Shown: one piece after another, positions 1-64,000 of the stretch
How positions within the stretch are numbered: position 1 is the stretch's first letter
Layout: each line of letters starts with the position of its first letter
DNA from: Methanosarcina horonobensis HB-1 = JCM 15518
GTDB lineage: Archaea; Halobacteriota; Methanosarcinia; Methanosarcinales; Methanosarcinaceae
Length of the DNA stretch: 64,000 bases
Assembly (NCBI RefSeq): GCF_000970285.1
Contig: NZ_CP009516.1
Span: forward strand, 4,195,036-4,259,035
Direction of reading: 5' to 3'
The notes under the pieces: generated by a model
Told to the model about the DNA's origin: nothing
Database searches by the model: none
What the model saw: only the letters and a program-made list of their open reading frames with translations
Translations under genes and position numbers: made by a program

Positions 1-604
1 GAAGAATTGGCATCATATGGAGCCCGGTAGTAGCTGCTGTATCTTTGAAAGCTTGAAGAACTGAAAAACGTTTTTCGGGAGAAGAAGCAACGGGTTCCAG
101 CAGAGAACTCAGTTTTTCATCCATAGTTGTAACCGTGACCGCAACGTTTACGTGCGTCAGTTCAGCAAGTTCTTCAAGCATGTCGTAATCCCTGAGGATA
201 AGATCGGATTTTGTGGATATGGTGATCGGGCTTTCGTATTCAATCATTACCGACAGGACTTTGCGCATCAAGCCATATTTTTCCTCAGCTGGCTGGTAAC
301 TGTCACATACCCCGCCTATGTTAATTACCTCTTTTTTCCAGGAACGGGCTCCAAGCTGTTTTTCAAGGGCTTCTGCGATATTTGTCTTTACATATATTTT
401 TCGGAAAAAATCAGAGTCTTTTTTCCCTGCACAGGAAATTTTCTCTTCTTTTTCCAGATAGCTGTGGGAATACATTGCATAACAGTAATTGCAGCCGTGT
501 TCACATCCTCTATAAATATTCAGATCCCATTGGAACGGCAGTGCAAGCCTGCTTGTTTCCTTTATTTTATTAAGGGCTTTTTTAGCCTGGATTTCTTCAA
601 ACAT
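1..604 (-). CDS. Radical SAM protein (SPL/Rv2578c-like), 5' part only
   Basis: Reading the minus strand from the ATG at 602-604 gives an open frame that runs off the left edge of the window, so the C-terminus is missing. About residues 30-42 read [11 protein letters not shown], the CxxxCxxC cluster motif with a following Tyr typical of radical SAM enzymes of the spore-photoproduct-lyase-like/Rv2578c group. These carry a 4Fe-4S cluster and cleave S-adenosylmethionine. Further on, [12 protein letters not shown] and the sequence [16 protein letters not shown] fit the TIM-barrel strands of that group (the 'STKS' strand is typical). The substrate is unknown. No neighbour on this strand suggests a pathway. 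Family assignment is good; the specific function is not assigned. Confidence 0.85.
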
Positions 605-639
605 CCTGGGATAAGATAAGGTTGAAAGCTATAAGAAAC

Positions 640-888
640 TTGATGAAAACGGACTTTACGGCACGAAGCCTATTCTGAAAAATTCAGAGTCATGTTGCAG
701 CTTTCAAGGATAGCTTTAACTTCCGAATTGGAGACTCCATCTTCGAATTAAATTTGCATACCACCTACCTTAAGCTCATCACTAACAGATGTTTTCTTAT
801 CAACTGGTATTTTAAAAGGTAGTCCCGCAAGCATTACGAGAATTAGAAAAACAATAAAAACAGCAATTTTCCCGTTAATTTTACTTAT
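640..888 (-). pseudogene. UPF0228 family remnant
   Basis: Minus-strand translation gives ISKINGKIAVFIVFLILV, then a short linker and VSDELKVGGMQI, a stop, and FEDGVSNSEVKAIL in the same frame. This matches my recollection of UPF0228, a Methanosarcina-restricted family with an N-terminal signal/TM segment followed by a 'G(L/M)xIxFEDGV(T/S)ESEVK' block. The expected ATG is ATA at 886-888, a TAA interrupts the conserved block, and the body is lost downstream. It is therefore a decayed gene. Family identity rests on motif recall. Confidence 0.6.
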
Positions 889-1029
889 ATCAACCACCAA
901 CAAAAAGATAAGGAGCTAAACCTCTTCACATGTGTGGATAGCTTCGACACATCAGGTTTCCATACTTCATATCAGATCCGACAGTCAATTGACTATTGGT
1001 ACCAGCAAGTCGATTATCAGAGCTCTGCA

Positions 1030-2028
1030 TTACTTCTTTCTGAGTTTCCAACATCCATACAGGCAGGCTAGACTTCCCAATAATCCGAAGCCTGGAGTAG
1101 AGTTATTTTTGCTCGATTCATTTTCATTTGAGCTATTATCACTGCCAGATTCGGAATTATTCTTTTTTGAATTATTGAGTTCGATAGTGTTTATTTCTTC
1201 AGACGGTGATAAGTTAGTTTTTTCAATTCCTGTATCTTCAGTTGCATTATATGGTGATGATATCACTTTTGTACTGGTGTTTAGTTTGTTACTTAGTTTT
1301 TTCATATTCTCTTCAGTAATTGGCGCACTGATATCAATTCCGATATCATTTATTTCTTGTTCGAATTTTTTAGTAAACTGTTCACTCTTTTGCCAGTCTT
1401 TCAAATTCTCATCTATTTTATCCTTTGATACCTGTTCATACATCGACCAGACCCCAAGTTCGGTTTCAGTCGCAGGTTTGTCTTGCACCTCTTCAAGTGT
1501 GTGCGCATCTACAAATATTCGATGTTCAACTCCAGTAGTCTTATCTTTTACTATGGTCATTGCCCCTACGCTAGGATAGTCATATACAACCATATTTGTT
1601 GATACGATTTTTCCAGTTGGGTATTTTGCTTTGGCGATTTCTATTGACTTCTCTATGGCTTCAGCCACGTTATAGGGTTTAGGATTAATTTCGAGGAGTC
1701 GGAGTGCACTTCCCAGCGTTTTATTAGCACCAATATCGATTCTACTTATCAGAGTACTTTCTTTATATACTGAAAATTCATAATATAATTTTTGACCGTT
1801 TATATCATAAAGCTCCAATGGTTTGGAATCAATATACGTTCCTTCCCATTTTTCATAATCACTTTCAGCTGCTATAAACATCGTCATGCGTGTATTTGCG
1901 TGTTTAAAAGCTTCCTCAGCAGTTACAGAATAATTATCCTCTTTCTGTGCACTTGCTGCCGGTATCAACGCCATACCAACCAGCATTACCAAAAGAATTA
2001 TCCCTATTGTAATTTTATTACATTTCAT
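1030..2028 (-). CDS. Secreted protein with PGF-type C-terminal sorting signal
   Basis: 332 aa. Residues 1-27 form a signal peptide (hydrophobic core ending ALIPAASA). The body (about 30-245) contains a PepSY-like or DUF-type alpha/beta region I cannot name. Residues about 246-312 are a linker rich in Asn, Ser and Glu with many NxS/T sequons (N-glycosylation is expected in archaeal surface proteins). The C-terminus is NSTPGFGLLG, a short hydrophobic stretch with two Cys and a basic tail LRKK, the layout of PGF-CTERM tails removed by archaeosortase A with lipid attachment. It is therefore probably a lipid-anchored S-layer-side protein. The CDS is isolated, with no same-strand operon partner. 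Function is unknown. Confidence 0.75.
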   Translation of the reverse strand: MKCNKITIGIILLVMLVGMALIPAASAQKEDNYSVTAEEAFKHANTRMTMFIAAESDYEKWEGTYIDSKPLELYDINGQKLYYEFSVYKESTLISRIDIGANKTLGSALRLLEINPKPYNVAEAIEKSIEIAKAKYPTGKIVSTNMVVYDYPSVGAMTIVKDKTTGVEHRIFVDAHTLEEVQDKPATETELGVWSMYEQVSKDKIDENLKDWQKSEQFTKKFEQEINDIGIDISAPITEENMKKLSNKLNTSTKVISSPYNATEDTGIEKTNLSPSEEINTIELNNSKKNNSESGSDNSSNENESSKNNSTPGFGLLGSLACLYGCWKLRKK

Positions 2029-2804
2029 ATTTTTCTCCTGTGTATTTTTACCCGGGAGGCAGAATCAGGTGAGCTTAAATAAAAGCAAACCTAACTTAAT
2101 TGGGCCTCTTAGACCATAATTTATGGAGTTCGGGCGGTACCTGGAAAACACTATCGAATTTCATAAATTCCTCTTTGTTTATTCTTTGTAAATTTTGTGT
2201 TCAAGTTTCTAACAATGCGATTTTTATACAAATTTCGAGCCTGTAATTATTCCTTAACCTTCCTTGATCTTTGATTGTTGGATGATTTGGCGAGAAAGAC
2301 TTATATATAGTATATTGCTCCAATTCATATTCAAATTTGAATATATAAAAGAAGATATGCAATTCTGCAATGCTTTATCCTATAAGATTTATATCTCGAC
2401 GTATGAAAAAATACAGTAAGCATCATTGTTTAAAATTACACTTAAAATATACTTAACGGCTTAATACTACTATTTTTCAGTTCAAGTCCGTAAGTTCGAT
2501 CCCAATTATGGAATTAAACTTAATTTCCAGACAGATTCTTACATTCAATAAGATAGCGGTAAAAATATGCTGCAACTTTAAGAGATTTATATTCAGTCTA
2601 GAGAACATGTCTTTGACTCAAAACATATATTCTATTTAACATGTATTCGATCCAAAAAGCAGGTTCGATTCAAAAAAACACTTAGTTTCTTACAACTTGA
2701 TAAATACCTATTTTCTAGTATTTTAGGGGAAAAAATTTGTTATTTAAGATAATAAATAAGTTAAGAATTTACATATTCTTTTTAAATGTGAGGAGGGTGA
2801 ACAT
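2029..2804. other. Intergenic region, 776 bp, AT-rich
   Basis: Divergent control region between the secreted-protein gene and the radical SAM cluster. TATA-like stretches occur around 2305-2345 (TATATATAG and AATATATAAA). I see no ORF, tRNA or strong palindrome. A short stretch near 2480-2510 (GTTCAAGTCC and GTTCGATCCC) resembles T-arm sequence but has no surrounding cloverleaf. Confidence 0.5.
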
Positions 2805-3929
2805 ATTAATTCGGACATAAATGCCCTGTTTTCACCGCCTCCAACACTTAGTGGATATATGTACGGAGCACAGGAAGCACAGGAAGCCCGAAACTCAAAC
2901 AGGCTTTTAGCCATAAGACTCGAGACAAACACATCATGTAACCTTCACTGCCGTTACTGTTATGCACAGAGCGGAGAGGATTCCGTAAAAATAGCTGACT
3001 TCAATGCCCTCAAACGCATAATATCCGAAGCAAAAGAACTGGGTATCAAATCTGTGGTTGTGATAGGGGGAGGAGAGCCTACCCTCTACCCGAACTTTAG
3101 AGAATTGATTGCCTACATTGATTCTCTCGGGATTGTCCCGATGATTTTTTCAAACACTGTTTTGATGACAGAAGAACTTGCAGAATTCCTGTACGGACAT
3201 AACGCTTCCGTTATGGGAAAACTTGACTCTCTCAAGCCTGAGGTCCAGGACTATCTGGCAGGAAGGGAAGGGGCCTTTGAGGATATTAAAACCGGGCTAG
3301 AAAATCTGATAAAAGCCGGCTTTTCAAACCCTGCAGAGCCTGGAAAACTCCGCCTTGGGATTTCTTTTGTGAGCAATAAAATGAACCTGGAAGAAATTGA
3401 AGAGATCTGGCACTTCTGCAGGCAAAACAATATCTTTCCCAATATGGAAATTCTCACTCCGACAGGCAGGGCAAATGACGAACTTGAAGATAAATTGCTC
3501 ACAGCTGATGAAATAAAAAAGTACAAATTAAGACTGCTGGATATAGACCGAAAATACTACGGGTACGACTGGCTTCCTTACACCCCGATTACTGCAAGCG
3601 GCTGTCTTCAGCATCTTTACAGCCTGTACATCAATATAGAAGGAAACGTCCGGCCCTGTGCGCCTACAAAACTGGATGAACATCCTGCACTCAGGATTAA
3701 CGGGGGATACCCCTATAATGTAAACAGAATGAGCCTTAAGGAGATTTACAACTCCGAACTTTTCACATACGTCAGGAATATCGACAGAGTACTGGAAGGC
3801 AGGTGCGGGAACTGTGAGAATATAGGGGAATGTATAGGCTGCCGCGGATATGCTTACAGTGTAGGCATAAACAATGGGATTGACCCACTCAAAGCCCTGA
3901 GGATGGAGTGCCAGCAGTGCTTCAAATAA
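2805..3929 (+). CDS. Radical SAM/SPASM-like enzyme (start codon probably ATT)
   Basis: The radical SAM motif is CNLHCRYC (CxxxCxxC), followed by VVVIGGGEPTLYPNF, the GGEP SAM-binding strand. The C-terminal third has a cysteine-rich block (CLQHLY, RPCAP, RCGNC, GECIGC, ECQQC) like SPASM/twitch auxiliary-cluster domains. It probably does radical chemistry on a peptide or small molecule with extra Fe-S clusters. The first ATG is at 2859, but no Shine-Dalgarno precedes it. The frame is open upstream, and a strong SD (GAGGAGGGTGA, 2790-2800) sits before an in-frame ATT at 2805, adding 18 residues. It is the first gene of a co-oriented trio with the EgtD-like and amidinotransferase genes. Confidence 0.85.
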   Translation: MNSDINALFSPPPTLSGYMYGAQEAQEARNSNRLLAIRLETNTSCNLHCRYCYAQSGEDSVKIADFNALKRIISEAKELGIKSVVVIGGGEPTLYPNFRELIAYIDSLGIVPMIFSNTVLMTEELAEFLYGHNASVMGKLDSLKPEVQDYLAGREGAFEDIKTGLENLIKAGFSNPAEPGKLRLGISFVSNKMNLEEIEEIWHFCRQNNIFPNMEILTPTGRANDELEDKLLTADEIKKYKLRLLDIDRKYYGYDWLPYTPITASGCLQHLYSLYINIEGNVRPCAPTKLDEHPALRINGGYPYNVNRMSLKEIYNSELFTYVRNIDRVLEGRCGNCENIGECIGCRGYAYSVGINNGIDPLKALRMECQQCFK

Positions 3930-4212
3930 GACAGAAGACAGGGTAACCGAGTTAAAAACAAAAATGACAATTGGAAAAAATATCGGAAAAAGCAGAAAAA
4001 CAGACAGAAAGTGAAAGTCGAATTTAAGAGAAATCATAATTTATAAGATCTTAAAGTGATAAAATAATACAGGATAATGCATCACAATAATAAAAAGGAT
4101 AAATTAAGTTACAAAAGCAGAACTTGTAGAGCAAAACGGGACTGAAACCAAAAAATGTTCATTCAACTCTGCGGGTAAGGAGGCTTTTGTGTAGAACTCA
4201 GAAGGTGGGAAG

Positions 4213-5244
4213 TTGGAGAGTACAGGAAAGGTAAAACGGGGGCAGGCTTCGGAGAACGAAGAAAAAATTATAGCTTCCACAGAGAACAGTATGGAAGAAA
4301 AGATGTGTGAAAGCCTGAAAAGCCATAAATTGCCTGATTATCTCCTGTACACGGGAGTAGGAGGAGCAAAAAACTGGCTGAAACTGGATGGGTCCGGGAC
4401 ATTTCCTGTAGCCAGAAGACTTAAAGACTTTCTTGAAGAAAATATTGCCTCAGTCGTCAGATTCATCCCTGCTGGTATGAGCCTTGTAAGCGTTGGAGTA
4501 GGGAGCGGGGAGAAAGAGCGAATTCTTCTAGAAGAACTGATAAAGAAAAACCTTGCTGAGAGACCTGCTTCCGAAAAGGTGCCTATAATCTATTATCCTG
4601 TTGATATAAACAGTCAGCTTGTAGATCTTGCCCTTGAAAAAGCAAGGGACCTGCCTGTGGAAAAGAAAGGCATAGTTGGCTTTATCGAAGATATGCCACT
4701 CCTTAAAGAACACTGGCGCCTTCCTGTCCTGTTCTCTATTCTGGGAAATACCTTTTGTAATTATGAGCCTGAGTTCATACTCAAGCTCGTCTACGAAAAC
4801 CTTGAACAGGGAGACCTTTTTTTCTTTGATGCCAGTCTTCTCCCTGAACCCGGACCAGGAGAGGATGCACAATCAGTAAGAAAGTCTGTACTTGGTACGT
4901 ATGCATCAAGAGAGAATGCCCTTTTCAACATGTATCCTCTGCTTCAGTACGGAATGGCTCCAGAAGATTTCGATTTTGAATTATTGCTCTCACATGTGGA
5001 CTCAAGGATAGGAGCCCTGTGCAGGACACGAAAGAGCCTGAATATCCTGAAGGATACCGAGATCACAATAGGCTCCGAAACCGTAAGTTTCAGGGAAGGA
5101 GATGTCATTCGCATGGGTTTTACTTATAAATACACATACGATCAGATAACTGCTCTTCTGGATATTAATAGATTTGATATTCTGAGAGCTTTTCTGAGCA
5201 AAGATGGGGAGAATGCAATATTCCTTGCAAAAAAACGTACCTGA
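4213..5244 (+). CDS. EgtD-like SAM-dependent methyltransferase
   Basis: 343 aa, starting at TTG with SD GGTGG at 4204-4208. The Methyltransf_33/EgtD pattern is clear: LPDYLLYTG, a variable region, the SAM-binding loop VGVGSGEKERILLEEL (about 97-112), the acidic strand end YYPVDINSQLVDLA (about 128-141), and SILGNTFCNYEP followed by LEQGDLFFFDASLL. These correspond to the 'GSTxGNF' and 'GDxLLxxxDL' motifs of histidine N-alpha-methyltransferase EgtD. Known family members trimethylate histidine to hercynine. The substrate here is unproven, since no EgtB or EgtC partner is present. It lies 284 bp after the radical SAM gene and 89 bp before the amidinotransferase gene, all on the same strand. Confidence 0.8.
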   Translation: MESTGKVKRGQASENEEKIIASTENSMEEKMCESLKSHKLPDYLLYTGVGGAKNWLKLDGSGTFPVARRLKDFLEENIASVVRFIPAGMSLVSVGVGSGEKERILLEELIKKNLAERPASEKVPIIYYPVDINSQLVDLALEKARDLPVEKKGIVGFIEDMPLLKEHWRLPVLFSILGNTFCNYEPEFILKLVYENLEQGDLFFFDASLLPEPGPGEDAQSVRKSVLGTYASRENALFNMYPLLQYGMAPEDFDFELLLSHVDSRIGALCRTRKSLNILKDTEITIGSETVSFREGDVIRMGFTYKYTYDQITALLDINRFDILRAFLSKDGENAIFLAKKRT

Positions 5245-5332
5245 AAAAACTGCAGATAAGGTAAGGGGTTTTTCAAGAGAGAACCGGAAATTTTTCAAGA
5301 AAAAAAGGAATTTTCGGATAGGGAGGCTTTAA

Positions 5333-6319
5333 ATGGGGGATTCGAGCATGGGCTGCCAGATCGAAAATCTGAATGAAGTGAAAAAAACAGGATCAAGTAT
5401 CGCTTATGGCTGTGACGAACTGGGGAAGCTTAAAAGCGTACTTATGCACACTCCGGGAGACGAACTCCTTCTGGTCAATGAGTCAAATTATGAGCACTGG
5501 CTCTACGATAAAGTTCCTGAGATTTCAGGATACATAAAAGAGCACATGAGGTATCAGGAACTGCTGGAATCAAACGGGGTAAGAGTCTATGAGCTTGCAG
5601 ATCATGTGGAAGAAAATAAAGACCTTATAACAAGGCTGCCAAATCTGACCTTCCTGCACGACACTGCTGTTATTTCAAAAAAAGGAGCAATGCTTTCAAA
5701 AATGCGCCCGCCTGCAAGGGAAAATGAAGAGGTTGTCGTAAAGGAAGCCCTGAACAAGCTGGGAATTCCAATACTCAATGAATTCAATGGAAGCGAAGGA
5801 TTTTTCGAAGGCTGTCTCCTTCTCTCAAAAGATACCGTTTTTGTTGCAGATACGGAACGGCATACCTATCCTTTTATCCTGGAATTTATTTCAAATATCC
5901 TGAGCGAATTTGATGAAATTATTTACGCCCGCATTCCAAAAACCAGACGCTATATGCATCCCGATACCATATTCAACAGGATAAGAGAGGACCTTGCTCT
6001 TGCTTATCTTCCTGCTTTTGAAGAATCCCGTCTGTATACGGAAGGCTCCAGAGAAAGAATCGATTTTGAAGGGTTCATGCGGGAAAAAGGAGTGGAGATC
6101 ATTCCTGTCTCGGACTCGGAGCAAAGCCGCCTGGCCTGTTCTTTTGTCCCCCTGGATAGTGGAACTATCTTTCATTATGATATTGCACTTAATACGGAAA
6201 CAAAAAGAAGGCTTGCACAGGAAGGTGTTGAGATTATTCCTTTCCACCCTGAAGCCCTGCTTGCAGGAGGGGGAAGCCTGCGTTGCCATACATTGAGGCT
6301 CTGCAGAAGGAAACACTGA
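5333..6319 (+). CDS. Amidinotransferase/arginine-deiminase-fold enzyme
   Basis: 328 aa. ATG with SD GGGAGG ending about 7 bases upstream. The pentein fold is recognisable: SVLMHTPGDELLLV near the N-terminus, TFLHDTAVI (about 107-115), EGFFEGCLLLSKDTVFVA (about 160-177), HPDTIFNRI (about 212-220) and AGGGSLRCHTL near the C-terminus. The C-terminal Cys and the His of HPDT match the catalytic Cys/His pair of arginine deiminases, dimethylargininases and amidinotransferases, and the Glu of EG is kept. The usual RDP is HDT and the EGGD Asp is lost, which suggests a guanidine-type substrate other than plain arginine. It is co-oriented with the methyltransferase and radical SAM genes. Confidence 0.8.
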   Translation: MGDSSMGCQIENLNEVKKTGSSIAYGCDELGKLKSVLMHTPGDELLLVNESNYEHWLYDKVPEISGYIKEHMRYQELLESNGVRVYELADHVEENKDLITRLPNLTFLHDTAVISKKGAMLSKMRPPARENEEVVVKEALNKLGIPILNEFNGSEGFFEGCLLLSKDTVFVADTERHTYPFILEFISNILSEFDEIIYARIPKTRRYMHPDTIFNRIREDLALAYLPAFEESRLYTEGSRERIDFEGFMREKGVEIIPVSDSEQSRLACSFVPLDSGTIFHYDIALNTETKRRLAQEGVEIIPFHPEALLAGGGSLRCHTLRLCRRKH

Positions 6320-6404
6320 GCTTTTGAGGCTAGAGGAAAGAATCGAGAATAATCGAGCAGGAACAGAGCACAAGTGAAACATGAAAAAGGAAAAGTGCAA
6401 ACAA

Positions 6405-6831
6405 ACTCGCTTTCTGGGTTTTTTCTTTTCACCTGATAAAAGTATTCAAGAATACATGACGAAAGCATTGTGAGAAAAACATACAGAGAATTTGGATAAG
6501 GTAAAGTAAACATAAAAATTCCTGTTAACGCTGAGAGCAATAGAAACACTGCAAGAGCAAAATCGGGTGAAATCCTTCCCGAAGGAAGCGGGCGGTCTTT
6601 GAAAGGTCTCCAGTAGCCTGTAAGGGAACCCTCAACATCAAGCCTATCTCTTTTCCGGTCAACGTAATCGTTAAGTACAAGTCCGCCTTCGAACCCGAAA
6701 AGTCCGATCAAAACTGCCTTGAATGTTATTTCCTTAGAAAATTCGCCGTAGTTAGCAAAAGCAAGGGCAAGCCCTGAGTAAAAAAGCAAAATCCAGACAA
6801 GAAAAAAATGGGCTCTGGTCATGTCTATCAA
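6405..6831 (-). pseudogene. Truncated UbiA prenyltransferase copy
   Basis: The minus-strand translation MIDMTRAHFFLVWILLFYSG aligns over about 140 residues with the intact UbiA at 7043-7936. It keeps the first Asp-rich motif NDYVDRKRDRLDVE and the block LPYPNSLYVF, then similarity ends after FYQVKRKN, just short of the amidinotransferase stop. The second Asp-rich motif and the last half of the protein are missing, so it cannot be a working prenyltransferase. It is a tandem duplicate truncated at its 3' end. The open frame continues as unrelated sequence to 6175, antisense to the amidinotransferase gene. Confidence 0.8.
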
Positions 6832-7042
6832 AGTCTTAACAGTCTCTTTTACCCCTTCAGTCTTCGTTCCCTCAAAAGGAAAAGAAAAAGAGCGGGAGAG
6901 AAATACAGCTCAAAGAACAGCCTGGGCTAAAAAAGCTGCCAGTTTAAAACAGCTCATCCTTAAAAAAGCCGCGCCTTGCAGCTCTGTTTCAGATGTTCCA
7001 ATTCTGCCTTTCAGGTTCAATAAATCAGGCTCAATTACAGGC

Positions 7043-7936
7043 TCAATAAATGAAGTCAAGAATAATCGAGACCGCATAGATTACCAGAGTTCCGTGGTAA
7101 ATGGGCAGTATCTTCAAACCTGCATCATGACTTTGCTTTTTCCAGAGATAAACGTTTGAACCTGCAAGAAGTACAAAACCTGCGAAAAAGCCGTAGGGGG
7201 CAATAGTTCCAAGCTCCCTGAGGAAGAAAATAGCTGTAAAGAAATGAAGGAGAGTAAAACCTGTGATCCAGTAAATAGCCCCTTTTGCGCCGTAAAGGAC
7301 AGCTATCGATTTCATTCCTCTTGCCCGGTCATTTTCCAGGTCAATAAAGTCATTCAAGCCCAGGTGCGCCATCGTCCAGGGATAGAAGAAAAACATGTAG
7401 AGCAGCATTGTCATGTCAGGCTGCCCGTAGCAGAGGTAACCTGCTGCAGGAAAAAGAGTGAAATCCGTTCTTCCAAGAAGCTGGGCGATAGGGAACTTCT
7501 GGTCTCTTTTCTTTACCTGATAAAAAGCCTCAATGCCGTAAGAGTACAGCATTATTGCAAAAACGTAAAGAGAATTTGGATAGGGAAGTGTAAATATCAG
7601 GGCAGAAGTAACTCCTGCTAACAGGATAAACAGCCAGAAAGCCTTTTTTGAAGAAATTTTTCCCGAAGGAATGGGTCTCTCTTTAAAAGGTCTCCAGTAC
7701 TTTGTAAGGGTGTTTTCTACATCAAGCCTGTCTCTGTTTCTGTCCACATAGTCATTGAGCACGAAACCGGCTTCGAATCCCAGCAGGCCTATCAGCGCAG
7801 CTTTAATGATTAATGTCCAGGAAAAACCGCCGTAATTTGCAAAAGCAAGAACAAGCCCTGAGCAAAAAATAAGGGGCCAGGCAGGAAGAAAGTGAGCGCG
7901 AGTTAGGTCGATATAGGCTTTCAGGGTTTCTTTCAT
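7043..7936 (-). CDS. UbiA family prenyltransferase
   Basis: 297 aa, about eight or nine hydrophobic segments. Both Asp-rich motifs of UbiA enzymes are present: NDYVDRNRD (about residues 66-74) and NDFIDLENDRARG (about 195-207). These enzymes transfer a polyprenyl group from its diphosphate to an aromatic or other acceptor at the membrane, using Mg2+. It lies convergent to the radical SAM/EgtD-like/amidinotransferase trio, behind a truncated copy of itself. Candidate acceptors in a methanogen include lipid precursors and methanophenazine-type aromatics, but the sequence does not decide. Fold assignment is firm; substrate unknown. Confidence 0.88.
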   Translation of the reverse strand: MKETLKAYIDLTRAHFLPAWPLIFCSGLVLAFANYGGFSWTLIIKAALIGLLGFEAGFVLNDYVDRNRDRLDVENTLTKYWRPFKERPIPSGKISSKKAFWLFILLAGVTSALIFTLPYPNSLYVFAIMLYSYGIEAFYQVKKRDQKFPIAQLLGRTDFTLFPAAGYLCYGQPDMTMLLYMFFFYPWTMAHLGLNDFIDLENDRARGMKSIAVLYGAKGAIYWITGFTLLHFFTAIFFLRELGTIAPYGFFAGFVLLAGSNVYLWKKQSHDAGLKILPIYHGTLVIYAVSIILDFIY

Positions 7937-8399
7937 TTTTTAGCCTCGGGAAAATAAGTGTAAAAGGGCACCATAAAACATAAACATTTTTGCGTTATTG
8001 AACATAATTTTTTATACCAAAATAAAAGAATGAACATAAAATTTTGGATATTGATTTAACTTTTAAATTTTATAACGTTTTATGATCTCATCCTAAAACT
8101 CAAAATCGTGTTGCCCCATATCGAATATTGAATAGTCAATCAAGTTTCTGATCGTGAAAAGAGTTCTGAACTCTTATAAATGTAAATCAAATTTACGATA
8201 GTTCACGTAGATTCAATATATTTACTCCAGAGCTCTAATAAAATTTAATTTTCTACTTTTCCGGGTAGTTTCTATCCTCACCGCAGGCTACAGGGTGTTA
8301 GACTAAAAGAAAGCAACAACTATTGACAGCATTTTAAGAAAATTATATATACTTTCAATTTAATTTATCTCTAGTAAAATACTTTGAGAGATGACCCTT
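7937..8399. other. Divergent promoter region UbiA / MC1
   Basis: 463 bp, AT-rich, no ORF found. A TATA-like sequence ATTATATATACTTT at 8341-8354 would place transcription of the MC1 gene near 8372, giving a short leader before the ATG at 8400. Confidence 0.45.
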
Positions 8400-8684
8400 A
8401 TGTCTGACACACGAAATTTTGTTTTACGAGATGTAGATGGTAACGAGCATGGAGTTTTCACTGGAAAACAGCCTCGACAAGCTGCTCTAAAAGCTGCGAA
8501 CCGGGGCAAAGGAACCAAGTCAAAACCGGACACTATCCGATTGAGGGAACGCGGGACAAAGAAAGTGCATGTTTTCAAGGCATGGAAGCAACTTGTCGCA
8601 GCTCCAAAAAACAAGCCTGAATGGATGCCGGAGAAAATTAGCAAACCCTTTGTCAAGAAAGAAAAAATAGAAACAATCGAATAA
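8400..8684 (+). CDS. Chromosomal protein MC1
   Basis: 94 aa from ATG 8400 (MSDTRNFVLRDVDG); an in-frame ATG at 8391 would add MTL. The sequence follows the known Methanosarcina MC1 proteins nearly end to end: HGVFTGKQPRQAALKAANRG, TIRLRERGTKKVHVFKAWK, PEWMPEKISKPFVKKE. MC1 is a small basic monomer that binds and sharply bends DNA and is a main chromosome-compacting protein in Methanosarcina, acting in place of or beside histones. The length matches the family (about 93 aa). It is monocistronic, with its own TATA-like promoter. Confidence is very high. Confidence 0.97.
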   Translation: MSDTRNFVLRDVDGNEHGVFTGKQPRQAALKAANRGKGTKSKPDTIRLRERGTKKVHVFKAWKQLVAAPKNKPEWMPEKISKPFVKKEKIETIE

Positions 8685-8802
8685 AACGTATTTTTCCATA
8701 AGTACCTCGAAATTCTAGGTTCTTTCATTTGTTTCGATGTCAAAAAGAATTAGCTTGAATATCTTTAACTTTTAGGACCTACGCGTTTGAGATAAAAAAT
8801 CA

Positions 8803-8862
8803 AATTGCGGGCGGCCACCTCACCCTAAAGGTGGAGTATGCTTCGGGCCGCCCGCCCGGTTA
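8803..8862. repeat. GC-rich nested hairpin
   Basis: The outer arms GGGCGGCC and GGCCGCCC enclose an inner stem CCACCT/AGGTGG around a TCACCCTAA-type loop. In an AT-rich intergenic region such a GC-rich island suggests a structured RNA or the subterminal hairpin of an IS200/IS605-type element; no transposase is nearby. Confidence 0.5.
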
Positions 8863-9009
8863 TTCTGGTACTTAGAAATCGTCAACTTCCTCCCTTTGCC
8901 CTGATTTCTTTGATTTATATGATTAGGCTCTTTTTTCGGTTTTTTCTGTGACTCCTTATTTACAAAGGAATGGTGATTTTAAATTGAATCGAAAACAAAA
9001 AGCCAGCGA

Positions 9010-9050
9010 GGGTTCACTTCATCCCTGACCTGAAGGTCAGGGTATTCGTG
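9010..9050. repeat. Hairpin resembling an IS200/IS605 end
   Basis: CCCTGACCTGAAGGTCAGGG is a perfect stem-loop (CCCTGACC/GGTCAGGG). It follows CACTTCAT and precedes TATTCGTGACTC, much like the pattern in the hairpin 200 bp upstream. It is possibly a remnant of an IS605-type end or a REP-like sequence. Confidence 0.45.
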
Positions 9051-9677
9051 ACTCTTTGCGCTCCTTAGTAATAAAATATGAATTTGCAAAGTAGAGATTG
9101 AGCTTGGATAGAGAAACCTGGAAATTAATCAGACTGACTCTAATCTCTCTATGTTGGTTCTTAAGGAAAATAGTGACAAAAAGGTACCTTAAAGGAGCTT
9201 TTAAGGAACTGTAGAGTCAGTACCTGGCAAAAACTGAGACCTTTTTAGCATTTCTCGCGAGAGATGGGTATTTAATAAACTTCCAATGTTTGTCTTCATT
9301 TATTTTTCTAAGTAAGCTGAGATACCATGTGCACCCAAGTAGAACCAAGGTATAAACGAGTATAAGATTAAAAAGTCAGGAGCTCATCCTGAGGGAACAA
9401 AAGAAAAGTTATAATGATCTTCCTGAGAGCAATAAGGAAAAAACACTGATGTCGTTGAGGCTCTATCCCGAAGATCTGTGTTAATAAAACATTTATGTAA
9501 AAACTGATATCTTAGAAGGCTTCAGTGCTAATAATTCTTTAAATGTGCGATTTTATCCGATTGTTTTGTTATTCGTTGATTATGACAGAAAAATAGAAGA
9601 ACCACTCTGGCACGGAGATTTATAAAAAAATATGTTCTCCCAGGTTTTACAGGAAATATGAACGGATAATAGTCAAT

Positions 9678-9712
9678 TAAAAAATAGAAAAAATGTAGCC
9701 TTAAAAGGCTAC
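9678..9712 (-). terminator. Intrinsic terminator of the acidic lipoprotein gene
   Basis: On the minus strand GTAGCCTT-TT-AAGGCTAC forms a perfect hairpin followed by TTTTTTCTATTTTTT, 27 bases past the stop codon of the lipoprotein gene. Confidence 0.65.
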
Positions 9713-9738
9713 GCATGTTGTTAGTCAGAACAAACTGC

Positions 9739-10125
9739 TTATTTTTTTGTGACGTTAACGTCTTCTTCGACAGCATCAGCGTCTTCTTCGGCAGCATCAG
9801 CGTCTTCTTCGACAACGTCAGCGTCTTCTTCTTCGACAACATCAGCGTCTTCTTCGACAACATCAGCGTCTTCTTCGACAACATCAGCGTCTTCTTCGAC
9901 AACGTCAGCGTCTTCTTCGACAACATCAGCATCAGCAGCAAGTTCTTCAGCTGGAGCTTCTTCAGCAACTTCTTCACCAGTAACGGCGGCTCCTTCTTCA
10001 GCTACGGGGGCATCTACAGGCGCTTCTTCGGTAGCTCCTTCATCTGTCTTTTCAGCACAGCCGGCTGCAAAGACAACAGTAGCAATTACAAGGAGCATTG
10101 CCATGATCTTTAACATTTTTTTCAT
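9739..10125 (-). CDS. Acidic-repeat lipoprotein
   Basis: 128 aa. A signal peptide with lipobox VVFAAGC (Cys at about residue 23) indicates a lipid-anchored exported protein. The mature part is extremely acidic: an Ala/Glu/Pro region, then about nine heptads of the form DADVVEE encoded by a 21-bp tandem repeat (about 9756-9930 on the + strand). One unit has an extra Glu codon. The net charge is strongly negative and it has almost no aromatic residues, so it is probably an extended or coiled surface polyanion; a cation-binding or cell-wall spacer role is a guess. A TATA-like TATAAAAG (minus, about 10186-10193) precedes a roughly 40-base leader. A hairpin/T-run terminator follows. Repeat number is likely to vary between strains. 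Confidence 0.8.
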   Translation of the reverse strand: MKKMLKIMAMLLVIATVVFAAGCAEKTDEGATEEAPVDAPVAEEGAAVTGEEVAEEAPAEELAADADVVEEDADVVEEDADVVEEDADVVEEDADVVEEEDADVVEEDADAAEEDADAVEEDVNVTKK

Positions 10126-10530
10126 TAATTTTACCTCTAAAAGTTCTCTTCCTTTTTTACACCCATCTCATACAAATTCATGAGACTTTTATATGAGATA
10201 TTTATGCATGACCAGCCAATTAGATTAAAACCTTTCGATTTGGTAAAAAAATAAGAGAACGAAGGGGTTACAATTACTCCAACAAATCGTCATTTATAAG
10301 ATAATATACTAAGATATTCGGATTATACATGCTCATTTTCGAAATTGAAGGAAGATTATGTTCTTAAATAGTCTAATGAGAAGGAATAGAAGCAGGATTT
10401 GAAAGGCGGCGAGTCAAAGCTCAACAGAAGATTACTTAAAGATATTACAGTGTTGTCCTGTCGCGCGACTGTAAAACTTTAAAGCCTTAAGTACAAAAGT
10501 AATTAAGCAAGAAATATTGAGGACAAGACC
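10126..10530. other. Divergent intergenic region, 405 bp
   Basis: It holds the lipoprotein promoter (minus-strand TATAAAAG near 10190) and leader of the YigZ gene. No other ORF or strong structure seen. Confidence 0.45.
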
Positions 10531-11133
10531 CTGAATAACTACAAAACCCTGAAAAGCTCTGGAAAGGCTCAAAAAGAATTCAAAAACTCTATATTTATCG
10601 GGTATGCCAGGCACGTAAAAAATGAAACAGAAGCAAAAGCTTTCATAAATGAAATAAAAAGGCTGCATGAAGATGCAAACCATAATGTTTCAGCTTATCT
10701 TGTAAGAGAAGAGGGTTCCTCTGCCCTCAGATATGATGATGACGGAGAGCCTGCGGGTAGTTCCGGAAAGCCTGTTTTCAAGGTTATCGAGTCAAAAGGG
10801 CTCTTTAATGTAGTTGTAGTTGTGACCCGGTACTTTGGAGGCATAAAACTTGGTTTTGGGGGACTCTCCAGGGCTTATAGAGAGACAGCAGTTTCAGCTA
10901 TCGAAGAGGCAGGTATTGTCGAGGTCTTTGAAGAGATAATGTTCACTGCGCGCTCCGGATACTCGGAGCTTCAGAAAATAAAGAAGCTCATAGAGGAATA
11001 CGGGAGAATAGAGCAAGAAAAATACTCCGATACCGTCGAACTAGGTTTTTTCATAAAAAAAGATTTTGAAGAAGAATTTCGTGAAAAACTGGCAAAACTC
11101 ACAAGAAAGAAAATTGAGCTTGAAAAGGCTTAA
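10531..11133 (+). CDS. YigZ/IMPACT (UPF0029) family protein, probable CTG start
   Basis: The continuous frame reads NNYKTLKSSGKAQKEFKNSIF, then the central AYLVREEGSSALRYDDDGEPAGSSGKP and VVVVTRYFGGIKLGFGGLSRAYRETA, the family signature (DDGEPxGSSGxP and RYFGGxxLGxGGLxRAY), and a C-terminal EF-G-V-like region. Members are ribosome-associated or regulatory (YigZ, yeast Yih1/mammalian IMPACT); the exact role in archaea is unsettled. No ATG, GTG or TTG precedes the conserved N-terminus. The frame opens after a TAA at about 10505. An SD-like GAGGA (10519-10523) lies 7 bases before an in-frame CTG at 10531, which gives 200 aa, the normal family length. A GTG at 10822 would cut the domain in half and is rejected. 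Confidence 0.8.
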   Translation: MNNYKTLKSSGKAQKEFKNSIFIGYARHVKNETEAKAFINEIKRLHEDANHNVSAYLVREEGSSALRYDDDGEPAGSSGKPVFKVIESKGLFNVVVVVTRYFGGIKLGFGGLSRAYRETAVSAIEEAGIVEVFEEIMFTARSGYSELQKIKKLIEEYGRIEQEKYSDTVELGFFIKKDFEEEFREKLAKLTRKKIELEKA

Positions 11134-11392
11134 TTAAAGTTTCCAGATCCATTCTAACATTAAGTTCCACAGAATATTCCTTAAAAAAGAAAAAACTAAA
11201 ATTCAAGAAATCGCTAAAAAGTATGGAAGACATACATTATTAGGGGACTCTAAAAAAGACTCTCCGGTTATTGAGCAGTTCTGCGTAAATATCTTAAGTA
11301 AAAGAACAGGGTTTAAACCAAAACTTAGCCTTAAATTTAAACCGTACTATATCAAATAACCCTTATTGAACTCCAGAAGGAATATCGGAAGT

Positions 11393-12523
11393 GTGACTTT
11401 GAAGCATAATGTAATTTCAATTGTATTTATCTCAGCTGTTTTACTCATTGCACTTGGCGCATGTGCAGGTTCAGCTGCCAGCGAGGCTTTGAAAGGAACC
11501 GAGCAGGAAATTAACTCTGCTTTTAGCAACCAGATCACCCCCGTAATCTCAGGAGAGTATATTGTCTGGCAGGATGAGCGGGACGGAAACTGGGATATTT
11601 ACATGTATGATATGTCCGTTGGAAGGACTGAATCCGCCCTGCTCTCAGGCTCAAAAGATGAAATAGAGCCTGCAATCTCAGGCAGCCATGTTGTTGTGGC
11701 GGACAACAGGAGAGGAGACTATGATATATATTTGCTCGATATTGTCTCAGGAGCAGAAAGCCGGATTACTTCAGACAAAGCCGACCAGAGGGAACCTGCA
11801 ATCTCGGGCAACATAATTGTATGGACGGACCGCAGAAACCAGAACACGGACATCTACATGTATGATATCACTTCGAAAAAGGAAACCCAGATAACAACGG
11901 ATAAAGCCGACCAGAGCCAGCCTGCAATCTGGGAAAATATCATAGTCTGGAAAGATACGCGCAATGGGAATGAAGATATTTACATGTACGACATCAATAA
12001 CGGTAAAGAAAGCCCTGTAGTCACGGATTCTGCAGCACAGACAAACCCTGTTGTTGAAGGCGACTACATTGTCTGGGAGGACAGGCGTGACGGAAACCTT
12101 GACATTTACATGTACGAAATTTCCAGCGGGAAAGAAACAGCTGTTTGCATTGACCCCAAACCACAGAAAACCCCTGTTATCTCGGACGGAAGAATAGTCT
12201 GGGCTGACGGGAGAATTAAAGGAACAAACATCTTTATTTACGACATAGCCACAGGGCAGGAAAAGACCGTTTCCACGGCATCTGAATATGAAAGCAACCC
12301 CGCAATAGACGGCAACCGGATAGTCTGGCAGGACAAGCGCAAAGGCACTATGGACATTTTTATGTTCACGGAAGACACTTCCGAGACCGGAGCAGCTGTC
12401 GGAGAAGAGACTGAGGATGAAGCCGAAGCAAAAGCTCCTCTTGGAATATACCCCGTATCAGGTGCAGTCGTAGCGGCTTATCTTGCAGTCACTGCAGGTA
12501 AAGGTAGGAGAAGAAAAATCTAA
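11393..12523 (+). CDS. Exported TolB-like beta-propeller protein
   Basis: Either TTG 11366 or GTG 11393 starts the frame; I prefer GTG because it sits just before the hydrophobic signal segment (ISIVFISAVLLIALGACAG). The body has seven or so repeats of about 44 residues with consensus 'PxISGxxIVWxDxRxGNxDIYMYDxxxGxE', the TolB/WD-like propeller repeat common in Methanosarcina surface proteins. The C-terminus has an acidic segment, a hydrophobic helix (LGIYPVSGAVVAAYLAVTA) and KGRRRK, a membrane anchor. It is probably an extracellular protein-binding or adhesion propeller. It stands alone, between yigZ and a GNAT gene. Confidence 0.8.
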   Translation: MTLKHNVISIVFISAVLLIALGACAGSAASEALKGTEQEINSAFSNQITPVISGEYIVWQDERDGNWDIYMYDMSVGRTESALLSGSKDEIEPAISGSHVVVADNRRGDYDIYLLDIVSGAESRITSDKADQREPAISGNIIVWTDRRNQNTDIYMYDITSKKETQITTDKADQSQPAIWENIIVWKDTRNGNEDIYMYDINNGKESPVVTDSAAQTNPVVEGDYIVWEDRRDGNLDIYMYEISSGKETAVCIDPKPQKTPVISDGRIVWADGRIKGTNIFIYDIATGQEKTVSTASEYESNPAIDGNRIVWQDKRKGTMDIFMFTEDTSETGAAVGEETEDEAEAKAPLGIYPVSGAVVAAYLAVTAGKGRRRKI

Positions 12524-12617
12524 GCCTGCAACCCTGACCATACAAAAAAAACGGTCATGAGGAAAGCCAGGAAGAATATACTTAAAAAATAAATAGAAAG
12601 TGAGAATATTAACTGTC

Positions 12618-13478
12618 ATGGATAAGAACTCGGAAACAATAAAAAATCTGAAAATCCGAAAAATGAGCCGGGAAGAGGCTGAATTTGCAATTGAGATGGC
12701 AGCTGCCGAAGGCTGGAACCCCGGCGTCCATGATGGTGAACTTTTTTACGAAGCTGACCCTGAAGGCTTTTTTATTGCAGAGCTTGAGGGCAAGCCAGCT
12801 GGCTGCGCCTCTGCTGTTGTATATGATAATGATTTTGGTTTTCTCGGGCTCTACGTGGTCAAACCTGAATTCCAGAAAAAAGGCATAGGAATGAAACTGA
12901 CCGAAAAATGCCTGGAACACCTGGGAGACAGAAACATCGGGCTTGACGGCGTTGTAGAAAACGAAGAGAAATACCAGAAAGCTATGAAGTTCAAGTCTTC
13001 CTATAGCAACCTGCGTTATCAAGGTAAGGGAGGAGGAGAAACTCCGGATGGTATGGTAAAGGTCTCGGAAGTCCCTTTTGGAAAACTGCTTGAATACGAC
13101 AGGAGGATGTTTCCTGCCCTGAGACCCGGTTTTCTGAAAAAATGGATCAATCAGCCTGATTCTTATGCCTTCGCAACTCTTGAAGCTGGAGATCTCAAAG
13201 GGTACGGCGTTATAAGGAAGTGTCGGGTGGGTTATAAAATAGGGCCTCTTTTTGCGAATGACCAGGGTACTGCAGAGAAGATTTTCAGAGCTCTTAAGGC
13301 TTCAGTTCCCGGGGAGTTCATTTATCTTGACGTCCCCGAACCCAATAAAAAAGCGGTGGAAATGGCAGAGAAATACAATATGAATGTGATGTTCAGGACT
13401 ATACGCATGTACAGCCGAAAAGAGCCTGATATAGAACTTGATAAAGTTTATGGAGTTACGAGTTTCGAACTCGGATAA
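12618..13478 (+). CDS. GNAT acetyltransferase with C-terminal second GNAT-like domain
   Basis: About 286 aa from ATG 12618 (GTG 12600 is an alternative start). The N-terminal GNAT domain shows FFIAELEGKPAGCASAVVYD, then LGLYVVKPEFQKKGIGMKLTEK, the acetyl-CoA loop of the Q/RxxGxG/A type. The C-terminal half (about 150-285) matches the 'acetyltransferase domain 18' partner seen in two-domain GNATs: YDRRMFPALRPGFLKKWI and GPLFANDQGTAEKIF. It transfers an acetyl group from acetyl-CoA to an unknown small molecule or protein. No neighbour indicates a substrate. Confidence 0.82.
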   Translation: MDKNSETIKNLKIRKMSREEAEFAIEMAAAEGWNPGVHDGELFYEADPEGFFIAELEGKPAGCASAVVYDNDFGFLGLYVVKPEFQKKGIGMKLTEKCLEHLGDRNIGLDGVVENEEKYQKAMKFKSSYSNLRYQGKGGGETPDGMVKVSEVPFGKLLEYDRRMFPALRPGFLKKWINQPDSYAFATLEAGDLKGYGVIRKCRVGYKIGPLFANDQGTAEKIFRALKASVPGEFIYLDVPEPNKKAVEMAEKYNMNVMFRTIRMYSRKEPDIELDKVYGVTSFELG

Positions 13479-13525
13479 GTGCAGAGCAGAAACAGGTGGA
13501 AAGAAAAAACAGCACAGGAAAGAGA

Positions 13526-14245
13526 TTACAGTTCAATATCCCTTATGTGCCGTTCATATTTTTCTTCCCAGGAAGGAGTAGTTATGCAAATCTGTTTAAG
13601 GTTTCCTCGGAACCAGAATCTCTTTCCCGAAGGCACTACTATCACATCCCCTGCCCTGCCTTCAAATTCTCTGTCCTCAACTACCCATGTGCCTGACCCT
13701 TCAAGAATATAATAAAGAAAATTGCTTTTTTTGTGAACAAATTCTTCTGCATGGCCTGTATCCGTCTCCTGATAGAGGATAGCAGCACTGGGGCAGTCTT
13801 CTTTCGTTGTATAAATTCTCATACTGACTCCATGTTTCTTGATTACTTCTGATTTTTCAGGTCTGAAAACTATACGAGGAAATTCTTCTGGTGCGGCAGG
13901 AAATTCATGATATGGATACTTTTCATCAGGAATATCAAGCAAAAGCAGATTCTTTTCAAACCCGCCCCATTCCTGCCTTTTTTTCAGTCTTAACGATTCA
14001 AGGCTTTCTTTTGAAAAGCCCTTGAGTTCTGTAATCCTGTAAATTACTTCCAGCAGGTCGACAAGTTCTTCAACCTCTTTGCTCTCAAGGTACTCAGCCA
14101 ATTCTTCTTCAAGCTTATTCTCCAGCTCAATAAGGAATTCAGGATCGGAAAGTTCTTTGAAGGCACAACCTTTACCTGAACTTTGAAGAATCTCCGGGAT
14201 TCTGTCCCTAACTGCTTTATGATCGCTTTCTGTGAAAGACTTCAA
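13526..14245 (-). CDS. MazG/PRA-PH-like and cupin fusion protein
   Basis: 239 aa, two domains. Residues 1-110 are helical and acidic, with the pattern LENKLEEELAEYLESKEVEELVDLLEVIYRI, which is the EExxE...ExxD metal-binding arrangement of all-alpha MazG/phosphoribosyl-ATP pyrophosphohydrolase-like NTP pyrophosphatases. Residues 135-239 are a cupin: a His/Glu region HAEEFVHKKSNFLYYILEGSGTWVVED and AGDVIVVPSGKRFWFRG. Such MazG-type domains hydrolyse (d)NTPs; the cupin may bind or modify a sugar nucleotide. The fusion implies one substrate path. No operon partner; convergent with the GNAT gene. Confidence 0.75.
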   Translation of the reverse strand: MKSFTESDHKAVRDRIPEILQSSGKGCAFKELSDPEFLIELENKLEEELAEYLESKEVEELVDLLEVIYRITELKGFSKESLESLRLKKRQEWGGFEKNLLLLDIPDEKYPYHEFPAAPEEFPRIVFRPEKSEVIKKHGVSMRIYTTKEDCPSAAILYQETDTGHAEEFVHKKSNFLYYILEGSGTWVVEDREFEGRAGDVIVVPSGKRFWFRGNLKQICITTPSWEEKYERHIRDIEL

Positions 14246-14352
14246 GAATGTCCACCTTCACCCGGACTGAATTTGTGTATGGCTTAGAATAATTTCTTTA
14301 AACAGATAGAGATCCAATAAATATATAAGTGCTATCCGTATATCCATGCAGA

Positions 14353-15142
14353 ATGTTTCTGGAGAGCAAAAAGACGCATCTGGCAGTTATTATCAGCTGT
14401 GTGTTTTACAGCATGAACGGGCTTTTTATTTCCCGTATCCATGATATGGCTATTTCTCCGGTAATCTTTTACAGATTGTTTTTCGGAATTCTGTTTCTTT
14501 TTTATATATAGTTGCAAGGGGGAAAACCTCTGATCTCAGGCTAAAGAAAAAGAAAGGAAGCCTGTTCCTGCAGGGAGTTCTGGTGGTTGTATGTATGCTT
14601 CTCTATTTTACCTGTCTGAAGATTACCTGTGTATCCATAGCGATTCTGCTCCAGTATACAGCCCCGATTTATGTGATACTGGCTTCTCCTTTTCTCCTGA
14701 ACGAAAAGATAGGAAAGGAAAGTATAGCTGCTCTTTTTATTGCAATTACAGGGGTTTTTCTGATAGTCAGACCTGAAGACGGGCTTTCCGGCATGGAACT
14801 TACAGGTACCTATATGCTGGGCATGATAGCAGGAATGCTTTCGGGATAGTTTCCATAGGTTTCGGAGAAATCTTTACAATTTTAGGGGCTTGCCAACCTT
14901 AAAGCCCAGACCGGAAGCCTTCTAGCCCTGATAGAACCTGTCAGTGGAGTATTTTTTGATATAGCTGTACTCGGGATTTCACTGTCTTCCGAAACTCTTG
15001 CAGGTTGCACCTTAATTATGAGTTCTGCATTGATTATAAGCCTTAAAGACTCAGAGAAGATTTCCGAAAAAATGGGTGAAGGAGTTTCCGGATGCTTTTT
15101 AAAAGAACTCCCTTCCCGGGTTCCTCCTCAGGACCCTCCCTG
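14353..15142 (+). pseudogene. Decayed DMT/EamA permease
   Basis: Successive frames spell parts of an EamA-type transporter: LESKKTHLAVIISCVFYSMN and FYRLFFGILFLFYI, then LQGVLVVVCMLLYFTCLKIT with the canonical AILLQYTAPIYVILASPFLLNEK, then, after another shift, LLALIEPVSGVFFDI. The first break is a two-base slip in a TA-dinucleotide run at about 14503-14511 that creates TAG. A further stop/frameshift lies near 14850-14890 where part of the middle is lost. Not a pyrrolysine case, because the frame also changes. Confidence 0.85.
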
Positions 15143-15146
15143 AAGT

Positions 15147-16172
15147 TTACAGTGAACAATACTCGTCTCTTGCCCTGAAAAGTGCTTTTATATTCTCGAG
15201 CGGAGTATGCGGAGCAAGGCCGCAGCCCGGAGCAAGTATATCGATCCCGTCTTCAAGGCATGCCCTGGCTTCAATCATAACCTCATCAGGACCCTTTGCT
15301 AACAGGGTATCCGAAGGGGAAACATTTCCTATCAGACGTACCCGGTTTCCTACAATTTCCTTTGCAAAACTGACACTCACTTTCTCTTCAATGCTAATCC
15401 CATCAAACCCGACATTTGCCAGAGAGTCAAGGACGGCTGTGGCATCTCCACACATATGTAGAATTTTTAAGCCTGTGACCTCTCTGCAGAATTTCCTGTA
15501 GAGCGGGAAAACCGAGGTCTCAAACATCTGGGGAGCAATGATGTCAGGTCCGGCTTCAGAGTCTATCAGGGTCACGGCGTCTGCTCCTCTTTCCAGCAAG
15601 CCATTCGCGTATTCGATACAGGCTTCGTTCAGAGTTCCCATCAGCTCTTCAACAACCTCAGGATTTGTGACAAACCACATAAGGTAATTTTTCATGCCAG
15701 CAAGCATGGAAGCAAGTCCGGCGGGCCCAACAAGCCCAGCAACAACAGGCACGTCTTCCCCTACATGTTCTTTCAGGATTCCGACCGCATCCAGAACTAC
15801 TGAGGTCCGCCTGCTTTCAAGAAGAGAATCCGGGACTGAAATATTCTTAACATCTTTCTTTTTCTTGCAGGGAAAATCAGTCACATACGGCTGTATATCG
15901 ATACTGCCTTCAGCTACCGTACAGCCAAGAGTCTCGGCAAGCACTGTAGTGCAGAAAGGACAGCGCACGTTCTCAAATCCTGCAATCTCGTGTCCCCCCA
16001 GGGCAAGTGCCGCCATTTTGCTGGCATCATAATTAGCCTGAGGCCAGTAAGCTCCTGTCATTTCCATAAGTTCGACAGTGCCTGTCTGGGTCACGGAACA
16101 AACAGGAACCATATCAAGAGATTCGCCTTTCAGCGCCCTTTTAAATCTCGTATTAAAAGTAAATTCGTTCAT
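15147..16172 (-). CDS. MtaA/MtbA-type methylcobamide:CoM methyltransferase
   Basis: 341 aa, full length for the family. It belongs to the uroporphyrinogen-decarboxylase-like fold enzymes MtaA/MtbA/MtsA, which move the methyl group from a methylated corrinoid protein to coenzyme M during growth on methanol or methylamines. Family marks: N-terminal RFKRALKGESLDMVPVCSVTQTG, GPAGLASMLAG, and the zinc ligands in ILHMCGD (His, Cys) and ILAPGCGLAPHTPLENI (Cys). The sequence alone does not decide between methanol- and methylamine-specific paralogues, and no corrinoid protein gene is next to it. The last bases abut the remnant of the DMT permease. Confidence 0.85.
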   Translation of the reverse strand: MNEFTFNTRFKRALKGESLDMVPVCSVTQTGTVELMEMTGAYWPQANYDASKMAALALGGHEIAGFENVRCPFCTTVLAETLGCTVAEGSIDIQPYVTDFPCKKKKDVKNISVPDSLLESRRTSVVLDAVGILKEHVGEDVPVVAGLVGPAGLASMLAGMKNYLMWFVTNPEVVEELMGTLNEACIEYANGLLERGADAVTLIDSEAGPDIIAPQMFETSVFPLYRKFCREVTGLKILHMCGDATAVLDSLANVGFDGISIEEKVSVSFAKEIVGNRVRLIGNVSPSDTLLAKGPDEVMIEARACLEDGIDILAPGCGLAPHTPLENIKALFRARDEYCSL

Positions 16173-16344
16173 TATTTCACCAGATATAATCCAGAGGTTT
16201 ATGATTGTTGAGATTTGACTGTCAGCTCAAACAATGAAGTCCTGAATATATTCGTTATTTTATAATATACTGAAGAGGAGATATAAAAAAATATAAATCA
16301 AAAAACTCCACAGAAATTAGGTAGAATTGACGGGTGAGAGAAAA

Positions 16345-16659
16345 ATGGGAAAACAAAAAAATTATAAACAAAAGAAACAGTGGGCAGTTCTTGCCTTTGC
16401 AATAGGTGCCGCTCTTGGAAGTCTTTACGGGGCTTTTATCCTCGGACCAGCGCTGGATAGTACTATGGAAGGGACGATAATAGGCATTGCGATAGGAATC
16501 GGAGCCGGAGTTAGCCTTGGAGCTTTCCTTGAAGTAGGGACCAGACCCGAAAAAATAAACAAAAAAGAAAGTAAGCTGCTGATCGCTGTGGTGATTGCAA
16601 CTTTACTTCTGATGCTGTCAACTGCATTTATGGCTTATTCGGGATTGCTTGATTATTGA
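16345..16659 (+). CDS. Small three-helix membrane protein
   Basis: 104 aa from ATG 16345, which has SD GGTGAG 7 bases upstream (a TTG at 16327 is in frame but lies before this SD). A basic N-terminus (KQKNYKQKKQ) is followed by three hydrophobic segments: WAVLAFAIGAALGSLYGAFI, a Gly/Ile-rich IIGIAIGIGAGVSLGAF and LLIAVVIATLLLMLSTAFMA. The glycine-zipper look is typical of small envelope proteins. I do not recognise a named family. Confidence 0.65.
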   Translation: MGKQKNYKQKKQWAVLAFAIGAALGSLYGAFILGPALDSTMEGTIIGIAIGIGAGVSLGAFLEVGTRPEKINKKESKLLIAVVIATLLLMLSTAFMAYSGLLDY

Positions 16660-16697
16660 AATCCGGACCTGCAAACATTTTACAGGTGGATTTAGTC

Positions 16698-17040
16698 TCA
16701 AATTATGCGTTTGAGCACCTGCTTTTTGAAGCAGCTGACCACCAGTTTACATGAAGGATTGTAATAACAAATCTGGAGTCTTCTCCCTAACTCCAGTTTC
16801 ATATATATCCAAAAGGAAAATGCGGCTTCTTTAGCTATCTCGCTTACTGACTGCCAGACTAGAGACACAATTCCTATATCCTGATAGTCCCTGGTGAAAA
16901 TAAGCTGCTGATGAATTACTTCAGTTCCTTTTCTGAGACTTTCTCGTGTTGCGTCAATCTTCAAAGATTGAGTAATTTTGAATATCCGTAATTGATTTTT
17001 ATACGACATTTTATTACTGACGCGACGAATCAAACTTAAT
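16698..17040 (-). pseudogene. Decayed copy of a histidine kinase core
   Basis: The minus-strand frame contains ESLRKGTEVIHQQLIFTRDYQDIG followed by WQSVSEIAKEAAFSF, which matches NLNKGIETIHSQIIFTKDYQELG and WQSICSIAKEAAFAF of the intact kinase at 17048-18772. The H-box and ATPase domain are missing. It lies immediately downstream of the kinase, so it is a tandem duplicate in decay. Confidence 0.75.
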
Positions 17041-17047
17041 GTTCCTC

Positions 17048-18772
17048 TCAAGTGGAACTAGCTTTACTCTCTGTCGGAGCTATCCTCCAGTTACCAGGCG
17101 GGACTTTAATTTCAAATTTTGCTCCTTCCCCTTCAACTCCCGTTTCAATAATTTCCATACCTGTAATGGAAATTATACCTCTGACAAGGAAAAGACCAAG
17201 CCCGGTATTTCTACCTACGGATTTTTCAAAAATGAGTTCCTTCATGACAGGAGAGACTCCTATGCCGTTATCCTTTACTTCGATTATAACATTTTCTCCG
17301 GCTATACGAGAGCTTACATTAATCTCGCTGACATGTTCACCATGAGTTCTTGCATTGTCAAAAAGGTTGTAAAAAGCTTTTTTGAGCAGGGGATCAGCAT
17401 ATATTTCGAGACTGTTGTCCTCAATGGAAAACTTTATTCCCTGACCTGAAAAAGCGAAAGCTGCCTCTTTTGCAATGCTGCATATGGACTGCCATGTAGG
17501 AGAAACAACTCCAAGTTCCTGATAGTCCTTCGTGAAAATAATCTGGCTATGAATCGTTTCAATTCCTTTGTTAAGGTTTCGAAGATACTTCGAAATCCTG
17601 GGGTCTCCCTTTACATCCGGAGGAAGCGTTTCAGAAATCAGCTCGGTATATCCTGAAAGTACATTCACCTGATTGAGAATATCATGCCTGGTAATATTGC
17701 TCATGAGGTTTATCTTCTTATTTGCCTGCTTCAACGCTTCCTGGTACAGATATAGCTCTGTGATATCGTGAATCATTACCAGTTTGCCCTCTGCATCATC
17801 TCTTGTCATAAGAGGGCTGACACTGACAGTAAAGAACTTTGTTTCCGAACCGCTTTTGACTGAAATTTCCCTGCCGAAGCTTCCCTCAGGCACAGGACCT
17901 AAAATCTCCACTCCCTCTCCGAAAAGGCAACTTAAGTTTTTTCCCATGACCTCTTTTCTGACCTTTCCGGCGAGTTCAAGCGCTGCCTTATTAATATCCA
18001 CTATGGAGTTTGAAACATCCATAACAATGTACCCATCGTTCATGGATTCTATCACACTCTCTCTGGCAACCGGAATAATATTAAGGAACTCATGCTGGAT
18101 TGTGCCCCAGAAAAGAATCAAGCCGGTTATCGCAAAGGAAAAGGGAGTGGGATCAAAGAATGCAAAGGGCCCTATATCTGCTATGTGAAGTATGTTTCCA
18201 AGAACCGGAACACAGGCTGCAGTAAGGGCAATGGCTGCCTGAGTTCCGTAAGGTGCGGTAAGGCGGACAAACTGTCTGAAAAAGAAAATGATTCCGAGAA
18301 AGATCAAGACAAAAGAATAGATATAAAAAATCCAGAAAAATGGCCCATGTTTAAGTACCAGGAGAGGAAACTCTCCTGAGTAGTCAAGATAAAACCCTTC
18401 AAAATACAATCCATGGATTTTATTTGTAAGCATCAACAGAATTGTAAGGCAGGGAAAAAGAAAAAGCAGTTTCTCATACTTTCGTGCAAACTGTCTGCAT
18501 ACTCCGGAATATTCAGCTGCAAACAAAAACCACACTACAGGGGCAAAGGCGATTCCCAAATACTGTAGCTGAGCGAATATATATTTATACTCGATATCCA
18601 TGAACCCGATTTCAAAAGCGTAATTTACGGACCATAGAGCCATACAAAGCATGATTAATATAAAATATCTTGTAAAAGGCAAACTGCGGTAATTAAAGGC
18701 CTTGTATGCTCTGATTGCAAGCAAGGTAGATATAAGCCCAGAAAAAATTAATGCCCCCATAAAGGGAATCAC
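17048..18772 (-). CDS. Membrane sensor histidine kinase (7TM-PAS-HATPase)
   Basis: 574 aa. Residues 1-215 carry seven hydrophobic helices, the N-terminal 7TM region seen in archaeal and bacterial sensor kinases (FILIMLCMALWSVNYAFEIGF, YLGIAFAPVVWFLFAAEYSG). A PAS domain follows (about 225-340, SMNDGYIVMDVSNSIVDINKAALEL), then a phosphoacceptor region with ITRHDILNQVNVLSGY and an ATPase with the N-box NLFDNARTHGE and G-boxes DNGIGVS and NTGLGLFLVRGI. The His of RHDILNQ is the likely phosphorylation site. No response regulator is adjacent. The signal is unknown; the 7TM region suggests a membrane or hydrophobic ligand. Confidence 0.88.
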   Translation of the reverse strand: MIPFMGALIFSGLISTLLAIRAYKAFNYRSLPFTRYFILIMLCMALWSVNYAFEIGFMDIEYKYIFAQLQYLGIAFAPVVWFLFAAEYSGVCRQFARKYEKLLFLFPCLTILLMLTNKIHGLYFEGFYLDYSGEFPLLVLKHGPFFWIFYIYSFVLIFLGIIFFFRQFVRLTAPYGTQAAIALTAACVPVLGNILHIADIGPFAFFDPTPFSFAITGLILFWGTIQHEFLNIIPVARESVIESMNDGYIVMDVSNSIVDINKAALELAGKVRKEVMGKNLSCLFGEGVEILGPVPEGSFGREISVKSGSETKFFTVSVSPLMTRDDAEGKLVMIHDITELYLYQEALKQANKKINLMSNITRHDILNQVNVLSGYTELISETLPPDVKGDPRISKYLRNLNKGIETIHSQIIFTKDYQELGVVSPTWQSICSIAKEAAFAFSGQGIKFSIEDNSLEIYADPLLKKAFYNLFDNARTHGEHVSEINVSSRIAGENVIIEVKDNGIGVSPVMKELIFEKSVGRNTGLGLFLVRGIISITGMEIIETGVEGEGAKFEIKVPPGNWRIAPTESKASST

Positions 18773-19381
18773 AGTGATGGGAATTTGCAGGCTGATAAGA
18801 CGACCTTCCTTTTTTCAATTTTATGATTATGAGAATTGGGAGAGTCAGGAAATAGAAGTAAAAAAACACCAGACATTTCATAATTACATAAAGACTATCT
18901 ATATAAGTTTATGTATCCTGCGTGGGAAGCAGATAATCTTCTGATATGGTATTCACGGGATATATCCAGAAAATGAGAGATAAAGACTTATAAATACTCC
19001 CTATAAAAACTAAAAAACGTTTTTTCAGATTAAACTCTCATAAAATATGATAAGTTTTCAAACTATTTATTCAGAATATCTGGATATATATTCAGGACGT
19101 TAAGTACCGAAGAGATCATCCGAACATTCAATGTCCTTGAGTATTCCAAAGTTTCCTTACTTTTCATTACCTTGTGATATTGCTTTCAAATAAATTCTGA
19201 TTCTTTTAATACTCTATGAGTTTTCCTTTATACTTAATAACCTTTCCTCTTGTTACACTATGTGATATATAGAGTCTGGTTTCCGTGACAAATCAAAGAT
19301 TGCGAACAACAAAAAAAATTAAAGTTCTGAATAAATCTTAAAAGGAATAAACCTTTAAAGTTTACTCAGATTCCTCTATGA
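18773..19381. other. Intergenic region, about 610 bp
   Basis: AT-rich, upstream of the kinase and downstream of the TRD gene. No coding sequence, palindrome or repeat of note. Confidence 0.4.
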
Positions 19382-20440
19382 TTAAAGGAAGCTGAGAATT
19401 CCAGAGAATTCTGCATCAAACCCGTATTTTTTAAAGTTAGAACTTTCCAGAATCTTCTGCTTGATGTAGTAGAGTACACTCAGAAGGCTCTCATCGCTTT
19501 CAGATTCCACATCTCCTGCATATGGGTGGATATTTTCCTCAAGGGCATCCAGAAGCCTGGGATCAATGCCATCTCCAAGGTAAGTGTCTACAACCAGAAG
19601 ATCTGAAATTTGTTCATAGAAAACTGCAAGCTCATCAAGCCAGTTCGCGGCACCGTATCCTGCCGCATACTTTTGTCGGTTAATAAACATGAGATAATCG
19701 GAAACATTTGTGATCAGGTCCTCAGTCAACCTGTCCTCGGGAAATACAATCGGGAAGCGCTTCATTACTGCAGGGGTTACAGAGCTTGAATATATCATCT
19801 CATACTCACAGACTGATGGAAAGAGTCTGGAGATCTGACTGTTAAGGACTGCAGTTACATAAGGATATTTTCCCGGGTCTTTGAGTACAATTCCACAACC
19901 GTTCTCAAAGACATAACTTCCGGAAGTATCGTAGACTGCCAGCAAACGGTAACCTTCGGTAGCGATTATCTTTGGAGTGTTAAGGTACTCCAGAAGTTTT
20001 CTGCCTCTAACACTGTAGTCCGCAGATTCGAGAGGAGAATTATTGTGACTGAATTGATTTTTGAATTCCAGAATTCTCCCGTATGCCATAGGGAACCTGA
20101 CTTTCAGTTCTTCTGGAGGTATTATTCTGCACTCCTTCCTTTTGCCTTTGTCTGAAAGATCATAAGGGAGCATAAAACGGTAAGGTGAGGAGTTAAACGC
20201 AAATTTTTCTGAGAAATCGCCTGAAACGTAAGGATAAATAAGTTCAGACTCTATAATTACGGGTTTACAAAGACCCTCACAAAGATAAAGCGACTCAGAA
20301 TCGCCTCCTTCTGGAACGGCAAGCCGGTGAAGCAAGCCGTTTTTTGTGCTGATTCCTCCGAAGATGCTTTCGGAGATATCTCCAAGTGTAGTCGGAAGTT
20401 CACAGACCTTTTCTACAATTCTGTTTTCGTTCAGGAACAT
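19382..20440 (-). CDS. Orphan TaqI-like DNA-specificity domain protein
   Basis: 352 aa. The sequence resembles the target-recognition part of fused type IIG/PglX-like adenine methyltransferases: KPVIIESELIYPYVSGDF (a variant of 'L.P.l.g.di..y' at the start of such domains), YRFMLPYDL, EFKNQFSHNN, PKIIATEGY, VLNSQISRLFPSV and ITNVSDYLMFINRQK. There is no methyltransferase catalytic motif (NPPY) or nuclease motif, so it is only the specificity half. It could be a truncated restriction-modification relic or a stand-alone DNA-reading subunit. The frame is fully open, which argues against a very old pseudogene. No methylase gene lies nearby in the window. Confidence 0.6.
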   Translation of the reverse strand: MFLNENRIVEKVCELPTTLGDISESIFGGISTKNGLLHRLAVPEGGDSESLYLCEGLCKPVIIESELIYPYVSGDFSEKFAFNSSPYRFMLPYDLSDKGKRKECRIIPPEELKVRFPMAYGRILEFKNQFSHNNSPLESADYSVRGRKLLEYLNTPKIIATEGYRLLAVYDTSGSYVFENGCGIVLKDPGKYPYVTAVLNSQISRLFPSVCEYEMIYSSSVTPAVMKRFPIVFPEDRLTEDLITNVSDYLMFINRQKYAAGYGAANWLDELAVFYEQISDLLVVDTYLGDGIDPRLLDALEENIHPYAGDVESESDESLLSVLYYIKQKILESSNFKKYGFDAEFSGILSFL

Positions 20441-20745
20441 CTATTTTTCACTTCTGTAGAAATATATTGAGAAAATTCTTTTTCTCCTGTTTTTTACTCT
20501 CAGGGTTGGATCTTGCCTGAGTTTTTGAAAAATAACTAATCTCAGCCCTCTGAACCTGATGCCCCATTAAATCATCATAATCCGGACTGAACTGCAGGGC
20601 TCGGTTTGGATAATTGTCTGCAGAAGATAGTAGAAAAGCATAAGTATATAAATATATTCGCACTGAAAATTAATTATAAATATAAATCGTGACAAATAGC
20701 TGGAAAAATATAGATCAATATAAAAAACGGGAGGTAGCGATCTGC

Positions 20746-20844
20746 ATGATCCAAAGGAAAAAAAATCAAAATGGATATAAACATAAAAAAATGAAGAAGG
20801 TAAAGAAACAAATCTTCGTTTGCTGCAAAGCTTCAGGTATATAA
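20746..20844 (+). CDS. Possible small basic protein, 32 aa
   Basis: ATG 20746 follows a good SD-like GGGAGGTAGCGATCTGC (GGGAGG about 11 bases upstream). It encodes a Lys-rich peptide with a CC pair near the end. It lies in the 568-bp gap 20441-21008, which shows nothing else of note. No family recognised, and it could be chance. Confidence 0.3.
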   Translation: MIQRKKNQNGYKHKKMKKVKKQIFVCCKASGI

Positions 20845-21008
20845 TTTCAAAAGTCCATTACTTCATTTTCCTGAGCAACGCCTCAAAGGCCTGTTTCTAA
20901 GATTCAAAGACTTAATCCCATTTCATTAGTTAAAGAAAAGATAAAACTAATCAAAAAAGAGGATTACTAATTAAAAAAATTTAAATATTAATTTTCAGAC
21001 TACTATAT

Positions 21009-21548
21009 ATGCAGGGAAGCAAAAGTTTCGAAAGGTACTTAATAAGAGAAGCTTCAACTGAAGACGTCCCCGGAATGCTTGAGGTCTTTAACTATTACGT
21101 TGAAAATAGTTTTGCAGCCTATATCGAAACTCCGGTGGGACCCGAATTTTTTCAAGCTATTCAGAGTGAAAAAGAGCAGGATGAAGGCGGTCATTTTCCT
21201 TTTTACGTGATTGAAGAAGAAAGTAAAATTATAGGGATCGGAGCCCTCAGACCATATTTCCCATTCCCCAACTTCCGGCACACAGGTGTAGTTTCCTATT
21301 TTATCCTGTCCGGATACAGAAGAAAAGGACTTGGATCGAGAATGCTGGAAAAACTCTGTATGGAAGCCGGGAAAAAAAAGATGAAAAGTCTCCTTGCAAA
21401 TGTATCCTCAAAAAATGAAGCCAGCCTGAACTTTCATCTAAAATATGGTTTTATTGAATGTGGGAGATTTAGAGAAGTCGGAACCAAGTTTGGGAAATGT
21501 TTTGATATAATATGGCTACAGAAATTCCTTGAACAGGACCAGAAATGA
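21009..21548 (+). CDS. GNAT acetyltransferase (phosphinothricin-acetyltransferase-like)
   Basis: 179 aa. It has the PAT-subfamily layout: YLIREASTEDVPGMLEVFNYYVENSFA at the N-terminus, IIGIGALRPYFPFPNFRHTGVVSYFI, then the acetyl-CoA loop GYRRKGLGSRMLEKLC and the end segment ASLNFHLKYGFIECGRFREVGTKFGK. Relatives N-acetylate phosphinothricin, methionine sulfoximine or other small amino compounds. It is preceded by an A/T-rich leader and stands alone. Substrate not determinable. Confidence 0.83.
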   Translation: MQGSKSFERYLIREASTEDVPGMLEVFNYYVENSFAAYIETPVGPEFFQAIQSEKEQDEGGHFPFYVIEEESKIIGIGALRPYFPFPNFRHTGVVSYFILSGYRRKGLGSRMLEKLCMEAGKKKMKSLLANVSSKNEASLNFHLKYGFIECGRFREVGTKFGKCFDIIWLQKFLEQDQK

Positions 21549-21635
21549 AAAGAAACTGAGATTTAAAAGAAAGTGGAATGAAAAGTAACTGAAAGTAAAA
21601 AAGAGTTGGAAATAAAAAGAAATGGAAAAGGATTA

Positions 21636-24221
21636 TTAAAAAGAGCCTGCCAGAGGCAGGTGGTCAATGTTTCCTTTACCCATGTCATAAATTGTCTCAC
21701 AGATACCATCACCATCTGCGTCTAGATGTGTCTGACTGAAGCCACTCTTTTTAGGTGAAGCCCAGAAATTCCCACCCAGGAAAGGTCCTCCTACGATGTT
21801 AGTGCCCGGCTTTTTGTTAACATTCCAGAGATTCCCTGAACTTTTGCCATCAAAATAGAGATTTTTCGTATTGTTCAGGTAATTATCATAGATTATATTC
21901 GTGTTAGAGTTCAGGATATAGATGCCATATCCTGAATTCGAAGCTACTCTATTGCCGTTAAACGTGTTATTGCTGGAAGAGTTCAGACATATTCCATACA
22001 CAGTATTTAGGTTTGCATTATTGCCTGTCAGAACATTTTTGCCGGAGGCTTTCAGGTATATGCCGATTCTGTTATCCAGTACTTCACTCTCAATCAATGT
22101 ATTGTTACTGCTGAGAGAGTCAAACCAGATCCCATAACTGCTATTAGATGCCGTACTGCTGGCAATCATATTCATGCTGGCATTATGCAAAAGAATAGAA
22201 ACATAACTGTAAGAGGCTGTGTTGTTCCCAAGTTCATTTTGAATAGAGTTCCACAAGCTGATGCCGTACTTACTGTTATTTAATGCGGTATTATTCTCAA
22301 GTATATTTTTGTTTGAAGATTTCAGGTAAATTCCCACATTGTTGTACAATGCCCTGTTCCCGTTCAGACTGTTGTTATTACTTAATGAGTCAAGCCAGAT
22401 ACCATAACTGCTGTAAGCTGCCGTGTTATTAATTAGACTGTTTCCGCTTGAATTATGCAGGATAACACAGACATTGCTGCTGTTTGAGGCAGTGTTATTA
22501 CTTAATATATTTTCGCTGGAATTCCACAGATTAATGCAGGACCCGGAGTTGTTTAATGCCGTACTGCTGACGACTGCATTTCTGCTGGAATTTTTTAGAT
22601 ATGTGCCAATCTTGTTATCTGCTGCAATATTATTGCCCAGCAAATTATCTATGGAAGAATCCACCCAGATACCGTAATTACTGTTAGAGACTCTGTTATT
22701 AAGAAGCAAGTTTCCGCTTGAGTTGCTCAGAAAGATGCAGGCACTGCTATATGATACTTTGTTGTTGTCAAGAGTATTATTGCTTGATAAATCCAGACGG
22801 ATGCCGAATCCGGGATTTAAGTTAGAACTGTTTCCAGCAGTCAAAGTATAGTTACCGGAAGAGTTTTGAAGAGCATTCCCGAAGACAAATAATTCATTGT
22901 TTTCAATACGGCAATCTTCAACCCCATAAAGATGGATTCCGGCATTGGAGGAACTTATATTTCCGGTTATACAAAACCCGTTAACAGCTACTCCGTCTGC
23001 TGTGACAGAGAAAACGTCATCCAAGCTGCTGGCTGCCTGAATAATGGTATCTGAAGAATTTCCGGAAGCTGAAATGACAGCAAGGTCTTCCACGCCTATT
23101 TCCAGGTTTTCAACATAAACGCCCGGATAAACAAGAATTATATCTCCTGGGTATGAATTATCTATTGCAGCCTGAATTGAGGAAAAATCGGCAACTTGAT
23201 CTGTGCCATTATTCACCGTAATTACCGTGGAATTCGATTCTTTGAGTGGTAGATAGTCAATAAATCCTCTGCCTTCAATATTATACATGGAGTCAAAAAT
23301 ACCGTCAAGGTCAGTATCCCTGACACCTCTTGGATAGACCGTTCCATCAGGTCTTCCCCAGAAATTACCGCCAAGATAAGAGCCGCCTACGATATTGGTT
23401 CCTTCGGACTTTGTTGTGTTCCAGAAATTTTCCCCCGCAACCAGTTCGGATTTCACATTTACAGTGTTATTGATGTAGTTATTATAAATCAGGTTGCTGG
23501 AAGTTCCGTAGATGTGCAGGCCCACCTGTTTGTTAGATTTTAAAGTGCTATTAACCAGAAGGTTTCCGTTTGACTCACCTGTAAGAGAAATACCCTCATT
23601 ATTTTCTGAAACCGTGTTATTATCGAGGGTATTGTTGGGAGAATCAAAGAGCGAAATTCCGATATTACAGTATACAATTGAATTATTTCTCAGAGTATTA
23701 TTCGAACTGTCTCCAAGGCTAATTCCTGTCAGGCTGTCAGAAACTTCATTGTCTATCAATATATTGCCTGAGCTGAACATGTAAAGATCGATGCCACAAC
23801 TGTTGTTTGAGAGAATATTGTGCTCTATAAGGCAGTCAGTAACTCCAAAAAAATGAATCCCTGCAGCTAAATCCGATCCCCTTATGCTAAACCCTTTAAT
23901 ACTCACTTCATTTGCCCAGATACCGAAAATATCTTTCGAGTTATCAGCTGCCTGAATAATGGTATCTGAAGGGTTGCCGGATTCCGAAAGGATGGTCAGA
24001 GGTTTGGTAATCTCGATGTTTTCCTCATAAATGCCTGGTTTGACAATTATTTCATCGCCTGGACCTGCGGCATTTACCGCAGCCTGAATGGATATGAAAT
24101 CCGCAACCTGACCTGTACTATTATTTACTGTGATTACGCTAGCTGCTGCATTTCCTGCAATTGCAAAGTTAAACGCGACAACTGCAATAAAAATGATTAT
24201 GCCTCTTTTTACTGGATGCAT
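21636..24221 (-). CDS. Exported double NosD-type beta-helix surface protein
   Basis: 861 aa from ATG 24221, which has SD GGAG and starts a signal peptide (RGIIIFIAVVAFNFAIAGNAAAS). The longer frame upstream to 24554 lacks this logic. Two modules follow, each opening with ITVNN-(S/G)-TxQVADFxSIQAAV and PGDEIIVKPGIY, continuing with rows of 'NxLxNNxxSNSxYGI' repeats of about 22-24 residues (right-handed beta-helix, NosD/PbH1), and closing with LGGNFW and a calcium-like D-x-D-x-D-G segment (TDLDGIFDSMYNI; DADGDGICETIYDM). It is probably a cell-surface adhesin or carbohydrate-binding protein. It has many NxS/T glycosylation sites. Confidence 0.85.
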   Translation of the reverse strand: MHPVKRGIIIFIAVVAFNFAIAGNAAASVITVNNSTGQVADFISIQAAVNAAGPGDEIIVKPGIYEENIEITKPLTILSESGNPSDTIIQAADNSKDIFGIWANEVSIKGFSIRGSDLAAGIHFFGVTDCLIEHNILSNNSCGIDLYMFSSGNILIDNEVSDSLTGISLGDSSNNTLRNNSIVYCNIGISLFDSPNNTLDNNTVSENNEGISLTGESNGNLLVNSTLKSNKQVGLHIYGTSSNLIYNNYINNTVNVKSELVAGENFWNTTKSEGTNIVGGSYLGGNFWGRPDGTVYPRGVRDTDLDGIFDSMYNIEGRGFIDYLPLKESNSTVITVNNGTDQVADFSSIQAAIDNSYPGDIILVYPGVYVENLEIGVEDLAVISASGNSSDTIIQAASSLDDVFSVTADGVAVNGFCITGNISSSNAGIHLYGVEDCRIENNELFVFGNALQNSSGNYTLTAGNSSNLNPGFGIRLDLSSNNTLDNNKVSYSSACIFLSNSSGNLLLNNRVSNSNYGIWVDSSIDNLLGNNIAADNKIGTYLKNSSRNAVVSSTALNNSGSCINLWNSSENILSNNTASNSSNVCVILHNSSGNSLINNTAAYSSYGIWLDSLSNNNSLNGNRALYNNVGIYLKSSNKNILENNTALNNSKYGISLWNSIQNELGNNTASYSYVSILLHNASMNMIASSTASNSSYGIWFDSLSSNNTLIESEVLDNRIGIYLKASGKNVLTGNNANLNTVYGICLNSSSNNTFNGNRVASNSGYGIYILNSNTNIIYDNYLNNTKNLYFDGKSSGNLWNVNKKPGTNIVGGPFLGGNFWASPKKSGFSQTHLDADGDGICETIYDMGKGNIDHLPLAGSF

Positions 24222-24783
24222 GGTAAACTCCGTAACAAAACTTTTAGATTCTGTAACGAAACCTCTTACTGTGATAACTATCCGATTAATGGACGATATA
24301 CAGAATTTCAGGTGAGAGAACTTATCTAAAGTGTTGCAGGAGAGATCAAAACTACCGGAAAAATGGTTTACTAAGGATTTTGAGGTTGATTTACCTGTGA
24401 ACTTCAGACATAGAAAAGATCTTGGACTCAAGATCTGAAAAAAACCAAAATACTCACTGAAAAAACTTAATTTCATTATTATCCTGTTAATAAACGCGAC
24501 TACCTCGCTGTTCTCAGAGTTATAAAAACAACTTTTTAAGCCATAACACCTCAAATTTTAAATTTAATTGCTATGTAAAAAAATATTACAGTTATATAAA
24601 ATTAACTCAGAAGTTAAGAAGTTATTCCTTTGAAAATTCATTTTCTCTTAATGAGGCCTATTTTTTTGATAAAATTGAATAAATAATGATATTTGAATTA
24701 AAATAAGAACCTTGTCAATAATATAATTAATAGCCAGACAATAAATAGAAAAATTTAAAGATCAACGAGATATAGTTAAACAC
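24222..24783. other. Divergent promoter region, about 560 bp
   Basis: Upstream of the NosD-like gene. Although open on the minus strand to 24554, the translation lacks coding character. The right part is very AT-rich and probably holds promoters for both flanking genes. Confidence 0.4.
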
Positions 24784-25011
24784 ATGGAATCAGAAGATTA
24801 CCTTCATGCTCTTGAAACAACAGGAAGAATCCTGCTGTTTACACCTATCCTCGTATCCATCATGCTTTTTATAGGAGGTATCCCGGATATGGAATCCTTC
24901 GCAGGGCCAGGAGCATTTTTTGCTAACGGGTTAATGATGTCAGCCGGGTTCTTTATGCTTGTATATACGGCAGTCCTGCAGTTCAGGCAGGGATTCAAAA
25001 AAGCAAGATAA
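24784..25011 (+). CDS. Small two-helix membrane protein
   Basis: 75 aa with two hydrophobic segments (ILLFTPILVSIMLFIGGI and FFANGLMMSAGFFMLVYTAVL) and a basic C-terminal tail RQGFKKAR. The layout resembles small DUF-type inner membrane proteins. No family recognised. It follows an A-rich leader (about 24755-24780) with weak SD. The 297 bp after it contain nothing notable. Confidence 0.6.
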   Translation: MESEDYLHALETTGRILLFTPILVSIMLFIGGIPDMESFAGPGAFFANGLMMSAGFFMLVYTAVLQFRQGFKKAR

Positions 25012-25317
25012 AAATGCTTAAACTGAACGATTGAAACAAGTTAAAGCAGGAAAATGAGGAATAGAAAACCTAAAAGGTTATGATTTTACCTTATTTTAAT
25101 TAAGTTTTAGATTAATAAAAAGATTTAATCGGTGAAGAAGCAGATAAGATTCGCAAAACTTGACAGCAGGTTCTGTTTTTAGTTCTCTTTTTAATTGGTA
25201 ATTATTTTTAGTTAGGAAGTGTGAAGGTATAAGTTTTTAATATTGTTTAGAGAACCGGGAAAATTAAAATAGAATTATTAGAATATAAATAGATGGTGGG
25301 GAGTTAATTTGAAGGGG

Positions 25318-25620
25318 ATGAGAACTTTACTGTCATTTGTGTTCATTTTATTTATTTTATTTATTTCACTTTCAGCTGCAAACGCACACTGGATAAAGTA
25401 TACGGAAAAAATCGTGTCTTCAGCCGGAGATTTGCTAACAGACGCAGCAGAAAGGGAAACGAAACTGAGTAATGGTGAGGAATATAGGGACGGATTAATT
25501 GATAGTTATAATTGTCTCATAAACCCGGGATATCCATCAGGTTACACTCAAATTACTGAAAACACAGGGAGTGGATGTACGCTCTGCAAAATAACCCTGA
25601 AAATATCGACAACAGAATAG
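25318..25620 (+). CDS. Small secreted protein with CxxC
   Basis: 100 aa from ATG 25318 (TTG 25309 is an alternative, with GGTGGGGAG upstream). A signal peptide (LSFVFILFILFISLSAANA) is followed by a short mature part with three Cys, including a CTLC pair near the C-terminus. The CxxC could hold a metal or form a disulfide. Family unknown. It lies 49 bp upstream of the oxidoreductase gene on the same strand and may share its transcript. Confidence 0.6.
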   Translation: MRTLLSFVFILFILFISLSAANAHWIKYTEKIVSSAGDLLTDAAERETKLSNGEEYRDGLIDSYNCLINPGYPSGYTQITENTGSGCTLCKITLKISTTE

Positions 25621-25669
25621 AGTGAATACAAATCGCAGTTAAAAGAATTTTTTTTCATGAGGTGAAAGT

Positions 25670-26599
25670 ATGAAGGCGATAAGGATTCATGAATTTGGCG
25701 GACCTGAGGTTCTAAAGTATGAAGAAATTCCAGAGCCGGAACCTGAAGGTCCGGGTATAATTCGGATAAAGGTCATTGCAGCCGGAGTCAACCCTATTGA
25801 CTGGAAGATACGTAAAGGCATGCTAGGTGAAATGTCTCTGCCAATGACTATGGGACTGGATGTTGCAGGGGTTGTGGACGTGGGACAGGGAGGAGTTCTT
25901 TTCCAGCCAGGAGAAGAGGTTTTTGCAAAAGTTTCGATCGGACAGGGAGGCTATGCTGAGTATACGGTTGCCAACTCCACACAGGTAGCAAAAAAACCCA
26001 AAAGTATAGGGTTCATTGAAAGTGCGGCGATTCCCACAGCAGGACTGGCTGCCTGGCAGTCCCTTTTTGATATTGCCGGACTTAAAAAGGGGCAGTCAGT
26101 GCTCATCCATGGGGCTGCAGGAGGGGTAGGGAGTTTTGCAGTCCAGTTCGCTAAATGGAAAGGAGCTTATGTCTTCGGGACAGCTTCCGAGAAAAACGAG
26201 CAGTTCTTGAAAAGCATAGGTATTGATGAGTTTATCGATTATAAAAAACAAAGGTTTGAGGACGTAGTTGGGAAAGTGGACGTGGTACTGGACACTATAG
26301 GAGGAGACACCTTTGAGAGGTCGTGGAAAGTGTTACAGCCCAACGGATTCCTGGTAAGCACTGTAGCGAGCATTCCCGAAGGTGCTCCAGAAAAATACGG
26401 TGTACGTGCACAAACTCTGATGACCCGGTCTGACGGAGAAGAACTCGCTCAAATCGCAGATGTAATAGACGAACAGCAACTAAAACCTGTAGTGACAACA
26501 GTACTACCTCTTTCCGAAGCACAGAAAGCTCATGAGATGAGTGAAAGCCGCCATACACGCGGAAAGATCGTTTTAAGAGTGGCAGAGGATCCGCAGTGA
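25670..26599 (+). CDS. Zinc-independent quinone oxidoreductase (MDR superfamily)
   Basis: 309 aa. Good SD GAGGTGA 5 bases before ATG. The N-terminal GroES-like domain (MKAIRIHEFGGPEVLKYEEIPEPE, AAGVNPIDWKIRKG) is followed by the Rossmann motif VLIHGAAGGVGSFAVQFAKWKGA (about 145-167), typical of quinone oxidoreductase/NADPH:quinone reductases, and the tail HTRGKIVLRV. No catalytic-zinc ligand pattern. It likely reduces quinones or enones with NAD(P)H in the cytosol. Confidence 0.9.
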   Translation: MKAIRIHEFGGPEVLKYEEIPEPEPEGPGIIRIKVIAAGVNPIDWKIRKGMLGEMSLPMTMGLDVAGVVDVGQGGVLFQPGEEVFAKVSIGQGGYAEYTVANSTQVAKKPKSIGFIESAAIPTAGLAAWQSLFDIAGLKKGQSVLIHGAAGGVGSFAVQFAKWKGAYVFGTASEKNEQFLKSIGIDEFIDYKKQRFEDVVGKVDVVLDTIGGDTFERSWKVLQPNGFLVSTVASIPEGAPEKYGVRAQTLMTRSDGEELAQIADVIDEQQLKPVVTTVLPLSEAQKAHEMSESRHTRGKIVLRVAEDPQ

Positions 26600-26686
26600 A
26601 AAAGGGATAAAAGATAAAAAATTAAAAATCCCTACTCAAGGATCTTTAAAATTTTTCAATTTATTTTCTGTCAAAAACTCATCCGT

Positions 26687-27925
26687 TCAGGAAGGAGAGA
26701 TGGGAGAAACAGACTCTCCAGCTACGTATTCCATGAATCCGTCAGCAGTATATGAAACTGATTTCCCATCTATTTCTCCAGCGACCTGATAAGTCCCTAT
26801 TATTTCCCAGATTATTCTGTATTTAATCTCACTTCCACTTTCAATTCCAGATTCATTTCCATCTTTAATTCCATCTTTAGTTCCATCTTTAATTCCAGAG
26901 TCATTTCCAACCGGGATCATTACTGGAAGCGGAACAGGTTGCCGCGTGGTGAACTTTATTTTAAGAGTTTCAGAACCCGAAGAGGCGTTCACGAGGGTAT
27001 TTTGAGGAAATGTGAAGAAACCCTCGGGCAGGATATATGCTGGAGACATTTCTCCTTGAGAGATTCCGATATCTTTTGTATTCAAATTGTAATGCTCAAT
27101 TTGTATCTCTTCCTCGCTAAAACTGGCAATGATTTCCCCATCCTTCCAAACATTAAGAACCGAACTTACTGACTGCGAATGGTTGGCATTGGTGATGTTA
27201 CCAAAACTGATTGAATACTCTGCGGCTGTTTCGTTTGAGTAGTTTCCGGCCTGAGAGACCTGGCCCCAGTCCCACCCGAGATCTTCTCCCCAGGACCAGT
27301 ACCCCCAGTTGTGGTCATGGTAAGCTCTTGAGTTATTCAGGGAATAAGTTACTCCGGCAACAGAGAGGTTTCCGGAAACCTCCATTTTCGGAGAAGCTAC
27401 TAGCCAGTTGATACCCATCCCAGGCACAGAAAAATTAGAGGCACTAAAAACGGGAGCAGGCCTGGTTTCCGGTTTGAACAGGGCATCAAAGATCCCTGAT
27501 CCGTTTCCGGATTCGATATGTACACGATATCCCTCATCAGTTAAGGTTACCGTATTGTTGGCTATCCTGACATCAGGAGATTGAGAAGAATAATTCACAA
27601 CCTCCGAAGTGAGAGGATATGACTCATAAAAAGAAGCCGATGTCTCATTTACATAATATCCCAGAAGAACTTCCGAGGAATTGGTACCCCCGTTCAATTT
27701 GAAAGTACATACTACTGACAGGTTCTGTTCTTCGTCGATCATATTGAAGTAGTGCCATTCATTGTACAGATATTCCGGATCTCCTTCTCCCGGCGGATGG
27801 AAAGTATCACTTACCAGGAGTTCGTCGATATAATCACTGCTCTCATATGCAAGAGCTGCATTAGGAGCTGCTAAAAGCACGAAAATTATTGCAAGTATCG
27901 GTTTAAGTACCAGTTTAATTTGCAT
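26687..27925 (-). CDS. Exported CrtC/AttH-like lipocalin-domain protein
   Basis: 412 aa. A signal peptide (AIIFVLLAAPNAALA) is followed by a domain with the CrtC/AttH marks: NEWHYFNMIDEEQNLSVVCTF near the start and SRAYHDHNWGYW in the middle (about 195-207), which in CrtC hydratases includes the catalytic His/Trp region. CrtC hydrates carotenoid double bonds; AttH-type relatives have other or unknown roles. Many NxS/T sites and the signal peptide put it outside the cell. Near the C-terminus a Gly/Asp/Lys/Ser low-complexity insert (repeated GIKDG) is encoded by a local DNA repeat at about 26847-26910. It is unlikely to act on carotenoids here. Confidence 0.72.
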   Translation of the reverse strand: MQIKLVLKPILAIIFVLLAAPNAALAYESSDYIDELLVSDTFHPPGEGDPEYLYNEWHYFNMIDEEQNLSVVCTFKLNGGTNSSEVLLGYYVNETSASFYESYPLTSEVVNYSSQSPDVRIANNTVTLTDEGYRVHIESGNGSGIFDALFKPETRPAPVFSASNFSVPGMGINWLVASPKMEVSGNLSVAGVTYSLNNSRAYHDHNWGYWSWGEDLGWDWGQVSQAGNYSNETAAEYSISFGNITNANHSQSVSSVLNVWKDGEIIASFSEEEIQIEHYNLNTKDIGISQGEMSPAYILPEGFFTFPQNTLVNASSGSETLKIKFTTRQPVPLPVMIPVGNDSGIKDGTKDGIKDGNESGIESGSEIKYRIIWEIIGTYQVAGEIDGKSVSYTADGFMEYVAGESVSPISPS

Positions 27926-28049
27926 TCATTAACCCCCTTAATTAAGGAACAAAATCAGTTACTATTTTCAATCACTGCTTGAGATTCAAAATTCACCTGT
28001 TCCCCGGTTAAATTGTATGGATTTGAGATTATAAAAGCATGTTTATAAG

Positions 28050-28430
28050 TTAAATGCCCTATAATTTCTTATTTGAGGTATTCGTGCCCTTAATAGCGAG
28101 TTTCTTCTCCCCTTCGATAACTTCTTCCATGTTCCCCGAAAACCTGGACTTTAAATTTGCCTTTAAGCCCGAAGCAACCTTATGCAATTATGGTCGCTAT
28201 CCTCTGCCCTTGAAAATCTTTATGCACAAAAAGCCGGTCAAAATATCCGGTATCATCCAGATCTCCAAAACCGACAATAAAACCATTAATTTCAACTACG
28301 ACCATATTGTTGCTGGAAAGTGATTTATCCCACATATCCATATCGATTTCTTCTGGTGCCCAGGCATCAAGTTGTGCTGAACTGTAATCTTTTAAATGAA
28401 GAACGGAGAAGGAATTCCTGAGATAAACTT
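28050..28430 (-). pseudogene. Decayed GNAT acetyltransferase
   Basis: The minus strand reads SSAQLDAWAPEEIDMDMWDK, then VVEINGFIVGFGDLDDTGYFDRLFVHKDFQGQRIAT, which matches the N-terminal and acetyl-CoA-binding parts of YafP-like GNATs. A TAA at 28180-28182 and frameshifts follow. The tail VIEGEKKLAIKGT in another frame resembles the usual GNAT C-terminus. The flanking 27926-28049 and 28431-28706 contain no gene. Confidence 0.75.
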
Positions 28431-28706
28431 AATATACCTGTTACTACTATTTTTATTTGGAGTTAATTATTTTAGTGCTTCCATATTTTTTGACAGAAAC
28501 TGGAAAGAGCACTTAATTTAAAACCTATTTTATGATAATCAACAGACTGGGATTTCTACAGGCCAAAATTTAATTTATTCTTTTTGGAAAAACCATTAAT
28601 TGCCTCAATTGATTCAAAAAATATAGAAAAAATAACTAATTTGACAGTTACTTAAGTTAGTTTAAGAAGCCCGATATACAATCCAACATAACATTGAGGA
28701 ATTACT

Positions 28707-29108
28707 ATGGATAGAATATACAATATCAAAAGGAAGAAAATTGGATCAAATATTGACCAATTTGATGTCAATTCAAATCAAGCTTCTGATACCAGCACGG
28801 TTTTTCCTGAAGAAATAAGAGACACTCGTTACCGCCGGGAAGATCACAGGAGAATTTGGAATTATTTAGAATTATTATTTTCTATGTTATTGGATTCCTT
28901 TAATAGGAAATATCCTGTCCCAAAGAAAACGGTAGTAGTGATAACAGTTGCTCTCCTGTATCTCATAAGTCCAATTGACATTTCTCCAGATATCCTTCCT
29001 TTAATCGGATTTGTAGATGATGTCGCTGTGTTTGCTTTTGCATTTAGCCTTATTAAAGATGACCTGGAAAATTATAGAGCCTGGAAACTGATAGAATCTG
29101 GAAAATGA
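28707..29108 (+). CDS. YkvA/DUF1232 domain protein
   Basis: 133 aa. Residues 78-120 form the DUF1232 (YkvA) core: LLYLISPIDISPDILPLIGFVDDVAVFAFAFSLIKDDLENY, a membrane-associated helical pair of unknown function. The N-terminal 45 residues are polar and not part of the domain. It is preceded by a leader with GAGGAATTACT just before ATG. Stand-alone gene. The 281 bp that follow are AT-rich and contain no gene. Confidence 0.82.
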   Translation: MDRIYNIKRKKIGSNIDQFDVNSNQASDTSTVFPEEIRDTRYRREDHRRIWNYLELLFSMLLDSFNRKYPVPKKTVVVITVALLYLISPIDISPDILPLIGFVDDVAVFAFAFSLIKDDLENYRAWKLIESGK

Positions 29109-29389
29109 ATAACTGATGGCGATTTTGTTCGCCAATGACCTTAATTTATCCAATCGTCCCATCCCGAACCAGGTTACTGGATAGAAAATTATCTTATTCC
29201 ATACTTACGGTATATTTTTTATATTTTTAGTTTTAATTGAGAATAAAGCCAGTTTCAGAATAAGTTAGGGAACAAAAAACAGGAAAGCTTCTTAATGAAA
29301 AATGTAAAATGGTTTACAAGATGTGATAATTAACAAACAAAAAATAGTAGCAGTATATAAACAAAAGGCTACAATCCTCTAAATAAAAA

Positions 29390-29785
29390 TCATGTTGCTC
29401 TGCCATTTTGACAGAAGTACTGAGACGGTGTTCCATTTTCAAGAAGATACTCTTTCCAGACATCGCATGTGTTGCAGATACATTGTCTTTCAGGATTAAG
29501 GTCCTGGCAGGTGGCTTCACCTTCCGAGCAGTATATTCCCGGGACATCCTCGGGATCGGGGACTTCTCCTTCAGGCAGATCCTCCATTGCCTTTTTTGAA
29601 CTGTCAAGCTTGCCCTTTACACATTTACTGTCAGCCTGAACCGGACATTGTGGGCATCTGCACCTGTTAATGTTTTCTCGTGAATAAGGAACTTCAAAAT
29701 CAATGCCCCTTTGAAAAGATACCCTTCTGTCTCTGGGTGTTATCGGGCTTTCCTCTCCAGTTGTTGTATCTCTAACATTGCTCAT
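29390..29785 (-). CDS. DUF2769 cysteine-rich protein
   Basis: 131 aa with eight Cys: CRCPQCPVQADSKC (about 42-55) and, after a Pro/Glu-rich linker, GIYCSEGEATCQDLNPERQCICNTCDVW. This is the DUF2769 pattern of methanogens, a likely zinc- or Fe-S-binding protein of unknown role. The C-terminus ends in CQNGRAT. A decayed homologue lies at 57784-57995, ending in the same GRAT. Confidence 0.8.
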   Translation of the reverse strand: MSNVRDTTTGEESPITPRDRRVSFQRGIDFEVPYSRENINRCRCPQCPVQADSKCVKGKLDSSKKAMEDLPEGEVPDPEDVPGIYCSEGEATCQDLNPERQCICNTCDVWKEYLLENGTPSQYFCQNGRAT

Positions 29786-29908
29786 ATTTTCCCCCCAATT
29801 TATAACACTTCGTTAGTGCGTAATTCAAGCTTTGGTTTTAGGAGATAAAAGTCTTTTCAGTTATAGAATAAATATATAATAGTACTTTAAGAGGCTACGT
29901 TACTGAGA

Positions 29909-30052
29909 TCAGGCAGTTTTAGTTAGATAACCTGTAATTTTCATGTTCATCCTTTCGATCAGGCTCGTATGGTTCAATCTCTTGGCTTCTATCTTACCAG
30001 AACAACTAAGATCAACAGTTTTTCTATACATCTTCCCTACTTTGAAAAAGAA
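29909..30052 (-). pseudogene. Possible transposase C-terminal remnant
   Basis: The minus frame reads KVGKMYRKTVDLSCSGKIEA, then KRLNHTSLIERMNMKITGYL and a stop. The HTS-IER-N-I pattern recalls the end region of DDE transposases in archaeal insertion sequences. It is short and unsupported by inverted repeats, so only a tentative call. Confidence 0.3.
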
Positions 30053-30058
30053 ATATGT

Positions 30059-30565
30059 TTACGTTGTTCCTGCTAACTCAGAAGCTCTCTTAAGATGATC
30101 CGTACCAGAATTGCTAGATACATTGGCCTTTTGGAAATATTCAGCTCCTCCTGTACCATTTTTCGCTTCATTTGCCCCCTTCAACAAAAACTGACCTGCA
30201 GAGTTATAGTCCAGAAGAGCCATCCTCCATTCATTCTGTGCATCTTGAAGCTTGGGAGATACGGTATATTGATCATTTTCCTGAATGGCGTTCTGAGTAT
30301 CGTTTACTGTTTGCCGGGCATACACCGCAAGAGTGACATAGTCAGAATTGTTTACAGCGCCGGATATACCGTCCAAATCTGTTTTAAGTATTTTCAAATT
30401 TTTCTGAACATTAGTTCCCCATGCAATATCCTGGTAGGTTGATTGAATGGTACTCAGCGGTGAACCTGGTTGAGATGCGTTTTCAACATTTTGTGATCCG
30501 GCAAAACCCCAGCCATCCACTGAAATTAGCAAAATAAACAATATGAAGTAGACGTATTTTTTCAT
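30059..30565 (-). CDS. Exported helical protein of unknown function
   Basis: 168 aa from ATG 30565. The SD GAGGT lies 6 bases upstream; an ATG 6 bases further up overlaps the SD spacing less well. A signal peptide (YVYFILFILLISVDGWGFA) is followed by a mainly helical mature domain with several NxS/T sites (NVQKNLKILKTDLDGISGAVNNSDY, VNDTQNAIQENDQY, LQDAQNEWRMALLDYNSAGQFLLKGANEA). This looks like a four-helix domain found in Methanosarcina surface proteins. No known family named. Confidence 0.65.
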   Translation of the reverse strand: MKKYVYFILFILLISVDGWGFAGSQNVENASQPGSPLSTIQSTYQDIAWGTNVQKNLKILKTDLDGISGAVNNSDYVTLAVYARQTVNDTQNAIQENDQYTVSPKLQDAQNEWRMALLDYNSAGQFLLKGANEAKNGTGGAEYFQKANVSSNSGTDHLKRASELAGTT

Positions 30566-30692
30566 ACACATACCTCTAAAAGTCCACTTATGACTATAGA
30601 AATTTAGAGGAGATGTATTATAAGATTACCTTTACATTTTTCTATATTTGATATAAATGCACCTGTAAATGCATCTGTAAAATTAACATTTT

Positions 30693-30897
30693 CAAAAGAA
30701 GAAATTCTGGAATTGATAGAAAACGATATCAATATAGCTTATTATGCTATTGCAAAATCTCTGGGAAAAAAACCGAACAACAGTAATGAGAAGTGTCAAA
30801 AAACTGAAAGATAAAGGTATCTTCACAAGAATCAGGTATCTTCACAAGAATCGGCTCGGACAAAACAGGACACTGGGTAGTGATCCGAAAACTCTGA
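30693..30897 (+). pseudogene. Decayed winged-helix fragment
   Basis: Frames spell EEILELIENDINIAYYAIAKSLGK, then after a one-base shift NRTTVMRSVKKLKDKGIF and GSDKTGHWVVIRKL with a stop. This is the C-terminal winged helix of RecG-like/AAA-4 regulators ('GSDKTGyW'). Within it, GGTATCTTCACAAGAATC is duplicated in tandem (about 30815-30853), inserting extra residues. Confidence 0.6.
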
Positions 30898-30930
30898 AGA
30901 TATGGTATAGGTAAACTGTATCATCCTTTT

Positions 30931-31227
30931 TCATGTTGAGATCACTTTTGCTTCTCTTTTAATCCCATCAATAAGATACGGGCTTATTGAAGCTTCAGTA
31001 AGCAAATCGACCTTTACTCCAAGTAATTCTGAGAGTTCCCTCTCAATCCTTACAAGGGTTAACAGACCTTTAGTTTCGGAAAACTCCACAAGAATATCAA
31101 TATCGCTTTCCGGCTTTTCTTCTCCTCTGGCATAAGAGCCAAAAATAGCTACCTTTGTTGCTCCTTCTTTTTCAAGGAAAGAAGAGATTTTTTCGAACAA
31201 CTCTTTGTGCCGGTCAGCGTTTTCCAT
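30931..31227 (-). CDS. MNT-type minimal nucleotidyltransferase
   Basis: 98 aa with the core GSYARGEEKPESDIDILVEF (GSxARGxxxxxSDxDxxV), the metal-binding motif of DNA polymerase beta-like minimal nucleotidyltransferases. In MntA/HepT (type VII) modules such proteins act as antitoxins that AMPylate the HEPN toxin. No HEPN gene is adjacent here, so its toxin is absent or elsewhere. A TATA-like sequence centred about 27 bases upstream of ATG suggests a leaderless mRNA. The promoter region shares sequence with that of the HicB-like gene at 32130. Confidence 0.8.
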   Translation of the reverse strand: MENADRHKELFEKISSFLEKEGATKVAIFGSYARGEEKPESDIDILVEFSETKGLLTLVRIERELSELLGVKVDLLTEASISPYLIDGIKREAKVIST

Positions 31228-31322
31228 GTCAGTATATTTTGTTTGTGATCATTTAAAGATATGGTGGAGTGAAATGATGACAAAAAAGAGAAGATATATT
31301 TAATAAAGGAGAGATTCGGAGC

Positions 31323-31366
31323 GATATAACTTTTTTATTATATTTCTGCCCCAGCTCCCCTCAAAT
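31323..31366. repeat. C-rich intergenic repeat, copy 1
   Basis: CGATATAAC, then a T-rich tract TTATTATATTT, then TCTGCCCCAGCTCCCCTCA. Near-identical copies lie at 32224-32280 and 33755-33812, each between gene modules. Confidence 0.7.
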
Positions 31367-31454
31367 CAGATAGAAAAATTAACGTGAAAGCACCTGAGAG
31401 AAACAAATCCATGGAAAGATCATGTATAAATAATATCCATAGCAATTTTCTATT

Positions 31455-31658
31455 ATGGCTCAGGCAGATTTTGAAGATAGAGTATTCAAGGAACTCGATA
31501 TTATTAAAAAACAGCTTATCGAAATAAGAGAGAACATGATAGACATAGACTGTGTACTCACCGATGAAGAAAGAGATCTTGTGGACAAAAGTTATGAGCA
31601 CAAAAAAGAAGGAAAATTGATACCTATCTCAGAAGTAAAGAAAGAACTGGGACTCTAA
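31455..31658 (+). CDS. RelB-like antitoxin
   Basis: 67 aa, small and acidic, with an N-terminal coiled segment (FEDRVFKELDIIKKQLIEIREN) and a C-terminus of the type seen in archaeal RelB-like antitoxins (KEGKLIPISEVKKELGL). Its stop TAA is followed directly by the ATG of the RelE-like gene (31659), the usual tight coupling of a type II toxin-antitoxin operon. It should neutralise the toxin and repress its own promoter. Confidence 0.75.
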   Translation: MAQADFEDRVFKELDIIKKQLIEIRENMIDIDCVLTDEERDLVDKSYEHKKEGKLIPISEVKKELGL

Positions 31659-31922
31659 ATGTTTGAAATTCTCTTTGAGAAAGCTGCACTCAAATTTCTT
31701 AGCAAACTCGATACCAGAAATAAGCAACGAATACTCGAAGCCATCGAAAAACTCTCAGAAGACCCGATACCCCATGATGCCAAAAAAATTTATGGAACCA
31801 GAGAAAAGCTTTTTAGAATAAGAATTGGAGATTTCAGGGTTCTCTATCGGATAGAATATGAAGAAATTATCATAATTATCGTCAACATTGATTCGAGAAA
31901 ACGTGTTTATCGAGAAATATAA
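31659..31922 (+). CDS. RelE/ParE-superfamily toxin
   Basis: 87 aa. It has the RelE fold pattern: FEILFEKAALKFLSKLDTRNKQRILEAIEKL, then PIPHDAKKIYGTREKLFRIRIGDFRVLYRIEYEEIIIIIVNIDSRKRVYREI. The R/GDFRVLYxI and xIDSRKxVY blocks are typical. Relatives cleave mRNA at the ribosome or inhibit gyrase (ParE). It follows the antitoxin with no gap. The 3' end overlaps the 3' end of the convergent HicB-like gene by about 41 bp. Confidence 0.82.
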   Translation: MFEILFEKAALKFLSKLDTRNKQRILEAIEKLSEDPIPHDAKKIYGTREKLFRIRIGDFRVLYRIEYEEIIIIIVNIDSRKRVYREI

Positions 31923-32130
31923 ATTGAGAATTAATCTGTTTTTGGACAACTGTTTTACCTTTCCTCCCATCTTCAAGACAGACCTGGATCACCTCTCTTA
32001 TACGCTCCATAGTCTGTTCCACAGTTTTACCCTGAGTATAACAACCCGGTATGTCAGGAACTTTTGCAATGTATATTCCATCTTCGTCCTGTTCGATTAG
32101 AACAGTATAATTCAAGCTCTTGCCTTCCAT
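31882..32130 (-). CDS. HicB-like antitoxin, no HicA partner
   Basis: 82 aa. Residues 6-55 are a clear HicB (UPF0150) domain: YTVLIEQDEDGIYIAKVPDIPGCYTQGKTVEQTMERIREVIQVCLEDG. The last 25 residues are not typical and are encoded where the gene overlaps the end of relE. HicB normally pairs with the HicA RNase; no HicA frame is seen beside it. It shares a promoter block (TTTTGTTTGTGA on the + strand next to ATTTAAAG) with the MNT gene. Confidence 0.78.
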   Translation of the reverse strand: MEGKSLNYTVLIEQDEDGIYIAKVPDIPGCYTQGKTVEQTMERIREVIQVCLEDGRKGKTVVQKQINSQFIFLDKHVFSNQC

Positions 32131-32223
32131 CTTTACCGAAATAACATTTTGTTTGTGAGTATTTAAAGTTGTTACCGGCAGAACTGAAGATAAAAGATAA
32201 CTAAAAAACAGCAGAAGCTGAAA

Positions 32224-32280
32224 CGATATAACTTTTTTTTATTATATTTCCGCCCCAGCCCCCCAAATCCTTCGATTGGA
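32224..32280. repeat. C-rich intergenic repeat, copy 2
   Basis: CGATATAAC, a T-run, TTATTATATTTCCGCCCCAG and a following CCTTCGATTGGAAATTC. It matches copy 1 in its first part and copy 3 throughout. Confidence 0.7.
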
Positions 32281-32343
32281 AATTCTTCGATATGCTGCGA
32301 AGTTAGAAAAAAGTAAGAAAGAGATGTAAAAGGAGTATAAAAT

Positions 32344-32600
32344 TTATCGGATCCTTTCCAGATGTAAAGAACTTATAAAATTATATTTGTCTGCGTTTTC
32401 CTTCAATACCGAAATAACAAGTTCCCTGTGAGCCTTGAGAAGACAATAGTCATCCCTACCCTGAGATTTGTATACCTTAAGAATTCCTCTCTTAACCAGA
32501 TTATCAATAGCTGTCCCATAAAATCCCAGGTCACTTCTTTTTCTTCCCTGTAGCAAGTCTTCTCTGGAAATATGCTTATCACACCATCTATTTTAGATTG
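32344..32600 (-). pseudogene. Winged-helix C-terminal remnant
   Basis: An open minus frame of about 85 codons (ISREDLLQGRKRSDLGFYGTAIDNLVKRGILKVYKSQGRDDYCLL) with the look of a winged-helix wing and C-terminal tail. There is no ATG; the frame begins after a TAA near 32601, and TTG 32556 is the only candidate start. The 280 bp upstream to 32878 hold no gene. Probably a fragment of an ATPase or regulator. Confidence 0.45.
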
Positions 32601-32878
32601 CGATTTTGTTCAATATGAACAATTCATATTCAGAGAATTCTTCCATAGACAGACCCCGGAGAGAACTGTTCATTTAGTTGAACAGTAAGACAATAGGTAT
32701 AAATATTAAGGACTCATTAATTGATTTACTTATAAGAATGTTCCAATTTACATTAAAGTATTAAGAATATATTTACAGCTTCTTCAATTATTCACCCGAT
32801 AGTAAATAATTAAATTAAATCTGTGAATTAATAGGAGAACATCATATAAAGTTTTAGCTGCGATTGGAGGAAAAGCGG

Positions 32879-33370
32879 ATGTCACTTGCAGACTTTCTGG
32901 GGTCCACATCTGAAATAAAAATTATAGATTTCCTGGCTGAAAATATGGATATGGCCTACAACCAGACTGAAATTAGTGAGTGCCTTGGAATTTCCCGCAC
33001 TGTTGTAAATCAGAAAATTCCGGTATTAATATACAACAACATAGTAGAAATAAAAGAATGCAAAGGAAACACAAAAAAGTATGGACTAAAAGAAAACAGC
33101 CTGGTAAATAAAATAACTTCCGCAATCTATGACCACAGCTTCAGAATGGCAGAGTATAAAGAAGAGGAAGATGAACTGCTCTCCAAAATCTCAGAGAAAT
33201 GTCAGGCATCATCGGAAGAAAAATGTGATTGCTATTGCGGAGAAAACCCGCATTACATTGAATTTAATGAAGTTCCGGGGTACTTGGATCAAATCTATAG
33301 AAGGACGGAACAGTCATCAATTAGCAGTAGAATGTGGAAACATATTAAGACAGAACTTGTTTCAGCCTAA
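32879..33370 (+). CDS. Winged-helix transcriptional regulator
   Basis: 163 aa from ATG 32879, which has SD GGAGG 8 bases upstream (TTG 32864 lies inside that SD region and is rejected). The N-terminal wHTH (about 1-70): LGSTSEIKIIDFLAENMDMAYNQTEISECLGISRTVVNQKIPVL, then a wing with EIKECKGNTKKYGLKENS. This is a common archaeal DNA-binding form. The C-terminal half has a Cys pattern CDCYCGENPHY and no named domain. It shares the strand with the next gene, 20 bp apart, so probably regulates that operon. Confidence 0.78.
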   Translation: MSLADFLGSTSEIKIIDFLAENMDMAYNQTEISECLGISRTVVNQKIPVLIYNNIVEIKECKGNTKKYGLKENSLVNKITSAIYDHSFRMAEYKEEEDELLSKISEKCQASSEEKCDCYCGENPHYIEFNEVPGYLDQIYRRTEQSSISSRMWKHIKTELVSA

Positions 33371-33390
33371 CAATTAATTGAGGGTTATCA

Positions 33391-33714
33391 ATGATAGAAG
33401 AACAGGGAAAAGGAGAAACTGTCAGGGAAGAAGAACCTGAGAAGAAAAATAAAATTTCTGTCTATAGAACTCCACTTTTTACCAAACTATACGCAACTAA
33501 TCTCAGAGTATCCCCAACAGATGTAGACTTCAGGATTGAGTTTTTCAACGAAAAAATTGAGACCGAAGAAGAACTCATATTCTACAGCGATGCCCTTGCA
33601 ATGTTAACACCGGAAGCCGCAAAAAAATTGTATATGGAACTCGAAAAGGCAATTGAAAAGTATGAGATTGAGAATGGGGAAATACCTATAAAAAAGAAAA
33701 GGAAGAATTGTTAA
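33391..33714 (+). CDS. DUF3467-like protein
   Basis: 107 aa, SD GAGGG about 7 bases upstream. The core LFTKLYATNLRVSPTDVDFRIEFFNEK (about 27-53) and ALAMLTPEAAKKLYMELEKAIEKYE fit DUF3467, a small domain of unknown function that usually follows a regulator gene in archaea. It ends with a basic tail PIKKKRKNC. It follows the winged-helix gene in the same operon. A T-rich run follows the stop and may terminate transcription. Confidence 0.7.
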   Translation: MIEEQGKGETVREEEPEKKNKISVYRTPLFTKLYATNLRVSPTDVDFRIEFFNEKIETEEELIFYSDALAMLTPEAAKKLYMELEKAIEKYEIENGEIPIKKKRKNC

Positions 33715-33754
33715 TTTGCAGATAGGTAATTTTTTTAAGTTCACTTTTTTATTT

Positions 33755-33812
33755 CATTTTTATTATATTTCCGCCCCAGCTCCCCTCAGATCCTTCGATT
33801 GGAAATTCTGCG
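33755..33812. repeat. C-rich intergenic repeat, copy 3
   Basis: TTTTTATTATATTTCCGCCC, then CAGCTCCCCTCAGATCCTTC and GATTGGAAATTCTGCGAT. Shared with copies 1 and 2. It lies between the DUF3467 gene and the ATPase gene. Confidence 0.7.
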
Positions 33813-33909
33813 ATTGCGCCGTGGGTTGAAAGATTCTTAAGTAATTATGGCAAAAATAAATACAGTATAGAATATTCGTCACAGATCACAAGGAATTTAA
33901 ATTACTCTT

Positions 33910-35547
33910 TTATTTGTATTTTAAATAATCAAACTGATTTAAATCAAAGTCCTGACAGTATAAGTATCCACTTTTTGCATTATCTTTAAGATCTTGCTTA
34001 AAAATATCTAAAGCTCGTCTTTTATCTACAGCGCCATCATAAAGGCTTAAAGATAAATCAAGCATAAGTAAAATGCCATGGGCGCCTTCTTCCTTATAAT
34101 ATTTCCTCAGCCTTGTTCTTCCTTTATCGTGAATACAGCCTTGAAGTAGAAGATTGGTAAGTTTACTGGATTGAGATCTACTAATAGTAAAATAAACGTT
34201 TGCAGGAATCGGCTCAGATTTATCTTTATTTTCTGTTTCGGTCTTCTTATTTCTGGTTCGAATTCTTTTACTAATTTCTTCTACTATTTTGAAGTCATCA
34301 TCATCTAATTTATTTTGAGCGAGTATTTGACCTGCAGCAATAGTCTGAACCCCAGATTCGACATCTTTTTGAGAAATTTTTTTGAACTCTCTTTCAGAAC
34401 CTGACCTTTGACACAGATTGTCATAGCTCTGCTTTAAAATTTCTAAGTATCTACGGGGTATCCCGTTTGCACAGTACGCTGCCAACAAAAATGCTCTCTC
34501 ATTTTCGAATATTTCTGAGATAGGATCTGGAACATACCTTCCAAAAACGAATTCCAGCCTCTTTCTTGTAAGCTCATGGAAAAAAGCTTCATATTCATCG
34601 GACAATTCATCTAATTGTAGATACTCAACACCGGCATCTTGTCCTGGATCGAAATTGAAAGAAACACCTTTTGTTTTCGAGGGATATTTTGTTGCATAAG
34701 GGGGATAAACTGAAGCGAAAAAGTAAACGTAATTTGTTTCCATGTCAGATGTAAATGCGCCTCTTATTAACTTTAGAAGTCTAAATATTTCTATCTGAGC
34801 ATCTTCTGAAGCTTCAGAACATTCGTCTAGTAAAAGAATGGCATAGTTATAATTTAATATTTGTTTTAATTGCCTGAAGAACTCTATAATGAATCCTGCA
34901 GCATTTTCATATGCTAACGTCTTACCAACATATTGAACTTCTTTTTCTTTCAGATTTGAAAAAAAGTCTTCTAATGTAACCTGAACTGTTTCACCAGCTG
35001 AAAAACCAGACCTTACTTGACTTTCAGTTTTCGTTTTATCAAGGATTTTATCTGGAATATAGGTTAATTGTCCAATTAAAGTATCACTGAGCAATTTTAT
35101 TCTCTTCATTAGCTCATCGATATCGTTTTCACCTTTTAACCCAAACATTCTTTTGATTGTTTCGATAGCTGTTCCATTATCTCTTCTTTGAACCGCAATT
35201 CTAGCTTTTTCTGCTTCGATGATAGATAATGTACTTGTCACGATGCTTGCATATAATTGGATCCGAAAAAGACGGATGTCACTCCCTTGCCATTCAGAAA
35301 CTTTAGCTAGAGAAATATATATAGGCAGAATTTTTCTCTCAGGGTAACTATTAATGCATTTTGAAGAAATCATCTTGAGGATATGGGTTTTGCCGGTTCC
35401 TCTAATGCCCTCAACTAGCATATTTTTACCAGGACCAGAGATAAATGCGTCTATGTCAAAACCTGGATTTATATGTGTTACAGGAAAAAACCCTCCAGCT
35501 TGCGCATCATGATTAAAGAAGTTTGGATTGATGTTTACTGCAGACAT
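33910..35547 (-). CDS. ORC/Cdc6-like AAA ATPase, possible defence protein
   Basis: 545 aa from ATG 35547. A P-loop GIRGTGKTHILKMISS (about 50-65) and Walker B YAILLLDECSEA (about 240-251) define an AAA ATPase of the ORC/Cdc6-like type often found in archaeal accessory regions. Later parts (RKRLEFVFGRYVPDPISEIF, CANGIPRRYLEILKQ) resemble the sensor 2/lid of such proteins; the C-terminus has a basic, winged-helix-like segment. No origin or partner nuclease is visible. A TATA-like AATATAAATA (35571-35580, minus strand) lies about 27 bases before the ATG, so translation is probably leaderless. The frame extends 14 codons upstream, but those codons cover the TATA sequence. Confidence 0.65.
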   Translation of the reverse strand: MSAVNINPNFFNHDAQAGGFFPVTHINPGFDIDAFISGPGKNMLVEGIRGTGKTHILKMISSKCINSYPERKILPIYISLAKVSEWQGSDIRLFRIQLYASIVTSTLSIIEAEKARIAVQRRDNGTAIETIKRMFGLKGENDIDELMKRIKLLSDTLIGQLTYIPDKILDKTKTESQVRSGFSAGETVQVTLEDFFSNLKEKEVQYVGKTLAYENAAGFIIEFFRQLKQILNYNYAILLLDECSEASEDAQIEIFRLLKLIRGAFTSDMETNYVYFFASVYPPYATKYPSKTKGVSFNFDPGQDAGVEYLQLDELSDEYEAFFHELTRKRLEFVFGRYVPDPISEIFENERAFLLAAYCANGIPRRYLEILKQSYDNLCQRSGSEREFKKISQKDVESGVQTIAAGQILAQNKLDDDDFKIVEEISKRIRTRNKKTETENKDKSEPIPANVYFTISRSQSSKLTNLLLQGCIHDKGRTRLRKYYKEEGAHGILLMLDLSLSLYDGAVDKRRALDIFKQDLKDNAKSGYLYCQDFDLNQFDYLKYK

Positions 35548-35669
35548 AACAAGAAAAATTATGCATTCAGTATTTATATTCCTTAGCATTCTTTACGGAA
35601 TTAAGCATATTCAAAAAAATAGCGGCTCGAAATTATTTTTGTTTGTTAGTTAATACAAAAATAGTGTTC

Positions 35670-38555
35670 TTATTCCCAGAACTTCTTCGTCTTCACATAA
35701 TTCCTCTCCGTAACCAGAATATCCCTGTAAAACGCCTCCTCGTCTACCCTCATCTTCTCAATAACCCTTGACGCCGTCTCAGGTCCTATCCCCCTGCTGG
35801 CAAGCGCAATAACCGCCTTTTTCCCCTGCGAACGGACTATGCTTGCATTCCTGTAAACTCTCTGTATCCGCTTCTTTTCTTCAGGAGAAACTTTGAGATT
35901 TTTGCCCTGCTTTTTGACAAGGTTGATTTCCTCTTCTTCCCAGGGCTTGAGGGCTGCAATCATCCTGGACTCGCAGACAGGGCAGACGATTTCTTCAGGC
36001 ACGCTTTTCACCTGGCGGTGGGAGGTCCATTTCTTGCAGTTCGTGCAGAAGAGGATGACTTTGTCGTTCATTATGCGTTCCTTAAGGGCGAGGACAATTG
36101 AACGGTCGGCTTTCTCCGGGGCTATGAGGTCTCTTTTCATGGCAAAACCGGCTGAACCGATCGGGGTCGGGCCCGATACCTCGACAGAAATCTCGCCGGC
36201 TGCAATTTTTGTCAGGACTTCTTTTGCCCTCGGTACGTCAAGCATGTCGTGGAAAATCTCGCGGACGACCTCATCGTACATCGAGGATCCTTCGTAGATT
36301 TCAAGGAGCTTTTTCATGCTGATCCTGTCGTAGTCGATATCACGTGAGAGGGCTCCGAACTTGCGGGCTACGTGGACCATTTTCCATTTCATGAGGGTCG
36401 TGTTCTTCAGGGTCATTTCGATGATAGGCTCAACATGTTCCGGGCGGAGAGAGAGGAGCATGTCCCGGATCTGGACAGGTCCGACCCTGCGCGGGAGAGT
36501 CAGCCTGATCCTGTACGGGTCCACTTCCTGAGCTACGCTGCTCCCGAAACGGGCTGAAAGGAGGGAGGTGAGGACTCTTGCCAGCGTCCCGTTGGTGTTG
36601 TGGCCGAAACAGGCGTTCAGGGTCACAGCGTCTCCTTCATCTTCTATTACAATTGTGTCTGCGTCCGGAAGCGGGAAATCTCCTTCAACGTGGTCCCGGA
36701 GGAGTCGGATAACTTCAAGCACGGCTGCCTTTGCCACTGGGTATTTCCTCTGCAATTTTTCCGCAACTTCCTCATCGTCAAGGCCTTCCCGGATCAGGGC
36801 TGCGGTTTCAGCTCGGAGTTTTCCAACTTCCTGGGATACTTCAAAGGGAACAGGGATTTCTTCCCCTGTCCAGCTCGGGACTTCGCCCATGCCTTCGACC
36901 GGCTCGACCTTGATTCTGTCCCGATCATGTTCCCTTTCGCGGTCTGGCATCTCAATGACGCGCCACATATCCCCTTTTGTGATAAAAACGGCTCCGGGTT
37001 CGGCGAAGTTTACTACAAAGGCTTCGTCCAGCATCCCGATAGACCTTCCGCTCACGATGTCGTAAATCTCGTACTTTTTCTCGTCCGGGATCATGGAGAG
37101 GTTGTCGTAATAATATTCCCGGCTTTTCTTGCGCCTTTTCAGCAGGTTTGAACCTTTCTCGTGCCAGACAAGTTTGTAGTCCCCTATCTGGTCAACCACT
37201 CTCTGCAGCTCTTCAATCCTCAGGTCTTTGAACGTGTAGGTCCGCCTCAATACTCTGAAAATCCTGTCCATTCCGACCTCCCCGAAGTCCATAACCATGC
37301 CTGCAATCTGGTTTGCCACAACATCAAGGGAATTTATGTGCGGAGAAATTGCCTCGACTCTGCCTTCGAGTGCAGACTTTGTGACTGCCATGCTCTCTGC
37401 TGTATCGTCAGCTTCCATGGAAATGATCGTACCCCGTGAGACTTCATGCAGCCTGTGCCCCGCCCTTCCTACTCTCTGGAGCAGCCTTGAGACTTGGCGG
37501 GGAGAGCCGTACTGGACTACCCGGTCAACGTTTCCGATATCGATTCCGAGTTCCATTGACGATGTGCAGATAAGTCCCCTGAGGGCTCCTGCCTTGAATC
37601 CCTCTTCAGCTTCAACCCGGGCTTCAAAGGAGAGAGAGCCGTGGTGGACTCCGATAGAGGCCCCAAGTTTTCGGAAACCTGCTGCAAGAGCCTCTGCACT
37701 CTGCCGGGTGTTCACAAAAATAAGGGTGGACTGGCTTTCATCAACTATTTTCCTGATGCAGTGGAGGTGAGAAGCAAATTCGGGTTCACATCCCACAGTT
37801 CTCGCAATTTCCATTACTTCTTTTTCCCGATCTGTTTCTTCTGCTGTGCCCGATGTGGAAAGGTGGGGGCTGACAACATCAAACTCCAGCAGCTTAAGAA
37901 GGGCAACTTCGATAACCGTAAAGTCCCTTTTTGCTCCTGCAAGGAATTTTGCTATCTCCCAGGGGTTCCCGACTGTTGCAGAAAGTCCTATCCTCTGGAA
38001 CTCTCCGGAGATTTCGACAAGCCTCTCAAGCCCGACAGCCAGCTGGGCTCCGCGTTTCGAGCCTGCAAGCTCATGGATTTCATCAACCACAACATGCGTT
38101 ACGGTTTCAAGGTTCTGCCGCAGGCGAGAGCCTGTAAACATTGCCTGCAGGGTCTCAGGGGTCGTGATCAGGACATCAGGCGGGTTTCTGGACTGGCGCT
38201 GCCTTTCGCTTTGAGGGGTGTCCCCATGCCTGACCTGGACTTTGATATCAAGCATCTGCCCGAGAATTTCAATGCGGGAAAGCATATCGCGGTTAAGGGC
38301 ACGCAGAGGAGTGATATAAAGGGCAGAAATGCCCCTCCGCGCCTCGGGTTTCTTTTTAAGGATGCTGTGAAAAACAGGAAGTACTGCGGATTCAGTTTTA
38401 CCTGATCCTGTGGGAGCTATCAGAAGAGTATGCTTGCCGTCCATGATATGAGGAAATGACCTTTCCTGCGGCTCAGTGGGTTTCGTAAATCCAAGCGTTT
38501 TCAAAGCTCCCTGAATTTTCGGGTGAAAAGTGTTAAAGATGTTGTTAAACGTCAT
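35670..38555 (-). CDS. lhr: ATP-dependent helicase Lhr
   Basis: 961 aa, normal Lhr-core length. Helicase motifs: Walker [21 protein letters not shown] (about 44-63), [12 protein letters not shown], Walker [15 protein letters not shown] (DEIH box), LSATVGNP, then domain 2 with [34 protein letters not shown] and QRVGRAGHR. The middle and C-terminal parts carry the winged helix and Lhr-specific region; near the C-terminus CTNCKKW and CPVCESRM form a zinc ribbon. Lhr is a 3'-5' DNA helicase that unwinds branched DNA and RNA:DNA hybrids in repair. It is divergent from no obvious partner, 81 bp upstream of the ATPase promoter. Confidence 0.93.
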
Positions 38556-38808
38556 TTTTCAAGAGCTCATTTTTGATGCTGTTGTAGCTGATATTGCTTT
38601 AAAACCTCAGCAGGGAAACCTCTGAGTCTTTAGCATTTAGGAAAGAACGTTCAACCTTAAATAGGTTCCAATATGTGAAATATCTTCACTTCAGCCTGCG
38701 GCTTCAGGAAAGGAGTCATCCGGCCTGCGGAGATAAATGATGCACTAGTCACCGCAGTGGCTGTGAAAAGCCTTCCTATAATTATACCGCATTAAAATTT
38801 GGAATTAT

Positions 38809-40332
38809 TCACCCTGAGAAATTAGCAGATAACCAAACTTTGGTGGCACTATCTCTAAATATATTATCTGGTTTTTCCGTTTCATCCAGACTATTTACGG
38901 GCAGCTCAAATATGAAAGACGACCCTTTTCCCTGAGCACTTGTAAACCATACTCTGCCTTTATGCATATCAACAAACTGTTTTACCAGAGCAAGCCCAAG
39001 GCCAGTACCTCCGTACTGCCTATTTGTGCCCGAGTCAATCTGTTTGAAAGGCTCAAAGAGGTATTTCTGGTCTTCAGGAGAAATGCCTATTCCCGTATCT
39101 GTAACCGAAAATATAGCTCTGTTTCCACTTTTTTTACAGTAAACAGAGACTTTACCTCCTTCAGGAGTAAACTTAACAGCGTTGCTCACGAGGTTATAAA
39201 GGATCTGGATAAGACGGCTTCGGTCTGCCTGAATATCTCCAAAATCCGGGTCGATATTAAACTCCGTTTCAAGGTTTTTAACCATAGCAAGAGGCAAGAT
39301 AGTGGATTTCACTTCATCGAAAACCGAGCCAATGGAAAACTCACTGTAGTAAAGTTCCATTTTTCCGGCTTCTACTTTTGAAAGGTCAAGGATATCGTTT
39401 ATAACTCCAAGGAGATGTCTTCCGCTGACAGAGATGTTATTAACATATTTCAGCTGCCTTTCGTTGAGCTCTCCAAAAATTTTTTCGAGCAGGATATCCG
39501 AAAAACCAATAATGGAGTTAAGAGGCGTCCTCAGCTCGTGACTCATATTGGTAAGGAACTCACTCTTTGCCCGGCTTGCGCTCTCTGCAGCAAACTTTGC
39601 CTGAAGCAGTTTTGTTTCGGTTCTTTTACGCTCGGACAGGTCAATGAAACATTCAACAAAAAAATCTTTGTCCTCAATGGTTACCGGAACCACACTCTTC
39701 AGGATCGGAGTAATTTCCTTTTGAGAATTGATGATCGTTCTTTCTGAATTATCCACACTCAGTCCAAGATCACTGATAGGACATTTTCCGACCTCTGCAA
39801 GACAGATAAATTGGTGACATATATTTCCGACAATCTCTTCTTTTGGCCTCCCTATAGTTTTAATGGCAACAGGGTTTACATCAACTATTTTGTGGCTCGC
39901 GGCTTCGATTAATACTATTCCGCAAAGACTTTTCTCCAGTAAAGCACTCAGTATCCCTCTTTCTCTTTGCACCAAACGTTCTGATTCTTTACGTGAAGTA
40001 ATATCCCGGCTGATTATCAGCAGAGTTTTTCTCTGGTCACCCGTGATTAAGGAACTAACCTCTATGTCGAGGATACTATTGTCTGACCTTTTTATTTTCG
40101 TCTCAAAAAACGGCGATCTATTCTCAAGAGTTACGTTCAATGCGTCCTGGAAGCCGGGAAGAGATTCTTCCGGAAATAGAGAGAAAAGAGAAATTTTTTC
40201 AAGATGAGCCTTATCATATCCTAGAAGTTTACAGCATCCAGGGTTAACTTCCAGAATACGCTCCCCGTCTGTTATGAAAATTGCATCATTGGACTGCTCA
40301 AATAGCGCCCTATATATTTCTTCTTTAGCCAT
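38809..40332 (-). CDS. Soluble PAS-PAS sensor histidine kinase
   Basis: 507 aa without membrane helices. PAS 1 (1-125: LFEQSNDAIFITDGERILEVNPGCCKLLGYD), PAS 2 (about 125-245: IVLIEAASHKIVDVNPVAIKTIG with an extra Cys-His-Cys segment HQFICLAEVGKCP), then HisKA with SHELRTPLNSIIGFSD (phospho-His) and HATPase with NLVSNAVKFTPEGG, DTGIGISPEDQ and GGTGLGLALVK. PAS 2 Cys/His residues may bind a metal or heme. A cytosolic sensor; no response regulator beside it. The 250-307 bp gaps on both sides contain no gene. Confidence 0.92.
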   Translation of the reverse strand: MAKEEIYRALFEQSNDAIFITDGERILEVNPGCCKLLGYDKAHLEKISLFSLFPEESLPGFQDALNVTLENRSPFFETKIKRSDNSILDIEVSSLITGDQRKTLLIISRDITSRKESERLVQRERGILSALLEKSLCGIVLIEAASHKIVDVNPVAIKTIGRPKEEIVGNICHQFICLAEVGKCPISDLGLSVDNSERTIINSQKEITPILKSVVPVTIEDKDFFVECFIDLSERKRTETKLLQAKFAAESASRAKSEFLTNMSHELRTPLNSIIGFSDILLEKIFGELNERQLKYVNNISVSGRHLLGVINDILDLSKVEAGKMELYYSEFSIGSVFDEVKSTILPLAMVKNLETEFNIDPDFGDIQADRSRLIQILYNLVSNAVKFTPEGGKVSVYCKKSGNRAIFSVTDTGIGISPEDQKYLFEPFKQIDSGTNRQYGGTGLGLALVKQFVDMHKGRVWFTSAQGKGSSFIFELPVNSLDETEKPDNIFRDSATKVWLSANFSG

Positions 40333-40639
40333 TGGATTGTCCTCGGCCAGTTTCCTTAAAAATGAATTATTTTCTCATTTTTGTCTCAGTTTCAGCATAT
40401 TAAGGCACTTTTCCTAGATTAGAGAAGTTTATATTAGGAGTCACGAGTTATAAGAATTTTTATACTGTAAAATTACTTATCACGTTTTATTATAAAGATT
40501 TATTGTTGAAGACAAGATCCAGAGAAAAAATATGATATGCTATCCAGGCTCCTCCGGAATAAAAAAGTGGGGATTTTTCCCCGATAAACCTGTCTGAGTG
40601 GCAGACAGACCAAACCTGCAAAATAAAGTTAGAAGACGA

Positions 40640-42184
40640 TTATTCCCTTTTCATCTGCGGGAAAAGAATCACTTCCTTAATGGATTCGAGACCCGAAAGG
40701 ATCATTGTGAGGCGGTCAATTCCAAGCCCCATGCCTCCGGTTGGCGGCAGGCCGTATCCGAGAGCGTTTATGAAGTCATAATCTACAGTCTGGGCTTCAA
40801 GGTCTCCAAGTTTTCTCTTCTTATCCTGATCTTCGAACCTCTTTTCCTGCTCAAGAGGATCATTTAACTCGGAATATCCGTTTGCCAGTTCCCAGCCGTT
40901 AAGGAAAAGCTCAAAGCGCTCGACAAAACCTGCTTTTTCCCTGTGGCTCTTAGCCAGAGGGGAGTTTTCTACAGGGAAGTCATATATGAAAGTTGGGTTT
41001 ATGAGCTTGTCTTCTACAAGACCCTCAAAAAGCAGGGCAAGAAACTCGCCGTGGCTCTTTGCTTTCTCATAATCTTCAATCCTGTTTTCGATTGCGATTT
41101 TCTTCAGCTCTTCGAGAGAATGGGCAAAGACATCAAGACCAGCGTACTCTTTTAAGGCGTCTTCCATGGAAGTCCTCTTCCAGGGGGAACGGAGGTTAAT
41201 GGTTTTTTCTCCCATTTTAACTTCGTAGCCGCCTGTTAACTTGAATACGAGTTCCGAGATCAGGGCTTCGGTTAAGTCCATCATGTCATTGTAGTCCCTG
41301 TAAGCCTCGTAGACCTCGATCATTGTGAACTCAGGGTTGTGGGTTGTGTCTATGTCTTCGTTCCTGAAGTTTTTGCAGATTTCGAAAACTTTCTCGTATC
41401 CGCCGACAACAAGCCTCTTGAGGTAAAGTTCTGGAGCAATCCTCAGGAAAAGGTTCTGCCCGAGGCAGTTGTGGAAAGTGGTAAACGGTCTTGCATTTGC
41501 CCCGCCGTACACGGTCTGAAGTATAGGGGTCTCAAACTCCAGAAATTCCCTGTCAGTAAGGAATCTTCTGATTTCCGAGATGAGCTTGCTCCTCATGACG
41601 AAGATCTCTCTTTTCTCGGCATTGACTATAAGGTCGAGGTACCTTTTCCTGTACCTTGTTTCAATATCCTTTAACCCGTGGAATTTTTCAGGAAGGGCAC
41701 AGAGGGATTTTGAGAGCAGAGAGAATTCGGAGACACTGATTGAGTTTTCTCCTCTCTTTGTCCTGAAAAGGCTGCCCTGAATACCTACAATATCTCCGGA
41801 ATCTACAAGGTTTTTAAAAGTCTCGAATTCTTCATCCGGGAGGTTTCCTTTCCTTATAAGAATCTGGATCCTGCCTGCCTGGTCTCCGAGATCGGCAAAT
41901 ATCATCTTTCCATGTTTGCGGATGTTATAGAGCCTGCCTGCAGTTCTGACAGTTAGACCTTCATTCTTTTCGAAATCCTCAAATTTTTCCAGGATCTTGC
42001 AGATGTCCCAGTTCTTTTTAAACCTATAAGGATAGGGGTTAAGTCCCTGACTTACCACACCGTTTAATTTTGCAAGTTTTGATTCGTCAAAAGCCCTAGA
42101 CCCAGATAAACTTGTATCTAAATTGGTCTCGTCAGCCAGGGGAACATTTTCAGATAAATCCGTGTTGTTAATTTCCGTAGTCAT
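40640..42184 (-). CDS. lysS: Lysyl-tRNA synthetase, class II
   Basis: 514 aa. An N-terminal OB-fold anticodon-binding domain (VRTAGRLYNIRKHGKMIFADLGDQ, about 80-105) precedes the class II catalytic core. Motif 2 is FRNEDIDTTHNPEFTMIEVYEAY and motif 3 is GLPPTGGMGLGIDRLTMILS. It charges tRNA-Lys with lysine. Many archaea use class I LysRS; Methanosarcina has both, so this enzyme is a marker for the genus. About 35 N-terminal residues precede the OB fold. Monocistronic, with the 442-bp AT-rich upstream gap holding its promoter. Confidence 0.95.
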   Translation of the reverse strand: MTTEINNTDLSENVPLADETNLDTSLSGSRAFDESKLAKLNGVVSQGLNPYPYRFKKNWDICKILEKFEDFEKNEGLTVRTAGRLYNIRKHGKMIFADLGDQAGRIQILIRKGNLPDEEFETFKNLVDSGDIVGIQGSLFRTKRGENSISVSEFSLLSKSLCALPEKFHGLKDIETRYRKRYLDLIVNAEKREIFVMRSKLISEIRRFLTDREFLEFETPILQTVYGGANARPFTTFHNCLGQNLFLRIAPELYLKRLVVGGYEKVFEICKNFRNEDIDTTHNPEFTMIEVYEAYRDYNDMMDLTEALISELVFKLTGGYEVKMGEKTINLRSPWKRTSMEDALKEYAGLDVFAHSLEELKKIAIENRIEDYEKAKSHGEFLALLFEGLVEDKLINPTFIYDFPVENSPLAKSHREKAGFVERFELFLNGWELANGYSELNDPLEQEKRFEDQDKKRKLGDLEAQTVDYDFINALGYGLPPTGGMGLGIDRLTMILSGLESIKEVILFPQMKRE

Positions 42185-42626
42185 TTAATCAGTACATCCT
42201 CTTCAGGTGATACGAGTGAATAACAAATAAATTGATCAGTAGTCAATAAGAGAATCGATCAATAAATGAGTCATAAATAAATTAATAATCGATAAATAAA
42301 CCCAAACTCACAGCAGAATTGAGCTTAAAGAATTCACCGTCAGCGTATAAAGTTTATGTTCACTTTGCAATTTAATGCTATAAGTATGGGTTATCAAGAA
42401 TAATTAACTGTGTATTAGCCTGATTCTTGACATTTATTTTTTTCCATACAGCCATCCATTTTATATAAATATTAAGAAAAAGAACCGGAACATTAATTAA
42501 AAGAACCGGAATATTAGTCAAATAATATGGTTTTACTGGTTAAATATATCATTTTTCATTAATAAAACGATGATTTTTTCTTAGAAAAATTGTTTCCACA
42601 GGCTTATTGCTGAAATATTTCTCTTA
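42185..42626. other. Intergenic region, 442 bp
   Basis: Very AT-rich. It contains degenerate short repeats (GATCAATAAA / AATAAATTAATAATCGATAA near 42225-42300) and a twice-repeated AAAAGAACCGGAA (about 42477-42512). No ORF. Confidence 0.45.
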
Positions 42627-45600
42627 TTAATTTACAGGACTTACGATTTTTCCGTTATTTTCCGTTATTTTAAAGGTAATCCTGAATTCAGTTCCGTGAT
42701 CTCGTCTGGGCTCCACCTTTCCATCCATCTGGTCAACAAGGGTGCTCACTAACTGCAACCCAAGGGTTCCAAGGGTTTCAAGGCTTTCCAGTTCTATATT
42801 TTCAGGAATTCCTTTTCCATTGTCAGAAATTGTCAGGCTGAAAAGGGATTCCTGCATCTCATTACTCTTTTCTTCCCTGCAAAGCTGGATTCTAATTTCT
42901 CCTTCCTGATTTTCAGTGAATGCATGTTTAAGGGAGTTTGAAACGAGTTCATTAACAATTATTCCTAACGGGACGGCAATATCCATATTAAAGTAAGCAT
43001 TTTCTTCCAGATCCATGCACAGGTGAACGCTCTTACTAAAAAGAGTGTAGGTCTGAAAAAGGTTTTCAGCTAATTTTTGGAGATATGTTGAAAAGTCCAG
43101 AGTATCGGTTCCTTCTCCTTTATAAAGTTCTTCATGGATAAGGGACATTGAGAGTACGCGACTTTGACTTTCCCTGAAAGCTTCGAGTACCGCTTTATCC
43201 TGGAACTTTTCAGACTGGAGGTCCAAAAGGGAAGAAATAACTTGCAGGTTATTCTTAATCCTGTGATGGATTTCTTTTTTTCTGGCTTCTTCAATTTTTG
43301 CCAGAGTTTCTTCTGCTCTGATACGTTCAGTAATGTCTCTTGCAATGGCTGAGACCGCTACAGGTTCTCCGGATGCATCAAAAATAGGAGAGTAAGTTAC
43401 GGAGATATTTATTATTGTACCGTCCTTTTTTAACCTTAAAGTTCTGAAACGCTGGATCTTTTCTTTATGTTTAATTTTTTCAGTTAAATGTTTTATTTCC
43501 CCTTTACGGTCATCCGGTTCAAGTATTGAAACATTTTTTTCAAGAATTTCTTCGGCTGAGTATCCATAAATCTGCTCTGCCCCTTTGTTCCAGCTGGTGA
43601 CAATACCATCAAGAGATTCGGTTATAATAGCATCGTCTGAAGATTCCACAGCATCTGCAAGGATCTTAATTTTCTCTTCTGCCTTTTTACTTTCAGTAAT
43701 ATCCTGAACCGTTCCTCGTATTCGAAGAGGGTTATTTTTCTCATCAAAAACAGCTTCTCCCTGAGCATGGACCACGCGATCTTCTCCATCATCCAGAATA
43801 ATCCTAAGATCGGTGCTAAAGGGATTTCCTTTTAAAGCTCTGTTAACAACATCATCCGCATGTTCTCGATCATCGGGGTGTATAAGCTTTAAAATCTCAC
43901 TGTATGGCAGGCCGAATCTTCGGGGATTACACCCTAAAATACGAAATGTCTCGTCAGACCAGTATATTTCATCAGTTTCAAGGTTCCAGTCCCAGATCCC
44001 GATATGAGCCAGTCTTTGGGCTTCAGAGAGTCTTCTCTCATTTTCCACCAGCGCCTTATAAGCTTTTTCAAGCTCAGCTGTGCGTTCTTTAACTTTTTCT
44101 TCTAAACTACCATATGCTTTTTGAAGAGCTTCTTCAGTTTTTTTGCGCTCGGTAATATCCTTGGCGATCTCGAAACGCACATCTCGACCGTCCGGCCACT
44201 TGATGATCCGGTCCATGATCATAAAATACCTCTCCACCGTGGAATTGTAGTACTCCCAATGGTAGGGCTTACCTCTCTCTTTTAAAATAACCGGATTGGT
44301 GCAGAAATCGCAGGGAGAGTCCCTCCTCTGGAACTCCCGATAGCAAATCCCTCCAATGAGTTCACCACCAAACTTCTCCTTCATCGCCTTATTCGCGTAC
44401 AGTACCTCGCAAGTATACGGATCAGTCACGTACACAACGTCATCGATACCATCAAAAATGGAAAGGAGCTGCGATCGCTCGAAAGCCAGTGTCTCCTCGG
44501 TCCGTTTGCGCTCGGTGATATCGATGAACGCAGAAATAGACCCGCGTATCTTTCCCTGTTCGTCGCGCAAGGGTCTTGCGTTGCCTAACAAGTGCCGTAA
44601 CGCGCCATCAGTGGTTTTTATATCGAACTCGTAATCGTTTAGTTCTATGCCTGCAGCCGATATCCGTAGCGGCATATCTGCAAGCGGGATCTCCGCTCCG
44701 TCCTTGAATAACCTAAAGGTAAGCCTCTCCCCTCCAGAAGCGGATTTGGACACATTTGTACCCTCAGGAACTTGTAACCATTCGTAGGAAAGTCGGTTCC
44801 CAGTTATCTGAAGCGCCCCGGGATCATGCGCCATCCACACGGCGGCAGGCACGGCATCCAGTACTGCTGACAGTTCGTCCGAGCGAGCCCGCTCACGCCT
44901 TTCGCTCTCCTGCATTGCATCCATAAAGGCATCGCGTTCCACAAGTGATTGGGCCAGCTTGATATTGCTGTAGCTTAGCTGTGAGATCATGTTGGCAAGC
45001 TTCATGAGAAAGGCCATTCCTGTATCCACAGCTTCCCTGCTTAACCGTGGCACTTTTTCAAGCGCCGTTATGTATTCTTTTTCATTAAAGCCGTACTTTT
45101 TAGCCTGGGATCGAAAAAATTTATAGTCCACAGACTCGTCCTCAAAAAAGAACTGCCCTGAGAAAATATTGCCGACATGCTGACCGCCCACTATGATAGG
45201 AGTCACTACGTCCCACATATTGTTCTTGCACCTGTACAGCTTAAACTCCGCAGGGAGAACGCCAGTGGACAGCTCTGTATCGCTTTCTACACAGTGCCTG
45301 CAGGTTTCGGGGTGAATCCTATGAAATTTGGTACAGATATCCTGCCACCCAATGCCTACCAGGACATTTCCTTTGAGATCATCCAGGCTCATGGGAATCT
45401 GAGCAAGCTTATAAAAATCATCCATAAGGGACTGGATAGCCTTGACGTCAACAATTTCAGCAAGCTGCAGGTCCTCTGGCTCCCGAGCAGGCGAAAGAAT
45501 ATCTTCCAGCTTCAGCCTGATATGTTGCTCTCTTTGGCGCAGTACCTCTTCTGCCCTTCTGACTCCGGTAATATTCTGAGTAACGCCGGAACCAGTAGGT

Positions 45601-45707
45601 AGTGTACCGTTGTTATCAAGTTCTAAATCTACCTTTTCGCGCACCCACCTGATTTTATTGTCTGCGGTGATGCGTGGCTCCAGATCTTCCCAATCCTCCT
45701 GCCGCAC
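42627..45707 (-). CDS. PocR-PAS sensor histidine kinase (HisKA_2), N-terminus probably truncated
   Basis: 1026 aa from GTG. Residues 1-55 are only the back half of a PAS domain (IRWVREKVDLELDNNG, VTQNITGVRRAEE). Then a PocR ligand-binding domain (about 85-255: YKLAQIPMSLDDLKGNVLVG, CRHCVESD, YRCKNNMWDVVTPIIVGGQHVGNIFSGQFF), four PAS domains (about 270-400, 405-525, 550-670, 680-805), HisKA_2 with HHRIKNNLQVISSLLDLQSEKF, and HATPase with NELVSNSLKHAF, DNGKGIPE and GLQLVSTLVDQM. PocR-type domains may bind small hydrocarbons, and the Cys-His-Cys segment may hold a metal. The half PAS at the start suggests a lost 5' end. Confidence 0.88.
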   Translation of the reverse strand: MRQEDWEDLEPRITADNKIRWVREKVDLELDNNGTLPTGSGVTQNITGVRRAEEVLRQREQHIRLKLEDILSPAREPEDLQLAEIVDVKAIQSLMDDFYKLAQIPMSLDDLKGNVLVGIGWQDICTKFHRIHPETCRHCVESDTELSTGVLPAEFKLYRCKNNMWDVVTPIIVGGQHVGNIFSGQFFFEDESVDYKFFRSQAKKYGFNEKEYITALEKVPRLSREAVDTGMAFLMKLANMISQLSYSNIKLAQSLVERDAFMDAMQESERRERARSDELSAVLDAVPAAVWMAHDPGALQITGNRLSYEWLQVPEGTNVSKSASGGERLTFRLFKDGAEIPLADMPLRISAAGIELNDYEFDIKTTDGALRHLLGNARPLRDEQGKIRGSISAFIDITERKRTEETLAFERSQLLSIFDGIDDVVYVTDPYTCEVLYANKAMKEKFGGELIGGICYREFQRRDSPCDFCTNPVILKERGKPYHWEYYNSTVERYFMIMDRIIKWPDGRDVRFEIAKDITERKKTEEALQKAYGSLEEKVKERTAELEKAYKALVENERRLSEAQRLAHIGIWDWNLETDEIYWSDETFRILGCNPRRFGLPYSEILKLIHPDDREHADDVVNRALKGNPFSTDLRIILDDGEDRVVHAQGEAVFDEKNNPLRIRGTVQDITESKKAEEKIKILADAVESSDDAIITESLDGIVTSWNKGAEQIYGYSAEEILEKNVSILEPDDRKGEIKHLTEKIKHKEKIQRFRTLRLKKDGTIINISVTYSPIFDASGEPVAVSAIARDITERIRAEETLAKIEEARKKEIHHRIKNNLQVISSLLDLQSEKFQDKAVLEAFRESQSRVLSMSLIHEELYKGEGTDTLDFSTYLQKLAENLFQTYTLFSKSVHLCMDLEENAYFNMDIAVPLGIIVNELVSNSLKHAFTENQEGEIRIQLCREEKSNEMQESLFSLTISDNGKGIPENIELESLETLGTLGLQLVSTLVDQMDGKVEPRRDHGTEFRITFKITENNGKIVSPVN

Positions 45708-46180
45708 TTCCTCAACCTTCTATTGTCTACGAGTAAGTCTGACACTTCATCAACGTGAGAGTATAAATCGCACGCCATTATTTCTGAGGCTATTTCTGAG
45801 ACCCTTGAATTATTCTCTGCTCGATTCTCTGTTCGGATTTTCTCTCAAAATACCAGGAAATTCATCTAAGTGACGATCAGAAAATTCATAAGTAATAATG
45901 AAAATTCATCCAAATGATAATTTGAAGTAATATATCTTTAATTTCATAAAGACATTTGGATATGTTGATCAATATTTTGCTGAATGCGTTTTAAAAGAAA
46001 AGTTAGGATAGCAAAATTGAAGAAAGTGTTTTTTAGTTGGGGGCTTAAAGTCAGAAAGAGAACATGACTATTTTCTCCTGGAACATGAATCCTTTGCAAA
46101 AAACATAGTCAAAAAACCATTTTTGTAGCAAATCCGCTCTTATACTTAAAGCTGAATCCTCTAGCTGTTTGCCTATCGGA
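45708..46180. other. Intergenic region, about 470 bp
   Basis: Upstream of the PocR kinase. Short minus-strand frames (for instance a 33-codon frame from ATG near 45777) could be the lost N-terminus of the kinase, but none shows clear PAS similarity. Otherwise nothing. Confidence 0.35.
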
Positions 46181-47038
46181 TTATGTTGATTTTTCCCATT
46201 TTTTGCGATTTCTGCTTCCTATCTTGCTTCTAACCTTTGTATGCTGTAGCTTACGGATGTTCCTGATCTGCCCGAGCCTTGTCCCATCCAGCAAATACAC
46301 TTCGGCGCTTTCAAGTTCTATCCCGCCGGACGAGAAAACCGGACCCAGAAGGTCTTCCTGTGTTGACTCGTTGAAGGGAACGCCTCCGCAGAGTTCGTTA
46401 AAAGCAGGCATAATAAAGACCTCAGGATCAGCCCAATCTTTCCTGTCTTCAAAGTCAAGGTTTCCGAAGCGCTCTTTAAGGGCTTCGGCTTTAAACTTAG
46501 TCCTGACCCAGGCAGGTTCAACTATGGAGTACCCGAAGGTGTCGGTAAAACGTACTGTGGGATGGTTATGCGCAGTAATCACGTGGGATGCAGCCAGCAG
46601 TTCAGGAGCAGGCCAGGTGTGCCCGTGAAAATACCCGATTCCGTCAAGGACAGCCCCCCTGGCCGAATGTACTTTTATACCCTTTTGCCCGCTGAAGAGA
46701 AACTCGATTCCTCCATCGTGGTTTCCTGGGAAAATGTCTACATGCGCATGTTCTGCAAGAGTTTCGAGAAAACGAGGGATCTCATCCTTCTCCTGCCAGG
46801 ACACCTGAGGAACGTTATGCTTTACATCTCCAAGGAGCACTACCCGGTCAGGAGAAACTGCCTGTATATATCCCAGAATCCGGTCCAGTCTGTCTTTCAT
46901 GCGGCTGGGCAGATTAATCCCGCTTCTGTAGAGATCCCATTCGATTCCCAGATGGATATCGGCAATAACCAAGGCAGTTTCCGTGTTCGTGGCTGTAAGT
47001 GCAGGTTCTTCAAGAATAGGTATGATTTCAGGCGGCAT
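46181..47038 (-). CDS. Metallophosphoesterase (archaeal, SbcD-like fold)
   Basis: 285 aa. Metallophosphoesterase motifs: VIADIHLGIE (D-x-H), VLLGDVKHN (GDxxH-type), FPGNHDGGIE (GNHD), and HGHTWPAPEL with VITAHNHP. These bind two metals (Mn/Fe) and hydrolyse phosphoesters. The archaeal family is often linked with Lhr-type helicases in repair; here lhr lies about 8 kb away on the same strand. The region just upstream of the ATG carries a threefold 17-bp repeat (47055-47105). Confidence 0.88.
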   Translation of the reverse strand: MPPEIIPILEEPALTATNTETALVIADIHLGIEWDLYRSGINLPSRMKDRLDRILGYIQAVSPDRVVLLGDVKHNVPQVSWQEKDEIPRFLETLAEHAHVDIFPGNHDGGIEFLFSGQKGIKVHSARGAVLDGIGYFHGHTWPAPELLAASHVITAHNHPTVRFTDTFGYSIVEPAWVRTKFKAEALKERFGNLDFEDRKDWADPEVFIMPAFNELCGGVPFNESTQEDLLGPVFSSGGIELESAEVYLLDGTRLGQIRNIRKLQHTKVRSKIGSRNRKKWEKST

Positions 47039-47054
47039 AGAAACTCAGCAGGAA

Positions 47055-47105
47055 GATTGTTCTTAAAACGTGATTGTTCTTAAAACGTGATTGTTCTTAA
47101 AACAT
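47055..47105. repeat. Three tandem 17-bp repeats upstream of the metallophosphoesterase gene
   Basis: GATTGTTCTTAAAACGT occurs three times head to tail (last copy ends ACAT). It lies 16 bases upstream of the start codon of the gene on the minus strand, in the promoter or leader. Confidence 0.85.
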
Positions 47106-47373
47106 AATGATTTTAAAATTTAATAGAATATGAGGATAAAATTTCAAGAGGAACGGGGGGTCTCAGGCAGAACCGGCGTCCAGCGTCCAGGTACATAATA
47201 TGCATGTTATGATATATAAATAAAATAGATGTTATAAAAACATGATGAGACTGAGAATATTTGGTCCAGGAAGGAAAGAAACGTCTAAAAAGTTAAATTG
47301 ATGTGAAACAATCAGAAGTATGTTTGTTAAATAGAATATTCAGGAAGGGAATAGAATATCCAGAGAAATACAA

Positions 47374-47850
47374 ATGAGAGCAGCAAAACCCGAAGATGTT
47401 GAGGAGTTAAAAAAGCTAATATATGAAACAATTGATTCATGTTGTTCCGGCGTTTATCCCTGCGAAGCTATTGACTATTTTAAAGAGTACCGCAATACGC
47501 AGAATATCCTTAACGACATACTCAAAGGACACTGCCTGATTCTTACCTGCGGGAGAGAGTTGATAGGGACAGGCACTCTTTTAAGTTCGAACGCCAGAAG
47601 GATCTTCGTAAATCCCTTATACCAGAAGATGGGACTCGGAAAAAGGATTATGCGCGGACTTGAAGAGAAGGCTATAAAAGAAAAAGTCCGGATAATGGAC
47701 CTGGACGCCTCACTTGTAGCCTATTCTTTCTACAGAGCTCTCGGATATCAAACACAGTCAGAAGAGATAATTCAGGTAAAAAACGGGCAAAACTTAAGGT
47801 ACTATAAAATGGTGAAAAAAATGGTGAAAAACCTCGGACCTCGGAATTAA
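47374..47850 (+). CDS. GNAT acetyltransferase
   Basis: 158 aa. The GNAT pattern is complete: MRAAKPEDVEELKKLIYETI, LILTCGRELIGTGTL, IFVNPLYQKMGLGKRIMRGLEEKA (acetyl-CoA loop), and MDLDASLVAYSFYRALGYQ. The substrate is unknown. It contains an unusual CC (SCCSG) in the first third. Upstream 47106-47373 shows only AT-rich DNA with TATA-like stretches. Confidence 0.82.
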   Translation: MRAAKPEDVEELKKLIYETIDSCCSGVYPCEAIDYFKEYRNTQNILNDILKGHCLILTCGRELIGTGTLLSSNARRIFVNPLYQKMGLGKRIMRGLEEKAIKEKVRIMDLDASLVAYSFYRALGYQTQSEEIIQVKNGQNLRYYKMVKKMVKNLGPRN

Positions 47851-48186
47851 TTAAAATACGGTCCTTGAAGAGGATTGTCCTTAATTGCCTGTTCCTCAGC
47901 GAAACGCTGCTTGCTCGGCAGGACATATACATAGGACATATACATAAATGATCCACGTAGCAGTTATTCCGACAAGTCCCATAGCTCTGAAGAAGAGCAG
48001 ACAATGCGGGAAGGCACCCGTATATAGAATCTACAGAACTGTAATACTGCAAGCGACTGATCATGAGGAAGTTAAGTTTCGTATAAATAAGAGATTTTGA
48101 GTACAGGCAATAAAGTTCGAAAATAGTTTCAGGACCAGAGAAAAATTCAGGTCCTGATTTCAGTCTTCACAGAGATAACTCTCGCC
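47851..48186. other. Intergenic region, about 335 bp, convergent
   Basis: Lies between convergent genes. A short GGACATATACATA repeat occurs twice near 47923-47950. No gene. Confidence 0.4.
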
Positions 48187-49104
48187 TTACATCTCATACT
48201 CCAGTATATCCTCGATTGTGTCCACGTACTCGACGTTTATCCCAATATTCTCTTCGATATATTCTTCGGCATCCACTGCTTCCGGAACCCTTTCAACAAC
48301 AGTAAAGCCGCCTATACTTCTTTCCTCAAGGTTGTAAATAACAAGCTCACTGTTTTCTCTGGGCAGAAGGAACAGAGTTTTCCCTCCGGCTTCTGCTGCT
48401 TTAGCTTTTTCAAAGACCCCGCCGATAGCGCCTACATTGCCTTCGTCATCTATGGTACCGGTAAGGGTTACACTGTTATTGAGTTCGGTTCCATTGATTG
48501 CAGAGATTGTTAGAAGAGTCATGAGAGCACCTGCACTAGAACCATCAACACCTGGGATTTCCTGATCTGCAGTAATGCTGAAGATAACGTCAGTGCCTGA
48601 AAGAGAAACTCCGGTTTCCTGCTGAGCAACGAAAACCGCAGTGTTTGCAGCATCCTGGAAAATCACGCCCATAAGAGGCGTTGTCTGGACAAGCACCCTA
48701 CCTTTTCCGGCTCTGGTCTCAACCGAGATATTCAGTAGAGCCCCCTCTTCAGAAACAATCTCCCGGATAAAAGGACCTGACCTTTCCAGTTCAATATTCT
48801 GAAAGACAGCAGGAGCCTGCAAACTGGCAAAACCCTGCAGACCTGTCGGGCAGGCTTGAAGGTTATTCTCCAGTTCAAAAACTCTCTCCCTGTAATAGTC
48901 CAGCTGAGAAGCATAAGACTGGAGAGACTTGTTATTCTGAGTTATTTGTGTTTCGAGTCTTTCATTTTCCCTTTCAAGGGAATTTATCTGTGCCTGCATT
49001 TCCTGAACCTGTTCTCCCTCAACCGGAACTTGCTCGAACAGGAGAAGGTAAGCATTCGCAACAAGCGACAGGACAAGGACAAAGGCAAGAAGCTTGGATT
49101 TCAT
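48187..49104 (-). CDS. Membrane-anchored Lon-type (S16) protease domain
   Basis: 305 aa. An N-terminal anchor (LLAFVLVLSLVANAYLLLF) is followed by a coiled coil (about 32-80: EMQAQINSLERENERLETQITQNN) and an S16 domain. The catalytic Ser lies in PGVDGSSAGALMTLL (about 193-207) and the Lys in GGVFEKAKAAEAGGK (about 235-249), matching the Lon Ser-Lys dyad spacing. There is no AAA ATPase, so it would be an ATP-independent extracytoplasmic protease. NxS/T sites and Glu/Asp-rich tail fit export. Confidence 0.82.
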   Translation of the reverse strand: MKSKLLAFVLVLSLVANAYLLLFEQVPVEGEQVQEMQAQINSLERENERLETQITQNNKSLQSYASQLDYYRERVFELENNLQACPTGLQGFASLQAPAVFQNIELERSGPFIREIVSEEGALLNISVETRAGKGRVLVQTTPLMGVIFQDAANTAVFVAQQETGVSLSGTDVIFSITADQEIPGVDGSSAGALMTLLTISAINGTELNNSVTLTGTIDDEGNVGAIGGVFEKAKAAEAGGKTLFLLPRENSELVIYNLEERSIGGFTVVERVPEAVDAEEYIEENIGINVEYVDTIEDILEYEM

Positions 49105-49334
49105 ATAATGAATTATTTTACCACGGCTGGTACTTATTTCTTCCTAAGACACGTGAAGGGATTCGAAGAATGAAGAAAGAAGAAGATGTGGAATTAATAC
49201 AAAAAAGGCTGGACTGTGGTGGAATAGTCAGGTCAACGAGTTAAGCTACTTCAAGAAGATTCCTCCTTCGAGCAGGTACACCTCCAGATAGATATTTATG
49301 TGGGCTGCCAGCAGCCAGGCTTTAAACTGACCTT

Positions 49335-49760
49335 TCAGAAGACTTCTTTTTCTTCATCTTCCTTTTTATCTTTCTCATCCTGTTTCCATGTCAGTATTAC
49401 TTTAAGATTTGCTTCCTTATCCGATTTAGTAATAACTGCCCTTCCATCTGTAGTCAGGCGAAGATTAAAAGCCATCTGTATCTGAGAAGGTCTTCTTTCT
49501 GAAGGTATTTCCTCCACAGTATTTCCAACCTTTCTAGAAAACTCCTTAATAAGAAGCATTGCATTGTTAATCGAATCTACGGATTTCTCTTCCACGGCTT
49601 TAGGAGAGACGAGAGTCATTTTTATAGTGCCGGGGGCATGCCCCAGTTCGGCTAAAAGCGGCCCTATTTTCACAGCTTCCCTTTCAGATATCTTGTTTTC
49701 ATCTTTGTTGTTGTTCGTGTTATTACTAACGTCTTTACCAATAACGCTTTTAAGATTCAT
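49335..49760 (-). CDS. Trypco1-like small protein
   Basis: 141 aa. The N-terminus is polar and Asn-rich. The C-terminal core QMAFNLRLTTDGRAVITKSDKEANLKVILTWK closely follows the end pattern of the trypsin-co-occurring domain 1 (Trypco1/CU044_2847), 'VEFGxKLxxxAGAVIAKAxxEANxKVTLTW'. This domain is linked by comparative genomics to conflict systems with proteases and TIR-type effectors. A Lon-type protease gene lies directly downstream on the same strand (49104). Family by recall, role unknown. Confidence 0.55.
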   Translation of the reverse strand: MNLKSVIGKDVSNNTNNNKDENKISEREAVKIGPLLAELGHAPGTIKMTLVSPKAVEEKSVDSINNAMLLIKEFSRKVGNTVEEIPSERRPSQIQMAFNLRLTTDGRAVITKSDKEANLKVILTWKQDEKDKKEDEEKEVF

Positions 49761-50050
49761 GCATTACCACCCCAAAATGCAATACAGGGACGTATGACAG
49801 GAAAAGAGAACACGCCCCGGAAAAAGCGAATAAGATAGATAAAGTAGTATACAATTGGATAAATAATTGTTGACGCGTTTCATATTTCAGACCTTAGTTT
49901 AGATTTCGGATTTTAGATTTCAAATACTATAGTTAAAGACAACGATTAAAATTGAAATCTAAGGTTTAAAGACTGAAAAAGAAGTATTTTTGATTAAAAT
50001 ACAGCACCGAAAAAAAACTGGAAAAAAAATAGGAAGAGAGGCGGATCTAA

Positions 50051-50210
50051 CTCTTTGGCCCTCTTTAACCCTCTTTAACCCTCTTTGACCCTCTTTAACC
50101 CTCTTTAACCCTCTTTGACCCTCTTTAACCCTCTTTGACCCTCTTTAACCCTCTTTGACCCTCTTTAACCCTCTTTAACCCTCTTTGACCCTCTTTAACC
50201 CCCTTTGACC
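50051..50210. repeat. 16 tandem copies of a 10-bp repeat
   Basis: CTCTTTAACC or CTCTTTGACC occurs 16 times without a gap (first unit GGCC, last begins CCC). The A/G variant alternates in patterns AAG and AG. It lies just beyond the 3' end of cysS. The period of 10 is not a codon multiple, so it is not a coding repeat. Confidence 0.97.
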
Positions 50211-50238
50211 CGAACTTACTCGAAGAATACTTTTTACT

Positions 50239-51660
50239 TTAACTTTCTTCGGCTTTTTTTACCTGTGGGCCTTCTTTTGTATCCTGAACAATATACCCCA
50301 GAGATTTTATTTTCTCCCTGATCGCATCCGAGGCTGTCCAGTCTTTCTTTTTCCGGGCAGCTTCGCGTTCTTCAACAAGTCTGGAAACTTCCTCAGAGAT
50401 TTCCTCTTTACCAGCCTGTGCAAAGATACCGAGAACATCTGAAAATCGCTTATAGAGAAAGTGGATTTGTTCCAGAACCTGCCGGCCCCTTCCGGTTTCG
50501 AGGTAGACATTGGCTGTGCGCGAAAGCTCTCTAAAAACTGTTATTGCTTTAGGAGTATTGAAATCGTCTTCGAGAGCTTCCCTGAACTGATCCTCAAGTT
50601 CAGGTAGGGATTTAAGAATTTTCAGGTCTCCGGGGCTTGATTCGTCTTCCGCATTCTTCAGGGTAAACTCGAGGTTATCAAGGGTTTCTTTAAGTTTCAA
50701 ATAATTGTTTTTTGCATTTTCTGCAAAGGCTGCTGAATAGTCCAGTTTTTTCCGGTAGTGCACTGAAAGGAACATGAAACGTACAACCTCACCCCCGTAT
50801 TTTTCAACGATCTCGGGCAGAGTGAAAATATTTCCCTTGGACTTACTCATTTTCTCCCCTTCGACTATCAGGTGCTCTCCATGAACCCAGGTGCATACGA
50901 AGGGCTTTCCGGTTGCACCTTCTGACTGGGCGATCTCGTTTTCGTGGTGAGGAAAGATAAGGTCCACGCCTCCAAGGTGCATATCCAGGGTCGGACCAAA
51001 ACTTTTCATCGCCATTACCGAACATTCAATGTGCCAGCCAGGGCGGATTTTCCCCCAGGGGCTTTCGTAATAGATCCCTCTTTCGATTTCCTCAGGAGTT
51101 GAGGCTTTCAGGAGAGCAAAGTCCCTCGGGTTATCCTTGTCGTACTCATCTACATCTACGGATGCGCCAATCATGATATTATCAAAATCGAGCTTTGAAA
51201 GCTTGCCATAGCCAGGGAACCCTGAAATCCTGTAATAGACAGACCCTCCTTTTTCGTAAGCCAGCCCCTTTTCGATCAGGTTCCGTGCAAGTTCTATCAT
51301 ACCGTCAACGTTTTCAGTAGCTCTGGGATATGCTGAAGCCCGTTTTATATTCAGCATATCAAGACCTTTAAAGAATTCTGCAGTGTACTTATCCGTAAAG
51401 TCCTTAAGAGACATTCCTGCTGTTTTTGAATCCCTGATAGTTTTGTCGTCTATGTCCGTGATGTTCATCACAAGCTTTACCTTAAATCCCAGATACTCAA
51501 GAGTCCTGACTATATTGTCAGTCATCAGGAAAGTCCTGTAGTTTCCTATATGAGGCATATTGTAGACCGTGGGCCCGCAGGCATAAATCGAAATCTCGCC
51601 TTCTTTTATAGGTTTGAATATCTCTTTTTTTCTTGTCAGGGTATTGTAGACTTGCAGCAT
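50239..51660 (-). CDS. cysS: Cysteinyl-tRNA synthetase
   Basis: 473 aa. Class I aaRS marks: [19 protein letters not shown] (HIGH-type, with a Zn ligand Cys), [15 protein letters not shown] and [13 protein letters not shown] (zinc site), and EKMSKSKGN (KMSKS). It charges tRNA-Cys. Methanosarcina also has the SepRS/SepCysS route; this enzyme marks lineages with both. It is the last gene of a minus-strand run (maf-cysS separated by 153 bp). The 3' side ends in a 10-bp repeat array. Confidence 0.95.
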
Positions 51661-51813
51661 TCGGAAGACCTCTGGTTATTAAATTCCGGGTAAATTAGCC
51701 CTATCTGCTATTAGCCCTATCTGCTACTATTGCTTCCAATTGCTTTATTACTTTTGCAGCTCCTGCAAATACTCCTGATAAAAAAGCCTGAAGCTTTCGA
51801 GCAGAAAAGAGAT

Positions 51814-52407
51814 TCAGGAAAAGCCTTCATCAAACACCGACACCCCAAACCTTTCCAGGATCTTTCCAAGCCGAAAGAGAGGAAGCCCCACTGCATTAAA
51901 GAAATCCCCTTCGGTCCTTTCTACCAGGACTGCTCCTTTTCCCTGAGCTGCAAAAGCTCCTGCTTTATCCAGAGGTTCTCCCGTCCTGATGTAAGCTGAA
52001 ATCCGCTCTTTGCTTAATTCAACCAGCCAGACATTAGTTGATTCGGATTCGCTTACTTCCTTCCCGCTGTCAAGGTCCAGAACTGTAAGCCCGGTTACGA
52101 CCCTGAACTTTTTTCCGCTAAGCTTTGCCAGCATTTTTTCAGCATTTTCAGGAGAGTCGGGCTTTCCCAGGATTTCCCCATTATAGAGCACCGAGGTATC
52201 GGCAGAGATCACAATCCCGGAATCAAAGTGCTTTGACACATCCCTGGCTTTCTCGATAGAGTGCTTCAGAAGCAGCTCTTCAGGGCTTAGACCCTGTAGA
52301 GGAGGTTCTTCATAAGAACTCGGGTAAACAACAAAATTATCTCCGATCAGCTGTTTAAGCAGTTCTTTTCGCCTTGGGGATGCGGACGCGAGAATTATCT
52401 TACGCAT
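51814..52407 (-). CDS. Maf-type nucleoside triphosphate pyrophosphatase
   Basis: 197 aa, normal length. [15 protein letters not shown] at the N-terminus is the Maf signature; later [63 protein letters not shown] complete it. Maf proteins hydrolyse non-canonical or modified NTPs to the monophosphate. The first codons face a 68-bp gap to the Kef gene. It is upstream of cysS on the same strand. Confidence 0.93.
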
Positions 52408-52475
52408 GGGGAAAAAATCTGGATGGATAGGATATATCTCTATGCATGAAAAGAAGAAAAATGGAAATTTTTCAT

Positions 52476-54494
52476 TTATGAGCGGACACTTTCGAAGAAC
52501 TTTCTTACGTTATACAGCTCTTCAGGTTTTCCCAGGAGGATGCAGGCATCATTTGCCTGAAGAAGGAAATCACCGGCGGGGGTATGGAACAGATTCGCAC
52601 GCCTGCGGACTGACAGTACGGTTACACCGTGTTTTCTCCTGAAGTCAAGGTCTGCGAGAGTTTTTCCGTCAAAACTCGAGCCTCTTCCCACTTTGAGAAC
52701 CTGAATATCGATTCCCGGAAGCCCGTCTTTTATACTGAACCCGCTGTCGATGCCTGTGTCAACAGCAAGTTTTCTCAGTCTTCTGTACCCATTAGCCCGC
52801 ACATCATTTACCATTTTTTCGATATCTTCCCTGGGAACAAGATATTTTTCAAGCAGGCGGACAAAAATCTCTACCGAGGTTTCGTATTCTTCAGGAATAA
52901 TTTCATCCGCACCAAGAGCATTGAGCCGTTTCATTTCCTGCAGGTCATGTACCTTTGCAATAATGCAGATGCTGGGATTCAATTCCTTTGCAGCCTTGAC
53001 TATTTTTCTTGTAGCGGAAGCATCAGATATCCCGGTTACAAGGACTCTTGCACTCTTAATTCCTGCATGTTCCAGGACGGCTACAAAGGTTGCATCTCCG
53101 TACTGTATTTTTTCTCCTTTCGCTTTCTCCTGTTGCACAGTTTCAGGGTTCATCTCAAGGATGATATAAGGAATACCTGCGGTTTTTGCAGCCTTCGAAA
53201 CTGTCTTTCCGGAAAAACCAAACCCTACCATTATAAGGTGGTCTTTCATCTGAGGTTCGGTGTTTTCTTCATCATCCAGAGGTTCCGAATAAATACCCTG
53301 TACCAGTTTCATGCCAAAAGCCGTGCTTGAAGCCTTCCTGACAATAAAATCGGCAGGCCTGTAAGAAGCATTGATTACAAAGGGGGTTACTCCCATGGTA
53401 AGAATTGAAACTGCCAGAAAAGTCTGGTAGGTTTCCTCTGTCAGGAGCGAGTATTCGAGACCCAGTCTCGACAGGACAAAAGAGAATTCTCCTACCTGAG
53501 ACAGCGCAAGCCCTGTCAGTATGGTTGTACGGAGAGGAGATCCGAGAAGGAAAGTTACAAACCCTCCGGCCATTAATTTTACGATAATGAGAGTAATTGT
53601 TGCAAGAACAATGAGAGTCAGGTGATCAAGCAGATAACCGACGTCCAGAAGCATGCCTACGGACACGAAAAAAAAACTCATAAACATGTCTTTTAAAGGC
53701 AGGATATTACCCATTGCCTGATGGCTGTATTGAGACCCTGAGATAACGATCCCGGCTAAAAAGGCCCCAAGAGCCAGAGATAATCCAATGCTTGAGGTAA
53801 AGATAGCTGCTGATAAGCAGATGAAAACAACACTGACGAAGAAGAGCTGTTTACTGCCGGTCTTACCTACATGGTAAAATATCCAGGGAACAATGAACTT
53901 GGCACTCAGGATAAAAGCCAGGATAATCAGGGAACCTTTGAAGAAGATATTCGGAAGCGCACCCTCAAAACTCACGGAACCTCCTGCAAGCACAGGAGTA
54001 ATCAGGATAAGGGGCACGATAGCAAGGTCCTGAAATATCAGGATTGCTAACGAGGTTTTTCCATGTGGAGTATAGACTTCACTTCTGTCCTGAAGAACCT
54101 TAAGAACTATTGCAGTACTGCTAAGCGAGATAAGGAACCCTATAAAGGTAGATGTAGCAGGACTGAATCCAAGCCCTGTGCAGACAATCAGGACAATCGC
54201 TGTTGTAAAGAGGATCTGGAGAGTTCCTCCTACCATTACAGCCTTTTTCATCTTCCAGAGCTCTTTTAAAGATAGGTCAACCCCAATCGTAAAAAGCAGG
54301 AAAATGATACCGAGTTCGGCATTGAGCTCCATATTTTGCCCGCTGTCCAGAATCCCAAGACCATGAGGCCCAATCAGCATTCCGGTAACAAGAAAGCCCA
54401 GTACCGGAGGGACTTCAAATTTATAAAATATGGTAAGGATGAGGATGGCAAAGCCGAGAATCACATCAACATGTGCAAGTACAGAAAACTCCAT
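52476..54494 (-). CDS. Kef-type cation:proton antiporter with RCK domains
   Basis: 672 aa. Residues 1-385 hold about 12 hydrophobic helices of the CPA2 fold ([61 protein letters not shown]). A TrkA-N/RCK domain follows (about 415-530: [48 protein letters not shown]), then a TrkA-C domain (590-670). It exchanges K+ or Na+ for H+, gated by nucleotides or ions through the RCK part. Stand-alone. Confidence 0.92.
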
Positions 54495-54878
54495 TTCGTT
54501 TTTGCTCCTCAGAATTTAGAATAAACACATTTTAAGGTATCCTCAAGTGAAGTTTATTAAATATTTAAGAAGTTTGAGAGATCGGAACATGGAGAACATG
54601 GTAGTGCAGAACAATCAGACACTTATAATTACCCGCCCCGGAAAACCATCTGCCGCAAAACATCTATTGCAAATCATCTCTTGCAGGTATTGATTGCAAA
54701 TTGTCTGTTGCAGGTCGTCTATTTCAAGTTAACAAATATTTATCAAGAGATATAATATTTTCGGTAGAGAAAAAACGAAATAAATAGGTGAATATAGAAT
54801 TTTTCAGTAGGCTCCGATGTTTTTCTGATTAATATCTTTATCCAGGGTTAGTAAAAAACTTAATCCCTTAATTTAGGA
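54495..54878. other. Intergenic region with a degenerate 13-14-bp repeat
   Basis: At 54647-54729 six degenerate units of about 14 bp occur: CATCTGCCGCAAAA, CATCTATTGCAAAT, CATCTCTTGCAGGT, ATTGATTGCAAATT, GTCTGTTGCAGGT, CGTCTATTTCAAGT. No gene is present in this 384-bp gap. Confidence 0.6.
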
Positions 54879-55538
54879 TTACCATACCTTCGGGATTAGC
54901 CTGTAAGTTCTCTTTGTATACTCCCTGTACCCTTTCACTTTCCGAACTAAGACCTCTTCTTCGAGCTTCAACCTGTACAGGAACAGGAAAATAAGTAATG
55001 TCGAAATGCCGAGAGAGTAATATGCATTGAGTATAAGGGGAATACCAGCAGCCTGCAGGAGATTCCCTGCATAAGCCGGATGTCTTATAAACCTGTACGG
55101 CCCGCTTTCGATAAGCTCATGGTTATCCCTGATTTCAATATGAGCAGAGAAGTACTCTCCCAGAGTCCATATACCCCATGCCCTGAGGACCGTTCCGGAT
55201 ACTGTCAGCACTGTCCCGGCGGCGGTAACTGCAAAAGAATACCTGGGAAAAAAGCTGTATTCAAGAACAGGAACAATTAAAAGCAGCCACCAGAAAAATA
55301 AAAGCATGTTGCGAGTCCATTTACTTGACTGTACTCCTGACAGGTCTGATCCCCTGTATGCGAATTTTTCTGCCCGCAGATAGAATATAAGAACTCCTGC
55401 ATAAACATAAACTGGCAGATGATAAAAAGAGTTCCAGTTTCTGTCCAGAATTATCCAGGTTTCAACTGCCAGTAACAGCATAAATATGCTTATGATCCAG
55501 CTAATACGATCTTCATTCTTGTTTTTGAGCTTAACCAT
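54879..55538 (-). CDS. Isoprenylcysteine methyltransferase-like membrane protein
   Basis: 219 aa, four or five hydrophobic helices. The C-terminal half has the ICMT/PEMT pattern: LIESGPYRFIRHPAYAGNLLQAAGIPLI followed by EEEVLVRKVKGYREYTKRTYRLIPKVW. Family members methylate protein C-terminal cysteine or phospholipid head groups using SAM. The RHPxYxG motif and final EYxxYxxxVxRxIP form are intact. The substrate in archaea is unknown. Confidence 0.85.
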   Translation of the reverse strand: MVKLKNKNEDRISWIISIFMLLLAVETWIILDRNWNSFYHLPVYVYAGVLIFYLRAEKFAYRGSDLSGVQSSKWTRNMLLFFWWLLLIVPVLEYSFFPRYSFAVTAAGTVLTVSGTVLRAWGIWTLGEYFSAHIEIRDNHELIESGPYRFIRHPAYAGNLLQAAGIPLILNAYYSLGISTLLIFLFLYRLKLEEEVLVRKVKGYREYTKRTYRLIPKVW

Positions 55539-55702
55539 TTACTATTTTAATTAAAGTAATTGTTTTTGTATTTTTCTAATTTCTCAGTAAATCCATGAGA
55601 AAGCGCAAAAAGCGGATGAGGCTTTAAAAGGTTTGATATCTCGCCAGAAGTCATGAAAAATAACCGTCAAAAATATCATTGTTGGCAACTTTATTCGGTA
55701 AT

Positions 55703-56245
55703 ATGAAAGAAGCTCTTCTTCTTATTGATATCCAGAATGACTATTTTCCAGCCGGCAGGATGGAACTTGCTGGCATGGAAGACGCAGCAAAAAAAGTATC
55801 TGCCCTTCTAGAATTGTTCCGTAACGCAGGCAAACCGATTTTCTTTATCAGGCATCTTTCTACCAAGTCAGGAGCTGCATTTTTCATACCAGGAACTTCC
55901 GGAGCAGATATCCACGTCAGTGTCCAGCCCCTTCAAGGAGAAACAGTCATTGAGAAGCATTTTCCGAATAGTTTTTTCCAGACCGAACTTCTCTCACGGC
56001 TGAAAGAGGCAGATGTGACATATCTGGTAGTCTGTGGGGCAATGAGCCATATGTGTATCGATACTACCGTCAGGGCTGCAAAGGAACTTGGCTTCACATC
56101 TACCCTAATTGCCGATGCCTGTGCCACTCGCGACCTCAAATTAAAAGACGAAATCCTGCCTGCATATGTTGTTCATTCTGTTTTCATGGCTGCACTGGAC
56201 GGTATGTTTGCAAATGTTATGACCACAAACGAGTACATTTCTTGA
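55703..56245 (+). CDS. Isochorismatase-family cysteine hydrolase
   Basis: 180 aa from ATG 55703 (TTG 55679 upstream is in frame but lacks support). ALLLIDIQNDYFPAGRM (Asp), EKHFPNSFFQTELLSRL (Lys), and VVCGAMSHMCIDTTVRAAKELGF (nucleophile Cys) give the Asp-Lys-Cys triad of nicotinamidase/isochorismatase-like hydrolases. It hydrolyses an amide or ester of a small molecule. Nicotinamidase has extra metal ligands not seen here. Confidence 0.9.
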   Translation: MKEALLLIDIQNDYFPAGRMELAGMEDAAKKVSALLELFRNAGKPIFFIRHLSTKSGAAFFIPGTSGADIHVSVQPLQGETVIEKHFPNSFFQTELLSRLKEADVTYLVVCGAMSHMCIDTTVRAAKELGFTSTLIADACATRDLKLKDEILPAYVVHSVFMAALDGMFANVMTTNEYIS

Positions 56246-56307
56246 AAACTCCCTTTTCAGGGTTCCTTACTGAAACTCATTATAATAAATTGTTCACTTT
56301 CTGAGGC

Positions 56308-57594
56308 TTAAACTTCTGGTTTTTTGAAGTTTTCCTGACTTTGTTCTGACTTTTTAGAGTTTTGTTTTGACTTTTCGGAAGAGAGCCTCCCATAAAGTTT
56401 TGTGAAGGGAGTCGCAGTTATCCCGTGGAGCACAATGGACATACAAATTACCAGACTGACAACAGGCCATATCTCTTCTGTTCCGGTCTGTATAATTGAG
56501 AACTGGGCATAGTAAAAGGCTGCTATTCCAACAGGGCCAAACCAGCCTGCAAGAAGAGAGTTCAGATTGCTTTTGATAACGGGCACAAGGGGTCTAATAA
56601 GAAAAAGGATAGGTATTCGGTGCAGCAATAAAATTAAGAAAGCCAGGAGTAAGCCATTCCATCCGAGTTTTATCCATTCCTGCCAGGGTGCGACCAGGCC
56701 TAAAAGGGTGAACACGGGAATCGTGAAGAAACGGTCCATACCTTCCACTACCCGGTCTTCATCATATCTTTGTTTTGCAGTCGAAGTCATGTTAAAGAGT
56801 GTTCCGGCAGCGAAAACAGCAAGAATCCCATCGCTCCCTAATAATTTTACGCTGCCAAGTACGATCAGTGCCATAGCAAGAGTATAGGAAACATAAGAAG
56901 ATTGGTCAATAGTCTTTTTGCTTAGAGCTGTCCTTAAGAGATATCCGGCAATATAGCCAATTATAGCTCCAAGAGCTACAGCAGCGCCAACCTCCCAGAG
57001 GAGGGTATGTATCAGCCAGTGGCTTATAGCCTCTTCAGGCCTGCAGGTAATCAGGAGAATTGGAAGCAGTACGAAAGGGTAACCTAATCCATCGTTGGAA
57101 CCGGATTCTACTGAGATTAAGTACCTTAGATTTTCAGGAAGGTTATCTTTAGCCAGTTTTCCGCTCAGGATGGATAGTGAAAGAATCGGGTCAGTTGGGG
57201 TCATGATCGCACCCATGAGTAGAGCTAACAGGAAACTGAAGTCCAGAATCCAGTAGATAAGCAGACTATTTATTATCCACATAAAAGGCATTACAATTCC
57301 AAGCATAGGAACTATGGAGCGCCAATTTTTGAGAGTATAGGTATAAGGAATTCTGAGAGCCACACCCATAACACCGATAGCAAGAGACGTTCTGGCAGCT
57401 TCTTGCAGCAGGTAATGGTTCCAGAAACCTGAATTGAAAACAGGTGAAGTTATTAAACTCAGCAAAAAACCCACTATCAAAGCTATAAAAGGTTGTGAGA
57501 AGTTCCATTTCCTAATAAGCTGAGAGACGATTCCAAGAAAAAGAACAAGTGAGCCTACAACCACCAGAATAATATTTAGAGCAGTTTCCGTCAT
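56308..57594 (-). CDS. Na+/H+ antiporter, CPA1/NhaP type
   Basis: 428 aa with about 12 hydrophobic segments. The ion-binding helices are recognisable: MTPTDPILSLSILSG (TM4) and ISVESGSNDGLGYPFVLLPI (the ND motif of TM5). FAAGTLFNMT and the C-terminal helices also fit CPA1 (NhaP) exchangers. It expels Na+ or K+ in exchange for H+. The last 25 residues are a polar, Lys/Ser/Glu-rich tail. Confidence 0.92.
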   Translation of the reverse strand: MTETALNIILVVVGSLVLFLGIVSQLIRKWNFSQPFIALIVGFLLSLITSPVFNSGFWNHYLLQEAARTSLAIGVMGVALRIPYTYTLKNWRSIVPMLGIVMPFMWIINSLLIYWILDFSFLLALLMGAIMTPTDPILSLSILSGKLAKDNLPENLRYLISVESGSNDGLGYPFVLLPILLITCRPEEAISHWLIHTLLWEVGAAVALGAIIGYIAGYLLRTALSKKTIDQSSYVSYTLAMALIVLGSVKLLGSDGILAVFAAGTLFNMTSTAKQRYDEDRVVEGMDRFFTIPVFTLLGLVAPWQEWIKLGWNGLLLAFLILLLHRIPILFLIRPLVPVIKSNLNSLLAGWFGPVGIAAFYYAQFSIIQTGTEEIWPVVSLVICMSIVLHGITATPFTKLYGRLSSEKSKQNSKKSEQSQENFKKPEV

Positions 57595-57783
57595 CTCACT
57601 AACCCTGTTAATTTGAACTGTTTATATCGGTAAAAGAAAAAAGATTAATTAAACAGGTCCTTGTCCAAAAAATAAATAGATCCTAATCCGAAAATAATCT
57701 AAAAAGCAAGAATTTACCCTATTTCTTAACAGTAAATAAAAGGTAGTTAGTATTAAAAAACACTACCTTCCAGAAGAAGTAAT

Positions 57784-57995
57784 TCAAGTCGCTCTGCCGT
57801 GATGACAGGTAACTTTGCCTGTCGAGCAGTATACTCCAGAAATATCCTCAGGAGGAGGAACCTCTCCTGCGGGCATATTCTCCATTTTCTGTTTTAAACT
57901 CTTAATTTGTCCTGCGCACAGCTACTGTCACCTGAACAGGACAGTGTGAGCATTGACACTTATTAATATTTGCCGACACATAAGGAACTTTAAAA
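57784..57995 (-). pseudogene. Decayed DUF2769 gene
   Basis: The minus strand reads KVPYVSANINKCQCSHCPVQ, then after a frameshift SSCAQDK, and, after further loss, MENMPAGEVPPPEDISGVYCSTGKVTCHHGRAT and a stop. It matches the intact DUF2769 protein at 29390-29785 in order and ends in the same GRAT. The first Cys block survives while the middle is shifted. The rest of the 444-bp gap 57595-58038 contains no gene. Confidence 0.75.
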
Positions 57996-58038
57996 CAGAC
58001 AAAATATGTCTGTGCTGTACTTCAGGCATTCCAGACTC

Positions 58039-58494
58039 TCAGTCTCCGAATTTTTTCGAACTTATAACAGGATATCCTGCATCTATCCAGGCATTAATCC
58101 CGCCCTGCATATTGTAGACATCTGAGTATCCTGCATTTACAAGGATTGTGCTGGCTGAAACGCTTCTGTGTCCTGATCTGCAATAGACCAGTATTTTTTT
58201 ATCTTCAGGAACCTCATCTATCCGGGCTTCAAGAAGACTATCCGGACTCAAATATGAACCGCCGGAATTGGTTACAGGAATAAGGACTGCACCTTCTATA
58301 TGCGATGAGTTAAACTCGGAAGGCGTACGGACATCAAGTATGAATACATCTTCTTTTTCTATCAGTTCCTTTGCTTTTTCAACGGTTATGTTCTTAATTC
58401 CTGCAGGACTATCTTGAGCCCGCGGAGCAAAGATCATTATTGCAATCAGAAGTACTAAAAAAGAAGCTAAGTATACTAAGTTTTGTTTGTCCAA
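58039..58494 (-). CDS. Membrane-anchored rhodanese
   Basis: 151 aa. A single N-terminal hydrophobic helix (LVYLASFLVLLIAIMIFAP) anchors a rhodanese domain outside the membrane: ITVEKAKELIEKEDVFILDVRTPSEF, then HIEGAVLIPV, active-site loop VYCRSGHRS (Cys nucleophile) and AGYSDVYNMQGGINAWIDAGYPV. It would transfer sulfane sulfur or bind sulfur/arsenate. The upstream 150 bp contain a short plus ORF that I do not trust. Confidence 0.9.
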   Translation of the reverse strand: MDKQNLVYLASFLVLLIAIMIFAPRAQDSPAGIKNITVEKAKELIEKEDVFILDVRTPSEFNSSHIEGAVLIPVTNSGGSYLSPDSLLEARIDEVPEDKKILVYCRSGHRSVSASTILVNAGYSDVYNMQGGINAWIDAGYPVISSKKFGD

Positions 58495-58792
58495 TCAGAG
58501 ACTCTCCTTATTCATTAACAAAGATAGAAACAAGAGAATCCTGAACAGAAAAGGATCTCTTAAACTGTTACCGATAATAACAGGCTTATCTGAATATAAA
58601 ACAATTACGGAGCACTCCAAAATTTCAGCCTGCCTCTCTGTCGTTTTTGGTCCCTGGTCACAGCATATAAGCCTTATGTAAAACGATTCAGTAAATCCAT
58701 GTTAGACCAAAAACCGGCAGCGTAAAAATTATCAAATAACACTTTACTGCAAAAAGTTGAGTAATGTCTGTCACTCCAATTTATGCAGAGAT
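58495..58792. other. Intergenic region before the tandem duplication
   Basis: About 300 bp with no convincing gene. The tandem duplication starts at 58793, where AATGAAACACTATC joins unrelated DNA. Confidence 0.4.
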
Positions 58793-59146
58793 AATGAAAC
58801 ACTATCAAAAACTAAAACATTATCATCAAACACAAAAATAGAAAATTAGACCAGTTCGTCGGCCCATTCTGATGAATATCAGTCAGCACTCCACAGGACT
58901 CACGTAGTTGAACTTAAAAACTTGCAGCATAGAACTCCAAACTGCTAAAATACAGTATTTATAACAGATTTGTTCATGCTTAATTTCCGATCAAGTGCTT
59001 AAGTTCTAACATGAGAGACCTATAAGACCTATATTACATGTTACTGGAGGCTAAGAGTTATTGCCCCTTTAATAACGCAGGACCGTACGAACAAGTCTTT
59101 ATTGGTTTTCTACTTGTTATTCTAGCCTTACATTTTGTACTTTACC

Positions 59147-59431
59147 TTACCACCAGTTGCCGAAGCCGCCGCGGCAGCCGAGGTTGCATTTGTTGACTTC
59201 CCCGATGGCACCTCTTAGGTTAAACACTTTAATGCAGGGATCGCAGCAGTCTCCCTTCCCAAACCAGTTGTTTCCAAAGCCACAGTTTCCAAATCCACCA
59301 AAGCCGCAGTCAAACCTATCGCCAAAGCCACACTTGCCGCCTCTCCAGTCTCCGGCACTTGCTGAGGTAGCTGTCAGTGACGCTACGAAAAGGACTGCCA
59401 GGAAAATACCCAGTACTTTTCTCATTTCCAT
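59147..59431 (-). CDS. Secreted Gly/Cys-rich small protein, copy A
   Basis: 94 aa. A signal peptide (VLGIFLAVLFVASLTATSASAG) precedes a Gly/Phe-rich part (CGFGDRFDCGFGGFGNCGFGNNWFGKG) and a conserved end: GDCCDPCIKVFNLRGAIGEV, NKCNLGC, and WW at the C-terminus. SD GGAGG lies about 10 bases upstream. It is the paralogue of 62669-62935: the signal peptide and the CCDPC tail are nearly identical while the Gly-rich centre is diverged. Probably an exported metal-binding or structural peptide; family not known. Confidence 0.75.
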   Translation of the reverse strand: MEMRKVLGIFLAVLFVASLTATSASAGDWRGGKCGFGDRFDCGFGGFGNCGFGNNWFGKGDCCDPCIKVFNLRGAIGEVNKCNLGCRGGFGNWW

Positions 59432-59518
59432 TGATTTATACCCTCCAAAATTTTCTTATTTCCGATACAATTTAAGATTTGTTGACTTTTAGATCCCAGC
59501 TTCCATATGTGAAGAAAC

Positions 59519-59588
59519 GGTGTAACAATTGCATGTCAATTAATCATCTGATAATAAATGTAGATAATTAACTGACAGGTATTACACC
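59519..59588. promoter_or_regulatory. Imperfect inverted repeat in the 5' region of copy A
   Basis: A left arm beginning GTGTAACAATTGCATGTCA and a right arm ending TAACTGACAGGTATTACAC face each other about 24 bp apart. The same structure recurs in copy B at about 63023-63094. It may be an operator or leader hairpin for the secreted protein gene. Confidence 0.5.
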
Positions 59589-59928
59589 TACTATGTACAT
59601 ATGAAAGTGATTTCGACATGTATCAACAAATTGTATCCAACACAAAATAAGTATTAGAATTATATAATATATGGAGAAATATAAATTAGGAAAGAAAATA
59701 TATAAAAATATAAATTTTTTTATATATATTTGATAACCGTTTTGTCAAAACATTACATAATATTCATCGACGTAGTGAAATATATTTACGGCATATTATT
59801 TCAACCAAAAAAATAGCCTGAAAAAATATAAAAAATAAAGTATACTTAAGAAAAATACTAAGGAAAAAACAAGAAAAAATAATAAAGGAAAAATTAATTA
59901 TTTTAACTGAATTTAGTTTTATATGAGT

Positions 59929-59987
59929 GAACTACCCCTCCCTGCTTTCTTCGAAAGCGAGGACGGAGCTTCCTTCGAGTGATTACG
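59929..59987 (-). ncRNA. Right-end hairpin, possible TnpB guide RNA (omega RNA)
   Basis: On the minus strand the sequence after the tnpB stop contains the stem GCTTTCGAAGAAAGC and ends at the element boundary. In IS605 elements TnpB uses an RNA from this region plus the flanking DNA as guide. It is inferred from position; transcription is not shown. Confidence 0.45.
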
Positions 59988-61232
59988 TCACTTGGATATT
60001 TGCAGAATGCATGTATCCATCAGTAAACCTGTTTGTCGAAGATTATCAGAAAACTTCTGATAGCCTGTCCACAGGGCATTCTGTGATAAGAACCGCTTCA
60101 TAATATTGATAGCACTATTTCTATCTCTATCAATTACGTTTCCACAATCACATTTCATAGTCCGTTCATAAAGAGGCATCTCGTGTCTTTTTCCACAAAC
60201 ATAACACTCTTTTGAAGTATAGCTTTCATCAATTTTTATTACCCTTTTACCTATAAATTCTGCTTTATAGGCTAAAAATTCGATGAAGCGAGATAAATAT
60301 CCTTGATTTTGGGTTGATATATTTTGAGAACGTTTTCTTTTTCCTTTTAACTTCCTAGATTGAGCCATTTCCTTGACACTAAGATCACCAACAATTATAG
60401 TATTGGCTTTAGTGTTCTCAATCATGGTTTTAGAAAGCTTATGCCGAAAATCTTTGATCTGATTAGATTTCTTTGCTTCTATTTTTCTATATGTTTTGTG
60501 TAGTCTATTCCATCTCTTGCTTCCTTCTTTACAATGATCTCTTCTGGATTTAATTAGATCTATCTTCGAATTCCAATATTTATCTGTTCTTGCTGTTTTA
60601 ACTTCAAAGAATTTTCCTTGAGTGTTTATTGCTGTCACTATTTTTGTAATTCCTAAGTCTATTGCTTGATACAAATCGTTATCAACATACTCTGTGATTG
60701 GAGTTTCTTCGTATGTTATGGATACAAAGAATTTTCCTCTGCCCTTATATGGATCATCATTGTAAATTTCAATCTGCTTGATTGCCAACAAATCAAATGC
60801 GTTTCCTACTTCGAAAGATAATGGGATTTCATTTACCTTATGAGAGAAACTGAGTTTTCCATCCTTGATTTTGAATCCGCTTTGATTGTAAACCAGAGTC
60901 ATAAAATATTTTCCACTTCTGAATTTTGGTGGTCTTGCAGATTTATCACTATTTTTCCAGAGCGAAAAGAATGATTTATAACTAGCATCGAGCTTTTTCA
61001 GAACTGATTGCAGTACTTTAGAATACACTATATTGTACTCAGGAAATTTTTCTTTTAATGTTGGAAGCTGATTCTGTTGTTCTACATACTTTACACTTCT
61101 CTGTTCAGTTTTCCATGCTTCTTTTCTTTCAGCTAGAGCGAAATTATAGAGGCATCTACACTGTTCCGAGAGTTGCCAAAGAACATCTACCTGTTCTTCA
61201 GTTGGATTTATCTTGATCTTCTTCGTCAGATG
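59988..61232 (-). CDS. tnpB: TnpB RNA-guided nuclease (IS605 OrfB)
   Basis: 414 aa from ATG 61232 (MHLTKKIKINPTEEQ); ATG 61256 would add MWRIKAN. Domains: an N-terminal helical part (LWQLSEQCRCLYNFALAERKEAW), wedge region, RuvC I LYQAIDLGITKIVTAI (Asp), the segment TIIVGDLSVKEMAQ where TnpB usually has 'VEDL', and a zinc ribbon CYVCGKRHE, MKCDCGN, then RuvC III DRDRNSAINI. The usual RuvC II Glu is Gly, but a Glu in IDESYTSKECYVCG may take its place. It lies after tnpA with about 35 bp overlap. TnpB cuts DNA guided by its omega RNA. Confidence 0.93.
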   Translation of the reverse strand, partial: HLTKKIKINPTEEQVDVLWQLSEQCRCLYNFALAERKEAWKTEQRSVKYVEQQNQLPTLKEKFPEYNIVYSKVLQSVLKKLDASYKSFFSLWKNSDKSARPPKFRSGKYFMTLVYNQSGFKIKDGKLSFSHKVNEIPLSFEVGNAFDLLAIKQIEIYNDDPYKGRGKFFVSITYEETPITEYVDNDLYQAIDLGITKIVTAINTQGKFFEVKTARTDKYWNSKIDLIKSRRDHCKEGSKRWNRLHKTYRKIEAKKSNQIKDFRHKLSKTMIENTKANTIIVGDLSVKEMAQSRKLKGKRKRSQNISTQNQGYLSRFIEFLAYKAEFIGKRVIKIDESYTSKECYVCGKRHEMPLYERTMKCDCGNVIDRDRNSAINIMKRFLSQNALWTGYQKFSDNLRQTGLLMDTCILQISK

Positions 61233-61647
61233 CATATTTGCCTTGATTCTCCACATATTTTTTAAGTGCGTCTAGGGTTACCTGCCCTGTCGATGCTATA
61301 AAATACGATCTTGACCAGAACATATCTTTCCATAACATAGTTTTTACTTCAGGAAAATTTTTTCGAATCTCCCTTGAAGTTATTGTTTTGATGGTGTTAA
61401 TGTACTTTGGAATATCGAGTGAAGGTTTTGCTGAAAATAATAAATGAAAGTGATCTTTGTCACACTCTATATTCAACACTTCAACTTTGAAGGTTTCACT
61501 TATGTTATGGATTTTAGTTTTGAGAAAATCAATAATTAGAGGATTAGTTAGAGCCTTTCTTCTATATTTCACACATTGGACGAAATGATAATGGAGTGAA
61601 TATACAGAATGGCTTCCTCGATCCAGTTTACACTGCATAGTTATCAC
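61198..61647 (-). CDS. tnpA: TnpA IS200-type Y1 transposase
   Basis: 149 aa. The HUH motif is seen as DHFHLLFSAKPS (about 65-76). The catalytic Tyr lies in LDALKKYVENQGKY (about 127-140). Start region MQCKLDRGSHSVYSLHYHFVQCVKYRRK is typical. It excises and inserts the element as single-stranded DNA next to a short target. It precedes tnpB with an overlap, so the two are translationally coupled. Confidence 0.95.
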   Translation of the reverse strand: MITMQCKLDRGSHSVYSLHYHFVQCVKYRRKALTNPLIIDFLKTKIHNISETFKVEVLNIECDKDHFHLLFSAKPSLDIPKYINTIKTITSREIRKNFPEVKTMLWKDMFWSRSYFIASTGQVTLDALKKYVENQGKYASDEEDQDKSN

Positions 61648-61714
61648 TATATTGATATAACTATAAGTATAATAATTATGCTAATGTTGTTTTGTAGAAG
61701 TTGACGGCTTTCAT

Positions 61715-61758
61715 CCCCCACCTGCCAGCCTGATGGCTGTCGAGGAAGGGGACTTCCC
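61715..61758. repeat. Left-end subterminal hairpin of the IS605 element
   Basis: CCCC, then GCCAGCC-TGAT-GGCTG and GGGG in an imperfect nested stem, near the boundary at 61769. TnpA recognises such hairpins. Confidence 0.7.
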
Positions 61759-61884
61759 GCCTTAGAGTTAAAGACATTTAATAAAAATAATCATGCAAAG
61801 TTAGCTCTCATCAAAGATAAGAGCATCATAAGGAAATTATAGTGGATTTTTAGTGATTGAAATATTCTAGCGAATTACTATTAT

Positions 61885-62136
61885 CCGACCTTCCGCAGAT
61901 GTCTTCAAAAAACTAACATTTTTCCTGCTATCGTTTTTGGAGTATTAGTCGAAAATCTGCATTTGTTGTCTCAACTGAAACTTCGGGAAATAGCTGCTGG
62001 AAGTTTTCAACGAAGGCAAGAGGGCGAAAATTGTGGGACATTTCAAAAACACATGTTTGAGTAACCAGGGAGATTTTCAGAAAAAACGATAGCAGGAAAA
62101 ATTATGAAAATTGAAAGGACATCTGCGGAAGGTCAG
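61885..62136. mobile_element. 252-bp MITE-like insertion
   Basis: Left end CCGACCTTCCGCAGATGTC and right end (reverse complement) CTGACCTTCCGCAGATGTCC are terminal inverted repeats that continue, with gaps, to TTTTTCCTGCTATCGTTTTT, about 55 bp each. It is flanked by TATTAT on both sides (61879-61884, 62137-62142). Copy B has a single TATTAT at 63559-63564 and no insert. The inner 140 bp has no gene; a short frame (RAKIVGHFKNTC) may be a transposase relic. Confidence 0.9.
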
Positions 62137-62227
62137 TATTATAATAAGAATGGCAATATTACTCAGGGGGATAGTTTTGAGTAAAGAGGCTGACGGAAAA
62201 GAAAAAGGTTATAAATAAGATAAAGGA

Positions 62228-62428
62228 ATGTCAGACAAAAAAAGATCAAATAAACAGTTTTACTTAATTTATGGAATAATTCTGGTTATAGTCCTTTTTA
62301 TAGCATATCTTCTTCTAATGAAACACTATCAAAAACTGAGACATTATCAAACACAAAAAATAGAAATTAGACCAGTTCATCGGCCCATTCTGATGAATAT
62401 CAGTCAGCACTCCACAGGACTCACGTAG
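62228..62428 (+). pseudogene. 5' end of the ferric-reductase-like gene, truncated by duplication
   Basis: MSDKKRSNKQFYLIYGIILV, then IVLFIAYLLL, matches the first 30 residues of the gene at 63599. At 62316/62317 it switches to the start of copy B, giving an unrelated tail (KHYQKLRHYQTQ). A TAA also closes the upstream extension. It is a duplication by-product, not a functional gene. Confidence 0.8.
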
Positions 62429-62668
62429 TTGAACTTAAAAACTTGCAGCATAGAACTCCAAACTGCTAAAATACAGTATTTATAACAGATTTGTTCATGC
62501 TTAATTTCCGATCAAGTGCTTAAGTTCTAACATGAGAGACCTATAAGACCTATATTACATGTTACTGGAGGCTAAGAGTTATTGCCCCTTTAATAACGCA
62601 GGACCGTACGAACAAGTCTTTATTGGTTTTCTGCTTGTTATTCTAGCCTTACGTTTATGTACTTTACT

Positions 62669-62935
62669 TTACCACCAGTTGCCGAAGCCGCCGAAGCCAC
62701 CGCAGCCGAGGTTGCATTTGTTGACTTCTGAGACGGCACCTCTTAGGTTAAACACTTTAATGCAGGGATCGCAGCAGTCTCCCCCCCTATCCCAGTCAAA
62801 CCATTTGCCTGGGAACCAGCCGTCTCCAAAGCCACAGTCTCCCCACCAGTCATCCCCGGCACTTGCCGAGGTAGCTGTCAGTGACGCTACGAAAAGGACT
62901 GCCAGGAAAATACCTAGTACCTTTCTCATTTCCAT
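62669..62935 (-). CDS. Secreted Gly/Cys-rich small protein, copy B
   Basis: 88 aa. The signal peptide is identical to that of copy A (VLGIFLAVLFVASLTATSASAG). The centre (WWGDCGFGDGWFPGKWFDWDRG) differs, being Trp/Asp-rich rather than Cys/Phe-rich. The end GDCCDPCIKVFNLRGAVSEV and NKCNLGC is conserved. The conserved half argues for function of the Cys tail. Same SD as in copy A. Confidence 0.75.
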   Translation of the reverse strand: MEMRKVLGIFLAVLFVASLTATSASAGDDWWGDCGFGDGWFPGKWFDWDRGGDCCDPCIKVFNLRGAVSEVNKCNLGCGGFGGFGNWW

Positions 62936-63598
62936 TGATTTATACCCTCCAAAATTTTCTTATTTTCGATACAATTTAAGATTTGTTGACTTTTAGATCT
63001 CAGCTTCCATATGTGAAGAAACAGTGTAATAATTGTATGCCAATTAATAATCTGATAATAAACCTAGATAATTAACTGACAGGTATTACACCTACTATGT
63101 ACATATGAAAGTGATTTCGACATGTATCAACAAATTGTATCCAACACAAAATAAGTATTAGAATTATATAATATATGGAGAAATATAAATTAGGAAAGAA
63201 AATATACAAAAATATAAATTTTTTTATATATATTTGATAGCCGTTTCGTCAAAACATTATATAATATTTATCACCGAATCTGAATATATTTACTGTATAT
63301 TTTTCAACCAAAAAATGCCCTGAAAAAATATAAAAAATAAAGCTTACTTAAGAACACAGTAAGGGAAGAATAAGAAAAAAATAATAAGGGAAAATAAGAA
63401 AAACAAAAGGAGGAAAAAATTCTTTTAACTGAATTTAATCTTGTGCGAGTAAAGATATTTAAAAAAATAACCATATAAAGTTAGTTCTCACCAAAGACAA
63501 GAGCATCATAAGGAAATTATAGTGAATTTTTGGTGATTGAAATATTCTAGCGAATTACTATTATGATAAGAATGGCAATATTACTCAGAGGGATAGTT
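62936..63598. other. Intergenic region of copy B
   Basis: About 660 bp. It includes the imperfect inverted repeat (63023-63094), the very AT-rich stretch 63170-63240, and both empty insertion sites. No gene seen. Confidence 0.5.
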
Positions 63599-64000
63599 TT
63601 GAGTAAAGATGCTGACGGAAAAGAAAAAGGCCATAAATCAGATAAAGGAATGTCAGACAAAAAAATATCAAATAAGAAGTTTTACTTAATCTATGGAATA
63701 ATTCTGGTTATAGTCCTTTTTATAGCGTATCTTCTTCTGCAGAGGCCCGGGGAACCCCTAAGGATGGTAGCCCGGTTTGCAGCAACATTTGGTTATCTGA
63801 CTATTTTCCTTTCAATACTCAGTTCTGAATATATGGCTAAAATGAGAAAAATATCAGGACTGCCTTTTTTAAAAGCTCACCATCATCTGGCAAGGATTGG
63901 GATCCTTCTAATCCTGATTCATCCACTAGCTCTTGCCATCGGAGGACAGGGATTCAGAATTTTTTTGCCTGAGTTTTATCCTGTAAACAGGTTTCTAATG
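63599..64000 (+). CDS. Ferric-reductase-like transmembrane protein, 5' part
   Basis: Reads off the right edge. TTG 63599 has SD GAGGGA a few bases upstream; ATG 63650 is an alternative 17 codons later. Hydrophobic helices follow: FYLIYGIILVIVLFIAYLLL, ARFAATFGYLTIFLSILSSEY, then KAHHHLARIGILLILIHPLALAI, where the His residues (HHH-L, IHPLAL) are in the positions of b-type heme ligands in ferric-reductase-like domains. It likely moves electrons across the membrane. The 5' end is duplicated in 62228-62316. Confidence 0.7.
   Translation, partial: MSKDADGKEKGHKSDKGMSDKKISNKKFYLIYGIILVIVLFIAYLLLQRPGEPLRMVARFAATFGYLTIFLSILSSEYMAKMRKISGLPFLKAHHHLARIGILLILIHPLALAIGGQGFRIFLPEFYPVNRFLM

Follow-up and report, generated by a model that had tools for sequence, protein, structure and literature searches.

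Arginine deiminase (ADI) binds the α-amine and carboxylate of arginine through L44, N155, R180, R232 and G392 (M. arginini numbering), of which R180 and R232 hold the free α-carboxylate; F158 and M268 pack on the substrate chain, and E213, H269, C398, D161 and D271 carry out the chemistry (PMC3474736). In EgtD, N166 contacts the α-amine, and Y206, S284 and Y56 contact the carboxylate (PMC8593015). A cluster on a Sinorhizobium plasmid (NZ_CP029453.1) encodes a radical SAM enzyme together with an arginase-family enzyme and an L-amino acid ligase. The window analyzed here, a stretch of 64,000 nucleotides from the complete, 5.02-Mb genome of Methanosarcina horonobensis HB-1, has a radical SAM gene followed by relatives of EgtD and of ADI. 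The original prediction joined these three genes with a fourth, encoding a UbiA-family prenyltransferase, in one biosynthetic cluster; all four genes are real, as documented by ORFs and family matches. The features are

2805 (ATT) or 2859 (ATG) to 3929, + strand: radical SAM/SPASM enzyme (rSAM); ORF and family matches
4213 to 5244, + strand: EgtD-fold SAM methyltransferase (MT), PF10017 (Methyltransf_33), 5.6e-20; fold model
5333 to 6319, likely start ATG 5348, + strand: arginine-deiminase-like pentein, PF02274, 2e-23
about 6367 to 6852, - strand: truncated UbiA paralogue, a pseudogene outside the unit; residues 1-165 of the intact UbiA are matched at 59%
7043 to 7936, - strand: UbiA-family prenyltransferase, NF009511/PRK12871, 588.6 bits, convergent and outside the unit
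2680 to 2703, + strand: conserved 24-bp element and candidate operator, ACTTAGTTTCTTACAACTTGATAA, an imperfect palindrome (CTTA...TAAG)

Initiation of rSAM translation at the ATT at 2805 is plausible because the sequence LFSPPP-GYMYG, encoded 5′ of the first ATG, is conserved among relatives, and a good ribosome site (GGAGGGTGA) is positioned ahead of 2805.

Comparison of the window with 32 relative loci revealed that the rSAM, MT and pentein genes are not scattered but retain the same order, contiguous in 26 of the 32 and in the window, that is in 27 Methanosarcinaceae loci from three genera, a count that includes a few copies with frameshifts or contig ends. The same three genes also form a compact operon in three Phycisphaerae (Planctomycetota) genomes (loci L103, L111 and L112). 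With contiguity in 27 archaeal and 3 bacterial loci, a chance grouping is unlikely, and the three genes are conserved as a unit in two domains of life. No description of this gene combination was found in the literature searched, with most subscription journals outside the scope of that search, and to that extent the cluster is undescribed.

Within the family, the MT is present in 33, the pentein in 30 and rSAM in 30 of the 112 genomes surveyed, all confined to the same three of 14 genera. The unit is present in G075 and missing from most family genomes, including the complete Methanosarcina genomes G081 and G082, and the pentein was not found outside the Methanosarcinaceae among 393 genomes of the host phylum. 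The occurrence of an intact rSAM agrees with that of PF02274 in 29 of the 31 genomes of the genus, with both present in 21 and neither in 8 (Fisher p = 1e-5, kinship ignored). Of the two exceptions, one in each direction, G103 has a decayed locus and G093 a contig end. In four genomes (G081, G097, G099 and G101), the MT frame is open and rSAM and the pentein are deleted, absent or broken. Purifying selection is apparent across the unit (dN/dS 0.04-0.13), and the dN/dS of the MT is mildly raised, at 0.11-0.24, in these four genomes. Where it survives alone, the MT may serve a function of its own, or else rSAM and the pentein may have been lost recently.

When the pentein profile was run against 84,980 species genomes, it identified the Methanosarcinaceae and one Phycisphaerae metagenome-assembled genome, in which contig JACZKQ010000167.1 carries a tight operon with rSAM, MT and pentein sequences 63%, 39% and 58% identical, respectively, to those of the window, and with the MT start overlapped by the rSAM stop. 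A search of 347 genomes of the Phycisphaerae class then added two genomes with an intact operon, G460 and G662, and a fragment of the pentein in G717. Across the Phycisphaerae operons, identities to the window are 60-63% for rSAM, 54-58% for the pentein and 34-42% for the MT, and the genes overlap or nearly abut. No relatives were found in the viral contigs searched, and the plasmids searched contained nothing beyond distant homologues. In the rSAM tree, the archaeal sequences form one clade (100/100) and the Phycisphaerae sequences do not. This topology would fit a single transfer, perhaps from bacteria, with the long outgroup branches leaving the direction unfixed.

UbiA has a different history. 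A UbiA gene lies close to and convergent with the unit, downstream, in 23 of the 27 archaeal loci, sometimes in two copies, and this proximity is what favors the original four-gene cluster, with a methylated, guanidine-derived and prenylated product. However, UbiA genes run on the strand opposite to the unit, are not downstream of it in L059, L062 and L071, and are also carried by G082, G091, G098 and five members of genus g11, in none of which the unit occurs. In G080, UbiA is more than 100 kb from the unit and G104 has the unit and no UbiA. Within the genus, the presence of rSAM and of UbiA is not correlated (p = 0.50, kinship ignored), and there is no UbiA gene in the bacterial operons L103, L111 and L112; for JACZKQ010000167.1, this applies to the stretch examined. 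The prenylating four-gene cluster is, therefore, very improbable, and UbiA was rejected as a pathway partner on its distribution independent of rSAM. As the bacterial operons carry rSAM, MT and the pentein without UbiA, the core has three genes, and UbiA, judged by its distribution, is part of another process and merely a local archaeal neighbor. Of the predicted cluster, the part from rSAM to the pentein thus stands and UbiA does not belong to it. Methanophenazine synthesis was also set aside, as the unit is absent from most family members, and none of the UbiA genes in a transcriptome paper on barkeri was matched to the UbiA of the window. The truncated UbiA at about 6367 to 6852 was overlooked in the original prediction; at this position, L045, L053, L054, L060, L061, L064 and L074 have a full-length second UbiA.

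The pentein, 328 amino acids in length, is the sole PF02274 protein in this genome. Alignment to ADIs of solved structure revealed that all 12 of the aligned arginine-contact and catalytic positions are kept. The α-amine and carboxylate binders correspond to L57, N104, R129, R176 and G312, the residues that pack on the chain to F107 and M208, and the chemistry residues E213, H269, C398, D161 and D271 to E159, H209, C318, D110 and D211, respectively. These twelve residues are invariant across the archaeal set and in L103, and L112 has a tyrosine at the F107 position. With all of these contact and catalytic residues kept, the substrate is likely to be arginine, or a close derivative, with a free α-amine and carboxylate. 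Guanidine chemistry, as originally predicted, is consistent with this intact arginine site, but the protein looks like an arginine-hydrolyzing deiminase rather than the amidinotransferase-fold enzyme then proposed. It shares with ArcA (TIGR01078; 4E4J, 1LXY) the Cys-His-Glu residues, both aspartates and the α-amino and carboxylate contacts, whereas it scores 95.8 bits against TIGR01078 (cut-off 489), lacks the five-helix domain of ADI, with a profile gap at its place, and has rSAM and the MT as partners.

An active site identical to that of ADI is also what would be expected if the pentein were a simple arginine deiminase and the three genes had separate housekeeping functions and a proximity that reflects chance or a shared transfer, and the persistence of the MT alone in some genomes is in keeping with this. 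The conservation of gene order between two phyla, the gene overlaps in the bacteria and the joint loss of rSAM and the pentein argue against it, as does the neighborhood, in which no arcB/arcC or ornithine transcarbamylase (OTC)/carbamate kinase genes were seen, and we regard this explanation as unlikely.

The AlphaFold model of the MT (METHYLTRANSFERASE) has a pLDDT of 85, and the 15 best PDB matches in a fold search were all EgtD; the MT profile had no match among PDB sequences. Residues were mapped through an alignment with two bacterial EgtDs at ~20% identity, and the M. smegmatis/M. tuberculosis numbering was transferred by motif. N166, Y206 and Y39 of EgtD are kept, S284 is replaced by T, and the placement of a Y56 counterpart is uncertain. 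The MT thus shares with EgtD (4PIO, 4UY6) the fold (TM about 0.7), the α-amine asparagine and the carboxylate tyrosine, and the predicted EgtD-like methylation is borne out to the extent that this fold and the amino-acid backbone contacts are present. It differs in having 15-16% structural identity and in the residues on the imidazole side, where E282, T213 and M252 are replaced by G, N and K, respectively. The replacements are invariant in the Archaea and in L103, and are present in L111 and L112. Given these substitutions, histidine is an unlikely substrate of the MT, and we infer a different amino acid, one whose side chain is neutral or acidic. Such a pocket would suit the ureido side chain that the pentein would generate. 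The EgtD family and fold could also indicate an ergothioneine-like pathway, with EgtD-like hercynine synthesis and an anaerobic, rSAM-catalyzed insertion of sulfur. The loss of the imidazole-reading residues to invariant substitutes, the TIGR03438 score of 49 bits (cut-off 291) and the arginine-type pentein, for which such a pathway offers no explanation, make this the least probable of the alternatives, and EgtB or EanB neighbors were not present in the loci examined.

rSAM, with matches to PF04055 (3.5e-21) and PF13186 (3.6e-07), shows the strongest conservation among the three (dN/dS about 0.05). As in the SPASM enzymes SkfB, AhbD, NirJ2 and BlsE, there is a CxxxCxxC motif and a complete SPASM cysteine set, here with eight invariant cysteines, and invariant columns are common to the archaeal and Phycisphaerae sequences. 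It differs from these enzymes in forming its own subfamily, with scores far below all of the NCBIfam equivalog cut-offs. Distantly related rSAMs adjoin ketosynthase-like genes in Planctomycetota and, on Sinorhizobium plasmids, the arginase-family enzyme and amino-acid ligase. In the latter cluster, the rSAM is 26-30% identical to that of the window and has beside it a guanidine-cleaving enzyme from a different family; that cluster has, however, neither an EgtD-like nor a PF02274 gene. The arginase association hints at guanidine compounds; the ketosynthase association does not.

Peptides are frequent substrates of SPASM rSAMs, and the best fold matches of the rSAM model, a low-confidence one (pLDDT 69) whose matches mix peptide and small-molecule enzymes, are SkfB, SuiB and anSME. 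Both observations would accord with an arginine target in a ribosomal peptide or protein that is modified by the SPASM rSAM, citrullinated by the pentein and methylated at its N-terminus by the EgtD-like MT. A local search, however, revealed no conserved ORF upstream of the archaeal unit, and no conserved small ORF around the bacterial operons, that could be a precursor gene, and there was no match to a PqqD-type domain. As the pentein also keeps the counterparts of R180 and R232, the holders of a free α-carboxylate, a peptide target appears doubtful.

That the + strand genes from 2805 to 6319 constitute one biosynthetic unit for arginine deimination and α-N-methylation, with the rSAM step left unspecified, we put at about an even chance on the sequence evidence. 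The starting compound would be L-arginine, or arginine altered by rSAM, and the product an N-α-methylated, deiminated (ureido, citrulline-like) small amino-acid derivative. The pentein would act on the free α-amine, ahead of methylation, since ADI grips the α-amine and a trimethylated amine is not expected to be accepted. Methylation would come last, after deimination, with the MT accepting a side chain that is neutral or anionic, as its pocket has lost a glutamate and gained an invariant lysine. rSAM would change a C-H bond of the carbon chain, or couple the chain to something else. The fuller proposal, that methanogenic Archaea and Planctomycetota share a unit, with a 24-bp operator in the Archaea, that makes from arginine an N-methyl amino acid or betaine with a radical modification, is more tentative and somewhat short of even. 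Such a product may be a solute, metal ligand, cofactor or signal. Gene order across phyla, the joint rSAM and pentein loss and the active-site residues are all consistent with the originally predicted undescribed cluster with a methylated, guanidine-derived product; prenylation is dropped, given the independent distribution of UbiA and its absence from the bacterial operons. Separated from a wrongly drawn four-gene cluster, this conserved core would be a small, portable three-enzyme pathway in genetically tractable methanogens and in bacteria, and two of its three enzymes gain a testable substrate class.

The archaeal unit would be regulated through the 24-bp element (ACTTAGTTTCTTNNNANTTGATAA), which is present upstream of rSAM with ≤2 mismatches in 28 of the 32 relative loci and missing solely where rSAM itself has decayed, is absent or lies beyond the contig. 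It was not found in the bacterial locus L103. The window site is the sole zero-mismatch match in the genome, further sites being weaker matches that do not rise above the reversed control, and the element is read as a candidate operator of the three-gene unit alone and offers a candidate specific promoter element. Its distance to rSAM varies between archaeal loci, and in some relatives a TATA-like run is located just downstream of the element.

An in-frame TAG occupies codon 73 of the radical SAM (rSAM) gene in five of the loci from Methanosarcinaceae relatives (L055, L057, L058, L065 and L066), a position that is Ser in the window rSAM and Ser, Gln or Leu in relatives. The EgtD-like methyltransferase gene likewise has an in-frame TAG in its N-terminal region in L054, L062, L065 and L066. 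The TAG-bearing genes are otherwise intact and strongly conserved, and the codon may be read as pyrrolysine in these organisms. In two further relatives, L047 and L052, the rSAM and pentein genes are gone and the methyltransferase frame is still open, hinting at a separate use or a recent loss.

Two additional features are present in the window:
6367-6852, minus strand: decaying tandem UbiA copy
9739-10125, minus strand: small ORF, lipoprotein-like in sequence, that contains tandem acidic repeats (DADVVEE)
As this tandem UbiA copy is decaying and relatives retain two intact copies, 62-64% alike, the UbiA family of this locus has been duplicated and is now undergoing loss in places.

Relatives of the rSAM also occur in other gene settings. 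An uncharacterised cluster, preceded by a 50-aa ORF, is located on a Sinorhizobium fredii plasmid (NZ_CP029453.1):
L115 8621-13947: rSAM, arginase-family protein, 534-aa unknown protein and ATP-grasp amino-acid ligase
In three loci from AT-rich Planctomycetota genomes (L133, L134 and L136), ketosynthase-like gene clusters that perhaps direct lipid synthesis include an rSAM sharing 36-38% identity with the one in the cassette.
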